From a virus, in the IMG/VR virus record IMGVR_UViG_3300044673_000132, positions 1 through 27,568 of that record: 27,568 nt of DNA. The stretch is one strand, 5' to 3'. The notes below the pieces were generated by a model, which ran no database searches, had not been told where the DNA came from, and saw only the letters and a program-made list of their open reading frames with translations. The position numbers and the translations under genes were made by a program. Each line of letters opens with the position of its first letter. The first letter of the stretch is position 1. Below, piece after piece: positions 1 to 27,568 of this stretch.

Positions 1-812
1 ATTTCGGCCCCCCCCTGCGGGCCGAAATAGCCGGGCTGCTTCGTCTCCGGGTTGAAGACGGGCGTGGTCGGCGGAAGTTGCTTCTGCACCACGGTTCCCG
101 GGATGGGCGAGCCCACCGGCACGGCCGGAGCGGCGCCGGGGTTGGTGTTGACGACGCTCGCCTGTTGGCCGTTGTCGACCGCCACCCCGCTGGGCGTCTG
201 CGCCTGCTGCTGCGTCGAGGCGGGCATCACCTGGGCGCGCGCCTGCATGAGGTATTGCGGGAGCGACTCCGGGGCCTTCGCGACGACCGAATCCACGTGG
301 CGGCGGAATACGTCGATCGTCGGCTTCGCTTCCGGGGCCTGCTGCTCGAGAAGGTCGAGCTGCGCCTTCACCTTGTCGGGCGTCACCTGCGGGTCGTTGG
401 CGAGCGCGCCCACGGTCGAGCCGATCATGGCGCGCGTGGTGTCGGCGAGGCCGAGCGCGTTCTTCTTCACCACGAGCACATCGTTGTTCGCTTGCGCGGC
501 GCCCGCGAGCGCGTCCTTCGCGTGGTACAGGTTCGGGTCGGCGCTGTAGATCGCCGGGCCGAGCTTGTTCAGGTCGAAGAGGCCCGTGGCGGGGTCGCGA
601 TACTGCGGATCGCTCATCACCGCACCCACGGCCTTCCGGGCGTCGAGCGAGCCCTGCTCCTGCTCGAGTTGGATGCCTCGCCGCTTCTGCTCGATCTTGC
701 CCGTGGCGAGCGCCTGCGAGGCGCCGGCCACGCCCATGATGTCCTTCAGCGACGCCATGGAGTCGGGAGTCTTGAAGCCCAGGGCGATGCTGGAATCGAC
801 GCCGCCGGCCAT
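1..812 (-). CDS. Probable DNA-ejection / internal virion protein, 3' end cut by window edge
   Basis: An open frame from ATG at 812 runs off the left edge with no stop; 270 codons are visible. The start MAGGVDSSIALGF follows the upstream gene by one base. The protein has no membrane segment. Its first 60 residues are helical and charged (KIEQKRRGIQLEQEQ), and it later becomes rich in Ala, Gln and Pro, ending near PGYFGPQGG at the edge. It lies last in the visible late operon, after a gp7-like gene, where P22 keeps ejection proteins gp7, gp20 and gp16. The ejection role is inferred from position and composition; I recognise no catalytic motif. A run of eight C at 8-15 makes the very end vulnerable to sequencing error. 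Confidence 0.7.
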   Translation of the reverse strand, partial: MAGGVDSSIALGFKTPDSMASLKDIMGVAGASQALATGKIEQKRRGIQLEQEQGSLDARKAVGAVMSDPQYRDPATGLFDLNKLGPAIYSADPNLYHAKDALAGAAQANNDVLVVKKNALGLADTTRAMIGSTVGALANDPQVTPDKVKAQLDLLEQQAPEAKPTIDVFRRHVDSVVAKAPESLPQYLMQARAQVMPASTQQQAQTPSGVAVDNGQQASVVNTNPGAAPAVPVGSPIPGTVVQKQLPPTTPVFNPETKQPGYFGPQGGAE

Positions 813-813
813 G

Positions 814-1530
814 TCAGGACCCTCCCGCGGGCGCGCCGAGGCCGCCGTTGCGCAGGAACTGCGACAGCAGCCAGCCATTCACGCCGTTGTTGATCGCGCC
901 GGAGACCGCGTTCGCGCTGCCGACCGTGCCGGCCGCCGAGGCGTTGCCCGCGCCCACCATCGTGCCGGCGATACCGTTGGCGAAGGACGAGCCGCCCGTC
1001 GTCTGGTTCGATCCCGCGGTCTGCCCGAGGCCAGCGATCGAGGCCAGCCGGTTGAAGATGTTCGTCTGGTTCGCGGTGTAATTCGCATACGCCTGCTGGT
1101 AGGCGTTCTGCGCGTAGCCCGTGGTGAAGCGCGAGATGTCCGCGAGCGAGTTGGCGCCCAGGCCGCCCATGGCGTTGGACTGCGCCGTCGTCGCCCGCTG
1201 GCCCTGGTCGAGCATGAAGGCGTAATTGGGCGCGAGATTCGCGTTCAAGTCGGCGGCGTTGAACTGGTGCGAGAAGAAACCGTCGCCCGCGCCGCCCGGG
1301 GAATTGGGATCCCCCAGGCCGAAGCCGCGCATGATCGCATCGAGCGAGGTCTGCCCCGCCTGCCGGTAGGGGGCCTGCTGGTCGTTGAGCGTGTTGAACA
1401 TGCTCAACTGCGTGTTCGTCGCGTTGTTGGCGGCGTTGGCCTGCGTTCGGGCGGCGCTTGAAGCCGCATGCGAGCCGATCGCGCCCGAGATGACTGAACC
1501 CCCGAGAATTGCAGCGGCTACCCAGGACAT
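814..1530 (-). CDS. gp7-like DNA transfer / ejection protein
   Basis: 238 residues. The N-terminus is a short hydrophobic, Gly/Ala-rich helix (MSWVAAAILGGSVISGAIGS), followed by an Asn/Gln/Ala-rich body with motifs such as QQAPYRQAGQ and AYQQAYANYTANQTNIFNRL. This is a pattern common in phage proteins annotated as DNA-transfer or internal virion proteins. The C-terminal third is low in charge and Gly/Ala/Asn rich, consistent with membrane insertion. It overlaps the cupin gene by 13 nt. P22 gp7 (229 residues) has similar length and the same position after the tail-needle genes. Function is by context and composition; confidence that the gene is real is high. Confidence 0.8.
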   Translation of the reverse strand: MSWVAAAILGGSVISGAIGSHAASSAARTQANAANNATNTQLSMFNTLNDQQAPYRQAGQTSLDAIMRGFGLGDPNSPGGAGDGFFSHQFNAADLNANLAPNYAFMLDQGQRATTAQSNAMGGLGANSLADISRFTTGYAQNAYQQAYANYTANQTNIFNRLASIAGLGQTAGSNQTTGGSSFANGIAGTMVGAGNASAAGTVGSANAVSGAINNGVNGWLLSQFLRNGGLGAPAGGS

Positions 1531-1982
1531 GGCAGTCCCTTCAGTTGGTTTCGTGCGTCGAAGAGCGCGCCCTCCTCCGGCTCGATCAGTTCAAGCTCGA
1601 GCAGGTCGAGGTCGGTCTCCTCGGTCTGGTGCACGTTGATGACGACCACGTCGGTGATGGCGACACCGACCCGCTTGGTGCCGGGCTGCGCGCAGAGGAT
1701 CTCGCCCGCCTCGATGCGGCGCACTCCCGCGTCGGTGGTGACCGCGATGACACCGGAGGCCACGATGAAGAAGTGCGGCGCCTTGTGGGCCTTGCCGACG
1801 ATGACCGCCCCGGCGGGCGCTTTCATGCGCCGCGCGTACATCCCAGGCGAGAAGAAGTGATCGGTCGGCAGCTCGATCTGCGGCATCTTCGCCATCTCGG
1901 ATTGAAGGCGAAGCACCTGCTCGCGCGACGGGCCGGCGGCCGGGGTGGCGATGTCCTGCACGATGTCGACGGGCGCGTTCAT
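1518..1982 (-). CDS. Phage cupin-fold (RmlC-like) protein
   Basis: 154 residues starting at an ATGA overlap with the fibre-like gene. A single cupin barrel spans about residues 45-130. The segment GAVIVGKAHKAPHFFIVASG carries the spaced histidines of cupin motif 1, and GTKRVGVAITDVVVINVHQTEETDLDLLE matches the end of a cupin family often found in phage structural operons (GTKRVG...IH.TxETDL). Cupins bind metal or small ligands, or act as structural barrels; which applies here cannot be seen. Its place between the fibre-like gene and the ejection genes suggests a virion or tail-assembly role. The C-terminus is acidic (EETDLDLLELELIEPEEG). Confidence 0.85.
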   Translation of the reverse strand: MNAPVDIVQDIATPAAGPSREQVLRLQSEMAKMPQIELPTDHFFSPGMYARRMKAPAGAVIVGKAHKAPHFFIVASGVIAVTTDAGVRRIEAGEILCAQPGTKRVGVAITDVVVINVHQTEETDLDLLELELIEPEEGALFDARNQLKGLPCPG

Positions 1983-2881
1983 ACGCCGATTTGCACGCAG
2001 AAAAACGATAGCGACCGAGGATTCGCTCCGGCCGTCACCGCTGCCTGAAGTCCCGTTCCGGCTAGGCGCGTAAATGCGATGCCGGCGATGCCGCCGAAGA
2101 TGATGACCACGAGCCCGCTAATGGGGTCCATGACACCGACCGACATCCCGCCGCTCGTTTTGTCATAGGCGACGAAGAAAAGCGCCTGGTCGAGTGCCAC
2201 GCAGGTAGTCGCGACTGCGGTCACCGAGATCAGGTTCGTGTTATTGCAGAGGATGTGCTCCTGCGTCGGGTTCGGGAACGCATAGTTGATCCGGTCGAAG
2301 ATGTTCATCGTGACCAGGTTCGGCGACGAGAACGTGCCGCCGAATAGCGTCGGGTTGTTGTTCAGCACCACATCGCCCGTGCCCGTCGACGTGGTCGTTC
2401 CCGTGCCGCCATTGAAGACCTGCAGAATCCCCGACACGTCCGCGGTGAGCGACACCGGGCCCCAGGAGGGGAGCGCGCCCGTTCCATGGAGCACCAGTCC
2501 CGCGGATCCGATGGGGATCGACGTGGACGGCGCCCCGGCTGCACCGCCGCCTGTGACGAGGCGATTCGCTTGGAGGGTCGGCGACGACACCACAGTCGAC
2601 GACCCGGTGAAGGTGAGCACCCCGCCGCTGTTGCCCGTCACATCGCCGATGCCGCCATTGGCCACCGGCAGCTTCCCCGACACGTCGGTCGTGAGCACCA
2701 CCGGACCCCACGTCGGCGAGCCCGCCCCGTTGCCATGAAGCACGCCGGTTCCAGTGCCCGTCCCTTGAGGCGTGGACACCACGAGATAACGGAACCACGC
2801 GGGCGTGATGTAGCCGCGCCAGCGCCCGCCCTCCTGGCGCACGTCGACAAACGCTTCGTTGACGGAGACGGTCTCGGCCAT
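1979..2881 (-). CDS. Tail fibre / needle-like protein with two internal repeats
   Basis: 300 residues, start ATG at 2881 overlapping the previous stop as TAATG. The N-terminus (about residues 1-35) is compact and charged and could attach to the tail. Residues 46-80 and 129-161 are two copies of one unit: LHGNG..SPTWGPVVLTTDVSGKLPVANGG and LHGTG.LPSWGPVSLTADVSGILQVFNGG. This DVSG.L.V.NGGTG pattern is typical of phage fibres. Residues 195-300 form a different, more hydrophobic C-terminal domain (NIFDRINYAFPNPTQ to the end). It sits where P22 encodes its tail needle gp26, directly after gp10. It could be needle, fibre or receptor-binding tip. Confidence 0.75.
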   Translation of the reverse strand: MAETVSVNEAFVDVRQEGGRWRGYITPAWFRYLVVSTPQGTGTGTGVLHGNGAGSPTWGPVVLTTDVSGKLPVANGGIGDVTGNSGGVLTFTGSSTVVSSPTLQANRLVTGGGAAGAPSTSIPIGSAGLVLHGTGALPSWGPVSLTADVSGILQVFNGGTGTTTSTGTGDVVLNNNPTLFGGTFSSPNLVTMNIFDRINYAFPNPTQEHILCNNTNLISVTAVATTCVALDQALFFVAYDKTSGGMSVGVMDPISGLVVIIFGGIAGIAFTRLAGTGLQAAVTAGANPRSLSFFCVQIGV

Positions 2882-4329
2882 TAGACCGCGCCCTCCGTCC
2901 AGTTCAAGTTCGCCGAAATGATCGGCGAGAACACCGGATCGGTGATCGTCACTTCGAAGATGCGGTCGCGCGACATGCCGAGCGGCCCCGGCCAGCGGCA
3001 GCGGTTTTTGTAGCGCCCCGTCTTGCCCATCGCGGCCCACTTCTCCGAGCTCCACGTGAATCCGCCGTCATCGCTGTAGCGCAGCATCGCCTTCGGGTCG
3101 CTGCCCTGCCCCGTGGCGAGACCGACCCCGGGTTGAAACTGGATTTGAAAGTCGTGGTAATAGACCTGCTTCAGGTCCGAGGTGAGGTGACGGGCACGGC
3201 GAATCCGCGGGATCGGGTTGCCGATGTCCGAGTAGTCGGTGAAGCTCGACAGCGACGCCTCGTAGAGCAGCCCTCGCGCGTAATCGCCGAACAGGTTCTG
3301 GCCCTGGAAGAACACCGCGCAGTTCGTGCGCTCGCGGTGCAGCACGTTCTCGGTGTCGCGCGAGGCGCGGCGATGCCAAAGGCCAGTGGTGGCGTCATAG
3401 CACCAGGTCCGATCCGCGGTCGGGAAGTTGAGCACGTAGAACTCATGGCCCGCCTGCTGGTAGCTCATGCCGATGGCGTCGCTGTAGACCGAATACGTCT
3501 CGATCTCCTTCTCGATCGCGTAGGTCGAGATCCGCTCCGGCGTGTAGCCGTTCATTTGAACGACCGTGCTAATGCCGCGATCGTCCTGCGCGAGAAAGGC
3601 GAAGGTTTCGCCCAGACGCGCGACCGAATGCTTCGCGGCGCACCCGTGCTGCATGTTCGTTCCCGGCAACTTCTGGAAGGGGAACGGGAAGAGGCCCGCG
3701 TCGACCCACACCTCGCTCGTGCGCTCGCCCAGCAGGAAAATCTCCCGCTTGTTGACGATGAGCGAGATGATGTTGTCGGTGGCGCTATCCTTCCGGCCGA
3801 AGTTGAGGCCGCTCGAGACGGTCGAGGCGATGTCGGTACAGCCCCAGGTGTTCGTGCCCGGGTCGTTGTAGATCACATAGTTGTCGATCACGTCGACGAT
3901 GTCGGCGCCCGTGAATGCGCCATCCACAAGCGTCTGGAAGAGCCCGGTGCCCCAGGTGTAGGCGTAGCGGTGGGCGCCGTCGGCGATGAAGAGCGAGGAG
4001 CCGTTGTCGGTCATGGAGACCGGGCCCGTCGACGTGGGGATCGTGGCGACCGCGGGGCCGGTGAAGTCCGGGCCCAGAACGAAGAGGCGGTTGCCAGCGA
4101 CCACGAAGAGGGTATTGCCGCCGGGCTGCGGCCAGGCGCCGCGCACCTCGACGGGAGAACCGAAGAAGCTGCGCGCGATGAAGCCGGGGGTGGGATAAAG
4201 CGCCACCACGCCGCGCTCGTTGGGCGACTTCGTGCGGTCGATCTCGGGATAGAGGTTGATGCACTCCTGCGCGTCCTGCGTGATCGAGGACGCGGTGTAG
4301 GCCTCGCCGACGAAGCCGAAGTCGGGCAT
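2881..4329 (-). CDS. P22 gp10-like packaged-DNA stabilisation / tail hub protein
   Basis: 482 residues from MPDFGFVGEAYTASS; the start is set by a TAATG overlap with the gp4-like gene. The N-terminus with QECINLYPEI and the following LYPTPGF, then a beta-rich body of short repeats (FVVAGNRLFVLG, NGSSLFIADGAHRYAYTWG, YVIYNDPG), match the P22 gp10 / phage_stabilise family, which is 472 residues in P22. gp10 forms a hexameric ring below the gp4 ring, closes the portal channel and carries the needle. The order gp4-gp10-needle is kept here. Some 27 codons upstream are open but would add residues lacking family similarity, so I reject them. Confidence 0.93.
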   Translation of the reverse strand: MPDFGFVGEAYTASSITQDAQECINLYPEIDRTKSPNERGVVALYPTPGFIARSFFGSPVEVRGAWPQPGGNTLFVVAGNRLFVLGPDFTGPAVATIPTSTGPVSMTDNGSSLFIADGAHRYAYTWGTGLFQTLVDGAFTGADIVDVIDNYVIYNDPGTNTWGCTDIASTVSSGLNFGRKDSATDNIISLIVNKREIFLLGERTSEVWVDAGLFPFPFQKLPGTNMQHGCAAKHSVARLGETFAFLAQDDRGISTVVQMNGYTPERISTYAIEKEIETYSVYSDAIGMSYQQAGHEFYVLNFPTADRTWCYDATTGLWHRRASRDTENVLHRERTNCAVFFQGQNLFGDYARGLLYEASLSSFTDYSDIGNPIPRIRRARHLTSDLKQVYYHDFQIQFQPGVGLATGQGSDPKAMLRYSDDGGFTWSSEKWAAMGKTGRYKNRCRWPGPLGMSRDRIFEVTITDPVFSPIISANLNWTEGAV

Positions 4330-5291
4330 TAGAGGAATCCGCCGTGCATGATCCATCCGGCATCGCGCCCCGAGCGCGCCGAGACGAGGTCGTCGAATCG
4401 TGCCGGCTCCTGCGGCACCTGGTTGACCCGCTTCACGAAGGATCGGCCTTGCGCGGCGTATTTCGGGACCAGCGCGCGCGTCTCCGACGACGCCCCGGAG
4501 GCCACCGGATACTCCGGCATGAGAAGCTCGGCCAGGCTATAGCGCAGCGCGATCGCATAGCCCTGCGGAAGCACAATGTCGTCGGTGAGCGTCTGGAATT
4601 GGTTCAGCACCGCGCTGCAGAAGAGGTGCATTTCGCACGCCTGCGACGGGTTGCCCCAATAGTTGATGACGCCCAGCGGCTCGGACGGCTGGTAGTAGAG
4701 CGCTCGAGGCCACGGCGCCGGCAGCGTCTTGATCCCGATGAGCTCGTACTGGCCCACGTTCAAGATGCTCACCGGGAAGTCGAGTGTGCCGGTGACGGAA
4801 TTCACCACGCGCACGAAGGCGCTATTGATGCGAAGCGGCCGCACGGCGTAGGAGGTGAAGGTGATCGGCCCCACGGTCTGCGTGTTGTTCACCATGTAGG
4901 TGCCAAGCGCGCCGGTGCCGTTGCCGCCCACGGCGGTGCCGAGCGACGTAATGGCGGTGCCCGAGAGCACGCCCGCGCCCGAGAGGGTCTGCCCCACCGA
5001 GAGCGCCCCCGCCGACAATCCCGTGACGGTGAGCGTGGTGCCGCTAATCGAGCCCGTGAAGGTCGCGCCGATCATGCCGCCGTTGCCGATCGTGTAGATG
5101 TACTGGTTCGGCACCAGCTCCTGGATCACCTCGTGGAGGCAGAACACCATGAGCTTCTGCGTGCTCCACTGGTCGATCATGTCGTTCAGCAGGTCGAACG
5201 AATCCGAGGCGATCTGCGGGTCGACCGGATCCCCGGAGGCCACCGCACCGATCGCGCGAAGCGCGCGGGTGACGATGTCGAGCGGCGTCAT
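4329..5291 (-). CDS. P22 gp4-like tail accessory factor with an inserted beta domain
   Basis: 320 residues. Residues 1-74 (MTPLDIVTRALRAIGAVASG ... DSFDLLNDMIDQWSTQKL ... YIYTIGNGG) and 149-300 (VRPLRINSAFVR ... YYQPSEPLGVINYWGNP ... AIALRYSLAELLMPEYP) match the gp4-like head-to-tail connector family, whose members assemble under the portal after packaging. P22 gp4 has 166 residues, so this protein is much longer. About 72 residues (75-146) interrupt the usual YTIG-to-RP.RI junction with a Gly/Thr/Ser-rich beta segment, listed separately. The gene starts at ATG 5291, three bases after the stop of the secreted-protein gene, and ends in a TAATG overlap with gp10. Confidence 0.9.
   Translation of the reverse strand: MTPLDIVTRALRAIGAVASGDPVDPQIASDSFDLLNDMIDQWSTQKLMVFCLHEVIQELVPNQYIYTIGNGGMIGATFTGSISGTTLTVTGLSAGALSVGQTLSGAGVLSGTAITSLGTAVGGNGTGALGTYMVNNTQTVGPITFTSYAVRPLRINSAFVRVVNSVTGTLDFPVSILNVGQYELIGIKTLPAPWPRALYYQPSEPLGVINYWGNPSQACEMHLFCSAVLNQFQTLTDDIVLPQGYAIALRYSLAELLMPEYPVASGASSETRALVPKYAAQGRSFVKRVNQVPQEPARFDDLVSARSGRDAGWIMHGGFL
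4854..5069 (-). other. Inserted Gly/Thr-rich beta domain inside the gp4-like gene
   Basis: Residues 75-146 read ATFTGSISGTTLTVTGLSAG, then an SVGQTLSGAGVLSGTAITSL segment and a GTGALGTYMVNNTQTV segment. The pattern FTGSI.GTTLTVT...G.L.VGQ.LSG.GV..GT.IT.LGTG.GG.GTY.V...QTV is a recurrent small beta module in phage tail and fibre proteins. Here it interrupts a connector family that normally lacks it. It is seen directly in the sequence; surface display on the virion neck is inferred. Confidence 0.8.
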
Positions 5292-5294
5292 GTC

Positions 5295-6083
5295 TCAGGG
5301 CCCGGGGGTGATCGACACGCGACCGTTCACGTGCACCAGGTTGTTCGTCGCGAGCGCGTTGGTGTACGTCCAGGAGACGGTTTGCGCCGTCGTGGTGTCG
5401 ACCACGGCATAGAGCGAGCCCACGGTGTCGGCGGCGATCGCCTGGATGTTCCCGGTGGTCTGCACGTTGGTGGCCCCGGCGTTCTGAATCCACCCCGCAT
5501 CGCCCACGGTGGACACGCTGGCGGCCAGGGTCTGGTAGACGATCCCGGTCGCGTGCTTCACCTTGATCGTCTTGCTGCTCGCGTTGTTCGTGGCCTGCGC
5601 GGTGTAGTCGAAGTCGATCCGGCCGCTGGGGCCCATCACGTTGGCCGGGATCGTGATCGTCGGGCCCGTGGTCTCGGCGGTCACGCCGGTGAAGGCACCG
5701 GGGCCCGTCGTCGCGAACGCGGTCTGAGTTCCGAGGGTGGGCACGCCCGAGGTATAGGTCGAATTGAAGCAAGTCCCCTGCGTGGACGAGGACCAGACCG
5801 ACCAGAACCAGGTGGCAGCCGCCGGGACACCGGCCGCGACGGCACCGGCGGGGAGCAGGACCCACGCGCCGCCGCTGTAGGTGGTCGGCAGCGCCGTGCC
5901 CAGCGTGATCGCGCAGTTGTTGGCCATCGTGCCGGTCGATGCCACGATGAACGGCACGCCCCACTTCGCGGCGTCATAGCGGACGCCGGAGACGCCGACG
6001 ACACCGGAGGCCCGGAGATCCGCGTGAGCGGCCGGCGCGAAGGCGAGCAGCGCTGCGACGAAGAGATTCAGCAGGCGGCGCAT
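5295..6083 (-). CDS. Secreted protein with Sec signal peptide, unknown function
   Basis: 262 residues. The N-terminus MRRLLNLFVAALLAFAPAAHA followed by DLRAS is a clear Sec signal peptide with a likely cut after residue 21. The rest is Ala/Thr/Gly/Val rich and probably all beta, with four Cys-poor blocks and no catalytic motif I recognise. The gene starts one base after the preceding secreted-protein gene and three bases before gp4, so it is embedded in the head-tail assembly operon. Export would take it away from capsids assembling in the cytoplasm, which is odd. It could alternatively use the hydrophobic N-terminus as a virion anchor. Confidence 0.78.
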   Translation of the reverse strand: MRRLLNLFVAALLAFAPAAHADLRASGVVGVSGVRYDAAKWGVPFIVASTGTMANNCAITLGTALPTTYSGGAWVLLPAGAVAAGVPAAATWFWSVWSSSTQGTCFNSTYTSGVPTLGTQTAFATTGPGAFTGVTAETTGPTITIPANVMGPSGRIDFDYTAQATNNASSKTIKVKHATGIVYQTLAASVSTVGDAGWIQNAGATNVQTTGNIQAIAADTVGSLYAVVDTTTAQTVSWTYTNALATNNLVHVNGRVSITPGP

Positions 6084-6084
6084 G

Positions 6085-6474
6085 TCAGCGGCCCTCGCCG
6101 GGGGTCACTTCGAAGGTAAACGTGGTCCCGGCCTGGAACCAGGCGTTCGACGGCAGCGTGAAGGTCTCCACGCTCTGCGGAAGCATGCCGATCACGTTCG
6201 CCGCAGGGACGCCCGCGGTGGGCGCCGCGGCCGAGAGGCCCGTCGGAGCGCCGCCGCCCGCGTTGTTGGGCGTGGCCCATGTGAAGTAGGCCGTGGTCGC
6301 GCCCAGGTTGCGCACGCGGTAGCTCATCGTCGGCGTGCCGCCCGAGCTCAACACCTGGCGCGCGGTGGTGTCGACGAGCACGGTCGGGCCGCTCGGGGCG
6401 AAGGCCCACTCGTTCGCCGCCCATGCGGGCGCGGCGAACACCAGGAACGCCAGCAGTGCGAGCAGGCGCTTCAT
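6085..6474 (-). CDS. Small secreted protein with Sec signal peptide, unknown function
   Basis: 129 residues. MKRLLALLAFLVFAAPAWA then ANEWAF is a textbook Sec signal peptide with an AWA cut site. The mature part (about 110 residues) resembles a single beta-sandwich: LVDTTARQVLSSGG, TMSYRVRNLGATTAYFTW, VETFTLPSNAWFQAGTTFTFEV. This looks like a small Ig-like or virion-decoration fold, but I cannot name a family. It follows the 109-residue repeat protein by three bases and precedes a second secreted protein by one base. No obvious Shine-Dalgarno lies before its ATG, so translation may be coupled to the gene upstream. Confidence 0.78.
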   Translation of the reverse strand: MKRLLALLAFLVFAAPAWAANEWAFAPSGPTVLVDTTARQVLSSGGTPTMSYRVRNLGATTAYFTWATPNNAGGGAPTGLSAAAPTAGVPAANVIGMLPQSVETFTLPSNAWFQAGTTFTFEVTPGEGR

Positions 6475-6477
6475 GGC

Positions 6478-6807
6478 CTACAGCGCCGTGGTGGGCAGGT
6501 TGGCCGGGTTCTCGGGGCGATCGACCGCGATCGTGTACTGGCCGGAGGCGGGGGTGAGCGGGCCGCCGGTCGAATTCGAGAACGTGATCGCGAGGGTGTC
6601 GGCCGCGGACACGCGCGCGTTCGCGATGCCGATCCCGGCGGTCTGGGCGGCGTTGAGCGTCACCGAGACGATGTCGGTCGGCAGCAGGCCCTTCACGGTG
6701 AATGTCTGCTCGGCGGTCGTGTTCTGGTTCACGCTGGCCGGGGTCAGCGTGGGGCCGATGAGGAATCCCGCGAGGATGTTGCCGCGGGCGAGGGTGGAGC
6801 TGGGCAT
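6478..6807 (-). CDS. Single-repeat beta protein, paralogue of the adjacent multi-repeat protein
   Basis: 109 residues starting at ATG 6807, with AAGGAG seven bases upstream; the longer open frame upstream is a shadow of the neighbouring gene. Residues about 21-98 (LTPASVNQNTTAEQTFTVKG ... GIGIANARVSAADTLAITFS) are one copy of the unit that occurs four times in the gene at 6864-8285. It probably folds as one Ig-like beta-sandwich. Position just after the coat gene suggests head decoration or a short surface fibre. A perfect hairpin lies between the two genes. Confidence 0.83.
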   Translation of the reverse strand: MPSSTLARGNILAGFLIGPTLTPASVNQNTTAEQTFTVKGLLPTDIVSVTLNAAQTAGIGIANARVSAADTLAITFSNSTGGPLTPASGQYTIAVDRPENPANLPTTAL

Positions 6808-8081
6808 GGTGTTCTCCTTGAAGTCCGGGGGCCCGAAGGCCCCCGGATGAGGCGGTGACGGCGTTACGCGCCCGCGTGCAGGTTCACGCCTCCGCCGGCG
6901 GTCGGGCCCAGGGCCGTGCGCATGGCGTTGGCGAGGTTCTGCGTGGTGATGACGCCCGGCACGACGGACTGGTAGACGCAGTTTCCGGCGCCCGGCAGCG
7001 GCACCTGGAAGTTGCCGATCAGGTAGCTTTCGGCAGGCGGCACGATCGCGCTCGAGGTCATGTTCGCGAAGGTGATCGCGAGCGTGTTGGCGGCCGAGAC
7101 GCGCACGCCCAGGATCGCGAGGCCGTTGGTCCACGACGGCTTGTTGATCCAGACCGGGGATCCGGCCACGAGCGTGTTCGGGGACGAGATCGAGAACGTC
7201 TGCTCGGCGGTGGTGAGCGCCGCGACCGAGGCCGGGGTGATCGTCTGGGAGAACACCACCAGCGGCGCCGCGGGGGCGATGCGGGCGGTGCGGATCCCGT
7301 AGACCTCGGAGGCCGTCGGGGTGTAGCCGGTGCCCACGCCGAAGAATGACAGGGTGAGCGTGTCGGCGGTGGCGATCGCGCTGTAGGGGATCGCGGCGTT
7401 GGTGGCCGCGGCCTGCAGCGTGGGCTTCATCACGCCCGTGACCACGTCGGTGGCCAGCACGCCCGTCAGGGTGGTGGAGCCGCCCGTGACGACCACCCCG
7501 GGGCCGATCGCGCCCACGGTGCCGACGTTGAAGCCATAGAACACGTCGTTGTTCACCGCGTCGAGGCCCGGGAGGGCGACCACGATGTAGGCTTCCGACG
7601 CCGTCGGGGTGATCGGCGAGGCGGTCGCGTTGATGAACGTGATGCCCAGGACGTTGTTCGACACGACGCGGCAGCCGCCGATGTCGAGGCCGGCTTGCGA
7701 GGTCGGCTTGTTGACCTGGACGAGCGAGCCCGCGGGCAGGCCCGTGACCGTGAACTGCTGCTCGACGGACGAGTTCGCCGCGACGGCCGCGGGCGACAGG
7801 GTCGCCGTGAGCTTGAGCGAGCCCAGGCCGCGCAGCGCCACGATGCCGTAGGACTGCGAGCCGGTCGGCGTGATGTTGCCGCCGGCGGGCACGTTCACGT
7901 AGGTGATGCCGATCTGGTTCGACGCCGACACGCGCACGTTGCCGACGCCCAGACCCGCCTGCGAGGTGGGCTTGTTCACGAAGAGCAGGTCGCCGGAGGC
8001 GAGCAGCATCGTGGCCCCGGTGCCGCTCTGGACCGTGAAGGTCTGCTCGGCCGTGGTCGATTGCGCGACCGCCGCGGGGGT
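6514..8081 (-). repeat. Five-copy protein-coding repeat family (about 80 codons per unit)
   Basis: Approximate units on the minus strand are 8081-7830, 7796-7569, 7514-7278 (most diverged), 7244-6996 and, in the separate downstream gene, 6747-6514. Shared words are TTAEQTF, NKPTSQAGL, RVSA.N.L.ITF.N and TP..SE.Y. The third unit keeps only KPTLQAA...ATADTLTLSFF and YTPTASEVYGI. The arrangement points to tandem duplication followed by splitting off of one copy. Confidence 0.8.
6824..6847 (-). terminator. Intercistronic GC-rich hairpin with TTCG loop
   Basis: A perfect 10-bp stem (TCCGGGGGCC / GGCCCCCGGA) closes a TTCG loop on the minus strand. It lies between the multi-repeat gene and the single-repeat gene, about ten bases before the AAGGAG of the latter. 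There is no T-run after it, so it is more likely an attenuator or mRNA-stability element than a full terminator. Confidence 0.6.
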
Positions 8082-8285
8082 CTGCTGGGAGCTGTAGGTG
8101 GCGATGACGCCGGCCTGCGAGCCCCGGGTGATGGCGGCGAGCGCCGGGCCCGAGGGTTGCGGCACCGCGCCGGCACCGAACGGGTCCTGGTAGAAGCCGA
8201 CGTTTCCGCCCGCGACACCGAGGTATGCGGGCGAGCCGCCGCCGCCGATCGGGTGTTCCGAGGTGACGGTATTGGGAGCAGCCAT
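6864..8285 (-). CDS. Multi-repeat (four Ig-like units) capsid-associated protein
   Basis: 473 residues. ATG at 8285 is preceded by AAAGGAG and follows the coat stop by 12 bases. After a Gly-rich N-terminus with SPAYLGVAGGNVGFYQDPFG (residues 18-37), four related units follow at about 69-152, 164-239, 258-336 (diverged) and 348-430. Each has TPA.V...TTAEQTF.V, then NKPTSQAGL..G..RVSA.N.IGITF.N and TPT.SE.Y.I. The C-terminal 45 residues differ (NCVYQSVVPGVITTQNLANA). The unit appears once more in the next gene. Tandem beta-sandwiches beside a coat gene resemble head-decoration proteins in organisation, but that role is inferred. Confidence 0.82.
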   Translation of the reverse strand: MAAPNTVTSEHPIGGGGSPAYLGVAGGNVGFYQDPFGAGAVPQPSGPALAAITRGSQAGVIATYSSQQTPAAVAQSTTAEQTFTVQSGTGATMLLASGDLLFVNKPTSQAGLGVGNVRVSASNQIGITYVNVPAGGNITPTGSQSYGIVALRGLGSLKLTATLSPAAVAANSSVEQQFTVTGLPAGSLVQVNKPTSQAGLDIGGCRVVSNNVLGITFINATASPITPTASEAYIVVALPGLDAVNNDVFYGFNVGTVGAIGPGVVVTGGSTTLTGVLATDVVTGVMKPTLQAAATNAAIPYSAIATADTLTLSFFGVGTGYTPTASEVYGIRTARIAPAAPLVVFSQTITPASVAALTTAEQTFSISSPNTLVAGSPVWINKPSWTNGLAILGVRVSAANTLAITFANMTSSAIVPPAESYLIGNFQVPLPGAGNCVYQSVVPGVITTQNLANAMRTALGPTAGGGVNLHAGA

Positions 8286-8297
8286 GTTCGTTCTCCT

Positions 8298-9551
8298 TTA
8301 CGCCGCCACGCGGCAGCCGAGTTCCTGGTACAGGGGGGCCCATCCGTAGAGCACGTCGAGACGGGTCGGGATCGAGTCGTTGTTGATCGTGTACTGCCGC
8401 ACCACGCGGATGGAGAGCCCGACCTCCTTGTCGGAGGCGCGGCCGGCGAAGTGCACGCCCTCGGGAAGCTCGAGGTCGGCGACCGCCAGCGTGTAGGCGT
8501 TGCGGTGGAACAGCAGGTTCTGGGGCGACACGACGGCGTTCGCGCTGCCCGTGGTGACCAGGCTCGCGAAGGTGACCGCGGCACCGGAGGCCGGGGAGGC
8601 CGTCACGTTCTGGAACTGGCCCGCGGAGATGAGCGCCGGGGACACGGTCACGTTGAAGTTGCCCGCGCCGGTCTGGCTCACCGCAGCCGTCACGACGAAG
8701 TTGCGCAGCTTGCCGTAGCTCTGGCGGTTCTGCGGGTTCACCGCGAAGACGCCGGCCAACTGGATCACGTCGCCCTGCTGCAGCGTGAGGTTGTTCGCGC
8801 TGTTGTTGAGCGAGATCGTCGAGGTCGAGGCCCAGCCCGTCGTGAGGCCTTGGCCGGGGCCGTTCACCGTCACGTTCGTGGCGCCGGTTGCGAACCCGAA
8901 GGTCTGCGACACGACGTTCTGGTCCATCTTCCAGTTCATGCCGCCGGAGTCCCGACCCATGAGGCCCTTGCGGTACTGGTCGCCGATCACGTCGGAGGGC
9001 ACGAAGAGGCCCTTCAGGCTGTCGACGATCGCGGCCGAGGTGAAGGGCTCGATCACGACGCAGCGGCGGCCGTCACGCGGCGCGCCCTCGGCGTCGAGGA
9101 AGGCGCCGGCGGTGAGGTAGGTGAGCAGGCCCGTGGGCGTGGTGCCCGGGGTGCCGACCAGGTTGGCGGTGCTGTTCTTCGCCATCACCAGACCGTCGCG
9201 GTCGATCTTGTTCGCGATGGCGGCGACCGCGGGCTTCAGCACGCGCTGGCTGAACATGTCCAGGGACAGCGCCAGGTCCTGCGTCGTGAACTGCGTATCG
9301 ACGTGGAACTGCGTGGTGAGGGTGACCGGGACCGAGGTCTCGTTGAAGTCCTCTACGTTCAGCGCCGGGCCCGTGGTGCCGATGAAGCGCGGCGGGCGGC
9401 GGACGTTGACGACGTTGCCGATCTTCGCGCCGACGACGGCGAATTGGTCGTCATAGTCGCGATTGACTTCGCTGGTGAAGGTGAGCTCGTTCTCGAGGAC
9501 CATCAACGCTTCGTTGGTGATCTTCGAGATGGTCAGAAGTTGATTCGACAC
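8298..9551 (-). CDS. P22 gp5-like major capsid (coat) protein
   Basis: 417 residues. The start is GTG at 9551, giving MSNQLLTISKITNEALMVLE; AGGAG lies seven bases upstream. The N-terminus with EALMVLENELTFTSEVNRDY, GNVVNVRRPPRF and DTQFTTQDLALSLDMFSQRV is characteristic of the P22 coat family (430 residues in P22), an HK97-fold shell protein with an extra I-domain. The central Ala/Gly/Val/Thr region (about 215-325) is where the I-domain would fall. It lies directly after the scaffold gene, as in P22. Its ribosome binding site is inside a perfect hairpin (9557-9584). Confidence 0.93.
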   Translation of the reverse strand: MSNQLLTISKITNEALMVLENELTFTSEVNRDYDDQFAVVGAKIGNVVNVRRPPRFIGTTGPALNVEDFNETSVPVTLTTQFHVDTQFTTQDLALSLDMFSQRVLKPAVAAIANKIDRDGLVMAKNSTANLVGTPGTTPTGLLTYLTAGAFLDAEGAPRDGRRCVVIEPFTSAAIVDSLKGLFVPSDVIGDQYRKGLMGRDSGGMNWKMDQNVVSQTFGFATGATNVTVNGPGQGLTTGWASTSTISLNNSANNLTLQQGDVIQLAGVFAVNPQNRQSYGKLRNFVVTAAVSQTGAGNFNVTVSPALISAGQFQNVTASPASGAAVTFASLVTTGSANAVVSPQNLLFHRNAYTLAVADLELPEGVHFAGRASDKEVGLSIRVVRQYTINNDSIPTRLDVLYGWAPLYQELGCRVAA

Positions 9552-9556
9552 GATGT

Positions 9557-9584
9557 CGCTCCTAAAAAGTAAGATTTAGGAGCG
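9557..9584 (-). promoter_or_regulatory. Perfect hairpin occluding the coat-protein ribosome binding site
   Basis: Minus-strand arms CGCTCCTAAA (9584-9575) and TTTAGGAGCG (9566-9557) pair over 10 bp around an 8-base A/T-rich loop. The AGGAG at 9563-9559 in the second arm is the only Shine-Dalgarno for the coat GTG at 9551. The stem lies wholly between the scaffold stop (9591) and the coat start. Folding would hide the site; ribosomes finishing scaffold, or RNase cleavage, could open it. Confidence 0.7.
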
Positions 9585-9590
9585 CCGGTG

Positions 9591-10580
9591 CTACTTGATC
9601 TTGCCCGCCTTTCGTTGGGCCTTCCATTCGGCGTAGGTGCCATGGAACACGCCGTCTCCGTCGACGGACGCGCCTGCCACGGCGGAACCACTACCCCGGA
9701 TGGGAGAGATCGGTGCCGGCGCTCGGGAAATTTCCGTCGCGGCGGCAGCAGGCTTGCGGGCTTCGTCGCCCTTGGGCTCGGGCGCTTTCGCGCTGGCGAG
9801 CTTCGCTTCCAACTTCCCGAGTTCGCGCAGCGCCGCCCCGGCCTTGAGCGCGTTGATGCGCTGGGCGTCGGCGGGGTTCTGCGCGAAGTGGTACAGGATC
9901 TGCGGCCCGACCTCGCTGTCGAGGATCGCGTCGCGTAGCTCGTTGCTCACCGCGACGGGGCTCGCCGCGATGACCGCCTCGTAGTCCTCCGCGGTCGCCT
10001 TGAACGCGGCCTGGCGCTCGCGGAAGGCTTCGATCGCCTTCTGCTGCGCTTCCTGGGCACGTGCCTCGGCTTCCTTGGCGTCGCGGTCGTGCAACGCCTT
10101 GTCGGTGGACCATTCGGCGAGCGCCTTCGCGTACTCGAAGGCATCCTTGAACTGCTCCGGCTTGGGCTCCGGGCCCAGCTCGTCCTGCTCGGCTTGCGCC
10201 GGGGGGTTGAGCTTGGCCTCGAGGTCCCGCGCTCGCTTCTCCGCCAGTTCGCGCGCGTCGCGCTCGGCTTTCAGGTCGGCCGCATTCTTCTCGGCCAGCG
10301 CCTTCGCCTCGTCGCGCTGCTTCGACAGCTCGGAGAAACGCAGATTGAGCTTTTGCTTCTTCTCGGGGTCGGACTCGGCCTGCTGCTGCGCCGCTTCCTT
10401 CGCCCCGGGCTCTTCGCCGTGAGCAGCCTCGGACGACTCAACCGAGCCCGATTCCCCACCGTCGGCCGCGTTGGCGGCGTCGGGCGCGGGTTTGTCGGGC
10501 GCGGGCTCAGTCACGAGGCCCAGCTTCTTCGCGTAGAAGTCCTGGGCGTTCTCGCTTGTCAGAACGACAGCGTCGCTCAA
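9591..10580 (-). CDS. Scaffolding protein (P22 gp8-like by position)
   Basis: 329 residues if TTG at 10580 is the start (MSDAVVLTSENAQDFYAKKLG); GGTGGAG stands just before it. An ATG at 10676 is in frame, but it would add a Pro-rich leader reading through the promoter element, which I reject. The protein is highly charged: an Ala/Pro/Glu-rich stretch (about 20-70), then a long coiled coil (about 70-125, KLNLRFSELSKQRDEAKALA onward), a middle with EDYEAVIAASPVAVSN and a basic C-terminus ending KAQRKAGKIK. Scaffolds are similarly helical with a basic coat-binding tail. It lies between portal and coat as in P22. Confidence 0.85.
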   Translation of the reverse strand: MSDAVVLTSENAQDFYAKKLGLVTEPAPDKPAPDAANAADGGESGSVESSEAAHGEEPGAKEAAQQQAESDPEKKQKLNLRFSELSKQRDEAKALAEKNAADLKAERDARELAEKRARDLEAKLNPPAQAEQDELGPEPKPEQFKDAFEYAKALAEWSTDKALHDRDAKEAEARAQEAQQKAIEAFRERQAAFKATAEDYEAVIAASPVAVSNELRDAILDSEVGPQILYHFAQNPADAQRINALKAGAALRELGKLEAKLASAKAPEPKGDEARKPAAAATEISRAPAPISPIRGSGSAVAGASVDGDGVFHGTYAEWKAQRKAGKIK

Positions 10581-10672
10581 AGCTCCACCCCGTAGGGGGC
10601 CATCGAGCGCGGGCAAAGAGCATCCCCTGGGGTGCCCAGCATCCGGGGACGGGTGGTCAATTCCATAGCAGG

Positions 10673-10707
10673 GCACGCTATGAAGGCCATAATTTTGTTG
10701 TCAAGCC
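10673..10707 (-). promoter_or_regulatory. Promoter-like element A upstream of scaffold/coat genes
   Basis: On the minus strand GGCTTGACA (TTGACA at 10704-10699, a perfect -35 box) is followed by AAAAT, GGC and TTCATAGCGT. The same 35-bp element recurs at 16002-15968 with 28 identical positions and no gaps. The -10 would be in CATAGCGT at 16-18 bp spacing, a poor sigma70 match, so an activator or a phage-specific form is possible. It overlaps the portal stop codon and would fire toward scaffold and coat. Confidence 0.65.
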
Positions 10708-12809
10708 CCCTGGGTTTCGGCCGGTTGCGGGAGGGCGGCATCCTCGGCCGCCTTGCCCTGCTGCTCGGCATCCCGCTGGGCGATCTCCATTTGCAGGTGC
10801 CGGGTGTCGACGTGGGCGAGGAGCAGCTTCACCAGCCCGTCGATCTCGGCCACGTTCTGCTTCGTGACGGCCATCGTCTCGGTGTCGTGGCGCTTGGTCG
10901 CGGCCAGGGTCTCGATGTCGTGCGCCTTCGTGGTCTGCCGGATGAGCTCGCGCTTCGTCTCCTCGGACTGCTTCATTTGCTCGATGCCCGTCTTGAACTT
11001 GATCTCCATGCCGGCGGCCTTGAGGGCTTCCATGGACTGATCGAGGTTCTTCTTGAGCGTGAGGATCATCATTTGCGCCTGGGGCGGGATCTCGCTCTCC
11101 TCGTCGACCTGCGAAAGCGGGTTCGCCGCGGCGAGGCGATCGGCCACCACGTCGGAGCCGGGGAAGTCCATCATGCGCACGATGATGTCGTCGGCCACCT
11201 GCGCGATCTTCTCCCCGAGCGGCGTCGGCAGCAGTTGCAGGAGGTTGGAAACGGCTTCCTGGCGGCGGGAGTTGTAGCCGGGGCCGGTTTCCATCACCAC
11301 GTCGAAGGTGCCCACGGTCACGTCGTTGAGCACCTTCTCGATCGCGCCCGTGGTCGGGTCGAGTTGCTTCTGGTTCAGCGTGACCAGCTTCGGCCGGCCG
11401 TCCTCGCCGATGATGCGTTGAACGCGCTGCGTGTCCCAGATCACCGGGGTCCAGTCGAGGATGATGCGGCCGGTATGCTTCAGGGACCTCGTCAAGTTAT
11501 CGTAGAAGTGATAATTGGCGATGTCGGTCTGCTGCTGCTCGGCGTTCAGCGTCTTGTCGCTCTTGCGCTGCGCGCCACCCCGAACCGCGGGGTCGAACAT
11601 GCCGAGCACGCGCTGCAGGTTCTGCGAGGCGGCCAGCGCCGCCATCATCGCGCCCTCGGGTGGGGGCTCCGGTTGCAGGCGTTGCGGAGGCGCGATCGGG
11701 TTGCCGTTCTCGTCCTTCTCGTTGTAGTGCAGCGTGGGCAGCGCGGAGTTGTTCGCCTGGCGCCATTCCTGCTCGAATCCCTCGTCGAATCCCGCCGGGC
11801 CCATCCACTTCGCTTTCGGCGCCAGCGCCACGCTCTCGGTGATGCTGGTCTGCCAGAAGTTGACCATGCGCTGCGGGTCCTTCGCGAAGCGCACCATGCC
11901 GAACCGGCGGCGCTTGCCGTCGACGATGATCGAAACGCCATAGACGGGCACGATCGGGATGAAGCGGCCCGGGATTTCCTTTTCCTCGAGCGTCTCGAAG
12001 GCGGTCACCTTCGACCACATCACTTTGCGCTTCCAACTGTCGCGCGTCTGCACCACGGTGATGCCTGCCTTGTCGAGTAGCGTCTTCGGCGGGAGATCGT
12101 CCTCGTAGACGGGCGTCCCATCCGAGAGCATCACCAGCCGGGCGCGCTTGCGCTCCACCTTGAACATTTCGGCGATGCGGATGTCGTGCACCGAGATCCA
12201 CTCGGCGGTGGAATCGCCCGAGCCGCGGGCGGTGAAGCCGCCCAGCATGGCGCCGGGGTGCTGCTTCAGGAATTCCCGCTTCGGCATTTGGTCGGTGATG
12301 AGCGCGCGCTCGGCGTCGGACCCGTCGGGGAGCGAGGAGTTGGGGTCGAAGTAGACGGTGAACGGGTTCTCGACCGGGTCGACGTAGATGTCCTGGAAGA
12401 ACGAATCCTCGCGGATGTAGTCGGTGCGCAGCCGCCAGTAGCCCCACCCCATCGTGATCGCGAACTCGCTCGCGAGGTCATAGGCGTTGAAGGCGTCGGA
12501 ATTCTCCTCGACGTGCCGGTTCAACCCCGTGATGACCTGGGCCACCTTGGGATCGGCGCGACTGTCGACCGGCTGTGCCTTGATTCGCGGGCGCTGCTGC
12601 CGGATCTGGTTCACCACTGCGCGCACGTAGGAGTCGGTCTCGTTGATCGTGAACCACGGCCGATCCTGAAGCTCGCGCGTGTTCTGCATCTGCGTGGGCC
12701 ACTGGTCCCCGAAGCGGAACTTCAGGTCGTCGAGGGCCTCGGCGCGGTTGTTGCTCTCCGCCTCGACCACCAGGCGCAGGAATTCGACGGCTTCGTCAGG
12801 CGTGGCCAT
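10701..12809 (-). CDS. P22-like portal protein
   Basis: 702 residues, close to P22 gp1 (725). The N-terminal body has RAEALDDLKFRFGDQWP, RPWFTINETDSYVRAVVNQI and QQRPRIKAQPVD, followed by SEFAITMGWGYWRLRTDYI and NPFTVYFDPNSSLPDGSD, all characteristic of the P22-type portal family. The C-terminal part (about 580-702) is a long charged helical barrel with coiled-coil character and Gln-rich ends. The dodecameric portal forms the packaging vertex and receives the terminase. ATG at 12809 overlaps the preceding small gene by 14 nt. Confidence 0.95.
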   Translation of the reverse strand: MATPDEAVEFLRLVVEAESNNRAEALDDLKFRFGDQWPTQMQNTRELQDRPWFTINETDSYVRAVVNQIRQQRPRIKAQPVDSRADPKVAQVITGLNRHVEENSDAFNAYDLASEFAITMGWGYWRLRTDYIREDSFFQDIYVDPVENPFTVYFDPNSSLPDGSDAERALITDQMPKREFLKQHPGAMLGGFTARGSGDSTAEWISVHDIRIAEMFKVERKRARLVMLSDGTPVYEDDLPPKTLLDKAGITVVQTRDSWKRKVMWSKVTAFETLEEKEIPGRFIPIVPVYGVSIIVDGKRRRFGMVRFAKDPQRMVNFWQTSITESVALAPKAKWMGPAGFDEGFEQEWRQANNSALPTLHYNEKDENGNPIAPPQRLQPEPPPEGAMMAALAASQNLQRVLGMFDPAVRGGAQRKSDKTLNAEQQQTDIANYHFYDNLTRSLKHTGRIILDWTPVIWDTQRVQRIIGEDGRPKLVTLNQKQLDPTTGAIEKVLNDVTVGTFDVVMETGPGYNSRRQEAVSNLLQLLPTPLGEKIAQVADDIIVRMMDFPGSDVVADRLAAANPLSQVDEESEIPPQAQMMILTLKKNLDQSMEALKAAGMEIKFKTGIEQMKQSEETKRELIRQTTKAHDIETLAATKRHDTETMAVTKQNVAEIDGLVKLLLAHVDTRHLQMEIAQRDAEQQGKAAEDAALPQPAETQGA

Positions 12810-12984
12810 TCAGGTTCTCCAGGAGCCGGGCACCGTTGGGCCCGAACCAGGTTATGAATTGATCGGCAAGTGGGGGCGAGAGCACCAGGCGCGCCACCTC
12901 GATCACGCGCTGGGATGTCAATGGCTTGTCCTCGCCCTGCAGCGCCTTGGTGAGCAGCGCGACCACGTCTTCACGCGCGGGCAT
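12796..12984 (-). CDS. Small conserved-position protein between terminase and portal
   Basis: 62 residues (MPAREDVVALLTKALQGEDK ... FITWFGPNGARLLENLNGHA). It overlaps genes on both sides by 14 nt, which supports translation. It looks like a small helical domain with a Trp-Phe-Gly-Pro turn. I do not recognise a family. Location suggests a packaging or head-assembly accessory. Confidence 0.7.
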   Translation of the reverse strand: MPAREDVVALLTKALQGEDKPLTSQRVIEVARLVLSPPLADQFITWFGPNGARLLENLNGHA

Positions 12985-13237
12985 GTTCGTTCGCCTTGTC
13001 GAAGTCGCTCGCTACCGTCTGCCCGTTCTCGGCCACGAGGGCGAGGTGCGGCTTCGCGTGCTGCTCGTAGAAGAGTTTCAGCGCGTTGTGGGCGTCGACC
13101 ATTTCCTGCGCCGCGATCTCGTGCTGCCGGCGGTGCAGGCGGTCCCGCGGAACGGAATGGAACTCGGTCCACGTCGAGTAGAAGGCCCGCAGCAGGACGA
13201 GATCGGTGTTGGTGTTGGTGCCGGTGTCGGTCGTCAT
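12971..13237 (-). CDS. Small helical protein of unknown function
   Basis: 88 residues from ATG 13237, set by an ATGA overlap with the large terminase stop. The longer open frame upstream is a shadow of terminase. A Thr/Asn-rich N-terminus (TDTGTNTNTD) precedes a helical part with FHSVPRDRLHRRQHEIAAQE and a Cys-free amphipathic stretch. It overlaps the next gene by 14 nt. No family recognised. Confidence 0.72.
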   Translation of the reverse strand: MTTDTGTNTNTDLVLLRAFYSTWTEFHSVPRDRLHRRQHEIAAQEMVDAHNALKLFYEQHAKPHLALVAENGQTVASDFDKANEHARA

Positions 13238-14664
13238 GCTTGCCACCCCACGGGCATGTAGTCGACCGCCTGGCGCTTCTTCGCCTTCACCGCGGCGTGG
13301 CGGCGCATCATCATGGCGTAGCGGGTTGCCGAGAGCAGGTCGTCGTTCTGTTTCACGATGAGGCCGTCCTTTCGGTGGTAGAGGCGGAATTCCTCGAACC
13401 AGTCGTTGAGGTGGGAGAAGACGCGCAGCCGGCCGGTCTGCATCCGGTCGAGCATTTCGGAGACCCCCGCCTCGAGGCCGTTGGAGCCGTCGGCGAAGGT
13501 GGCGCGCTCGGGCAGCATCTTGAGACCCTGCGCGAGATATTGGTGGGCGAGCTGCTCGCCGCTGCCCTTGTCGTGCTGCAGGCCGTCGTGAGGCCACGCC
13601 CACGGCAGCCAGGCGCCCCACGGCTTGACCGAGGCGGCGAACATGAGCGGCGTCTGCTCGCGAGCCCGCACCGCGCCAATCACATAGAGGATGTCGTTAT
13701 CCCGATCCCACGCGAGGCGTGCACCGGCGCTCGGGTGGTCCCAACCGAAGTCGATCCCGGCGATTTGCGGCCAGTGCGCGGGGATTTCGAAGGGCTCGAT
13801 CGAGACGAACTCCTCCTCGATCGGAAAGACGCGGCCGGAACCCATCGTCGGGATTCCCTTCGCGCGGGCGTCTCGCTCGTGCTTCGGATAGCTCGCGATG
13901 ATCGCCGCACGCTGCTCCGGGGTGTAGTGGAGCGCGTCCTCGATCGTCATTTGCGTCACGTGCGTGCCGGGCATCTTGTCCACGAGGAACCTCTTCACCA
14001 CTTCGGACATGCCGAGAAGCGGCGTGAAGGTGAGCAGCACCGGGCCCATGGCCACGTTGGTGCGCGTGAGGCCCTCCGTGTAGATGTCCGCGGGCGGCTC
14101 TTCGTCGAACCAGACGAGCAGCAGGGTCGGGCCCTGCCACTTCTCGCGGCCCTGGTCATAGGACTTGAAGCCGATGAGGGTCTCGCCGGCTTGCACATCC
14201 CCGCCGCCGCCGTGGCGCACCACCATGGTGTCGAGCGCATCGGCGAGGCCTCGGCGGCTCGTCTTTTCCTTGATCGCGTCCTTCGGGACCATCCCGGTGC
14301 CCGGGGCGTTCGTGGGCCCGTACAGGATCCGCTGGGGGTTGTCGCGGGTCGATTCGCCGGTGACGCCGGAGACCCACATCGCGCCAGGCTTGTCGAAGAC
14401 GCGGCCCTGCCACCATTCGGGGTAGCGGCCGGTGGCGTGGATGGCGACCTCGGCGCCGGCCGAAAGGGTTTTCCCGAGCTGGTTGCCGGCCATGAGCAGG
14501 CGTTCACGGTGGTGCGCGCCCGCCGCATGGAAATCAGCCTGCTTCAGGTAGGGCTGATACTCCCGGAGCCGGTTGAACGCTCGGCGCTGCGCCTTCTCCT
14601 GCTCCAGCACTTGCCGCAGCTTCGAGGGCTCGCACGGTAGCGAGAGCGGCTTCGAGTTGCTCAT
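13234..14664 (-). CDS. terL: Terminase large subunit (P22 gp2-like)
   Basis: 476 residues, close to P22 gp2 (499). The packaging ATPase has Walker A AGNQLGKT (59-66) after RERLLM, and Walker B LLLVWFDEEP (181-190, Asp187-Glu188). The nuclease domain opens with the metal-binding GIDFGWDHP (Asp305), and further acidic residues lie near NDDLLSATRYA. It cuts concatemers and pumps DNA through the portal. ATG at 14664 lies 131 nt inside the small-subunit gene in another frame. The family motif YQPYLKQADFH falls within that overlap, so at least part of the dual coding is real. Its end makes an ATGA overlap with the 88-residue gene. Confidence 0.95.
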   Translation of the reverse strand: MSNSKPLSLPCEPSKLRQVLEQEKAQRRAFNRLREYQPYLKQADFHAAGAHHRERLLMAGNQLGKTLSAGAEVAIHATGRYPEWWQGRVFDKPGAMWVSGVTGESTRDNPQRILYGPTNAPGTGMVPKDAIKEKTSRRGLADALDTMVVRHGGGGDVQAGETLIGFKSYDQGREKWQGPTLLLVWFDEEPPADIYTEGLTRTNVAMGPVLLTFTPLLGMSEVVKRFLVDKMPGTHVTQMTIEDALHYTPEQRAAIIASYPKHERDARAKGIPTMGSGRVFPIEEEFVSIEPFEIPAHWPQIAGIDFGWDHPSAGARLAWDRDNDILYVIGAVRAREQTPLMFAASVKPWGAWLPWAWPHDGLQHDKGSGEQLAHQYLAQGLKMLPERATFADGSNGLEAGVSEMLDRMQTGRLRVFSHLNDWFEEFRLYHRKDGLIVKQNDDLLSATRYAMMMRRHAAVKAKKRQAVDYMPVGWQA

Positions 14665-14944
14665 CGGTCAGGTCGTCAAGCGGTCGGGTGATCTCGAGCT
14701 CGCGCGGCATGAGCGCCACGATGGCCCGGAGGTAGGCCGAGGGGTCGGATTCGCGGCATGCCTCGATGGCCTTCTTGCCGTGGGTCTCGAAGTCGTCGGC
14801 CAGGGCGTTGAGGAACTTGCCCTGAAGGCGGTTGCGGGCGCCGGCAGGTTTGCCGCCGGGGTTGCCCGACTGGCCGGGCTTGAAGGTGTAGGGCGCGATC
14901 GCGGCCAGGTGCCCGGGGTGGCCGTTGGCGTATCGCTCGCTCAC
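14534..14944 (-). CDS. terS: Probable terminase small subunit (DUF5681-like)
   Basis: 136 residues from GTG 14944 (MSERYANGHPGHLAAIAPYT), set by a GTGA overlap with the 44-residue gene. FKPGQSGNPGGKPAGARNRL (residues 21-40) is the signature of the DUF5681-type proteins that precede large terminase in many phages. A helical middle follows (KFLNALADDFETHGKKAIEA), then an acidic helix (LDDLTDEQLEAALATVRALE). The Ala/Gly/Pro-rich C-terminus is encoded in the region shared with the large subunit. A DNA-recognition role is inferred from order and family. Confidence 0.82.
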   Translation of the reverse strand: MSERYANGHPGHLAAIAPYTFKPGQSGNPGGKPAGARNRLQGKFLNALADDFETHGKKAIEACRESDPSAYLRAIVALMPRELEITRPLDDLTDEQLEAALATVRALEAAASAGAGEGAAPSVQPAPGVSALPEAG

Positions 14945-15075
14945 GGCATCACCAGGTGCACGCCGCGGGCGGAGGTGAACGCGGCCACGCAGCGCCGGGC
15001 GCCGTTCCCGATGCGCTGCTCGGCGAGCGCGTACAGCACGCGGACCACGAGGGCGCGGATGTCCAACTGGCTCAC
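14941..15075 (-). CDS. Very small coupled protein (44 residues)
   Basis: GTG at 15075 overlaps the GroES-like stop as GTGA, and its TGA overlaps the small-terminase GTG in the same way. The product begins MSQLDIRALVVRVLYALAEQ and continues RIGNGARRCVAAFTSARGVH. It has an amphipathic N-terminal helix and is Arg rich. It is supported by two-sided 4-nt coupling and by filling the only gap between two solid genes. No family recognised. Confidence 0.62.
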   Translation of the reverse strand: MSQLDIRALVVRVLYALAEQRIGNGARRCVAAFTSARGVHLVMP

Positions 15076-15380
15076 GCCGCGGCCTCCTCGCGCTCCTCGA
15101 CGAAGCATACGTCGGCCTCCTGCAGCAGCAGGCGGCGCTGGCCTTGGTCGACGATCACCGGAAACTTGAAGAGGTCGGTGAAGTGGATCATGTCGCCCAC
15201 GCGGGTGTCGCTGTCGGTGCGGGGGCGATAGGCCTCGTCGAACTTCACGAGGGGACCCACGGCAAGCACGCGGCCGCGGGAGTGCTTGCCCGGATCCTTG
15301 TGCTGGATCACCTCGATGATCGTCGAGAGCGGCTCGTCGAGCGGCTCCACGAGGATGCGGTCGCGCAGCGGGCGGATCAT
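15072..15380 (-). CDS. GroES-like co-chaperonin
   Basis: 102 residues from ATG 15380 (ATGA overlap with the preceding gene). IRPLRDRILVEPLDEP at the start, RGRVLAVGPL in the middle, VGDMIHFTDLFKFPVIVDQG and LLLQEADVCFVEE follow the whole GroES/Cpn10 fold (about 97 residues). The mobile-loop region (about 17-34) reads LSTIIEVIQHKDPGKHSR, with a hydrophobic STIIEV where GroES has GGIVL, suitable for binding GroEL. Phage Cpn10s such as T4 gp31 adapt the host chaperonin to fold the coat protein. Lying next to terminase in the late block fits that use. The C-terminus is a short acidic tail. Confidence 0.9.
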   Translation of the reverse strand: MIRPLRDRILVEPLDEPLSTIIEVIQHKDPGKHSRGRVLAVGPLVKFDEAYRPRTDSDTRVGDMIHFTDLFKFPVIVDQGQRRLLLQEADVCFVEEREEAAA

Positions 15381-15670
15381 TCGCCCGGGGCCTGCGGCTG
15401 GTCGACCGCCATGGCCATGATCGGGCCGGGGATCGAAGCGGCCGCCACGGGCTCGGGAGCCGGCTCGGCGGGCACCTGGGGCGCCACGCTGGCCTTCTCG
15501 AGCCCCAGCTTGCCGATCCACGCCGAGAGGGCTGCGAGTTCCTCGTGCGTGATGTCGTGGAAGCGCGCCGGGACCGATTCGAAGAAGTCCTTCAGGCGTT
15601 GCTCTTCGTGGGCGACCGCAGCCTTCAGCGTGGCCACGGTTTCCTCGAGGGCCTGGCGAATCGACGCCAC
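15377..15670 (-). CDS. Hypothetical coiled-coil protein
   Basis: 97 residues from GTG 15670 (MASIRQALEETVATLKAAVA); the stop overlaps the GroES-like ATG. The N-terminal 60 residues form a charged helix (EEQRLKDFFESV, HDITHEELAALSAWIGKLGL). The C-terminus is Pro/Ala rich and probably disordered. No family recognised; it may be a late assembly accessory. Confidence 0.75.
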   Translation of the reverse strand: MASIRQALEETVATLKAAVAHEEQRLKDFFESVPARFHDITHEELAALSAWIGKLGLEKASVAPQVPAEPAPEPVAAASIPGPIMAMAVDQPQAPGE

Positions 15671-15673
15671 GGC

Positions 15674-15880
15674 CTAGCAGCCCTTTTTGTGCGAGTAGCA
15701 GACCGACTCGCTGCGGCCCGAGTTGTACTCGCCGCGCTCCTTGCCACCGCTCGCACGGCCCGCGCCGTCGGCCTTGCCCATGCCCACGCCGTTGGTCATC
15801 GCGGTGGAGCGCTCGCCGCCACCGTCGGAGCTCTTCGCGCCTTCGGGCGCCTTGGCACCCGTTCCCGTCATTTTCGCCAT
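15674..15880 (-). CDS. Small Gly/Lys/Ser-rich basic protein, first gene of the late block
   Basis: 68 residues from ATG 15880, which has GGAG nine bases upstream; the ATG at 15889 abuts that GGAG, so I prefer the later start. The sequence is Gly, Lys, Ser and Asp rich with no hydrophobic core (MTGTGAKAPEGAKSSDGGGE) and ends SESVCYSHKKGC. It is probably disordered, perhaps nucleic-acid or capsid binding. It stands just downstream of promoter-like element B and a hairpin. Confidence 0.72.
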   Translation of the reverse strand: MAKMTGTGAKAPEGAKSSDGGGERSTAMTNGVGMGKADGAGRASGGKERGEYNSGRSESVCYSHKKGC

Positions 15881-15900
15881 CGTCGTCATCTCCAGAAAGG

Positions 15901-15928
15901 CCCCCTCGCCCCGGACGAAGCGAGGGGG
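15901..15928 (-). terminator. GC hairpin in the leader of the late block
   Basis: A perfect 9-bp stem (CCCCCTCGC / GCGAGGGGG) with a 10-base loop lies between element B and the Shine-Dalgarno of the 68-residue gene. On the minus strand it is followed by CCTTTCTGG, a weak T-tract. It resembles an attenuator or a weak terminator in a late leader where antitermination could act. Confidence 0.5.
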
Positions 15929-15967
15929 TGAAGCGCAAAACGGCGCAGGGAGGAGACGCCGCACGGA

Positions 15968-16002
15968 GGACGCTATGAACGCCCCGATTTTCCTGTCAAG
16001 CC
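15968..16002 (-). promoter_or_regulatory. Promoter-like element B at the head of the late block
   Basis: GGCTTGACA (TTGACA at 15999-15994), then AAAAT, GGGC and TTCATAGCGT on the minus strand. It is identical to element A (10707-10673) at 28 of 35 positions with the same spacing. It lies inside the 3' part of the overlapping resolvase frame and over the stop of the AT-hook gene. Transcription would enter the 68-residue gene about 90 bp downstream. Confidence 0.65.
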
Positions 16003-16614
16003 TTCACGAATCCCGAGATAGCCGCGAGCAGATCCGCGTGAGCGGACCCGAGCACCGACTTCCGCGGGCGGCCACGCGGCCGCGCCTGGATCGCTTCCCT
16101 GCCCTGCTTCGCCCGCCGCTGCATTTCGTGCATCACCGCCAGCCCCTTCGCCCATCGCTTCGGCTCGTCCATCGCCCTGCTCCCCTTGCGGCACCTGCCC
16201 ATCGCTCCCTTGCTCGGCCGCCGTTCTCGCGACGACGGTCACGTAGACGCCAGGCGCAACACCCGCCTCGCGCGAAAGCTCGAAACCACCCCAGGAAACC
16301 CATCGCGCCGAGTCGTCGGGCACCACGCCAGCGTCGACCATGCCGTCGATCGCCGCCTTCAGCGCCCCGATCGCGTTCTGCGTGTCGCGCGGGCAGTAGC
16401 CGGCGGAGCCGAACGGGCACACGTAGCGGATCTCGAGGCGCACGGGCTCGGGCCGCCAGTTCCGGGGCTTCGCCTGGGCGAATCGGTAGGCCGCCGCGGT
16501 GCGCTCCCACCGGATGAACTTCGAGCGCTTCGCCCAATGCACCCGGGCGTTCGGGCTCACCTCGCGGGATGGCAGCCGGAGGACCACCGAGAATCGCTGC
16601 ACCTGAGGCGTCAT
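15973..16614 (-). CDS. RusA-like Holliday-junction resolvase with extended C-terminus
   Basis: 213 residues from ATG 16614 (ATGA overlap with the replication gene). Residues about 8-128 match RusA-like enzymes (about 120 residues): LRLPSREVSPNARVHWAKRS, RDTQNAIGALKAAIDGMVDA and VVPDDSARWVSW. Asp77, Asp90 and Asp100-101 could hold the metal. Where E. coli RusA has Asp-x-Asp-Asn this has Asp77-Thr-Gln79-Asn, so the second Asp is absent, as in some divergent relatives. After residue 130 the frame stays open for about 85 residues of low-complexity Gly/Ala/Arg sequence that overlaps the AT-hook gene and element B. That tail is probably not a folded domain. Confidence 0.78.
   Translation of the reverse strand: MTPQVQRFSVVLRLPSREVSPNARVHWAKRSKFIRWERTAAAYRFAQAKPRNWRPEPVRLEIRYVCPFGSAGYCPRDTQNAIGALKAAIDGMVDAGVVPDDSARWVSWGGFELSREAGVAPGVYVTVVARTAAEQGSDGQVPQGEQGDGRAEAMGEGAGGDARNAAAGEAGQGSDPGAAAWPPAEVGARVRSRGSARGYLGIREGLTGKSGRS
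15996..16172 (-). CDS. Small AT-hook-like basic protein
   Basis: 58 residues from ATG 16172, with GGGGAG seven bases upstream. It begins MDEPKRWAKGLAVMHEMQRR, and residues 31-38 read RPRGRPRK, the AT-hook core RGRP with basic flanks. AT hooks bind the minor groove of A/T-rich DNA. The gene lies wholly inside the out-of-frame 3' extension of the RusA-like gene. Its good Shine-Dalgarno and clear motif make it the more convincing product there. A role in regulation or replication is only a guess. Confidence 0.68.
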   Translation of the reverse strand: MDEPKRWAKGLAVMHEMQRRAKQGREAIQARPRGRPRKSVLGSAHADLLAAISGFVKA

Positions 16615-17513
16615 GTCGCGCCCCGTACCCAGCGCAGGTCCGGGAAGTCGGCGGGCTTCGGGACGGCCTTGGCCGCGGCTTCGCGCTGCTCGGCGATCTG
16701 GGCCTGGGTTGCGGCGACCTTGGCCTCGGCTGCCTCGCGAGCCTTGCGGTCGGCCTCGACCAGCCGCACCACGATCGGGTCGGCGTATGCCGCCTGCCAC
16801 GGGGTTCCGCCCTTGGTCCGGCAAGCCTCGTTGACGGCGGTCACGATCTGCGAGTCGGTGGCCTGTCCCAGCCAACGCTCGAGCATCAAGTCCGAGCACG
16901 AATCCGCGTCGGTCACCCGGGCCTTGCGGAGTAGCGCTCGGAGTGCGGGAAGGCGCGGTCTTGAGGCGTGGGGTGGGAGTTCGGGGTTGGTCTCCTCGCC
17001 GCTTTTCGGCTGTTCGGCCTGGGATGTTTCAACCTTCGAAGCAGCAGAGGGTTTAGGTTTAGGTACTGGTATAGGGCATGGTTTTGCTATTGCGTCCGCA
17101 TTGGCGTTGCCATCGGCATCGCTACTGCCTTCGCCATTGCCTTTGCTAATGCGTTTGCCATTCTTTTGCCATCGTGCAGCCGCACCCTTTGACCCTGCCT
17201 CGGACCGACTCTGGCTCACATCCTTGGCCTTTTCGAGTTCGGTCTCGAGGCGCTTCTGGCGGTAGGTGCCGTCGGTCTGAATGGTGAGGAAGGCCATAAT
17301 GGTGCCGCGGGCCCTGGCCCATTCCTTCGGATCGGCGCGGCAGATCCTGCGGATGCGGTCCTCTTCGCCAGGAATGACGCCGTCGCTGTTCCAGGCGTGC
17401 ATGAGGAGCAGCAGGTACATCCCATGCTCCAACGTGGAAAGGTGCCCCGTGGCGGCCATGTAGGCGCCGATGTGGAGCGGCATCCACCCGTCGACCTTCT
17501 TGTCGCTGCTCAT
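16611..17513 (-). CDS. DUF1376 (YdaU-like) replication protein
   Basis: 300 residues from ATG 17513 (ATGA overlap). Residues about 8-100 match DUF1376: DGWMPLHIGAYMAATGHLST, EHGMYLLLLMHAWNSDGVIP, RICRADPKEWAR. This N-terminal winged-helix-type domain occurs in phage replication initiators at the position of lambda O. A low-complexity linker (NGKRISKGNGEGSSDADGNA and PKPKP, about 115-155) leads to a C-terminal domain with DSQIVTAVNEACRTKGGTPW and a Lys/Ala/Glu coiled coil. The linker DNA holds short repeats and the most A/T-rich stretch nearby, a candidate origin. The initiator role is inferred. Confidence 0.85.
   Translation of the reverse strand: MSSDKKVDGWMPLHIGAYMAATGHLSTLEHGMYLLLLMHAWNSDGVIPGEEDRIRRICRADPKEWARARGTIMAFLTIQTDGTYRQKRLETELEKAKDVSQSRSEAGSKGAAARWQKNGKRISKGNGEGSSDADGNANADAIAKPCPIPVPKPKPSAASKVETSQAEQPKSGEETNPELPPHASRPRLPALRALLRKARVTDADSCSDLMLERWLGQATDSQIVTAVNEACRTKGGTPWQAAYADPIVVRLVEADRKAREAAEAKVAATQAQIAEQREAAAKAVPKPADFPDLRWVRGAT
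17049..17169. other. Candidate replication origin: imperfect 12-bp repeats beside an A/T-rich tract
   Basis: From 17086 about seven imperfect units follow each other at 11-12 bp on the plus strand, e.g. CCATCGGCATCG, CTACTGCCTTCG, CCATTGCCTTTG, CTAATGCGTTTG. Beside them lies GGGTTTAGGTTTAGGTACT (17049-17067), locally A/T rich. The segment encodes the flexible linker of the DUF1376 protein. Lambda-type origins lie inside the initiator gene in just this way, but biased codons of a repetitive linker could also make the pattern. Confidence 0.4.
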
Positions 17514-17776
17514 GCCTTGCCTGCTCCGTTGTCGGCCGCTCGGGCCTCGGCGATCTGTTGTTGAAGGCTCGGCCAGCGCTCCATGCCCGTGCGCCGGTCG
17601 GCCTCTGATTTGATGGGGAGGTACTGCTGGCAGCGCCGCGGGAGTTCGGTGAGCACGCCCTGACGCTTCTCGATGCACCGGAAGCCCGACAGGTGGCGGC
17701 AGGTCTCGCAGCGCACGCGGTCATCGGGTAGCCCGTCGCCCGTGATGTCGGCGGCACCCACGCCGGCGGCTTTCAT
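17510..17776 (-). CDS. Small Cys-rich (zinc-finger-like) protein
   Basis: 88 residues from ATG 17776, set by an ATGA overlap with the HTH gene. RCETCRHLSGFRCIEKR ... PRRCQQYLP (about 22-56) supplies four Cys suited to a zinc site. This CxxCxHL...C pattern is seen in small phage replication-region proteins. The C-terminus is helical and acidic/Ala rich. No exact function is known; it is co-transcribed with the replication gene. Confidence 0.78.
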   Translation of the reverse strand: MKAAGVGAADITGDGLPDDRVRCETCRHLSGFRCIEKRQGVLTELPRRCQQYLPIKSEADRRTGMERWPSLQQQIAEARAADNGAGKA

Positions 17777-18078
17777 TTCACCCAATCCCACGTGACGCGG
17801 TTCACGACGCTGCGCGCGCAGCCCGCGGTGATCTCGAAAATGTCAGCCAGAGACTTGAACCCACGGCGGTCGCCTGCGGCTTTCCACCGGGACCATACAT
17901 AGCGGATTTCGCGCACGATCTCGGGGGTCAACTTGTGGCGCTTGTCGGTGCGTGAACGCGCGCGCTCTATCCCCGCCCTGAGCTTCGCCCGCATGCCCTC
18001 GGGATCCTTGGCCCAACGCTCCTTGAGCGCGCGAACAATCCGCGCCCGCCCCCCCGGTGAAAGGTTGCGCGAACTCAT
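17773..18078 (-). CDS. HTH DNA-binding protein
   Basis: 101 residues from ATG 18078, with GGAGG eight bases upstream. The basic N-terminal half (LSPGGRARIVRALKERWAKD, RARSRTDKRHK) precedes a helix-turn-helix: LTPEIVREIRYVWSRW ... SLADIFEITAGCARSVVNRV TW (about 60-97). This type (EIVREIR...SLA..F.I....V..IV....W) is the small HTH often joined to HNH endonucleases or acting alone in phages. No nuclease domain is present here. It follows a terminator and leads the replication genes. Confidence 0.78.
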   Translation of the reverse strand: MSSRNLSPGGRARIVRALKERWAKDPEGMRAKLRAGIERARSRTDKRHKLTPEIVREIRYVWSRWKAAGDRRGFKSLADIFEITAGCARSVVNRVTWDWVK

Positions 18079-18149
18079 GTCGAGCGCCTCCGAAGTCGGA
18101 CGATTCCGAATCGAGCGTGGGATTTCGCTGTCGGACGGGGATTCCGGCG

Positions 18150-18173
18150 CAAGAAAACCGCCCGGAGGCGGTT
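18150..18173 (-). terminator. Rho-independent terminator after the winged-helix gene
   Basis: On the minus strand AACCGCC, loop TCCG, GGCGGTT, then TTCTT: a perfect 7-bp stem (18173-18156) with a short T-tract to 18150. It lies 21 bp after the stop of the winged-helix gene and before the HTH/replication genes, like lambda tR2. Confidence 0.7.
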
Positions 18174-18193
18174 GGTCGTGGGGCGCCAGGCGA

Positions 18194-18490
18194 TCACGCG
18201 GCAACCTCCCACACCCGGCACGGCCGCCCCGTGGGCGACTTGCGCTTCTCGCCCTCGCGGATGCGCACGCGCCCAGCCTGCTCGAGCTCCGGCATGCGCC
18301 GGGCGACCTGTACGTGGGTGAGGCCCGCACGGTCGGCGAGCTCGTAAATGGTCGCGGAGCCCTCGGCCAGACCCTTCAGCACCTTCGCGAAGTGCTCGCC
18401 TTCGAACTCGCGCACAAGGTCCGCGGCAGCGTGCGACGTGACAGGATCCTCGCGCCGAGCACGAGCGAATGGCATCGTGAGCTGGTGCAT
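18194..18490 (-). CDS. Winged-helix DNA-binding protein
   Basis: 98 residues from ATG 18490 (TAATG overlap with the CII-like gene). Residues about 35-75 form a winged helix: LKGLAEGSATIYELADRAGL, HVQVARRMPELEQAGRV. The conserved start REDPVTSHAAADLVREFE is common in small phage wHTH proteins. The C-terminus has GRPCRVWEV, as expected of the wing and last strand. It probably regulates early transcription with the gene before it. Confidence 0.82.
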   Translation of the reverse strand: MHQLTMPFARARREDPVTSHAAADLVREFEGEHFAKVLKGLAEGSATIYELADRAGLTHVQVARRMPELEQAGRVRIREGEKRKSPTGRPCRVWEVAA

Positions 18491-18879
18491 TACTCTCCCT
18501 CCGTCTTGACGGCGTCGATCGCGCGCTGCAGCGTGATGGCGAGCGACTCAAGGTTCGCGATGGCGCGGGCCTTGCGCACGTCGTCACCGCCTGGCGCAAA
18601 CTTGGTCGCGAGGTAGACGATCACGCTCTGCACATCACCCGTCGACCGGATCCAGTCCTCGAGGTCGTCGCAGGTGAATCGGTTGCCGTCGCCATCGTTC
18701 TGGTGCAGCTTCTTCAAGAGCACCGTGGGCGATAGGTCCATGTCGGCCGCGATCGTCTTCTGCAGCTTCACCTGCTCCCCGGTGCGGTGCGCGATGTAGA
18801 GGCGCAGTCGCGACCAGTTCTCGACGATCGAAGGCTCGAGGTTAAGCGTGAGTTGAGCGATGGGCGCGCCGGGTGTCAT
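18490..18879 (-). CDS. CII-like / Phage_CP76-type regulatory protein
   Basis: 129 residues from ATG 18879. LQKTIAADMDLSPTVLLKKL (about 38-57) with HQNDGDGNRFTCDDLEDWIR and STGDVQSVIVYLATKF follow the pattern of the phage CII-type regulatory family, in which an HTH is followed by DLE...TGD. It lies immediately after a cro-like gene and a terminator, where lambda places cII. Lambda CII turns on lysogeny promoters; by analogy this could choose between lysis and lysogeny. The family assignment is moderate. Confidence 0.7.
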   Translation of the reverse strand: MTPGAPIAQLTLNLEPSIVENWSRLRLYIAHRTGEQVKLQKTIAADMDLSPTVLLKKLHQNDGDGNRFTCDDLEDWIRSTGDVQSVIVYLATKFAPGGDDVRKARAIANLESLAITLQRAIDAVKTEGE

Positions 18880-18910
18880 CGCGCGTTGCTACCTGTTGAC
18901 ACCACACGAA

Positions 18911-18934
18911 CCGGCAAAAATTTTTTAATGCCGG
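18911..18934. repeat. A/T-centred palindrome upstream of the CII-like gene
   Basis: CCGGCA and TGCCGG flank AAAATTTTTTAA. It lies 32 bp upstream of the CII-like ATG, between that gene and the cro-side terminator, in the most A/T-rich spot of the region. It could be a regulator site or part of a second termination hairpin. Confidence 0.45.
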
Positions 18935-18944
18935 CCATGAACAG

Positions 18945-18971
18945 CGAAGAAGAAGCCCGCCCGAAGGCGGG
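18945..18971 (-). terminator. Terminator between cro-like and CII-like genes
   Basis: Minus-strand CCCGCC, loop TTCG, GGCGGG (18971-18956), then CTTCTTCTTCG. The T-tract is interrupted, so it is probably a leaky terminator, comparable in place to lambda tR1. The rest of 18880-19039 holds only the palindrome at 18911. Confidence 0.6.
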
Positions 18972-19039
18972 TGAACACGTCCCACCGCAGCGCGCGCTGT
19001 CGTTCGCGCGTGCGATGTGGGGGCGGACGTGGGAGGAGG

Positions 19040-19255
19040 TCACTGCGAGTCCTGCTTCGCCTGGAGGACATCGCGGGCCGGAATCACGCCCCGGGTGGCG
19101 AACTCAATATCGAGCGCCCTGCCGCGGGGGATACCGCGCGACTTCCAGTTATCCACAACGGAAGGACGGACTCGAAGGGCCCGAGCGGCGGCCGACTGCC
19201 CGCCGAAGTACTCGAGCAGGCGATCGTAGAGCGGTTTGGCGTTGGGCGAATCCAT
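19040..19255 (-). CDS. Cro-like repressor
   Basis: 71 residues from ATG 19255. KPLYDRLLEYFGGQSAAARA followed by LRVRPSVVDNWKSRGIPRGR and ALDIEFATRGVI is the single HTH typical of YdaS/Cro-like proteins: a helix, the Gly-Gly-Q turn, recognition helix SVVDNW and the closing IP..RA..IE. It is divergent from the CI-like gene and separated from it by 97 bp holding two operators, one of them 15 bp from its start. There is no good Shine-Dalgarno. It heads the leftward early operon. Confidence 0.88.
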   Translation of the reverse strand: MDSPNAKPLYDRLLEYFGGQSAAARALRVRPSVVDNWKSRGIPRGRALDIEFATRGVIPARDVLQAKQDSQ

Positions 19256-19269
19256 AGTCGCGCCCATCG

Positions 19270-19287
19270 TTTCACGATTCGTGGAAA
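19270..19287 (-). promoter_or_regulatory. Operator O1
   Basis: Read on the minus strand, TTTCCACGAATCGTGAAA, an exact match to the consensus TTTCCACGNNNCGTGAAA. Core CACG-N3-CGTG is a perfect palindrome. It sits just upstream of the cro-like start. Confidence 0.85.
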
Positions 19288-19302
19288 AAGGCAAGCGCCG
19301 AA

Positions 19303-19320
19303 ATTCCACGACAAGTGAAA
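19303..19320 (+). promoter_or_regulatory. Operator O2
   Basis: ATTCCACGACAAGTGAAA, two differences from the consensus. Its centre is 33 bp from that of O1, about three helical turns. A further half-site TTTCCAC (19326-19332) follows directly, giving GTGAAAC-ACG-GTTTCCAC; this may be a third weak site before the CI-like start. Confidence 0.75.
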
Positions 19321-19352
19321 CACGGTTTCCACTAGGGCCGGAAAATAACCCT

Positions 19353-19838
19353 ATGGGGAGACCGCGGAAGCCGGAATCGGCCTCGGTGCGCAACCCGATG
19401 GCAGTCAGAATCGGCGGGCGTATCAAGGAAGCCCGGAAATCGAAGCGATGGGTGCTGCGCGAGCTCGCGGTACACTCCGGGCTCGATGTGAGCCGGATCG
19501 GGAATTACGAGTCGGGAGAGCGCATGCCTGGCCCGGCCGAAGTGCTGGCGCTCGCGGGCGCCTTGGGCGAATCGGCGCCCTATCTCATGTGCCTGGTCGA
19601 CGACGCCCACCCGGAGCAGGTCCGGGACAGCGAGGAGGCCGCACTTCTCGAGTTGTATCGCACAGTGGACCCGGAGGACCGACGCCGGGTGATCGAACGG
19701 CTGGGCGCCCTCGCCCTGCTCAAGAAGGAGGCCATTCAGGATGAAGCGCTGCTCCACCTCTCCGCCCGCGACAAGCCGCTCGACGACAACGGGAAGCGCG
19801 CCCGAGCTCGCTCGAGGCGGAAGATCGCCCAGAAGTAG
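19353..19838 (+). CDS. CI-like repressor (HTH, no peptidase domain)
   Basis: 161 residues from ATG 19353. Residues about 17-78 are an HTH_3/XRE domain: IGGRIKEARKSKRWVLRELA, GLDVSRIGNYESGERMPGPA, EVLALAGALG. The C-terminal half is helical (DSEEAALLELYRTVDPEDRR) and ends very basic (RARARSRRK). There is no S24/LexA-type peptidase, so RecA-driven self-cleavage is not expected; induction must work another way. The gene diverges from cro across operators O1 and O2. Its last 98 nt are shared out of frame with the lipoprotein gene. An internal ATG at 19398 is possible. Confidence 0.88.
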   Translation: MGRPRKPESASVRNPMAVRIGGRIKEARKSKRWVLRELAVHSGLDVSRIGNYESGERMPGPAEVLALAGALGESAPYLMCLVDDAHPEQVRDSEEAALLELYRTVDPEDRRRVIERLGALALLKKEAIQDEALLHLSARDKPLDDNGKRARARSRRKIAQK

Positions 19839-20025
19839 CGCCGCCCTCCTCCTTCTCATGCTGGCCGGCTGCGCCAATACCGAGACCATGCTGCGCAACG
19901 ACGCCGGCGAGATCCGCTACTGCTACAACGTGCACCAGGGCGGGATCGAGCGCGCGGCCGCGACGGACCAGTACAACCGATGCCTCAACGACGCGGGCGC
20001 CTTGGGATTCCGGCGCGTGAATTGA
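19741..20025 (+). CDS. Small lipoprotein co-transcribed with the repressor
   Basis: 94 residues. AGGAGG lies nine bases before ATG 19741, inside the repressor gene, and no other start precedes the lipobox in this frame. Residues 33-44 (SAALLLLMLAGC) form a hydrophobic stretch and a lipobox LAGC with Cys44. The n-region before it is unusually long and Arg/Ser/Thr rich. The mature part (TMLRNDAGEIRYCYNVHQGG, YNRCLNDAGALGFRRV) resembles small proteobacterial lipoproteins with paired Cys. Being downstream of cI and before a terminator, it is probably expressed in lysogens. It could act in lysogenic conversion or exclusion; that is inferred. Confidence 0.78.
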   Translation: MKRCSTSPPATSRSTTTGSAPELARGGRSPRSSAALLLLMLAGCANTETMLRNDAGEIRYCYNVHQGGIERAAATDQYNRCLNDAGALGFRRVN

Positions 20026-20049
20026 CGTTCTAACCCTTTGAAATGAAAG

Positions 20050-20075
20050 GCCCGGGAGTTCCCCGGGCTTTTTTT
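20050..20075 (+). terminator. Strong Rho-independent terminator
   Basis: GCCCGGG, loop AGTTC, CCCGGGC, then seven T (20069-20075). It ends the repressor-lipoprotein transcript 25 bp after the lipoprotein stop and insulates the next operon. Confidence 0.92.
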
Positions 20076-20086
20076 CTTGCCCTGTA

Positions 20087-20104
20087 TTTCCACGCATCGT
20101 GAAA
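20087..20104 (+). promoter_or_regulatory. Operator O3 (rightward operon)
   Basis: TTTCCACGCATCGTGAAA, an exact match to the consensus. It lies between the terminator and the first gene of the rightward operon. Confidence 0.87.
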
Positions 20105-20120
20105 ATATCGCTTGACGGCG

Positions 20121-20138
20121 TTTCACGTTTCGTGGAAA
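20121..20138 (-). promoter_or_regulatory. Operator O4 (rightward operon)
   Basis: Minus-strand reading TTTCCACGAAACGTGAAA, an exact match to the consensus. Its centre is 34 bp from that of O3, nearly the O1-O2 spacing. TTGACG at 20112-20117 just before it could be a -35 box; I could not place a -10 with confidence. Confidence 0.87.
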
Positions 20139-20171
20139 CTGAGCCTTATAGCTCTGAAAGAGAGGCAGGAA

Positions 20172-20372
20172 ATGGACAAGTTTTGCATCAACTGCGCGCA
20201 CATCGTCGACGCCACGAAGTCGGGATTCGAGAAGTGCGGCCGCAAGTCGGTTGCCGTAAGCCCGGTGACCGGCATCCCCGTCTTCCACTACTGCGACACC
20301 GCACGCCGGGCCGGCGAGTGCGGCACCGAGGGCAAATTCTTCACGCCCCGCGTCGAACAGGTGGCCGCGTGA
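20172..20372 (+). CDS. Small Cys-rich protein, first gene of rightward operon
   Basis: 66 residues from ATG 20172, directly after a purine-rich GAGAGGCAGGA. Five Cys (5, 8, 22, 41, 50), the first two as FCINCAHI, suggest a small zinc site. There is no other recognisable domain. It is the first product under operators O3/O4 and so is expected early after infection or induction. Confidence 0.8.
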   Translation: MDKFCINCAHIVDATKSGFEKCGRKSVAVSPVTGIPVFHYCDTARRAGECGTEGKFFTPRVEQVAA

Positions 20373-20605
20373 GCCGCCTCTGGGACGGCCGCTCGTCGGC
20401 CAACGAGATCGCGGAAGCCCGCGGCGACGGTGACGAGCCGCGCGGGCGCCAGTACGGCCGCACGATTCCCTACTCAGCCGAGACCCTCGCCTACGCCGAC
20501 CGCCTCATGGCGAAGGCCCGCGAGCTCGGCTGCGTGTCCTGCGGCGGCGCGGTCTGCCCCGACTGCGTGGATCGCGCGTGCACGGCGCTGCGCGGGGAGC
20601 GGTAG
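20369..20605 (+). CDS. Small protein with C-terminal zinc-ribbon-like cysteines
   Basis: 78 residues from GTG 20369 (GTGA overlap). It begins MSRLWDGRSSANEIAEARGD. The C-terminus CVSCGGAVCPDCVDRAC holds five Cys in CxxC pairs, suited to zinc binding. A helix with YSAETLAYADRLMAKARELG precedes it. No family recognised. Confidence 0.75.
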   Translation: MSRLWDGRSSANEIAEARGDGDEPRGRQYGRTIPYSAETLAYADRLMAKARELGCVSCGGAVCPDCVDRACTALRGER

Positions 20606-20884
20606 ATGGACTTCCTCGCGTGGGGCCTCATGGTCGGCGCCCTCTGGGCCGTGATCCGGTTCTGGCCGCGCAAGAAGAAGGCCCTGGACGAGCCGGAAAT
20701 GGATGCCCGATTCCGCGCCGCGCGACTCATCGCCCGCCAGCACGCCATGACCGAGCGCATGCGCCGCGAGGGTCGGCACCTGCTCGCGGACAAGCCCTAC
20801 AAGCCCGCGCTCACCTCGCCGAAGGAAGCCAAGACCCACCCCGGGGCGCTCGACAACGTGGTGGCCATACGGAGGCGCAAATGA
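20606..20884 (+). CDS. Small single-span membrane protein
   Basis: 92 residues. Residues 3-20 (FLAWGLMVGALWAVIRFW) are one membrane helix, then PRKKK marks the cytoplasmic side. The rest is charged and helical (ARFRAARLIARQHAMTERMR). It starts right after the previous stop and ends in an ATGA overlap. An early membrane protein could serve exclusion or host takeover, but nothing in the sequence decides this. It is too early in the programme to be an obvious holin. Confidence 0.75.
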   Translation: MDFLAWGLMVGALWAVIRFWPRKKKALDEPEMDARFRAARLIARQHAMTERMRREGRHLLADKPYKPALTSPKEAKTHPGALDNVVAIRRRK

Positions 20885-21066
20885 TCGACATGACTGACGG
20901 CCGGGAAGATTGGGCCGCGTGGCAATACCGGGACGAGTGCATGCGCATGCAGATGATCGACGGGATTCTGCACAGCGCTAGCACTCGCCCGCTCACCGAG
21001 CACGAAATCCGCATCCTCGCCGCGGAGGCTGGAATGGGCGAGACCTACCCCAAACCCACGATCTAG
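20881..21066 (+). CDS. Small hypothetical protein
   Basis: 61 residues from ATG 20881 (ATGA overlap). It is helical and Met rich (YRDECMRMQMIDGILHSAST) with an acidic C-terminal helix (LTEHEIRILAAEAG). No family recognised. It is eight bases from the SSB-like gene. Confidence 0.72.
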   Translation: MIDMTDGREDWAAWQYRDECMRMQMIDGILHSASTRPLTEHEIRILAAEAGMGETYPKPTI

Positions 21067-21074
21067 GACTCGAC

Positions 21075-21509
21075 ATGAAAACGAGCGAACTGAAACAGAG
21101 CAAGTACATGAAGAAGGAAGACTGCGGCGACGACGGCATCCTCGTCACCATCGCGGGACTCAAGCAGGAGAACGTCGCCCCGGACAACAAGCCCGAGGAG
21201 TTGAAGTGGATCCTCTACTTCAACGGTGACGCGAAGCCCCTCGTCTTGAACGGCACCAACACGAAGCTGATCGAGAAGGCCCTGGGCAGCGACGAAACCG
21301 ACGACTGGCTGGGCCGCGAGATCGTGCTCTTCAACGACGAGAACGTGGAGTACATGGGCGAAGTGGTGGGCGGCGTGCGCTGCGACGTGACGCGCACCAA
21401 GCGCTACCACGCGAAGAAGAACGCGGCGCAGGAGAAGGCCCCGGCCGTGCCCGTCGCCAAGGGCGCGAAGGCAACCGCCGAGGACTTCGCCGACGACATC
21501 CCGTTCTAG
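21075..21509 (+). CDS. Probable single-stranded-DNA-binding protein (OB-fold-like)
   Basis: 144 residues. Residues 1-105 look like one beta-barrel: ILVTIAGLKQENV, LKWILYFNGDAKPLVLNGTN, WLGREIVLFNDENVEYMGEV. A linker rich in Ala, Lys and Pro follows, and the protein ends DFADDIPF, the acidic hydrophobic tip that bacterial and phage SSBs use to recruit partners. The core lacks the usual host SSB motifs, so this is a phage-specific type and the ssDNA-binding call rests on the tail, size and context in a recombination region. It was probably transcribed with the DUF1351-like gene. Confidence 0.7.
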   Translation: MKTSELKQSKYMKKEDCGDDGILVTIAGLKQENVAPDNKPEELKWILYFNGDAKPLVLNGTNTKLIEKALGSDETDDWLGREIVLFNDENVEYMGEVVGGVRCDVTRTKRYHAKKNAAQEKAPAVPVAKGAKATAEDFADDIPF

Positions 21510-21512
21510 GCC

Positions 21513-21788
21513 ATGCGCGTCCGCGACATCCTGCCGTCCCGCGCGATCACGCCCACCAGCGGCGCGTGGGATGGCATGGACGCGGACATGCGCACCTGGC
21601 TGGAAGGGATCGCCGGCAACGTCCGCCTGCTGCTCGGCCGGATGCGCGCCGACGACGCCTTCGACGAGTGGAAGAGCTACCACCTGGAGCCCGAGGCCGA
21701 CACCGCCTTCTGGACGCTCCTCACCAGCAACGAGCGGCGCGTGCTCAAGGCCGTGGAAACCGCTCGACGCGAAAAGGAAAAAGCATGA
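21513..21788 (+). CDS. Hypothetical protein
   Basis: 91 residues, starting three bases after the SSB-like stop. It is helical, with acidic residues and Trp (AWDGMDADMRTWLEGIAGNV, DEWKSYHLEPEADTAFWTLL) and a basic end RREKEKA. No family recognised. The stop overlaps the next start as ATGA. Confidence 0.72.
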   Translation: MRVRDILPSRAITPTSGAWDGMDADMRTWLEGIAGNVRLLLGRMRADDAFDEWKSYHLEPEADTAFWTLLTSNERRVLKAVETARREKEKA

Positions 21789-22663
21789 CGACCGCGATTC
21801 AGGAATACAGCAAGACCGACGCGGCGCTGGCCGACCTGGCCGCGCGCTACAGGGGCATCGTCTTCGACGTGAAGACGCCCACCGGGATGCAGGAGGCGAA
21901 GAGCGCCCGCGCCGAGCTGCGCGGCTACCGCGTGGATCTGGAGAAGACCCGCGTGGAGATCAAGGCGCCGGCGCTGGAGCGCTGCCGGCTCATCGACGCC
22001 GAGGCCAAGCGAATCACCGCCGCCTTGAGCGAGTTGGAAGACCCGATCGACTCGACCATCAAGGCCGAGGAAGGGCGCAAGGCGCGCGAGGCCATGGAGG
22101 TGGCGATGGCGAACCAGCGCCGCATCGACGCGATCCGGGTCAACATCGACGCGATCAAGGCCCTGCCCGCCCAATGCGTGGGCCGCACCGGCGACGAGAT
22201 CGAGGCGCTGCGCACCCACCTGGTGGCGCAGGCGATCGACGAGCGCTTCTCCGAGTTCCGGGCCGAGGCCGAAGAGGCCAAGCGCTCGGTACTGGCCCAG
22301 CTCGCCACCATGCTGGCCGGGGTGCGCGCCCAGGAAGCCCAGGCCGCGCAGATCAAGGCCGAGCGCGAGGAGTTGAACCGCCTGCGCGCCGAGCAGGAAG
22401 CCCGCAACCGGGCCGAGCAGGAAGAGCAGGCCCGGGCCCGCGCCAAGCTGGACGAGGAAGCCCGCGCCGCGCGGCAGGCCCGAGAAGCCGAAGCCGCGGC
22501 AGCCGAGGCCCGGCGCCGGGAGATCGAGCGCAAGGAGAACGAGGTGCTGGACGCCTACGCCATGCTCACCACGTTCAAGGTGCGCTTCGGACACCTGCAA
22601 CAATTCGCCGGCATCGTGGCCGTGATCGACGCCTGCCTGCCGAAGGCGCGCGAGGCCGCGTAA
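21785..22663 (+). CDS. DUF1351-like coiled-coil protein of the recombination module
   Basis: 292 residues from ATG 21785. The N-terminal 110 residues (EYSKTDAALADLAARYRGIV, AKSARAELRGYRVDLEKTRV, EIKAPALERCRLIDAEAKRI) match the DUF1351-type phage proteins found beside SSB and recombinases. Residues about 180-265 are an unbroken Glu/Arg/Ala coiled coil. The C-terminal domain (NEVLDAYAMLTTFKVRFGHL) is short. The family has no firm biochemical role; location implies work with ssDNA or recombination. TAATG overlap with the next gene. Confidence 0.82.
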   Translation: MTTAIQEYSKTDAALADLAARYRGIVFDVKTPTGMQEAKSARAELRGYRVDLEKTRVEIKAPALERCRLIDAEAKRITAALSELEDPIDSTIKAEEGRKAREAMEVAMANQRRIDAIRVNIDAIKALPAQCVGRTGDEIEALRTHLVAQAIDERFSEFRAEAEEAKRSVLAQLATMLAGVRAQEAQAAQIKAEREELNRLRAEQEARNRAEQEEQARARAKLDEEARAARQAREAEAAAAEARRREIERKENEVLDAYAMLTTFKVRFGHLQQFAGIVAVIDACLPKAREAA

Positions 22664-23082
22664 TGGCCGCACGGGCTATCAGCGGCACGCGCCGCGCCTT
22701 CAAGGAACTGGTCGACGGCACGATCCGCGTGCAGATCGACGTGGACCCGGACTGCCGGCGCGACTTCCTGCGCATCTTCCCCGACATCGACACCCGGGTG
22801 GCCCTGGCGCCGATCAAGCCCACGGCCAAGGCTGAGGCCGACCGGCCCAAGGGCGGCGAGCTCGCCAAGCTGGCCGGGATCCTGTGCGACGACCCCGAGT
22901 TCCAGGGCTGGCTCGCGCAGGAGACCGAAACCCAGATCAACGGGGCCGAGGACGCCGCCACGCGGGTGCGCTTCCTGTGCGGCGTGGAGTCGCGCGCCGA
23001 GCTGGATCACAACGCCGAAGCCGCCCAGACCTTCCATCACCTGATCCGGCTGCCCTGGGCGGCCTACAAGGCCAACGCATGA
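22663..23082 (+). CDS. Conserved phage protein of the recombination module
   Basis: 139 residues from ATG 22663. The start AISGTRRAFKELVDGTIRVQ IDVDP, then DFLRIFPDIDTRVALAPI, followed later by a helical part (WAAYKAN at the end), is a pattern I associate with hypothetical proteins near phage SSB and replication genes. No catalytic motif. It is coupled at both ends (TAATG, ATGA). Confidence 0.78.
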   Translation: MAARAISGTRRAFKELVDGTIRVQIDVDPDCRRDFLRIFPDIDTRVALAPIKPTAKAEADRPKGGELAKLAGILCDDPEFQGWLAQETETQINGAEDAATRVRFLCGVESRAELDHNAEAAQTFHHLIRLPWAAYKANA

Positions 23083-23996
23083 GCATCTTCACGATCGACG
23101 GCGAGCCCGCGCCCGACGTGATCCAGGCTGCGGGACCGTCCGGGGTCACGCTCGAGCAGGCCATGCGGGACTACATCCACGAGCATGTGATCCCCCGCGG
23201 CGGGGATGCGAAGCGGGTCACGGCAGCGGCGCGGGACCTCTTCATCATCCTGGGCCCGGAGATCCGCGTCGAGGAAATGACGCGCGGGCACGGCCGGCAA
23301 TACGCCGAGGTTCGGAACAAGCAGGGCGTGAAGGGCGCGACCGCCCGGCGCGAGCTCACGTTCGCCCAGGCCGCGATAAACCACGCCAAGCGCGAGGGGC
23401 GGGTCGCCAAGGTCCCGGCCCTGTGGAAGCCCGAGCCCAGCACACCGCGCCTGCGCTTCCTCTCGCGCGACGAGTATCGGCGGCTCATGCAGGTGCCGAT
23501 GCCGCGCCGCATCAAGCTCTTTTTCCTACTCGCCTTCGGGACCGGCGCCCGATCGGAAGCGATCGAGGAGGCGACGTGGGACCGGCTCAACTGGACGGAG
23601 CGCACGCTCGACTACCGCGTGCCTGGCGTGAAGTACCGGAACAAGCGCCGCGTGATCGCGCCGTTGAACGACGAACTCTTCGCGCGCCTGCAATCCGCCT
23701 ATGAGCGGCGAGACCCCACCGACCCATTCGTGATCGGTCGAGGCCGCCCGCGCAAGAACGAGCGCGCCACGACCTACCACATGGCGAAGGCCGCGCTGGC
23801 CGCCATCGGGATCGACGAGGAGGGCGTTGCCCGTCACGTGGCCCGCCATACCTATGCAACCTGGCTGTTGCAGAAGGATGTGCCGATCGCCAAGGTGGCG
23901 GCGCTCCTGGGCGACAAGGTGTCCATGGTCGAGTCGACCTACGGGCATCTGCGACCGAGCGACCTGCACGGCGCGGCCAATGCGGTGGCCGCATGA
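23079..23996 (+). CDS. int: Tyrosine integrase
   Basis: 305 residues from ATG 23079 (ATGA overlap). An N-terminal SAM-like DNA-binding part (about 24-118) precedes the catalytic domain. Catalytic residues are Arg158 in FGTGARSEAI, a Lys near 185-189 (KYRNKRR), His253-x-x-Arg256 in RHVARHTYATWLL and the nucleophile Tyr288 in ESTYGHL. The usual His of LGH is Asp279 (LLGDK). It integrates or excises phage DNA by strand exchange through a 3'-phosphotyrosine. It lies inside the early operon rather than at its end, with no visible attP beside it. No excisionase was recognised. Confidence 0.93.
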   Translation: MSIFTIDGEPAPDVIQAAGPSGVTLEQAMRDYIHEHVIPRGGDAKRVTAAARDLFIILGPEIRVEEMTRGHGRQYAEVRNKQGVKGATARRELTFAQAAINHAKREGRVAKVPALWKPEPSTPRLRFLSRDEYRRLMQVPMPRRIKLFFLLAFGTGARSEAIEEATWDRLNWTERTLDYRVPGVKYRNKRRVIAPLNDELFARLQSAYERRDPTDPFVIGRGRPRKNERATTYHMAKAALAAIGIDEEGVARHVARHTYATWLLQKDVPIAKVAALLGDKVSMVESTYGHLRPSDLHGAANAVAA

Positions 23997-24364
23997 ATCG
24001 CCTTCTCGCCCTGCTCAAGCTCAACCCGCGCCGCGTCCTGCTCCTGGTGCTGCTCGCCGTCGCCGCGCTGTCGTTCCTGGCCTCATGCGCCACATTCGAT
24101 GCTCCTGCCGCGGGCGAGGATTCGCGCGGCTACGTCTGGACGGAGCGGAAGTGGCCGGCACTACCCGCGAAGTGGATCCCGGTGGAGAGCTACCAGGAAC
24201 TGCTCGACCGCTGCAAGCCGCCCGCGAGCCTCGCGATCGGAGCGTGCGCCGAGCGCCGCTACGACTTGAAGCTCTGCATCGTCTGGTATTGGCAGCCGCC
24301 CGACCAATACCTCGAGTGGCACGAGGCGAAGAAACACTGCGAAGAGGGGAGGGATCACCAGTGA
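23993..24364 (+). CDS. Lipoprotein of unknown function
   Basis: 123 residues from ATG 23993 (ATGA overlap with int). A membrane stretch (RRVLLLVLLAVAALSFLASC) ends in lipobox LASC with Cys32. The mature part contains YVWTERKWPALPAKWIPVES and several Cys (RCKPPASLAIGACAERR, LKLCIVWYW), possibly disulphide bonded in the periplasm. A following +2 Ala favours outer-membrane sorting. It could be an exclusion or conversion factor; no family recognised. Confidence 0.8.
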   Translation: MNRLLALLKLNPRRVLLLVLLAVAALSFLASCATFDAPAAGEDSRGYVWTERKWPALPAKWIPVESYQELLDRCKPPASLAIGACAERRYDLKLCIVWYWQPPDQYLEWHEAKKHCEEGRDHQ

Positions 24365-24507
24365 AACCCGGAGGCCTGGACTTTACCCGCCGCAGCATCT
24401 TCCTCGCGGTGCGATGGGCATTGATGGTTCACGCGAACGAATGGCGCACGCAGGCTTCGCTCGCAGAGCGGTATCCGATCGTCGTGCAGCCGGGGAGACG
24501 CGCATGA
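24361..24507 (+). CDS. Small hypothetical protein (48 residues)
   Basis: GTG 24361 overlaps the lipoprotein stop as GTGA and its stop overlaps the next ATG. It begins MKPGGLDFTRRSIFLAVRWA and continues LMVHANEWRTQASLAERYPI. It is basic with one amphipathic helix. Accepted for the two-sided coupling and full use of the gap. Confidence 0.62.
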   Translation: MKPGGLDFTRRSIFLAVRWALMVHANEWRTQASLAERYPIVVQPGRRA

Positions 24508-24896
24508 GCGAGCTGCGGATCGACCAGGAGCCGCCCGGAACGTGGGCCTGCTACACCGACCCCGAGGGGATCATCGGGCGCGGCAAGGCGCGCGAGGACG
24601 CGATCATCGACTACTTCGAGCAGGAGCTGGAGGACCGCGCGACGAGCGAGGCCAAGGCCAAGAGCGCCCTCGCTGAGGTAACTCGTCAGCTTGAGGACTC
24701 CAAGGCCCTCAATGCCAATTGGCTGGCGGCGAACGGCCCCGGCGGCTGGATCGACAACTATCGGGTTCGAGCGGCATCCGTGGAGACATTAAAGCGGACG
24801 TTGGATGTGGTGCGCACCCGCGTTGCCAACGATATGTGTGCGCTTCTCACGCAGGACATCATCGACACGGCGCTCGCCAAGCTGGAGGGGAAATGA
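24504..24896 (+). CDS. Hypothetical coiled-coil protein
   Basis: 130 residues from ATG 24504. A short N-terminal beta part (PPGTWACYTDPEGIIGRGKA) leads into a helix about 30-75 (DYFEQELEDRATSEAKAKSA), then a second helical region (VRTRVANDMCALLTQDIIDT). Codons in the second half are less G/C-biased than in the left arm. No family recognised. Confidence 0.72.
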   Translation: MSELRIDQEPPGTWACYTDPEGIIGRGKAREDAIIDYFEQELEDRATSEAKAKSALAEVTRQLEDSKALNANWLAANGPGGWIDNYRVRAASVETLKRTLDVVRTRVANDMCALLTQDIIDTALAKLEGK

Positions 24897-25657
24897 GCGA
24901 CCTAATCGCACGGCTGCGCGGGCACGCCAAGTTTGACGATTTGTTCGGAGAAGCCGCCGACGAGATCGAGCGACTTACGGCATACGCGGAGACATTAGAG
25001 CGCGGCATCCGCGCGGTGGAGGAACTCATTGGCGATAGCCGTGGGGTCTATGGACTGCACCGAAACGGCGACGTTTCCCCGTGGGATGAGCTTCGGACGA
25101 GCGGACGGTTCGAGGAGTGGCTGCTGGACTTCGACGCCGCTCTCGACGCGATTCCCGACGAGGTGAATGAATTAGTTACCTCGAAGCCCCTAGCGATTCC
25201 GCCGAGCGGAGCGGCGCCGGATGCTGCCATCTATACCGGGGTGCCAGGCGTCACGCATGACGACTTGCGGATTGGAGTAGGGACAGAACTTTCGGACTCC
25301 GACACCGCGACTTGCCCACGATGCGGCGGACCAGCGGAAGGGGTGGGCTACATGGCCGACCCAGAGCAGCACGTCATCTTGGCCTGCCCAAGTGGTTGCG
25401 GGCTAGTCAAGAGCGACATTCCCCGGCGGGCGTGGCTCGACTCGCGCCTCAAATCATGCACCTCGACGGACGCCAAGGATGCCATCCGCTACCGTGCGTA
25501 TCGGCGATGGGTCACTGACAGCCAGAACGCTACCCACGGAGAGGCGTCTTGTGCGCCCGATGGCAGCGACCATGACGCGCTCGCTGATCGCCTTGTTGCC
25601 GCATATCGGTCAGGAGACGATGCGCTCAATAAGTACGTCAAGGCCGATCTCTCATGA
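24893..25657 (+). CDS. Modular phage protein with central zinc ribbon
   Basis: 254 residues from ATG 24893 (ATGA overlap). Residues 1-45 (MSDLIARLRGHAKFDDLFGE then AADEIERLTA) are the MSDLI.RLR...AADEIERL start shared by many small phage proteins. Residues 141-169 (CPRCGGPAEGVGY ... ACPSGCG) form a zinc ribbon of a kind found in restriction-alleviation and Lar-like proteins. The C-terminus is charged. It may be a fusion of small early-protein modules. Base composition is more A/T rich than in neighbours to the left. Confidence 0.75.
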   Translation: MSDLIARLRGHAKFDDLFGEAADEIERLTAYAETLERGIRAVEELIGDSRGVYGLHRNGDVSPWDELRTSGRFEEWLLDFDAALDAIPDEVNELVTSKPLAIPPSGAAPDAAIYTGVPGVTHDDLRIGVGTELSDSDTATCPRCGGPAEGVGYMADPEQHVILACPSGCGLVKSDIPRRAWLDSRLKSCTSTDAKDAIRYRAYRRWVTDSQNATHGEASCAPDGSDHDALADRLVAAYRSGDDALNKYVKADLS

Positions 25658-25758
25658 GATTCATCCTATTCCGCTGGGATTGGCTCACCGGCAGCGGCAG
25701 ATCAAGCGTTCAGTCCTACGAGCGCCTCCCGTTAGGGACAGAGAGGACCGGCAAATGA
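25654..25758 (+). CDS. Very small hypothetical protein (34 residues)
   Basis: ATG 25654 and the stop at 25758 both form ATGA overlaps with their neighbours. The product begins MRFILFRWDWLTGSGRSSVQ. It is accepted only for its coupling; it may serve mainly to carry ribosomes to the next gene. Confidence 0.5.
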   Translation: MRFILFRWDWLTGSGRSSVQSYERLPLGTERTGK

Positions 25759-25976
25759 AACTCTTTCGGGTGAAGCTCCGCACGTTCGGCAAGTACGCGC
25801 AGCACTACGTTGTTGCCGAGGATGCGACCGCCGCTCACAGGATGGTGAAGGAGTGGTGCCGCGAACGGAAGCTGCTATTCGATGCCGAGCGCGAAATGGA
25901 CTCCATCGACCTTCTAGCGGACACCGCCACCTACAACGACTGCGGGACGATGCTGCACATCCCGCCGCTCGAATGA
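25755..25976 (+). CDS. Small hypothetical protein
   Basis: 73 residues from ATG 25755. MKLFRVKLRTFGKYAQHYVV followed by AEDATAAHRMVKEW resembles the small phage alpha/beta proteins with a KxxxV...VVA.d...A.....W core. It ends CGTMLHIPPLE. A GAGAGG lies about ten bases upstream. Function unknown. Confidence 0.75.
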   Translation: MKLFRVKLRTFGKYAQHYVVAEDATAAHRMVKEWCRERKLLFDAEREMDSIDLLADTATYNDCGTMLHIPPLE

Positions 25977-26005
25977 CTCACGCAATACTCGCAGAAGGAT
26001 TGACC

Positions 26006-26371
26006 ATGCCCGCACGCTGCACTCCGCAATTCACTTGCATGGCCTGTGGCGACGACGCCCGCCTTGGCGTTCCACTATTCCGCCAGAACCCCAAGGGAGG
26101 GCCGGGAATATGGGCGTGCCGGAAGCACTCTCAGGAACCCATCGCGCCCGAAGTAGAGCGCGTCACGTCCTGCATCGCCCGCTACAAGGGCCGCGAGTCG
26201 CGCCCCTCGGAAGGGACGCAGACCATCGGCGTGGACTTGGGGTCGAAGGACGAGACGTTCGCCTTCATCCTGCACCCCGAGGGCGACATCACCGACCTGC
26301 AAAAGCCCTTCTGCCGCGAGTGCGGATCGAACAATCTCGAACTCCCTGCACAGAGTAATTCGAGCAAATGA
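26006..26371 (+). CDS. Small protein with two zinc-ribbon-like Cys pairs
   Basis: 121 residues from ATG 26006, which has AGAAGGA about seven bases upstream; an in-frame ATG at 25973 couples to the previous stop but has no Shine-Dalgarno. FTCMACGDDARLGVPL near the start, with ACRKH after it, and FCRECGSNNLEL near the end are Cys pairs suited to zinc. A DLGSKDETFAFILHPEGDIT segment lies between. No family recognised. Confidence 0.7.
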   Translation: MPARCTPQFTCMACGDDARLGVPLFRQNPKGGPGIWACRKHSQEPIAPEVERVTSCIARYKGRESRPSEGTQTIGVDLGSKDETFAFILHPEGDITDLQKPFCRECGSNNLELPAQSNSSK

Positions 26372-26652
26372 GCATCAGTCGCCGCCTTCCGGCCCGCATC
26401 GAATACCGCTGCGATATTTGCGGGCGCGTCGGAGTATGGGACGAGGGGACGTGGCGCCGCTATAGCAGCCACCTGCATGACGAGACGGTGCCTCAAGAGC
26501 AATTGCCGCACGTCTGTAGCGACGCCTGCGCTACCGAGCTAGATCGCCGCATCACAGCCGGTCTGATCGAGTTACCGAAGCTCCGCGTTCGTAAAGGCAG
26601 CGGGTTCGCCGTTGTCGTGAAGCCCGGTCGCGGGTACGGGCCATTTCTCTAA
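26368..26652 (+). CDS. Small zinc-finger-like protein
   Basis: 94 residues from ATG 26368 (ATGA overlap). YRCDICGRVGVWDEGTW and later HVCSDACATELDRRI give two Cys pairs in a treble-clef-like arrangement. The C-terminus is basic and Gly rich (GSGFAVVVKPGRGYGPFL). It probably binds nucleic acid or protein; function unknown. Confidence 0.75.
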   Translation: MSISRRLPARIEYRCDICGRVGVWDEGTWRRYSSHLHDETVPQEQLPHVCSDACATELDRRITAGLIELPKLRVRKGSGFAVVVKPGRGYGPFL

Positions 26653-26683
26653 CGAAACAAGTGATGGACACAACCGATTGAAT

Positions 26684-27568
26684 GTGGCTCCACGTCCCCT
26701 CTCTGTCCTCTCCCTCTGTTCCGGCGTCGGAATGCTCGATCTTGGACTCGGAGCAGCTTTCCCTACTCGAACGGTTTGCTACGTCGAGCGGGAAGCATTC
26801 GCCGCCTCGCAGTTGGTCGCGCTCATGGAAGGCGGCTGCCTGGATGCGGCGCCTATCTGGTCTGACCTCTCCACCTTCGACGCTCATCCTTGGCGCGACC
26901 GAGTGGATTGCCTCATTGCCGGCCTTCCCTGCCAACCCTACAGCGCCGCTGGCAAGCAAGCCGGGAATGAGGATCGTCGGAGTTGGGGCGATGGCGACGG
27001 ACCCATCCCACACTTCCTCCGAATCGTGGACGAGTGTCGCCCCGCCGTGGTGTTCCTCGAGAACGTCACAGCCTGGGTTGTGGGGGGCTTCTTTCGACCT
27101 GTCGGAGAAGAACTATGCCGATTGGGTTACGAGCTCGAAAGACCTCTCATCCTCGCTGCGAGCGACGTTGGCGCTTCGCATCAGCGTGAACGTGTGTTCG
27201 TCATGGCCTACGACAACCACGCGGGACGAGGCATCCAGCGGCTCCGCGAACTACTCGACGGACAGCGGGCGGCACTCCGGGACGACGCTAACGGATGCGA
27301 TTCGGGAGTGGCAGACGCCACGGGCGACCGAGGAGGACTCGGGATCGGGGCTCAACAGTCGCGGGGAAATGAAACTCAAGCAACAGGCCCGAGCCTGGAA
27401 GACGCCGCACGGCATGGCGGGGATCGACCACACGGGGAAGGCGGGCGGGGGCGGGGAATTTGCGGCTCAAGTGGAAAGGTGGGCGAGCCCGCGGACCTCG
27501 GACACGAATGGAGCCGGGAAACACGGGGACGGGGGAATAGATCTGAGGACGCAGGCGGACACTTGGCC
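26684..27568 (+). CDS. DNA (cytosine-5) methyltransferase, partial, apparently frameshifted
   Basis: The frame opens at GTG 26684 (TTG 26678 also possible) and has no stop before the window edge. Motif I LSLCSGVGMLDLGLG (residues 8-22), motif IV GLPCQPYSAAGK with catalytic Cys83, motif VI ENVTAW (126-131) and motif VIII QRERVFVMA (167-175) are all intact, so the AdoMet and catalytic half is present. After about 27208 this frame turns into low-complexity sequence without family similarity, whereas the +1 frame carries the expected WxTP-type region. The target-recognition part and motifs IX-X lie beyond the break or outside the window. Such phage enzymes usually protect DNA from host restriction. 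Confidence 0.85.
   Translation, partial: MAPRPLSVLSLCSGVGMLDLGLGAAFPTRTVCYVEREAFAASQLVALMEGGCLDAAPIWSDLSTFDAHPWRDRVDCLIAGLPCQPYSAAGKQAGNEDRRSWGDGDGPIPHFLRIVDECRPAVVFLENVTAWVVGGFFRPVGEELCRLGYELERPLILAASDVGASHQRERVFVMAYDNHAGRGIQRLRELLDGQRAALRDDANGCDSGVADATGDRGGLGIGAQQSRGNETQATGPSLEDAARHGGDRPHGEGGRGRGICGSSGKVGEPADLGHEWSRETRGRGNRSEDAGGHLA
27201..27568 (+). pseudogene. Displaced C-terminal part of the methyltransferase in the +1 frame
   Basis: Reading from TCA 27201 gives SWPTTTTRDEASSG, then GTTLTDAIREWQTPRATEED, AWKTPHGMAGIDHTG and ERWASPRTSDTNGAGKHGDG, open to the edge. Repeated W.TP.....D blocks and TTLTDAIR are the hallmark of the variable region of phage C5-methyltransferases, and they belong after motif VIII. 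The continuation in this frame rather than the N-terminal frame shows a shift of +1 near 27200-27210. Confidence 0.7.

Follow-up and report, generated by a model that had tools for sequence, protein, structure and literature searches.

The assembly of tailed phages is usually placed in the cytoplasm. What, then, are two consecutive genes with Sec signal peptides doing inside a head-tail operon? The question is raised by the 129-aa and 262-aa genes of IMG/VR record IMGVR_UViG_3300044673_000132, a virus record whose full 27,568 bp are referred to here as the window. A sequence-only reading of this DNA had pointed to the conflict between export and capsid assembly in the cytoplasm, and given the signal peptides described below, that conflict is a real puzzle.

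Organization of the locus

The window comes from a P22-like podovirus with TerL and P22-type portal and coat genes, and the phage is probably temperate, with integrase and HTH genes on the opposite strand. Its minus-strand head-tail operon runs from coat through two repeat proteins, of 473 and then 109 aa, to the 129-aa and 262-aa genes and on to gp4-like and gp10-like genes, placing the pair between the two repeat genes and the gp4-like gene (Table 1). Both open reading frames were recovered at the place first read for them, on the minus strand, and the 1-bp gap between them is real: the stop codon TGA (6087-6085) is followed by one base and then by ATG (6083-6081). High GC3 is found in the pair, as in the other genes of the window.

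Table 1. Coordinates of the features discussed, as positions in the window
Feature	Position	Strand	Evidence or remark
P22-like coat gene	8298..9551	-	PF11651, 1.8e-36
473-aa repeat gene	8285-6864	-	Directly after coat in the operon
109-aa repeat-domain gene	6478..6807	-	Homologues in 46 relatives
129-aa gene, signal peptide + ~110-aa beta-sandwich	6085..6474	-	Homologues in 96 examined loci; AlphaFold2 pLDDT 89
Signal peptide 1, MKRLLALLAFLVFAAPAWA	6418..6474	-	Score 5.59; absent from all examined homologues
Mature 110-aa domain, ANEWAFAPSGPT...TPGEGR	6088..6417	-	62% identity to L162, 36-56% to others
GGCGAGGG, encodes invariant C-terminal GEG	6092..6099	-	Could double as ribosome-binding site for the 262-aa gene
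262-aa gene, signal peptide + TNF/C1q-like fibre domain	5295..6083	-	Homologues; model pLDDT 83.6; fold matches
Signal peptide 2, MRRLLNLFVAALLAFAPAAHA	6021..6083	-	Score 5.26; absent from L162 homologue, whose Met1 aligns with D22
LRA motif, residues 23-25 of the 262-aa protein	6009..6017	-	Just past the predicted cut, AHA/D-LRA
gp4-like tail accessory gene	4329..5291	-	phrog_12985, 1.2e-32; head-tail adaptor phrog_637, 0.0011

Two adjacent signal peptides

With a slash marking the predicted cut, the 129-aa protein begins MKRLLALLAFLVFAAPAWA/ANEW and the 262-aa protein MRRLLNLFVAALLAFAPAAHA/DLRA. Both have the n-, h- and c-regions of a Sec/signal peptidase I substrate and were scored with a simple n/h/c-region heuristic (positive n-region, uncharged hydrophobic h-region, AxA-type c-region), and the earlier description of both as textbook Sec signal peptides is borne out. 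Among 12 E. coli signal peptides used as controls, 8 were detected, at 4.1-5.2, which means that some true signals are missed by the score; the values of the pair exceed every detected control. Across the 169 six-frame ORFs of the window, none scored apart from the pair, a lipoprotein gene (at 23993) and a single weak match that is spurious. Likewise, none of the 520 distinct genes from the corresponding interval of 88 relatives scored above 4.3, and a single ORF, a spanin-like gene, reached 4.6 among the 4,378 ORFs of relatives fetched by then. Since nothing comparable turned up in these three sets, bar the exceptions named, a chance origin of the signals is excluded. Signal-like matches also occurred in this interval in L101, L139, L192 and others; with their lower scores, these were taken to be fibre starts or membrane segments.

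The (-3,-1) rule for signal peptidase cuts favours the AWA and AHA sites, which are the ones first proposed and which homology also prefers; the score does not separate APA/W from AWA/A, or APA/A from AHA/D. A lipobox with Cys at +1 was looked for in both proteins, and no Cys stands at either predicted cut. A signal-less product from an alternative start was judged unlikely, as no in-frame start near the junction gives the native length; the nearest alternative is GTG12 of the 129-aa gene, a codon within the signal that no recognizable ribosome-binding site precedes.

Signals placed at ancestral N-termini

When either protein was used as a single query against PHROGs, Pfam, deposited phage genomes and IMG/VR, nothing matched significantly. 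Relatives were reached through the neighbouring coat and gp10 genes, and these relatives contain homologues of the 129-aa protein; the family search yielded 247 relatives, with 96 loci examined, some contigs being fetched twice. The homologues hold the same operon position wherever gene context is kept, and the window protein shares the hallmarks of this ~110-aa family of P22-like podoviruses, namely the pattern FxPxGPT...SYRVRN...TPGEG and a place between the head genes and gp4. No prophage homologue of the family was found in a genome scan. None of the 129-aa homologues in the 96 examined loci has a signal peptide, and the 19-residue N-terminal extension is found in the window member only; lack of the extension is a trait common to the examined members, not a formal criterion of the family.

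In the homologues of the 129-aa protein, the initial Met coincides with the predicted cut of the window protein (M-AYNSPFSPFGPT against AWA/ANEWAFAPSGPT). A corresponding alignment is seen in the second gene. In L162, the closest relative, the gene after the 129-aa homologue encodes a counterpart of the 262-aa protein that has no signal peptide (228 residues aligned, 51% identical), and its M1 aligns with D22, the first residue past AHA. Between the 129-aa family gene and gp4, the relatives have variable, fibre-like genes. Of 44 distinct N-termini encoded by the first of these genes, 32 start M(x)LRA; a second count, made over 47 distinct junctions, gave 35. The LRA of the window protein would thus be an N-terminal docking motif. 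Once cleaved, both proteins would have exactly their ancestral N-termini, and for this reason the signal peptides read as additions: judged by these alignments, the two look like conserved appendage proteins with precisely added, cleavable signal peptides.

A fibre domain and its presumed partner

The mature domain of the 262-aa protein, as modelled, resembles TNF/C1q-like and lectin jelly rolls. Its fold matches the short tail fibre domain of cyanophage A-1(L) (Z 8.8, rmsd 2.8, 116 residues), with which many other matches tie, as well as parts of phage spikes and depolymerases (C-termini). In L251, the same domain forms the end of a 727-aa fibre-like protein. With both the sequence homology and the jelly-roll fold of TNF/C1q-like phage fibre domains, the protein looks like a fibre domain of the receptor-binding type.

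The 129-aa protein is predicted to be a small beta-sandwich. In fold comparison, only weak matches were obtained (best Z 5.7, SPP1 Dit), with no clear solved relative, and sequence matches of the family to solved proteins were likewise weak and unconvincing. Profile comparison links the family to another small family from the corresponding interval of other phages. By its position, the protein would be adaptor-like, and operon position and homology suggest that the family is virion-associated. One of the closest parallels is the podophage fibre and fibre-tail adaptor pair represented by GP4 gp77 (PF23148), in which, as here, a small beta protein gene lies beside a fibre. The 129-aa protein shows weak local similarity to PF23148 (E 0.08, below the family cut-off), and membership was rejected at 13.9 bits (13.5 in the whole record) against a curated cut-off of 27 bits. 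PF23148-type adaptors are not known to carry a Sec signal.

Signal-bearing fibres in other phages

A search with the fibre-domain family gave 66 loci and 58 distinct proteins, including that of the window. Sec-type signals were found on 9 of the 58, in unrelated phage contigs, the lower-scoring of these (3.6-4.0) being less certain. Contig maps locate several of these fibres among the structural genes of phages. Those in contigs G014-G021 resemble the 262-aa protein in joining a C-terminal fibre domain to a Sec-type signal on a phage contig, but they belong to other phages and have other N-terminal parts and other small partners. In three contigs, further signal-bearing genes adjoin the signal-bearing fibres within the structural region. 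In L420 (G014), for example, signal-bearing genes of 139, 70 and 525 aa follow one another close to T7-like tail genes (phrog_394, phrog_376), with matches of the 525-aa product to tail-fibre PHROGs; a further one of 428 aa brings the signal-bearing genes at positions 9020-13805 of that contig to four. In G019, which has a P22 portal (3.5e-92) and a major head protein (phrog_334), a signal-bearing 118-aa gene overlaps a signal-bearing 339-aa fibre gene. Finally, of seven consecutive genes at 4754-11141 of L423 (G020), downstream of a tail-protein gene, five bear signals and one is lipoprotein-like, making this a long run of signal-bearing genes in a fibre region. A tape-measure gene lies near the fibre in L425 (G021), and a portal gene in L426 (G015). 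Three signal-bearing proteins of G014 and G020 had no full-length match in deposited phages.

On the domain tree, nine changes are needed for the nine signal-bearing rows, at least three of them on well-supported branches; exchange of domains among fibres may make this count too high. The window protein falls, with strong support, inside a group of signal-less relatives, and the signal label is not clustered.

Proposed export and late assembly

Two options had been offered for the pair, a free effector or a virion protein that reuses its hydrophobic N-terminus. The signals themselves have proved real, and by comparison a third reading, exported appendage proteins, fits better. We put at roughly 0.45 the probability that the pair is exported, matured in the periplasm and docked on virions at lysis, a reading drawn from sequence comparison. 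The lineage would have gained a Sec signal peptide exactly at the N-terminus of each protein; both proteins are predicted to be threaded through SecYEG and trimmed by signal peptidase I, which would leave them with the N-termini native to their relatives, and would then fold and pair in the periplasm until lysis mixes the compartments and an adaptor-fibre unit could join the virions. This scheme is supported by the residue-exact mature N-termini, the lack of an in-frame start for a native-length signal-less product, the position upstream of variable fibre genes, the M(x)LRA start of those genes and the fibre fold. Late joining to virions is favoured because the putative docking motif is preserved and because three other contigs also have signal-bearing genes side by side; a signal shared by neighbouring proteins fits a sub-assembly formed in one compartment. 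Such late addition is feasible, as the attachment of tailspikes and fibres to finished particles in vitro is classical for P22 and T4. Against export stands the fact that the closest signal-less relatives do without it. The wider proposition, that some lysis-exiting tailed phages route an adaptor and a fibre through the host Sec system and complete their virions only at lysis and beyond the cytoplasm, as a recurring arrangement gained more than once in Caudoviricetes, is put forward tentatively, at odds that fall clearly short of even.

The same textbook signals would also serve a secreted decoy or effector, in which the fibre domain and its partner are exported and act unattached, either within the periplasm or, once the cell has lysed, on debris and neighbouring cells, and no longer belong to the virion. 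A lectin/TNF-like fold suits receptor or glycan binding, and the virion could be served by another fibre-like gene of the phage, at 3055-1982. A free decoy, however, would need neither an adaptor-like partner nor an LRA motif, both of which are precisely kept, and the pair is without the lipobox or outer-membrane anchor of known receptor-masking phage proteins; we regard this explanation, in which receptors would be masked or progeny stopped from sticking, as possible but less likely. Also less likely is that the two are virion proteins assembled in the cytoplasm despite the signals, with export either sluggish or shut off late in infection, or with the hydrophobic N-terminus retained as a membrane or virion contact. 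Signal-less homologues do occupy the corresponding head-tail operon, but a retained 20-residue extension would hide the native N-termini, and yet the AxA sites fall exactly there in both genes; the n-h-c layout, moreover, recurs in unrelated fibres.

Cysteines offer another possible motive for export. C57 and C105 of the 262-aa protein fall at positions without Cys in 12 aligned relatives, one of them a nearly invariant Gly, and the oxidising periplasm might be needed for a C57-C105 bond, with the partner exported to meet the fibre. This is improbable, given that cysteines are present in signal-less relatives too and that signal-bearing fibres are not significantly richer in Cys than signal-less ones (p = 0.11). 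The exact signal-bearing pair is found in one contig only, as chance or an assembly artefact might produce, an account that we consider barely credible in view of two textbook signals on adjacent genes, GC3 as high as in other genes and recurrence in other phages.

Known systems offer partial parallels. The filamentous phage coat proteins pVIII and pIII are virion proteins with cleavable signal peptides that are assembled at the membrane. They are like the pair in their cleavable signals, but filamentous phages are extruded without lysis and are unrelated to P22-like phages. The receptor-masking proteins T5 Llp, N15/phi80 Cor and AH14a_p83 are likewise phage proteins routed out of the cytoplasm; these are lipoproteins or outer-membrane-directed and are not fibre domains, whereas the pair has no lipobox. 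The nearest case in the literature is AH14a_p83 itself, a lipoprotein gene in a structural cluster that its authors likened to Cor (PMC4936722). No description of Sec signals on tailed-phage fibres was found in the open literature, in a search that covered few subscription journals. The earlier statement that no function is described for such a pair thus holds as far as descriptions go, but it needs qualifying, in that other phages, too, have fibres with signals. Neither fibres nor signal peptides are new in themselves; new is their combination, with the signal exactly at the native N-terminus.

Taken together, the evidence suggests that, in some tailed viruses, a portion of the attachment apparatus is put together beyond the cytoplasm. 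The placement and recurrence of the signals make two ideas testable, that virion assembly finishes in the periplasm or the lysate, or that phages secrete receptor-binding domains. They also draw attention to fibre genes with signals as a class, whose products may be annotated as hypothetical or as host-like secreted proteins.

Other features of the window phage

Coat relatives were found on contigs whose assignments include Paraburkholderia, Burkholderia, Burkholderiales and Methylococcales, besides other bacteria. Coat gene fragments at contig ends of an uncultured Burkholderiales MAG (L263, L264) are 92-93% identical to that of the window and provide a lead for the host; these nearest fragments found end short of the 129-aa/262-aa region. 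The 473-aa protein contains internal repeats, several relatives have a ~140-aa protein in its place, and it may be a head-decoration protein that has grown in size. In the gp4-like protein, residues about 59-158 match phrog_21413 (6e-16) and phrog_38233 (3e-11), one of which is a tail-fibre PHROG, and this stretch is perhaps a domain common to gp4 and fibres. The lipoprotein-like gene at 23993-24364, with a LASC lipobox, overlaps the end of the integrase gene and has a possible role as a spanin or lysogenic factor. Finally, the codons for TPGEG, the invariant C-terminal motif of the 129-aa family, contain a GGNGARGG-type sequence usable as the ribosome-binding site of the fibre gene. An SD-like match occurs at that place in 42 of 47 distinct junctions of relatives, and conservation of these residues may be partly due to translation.
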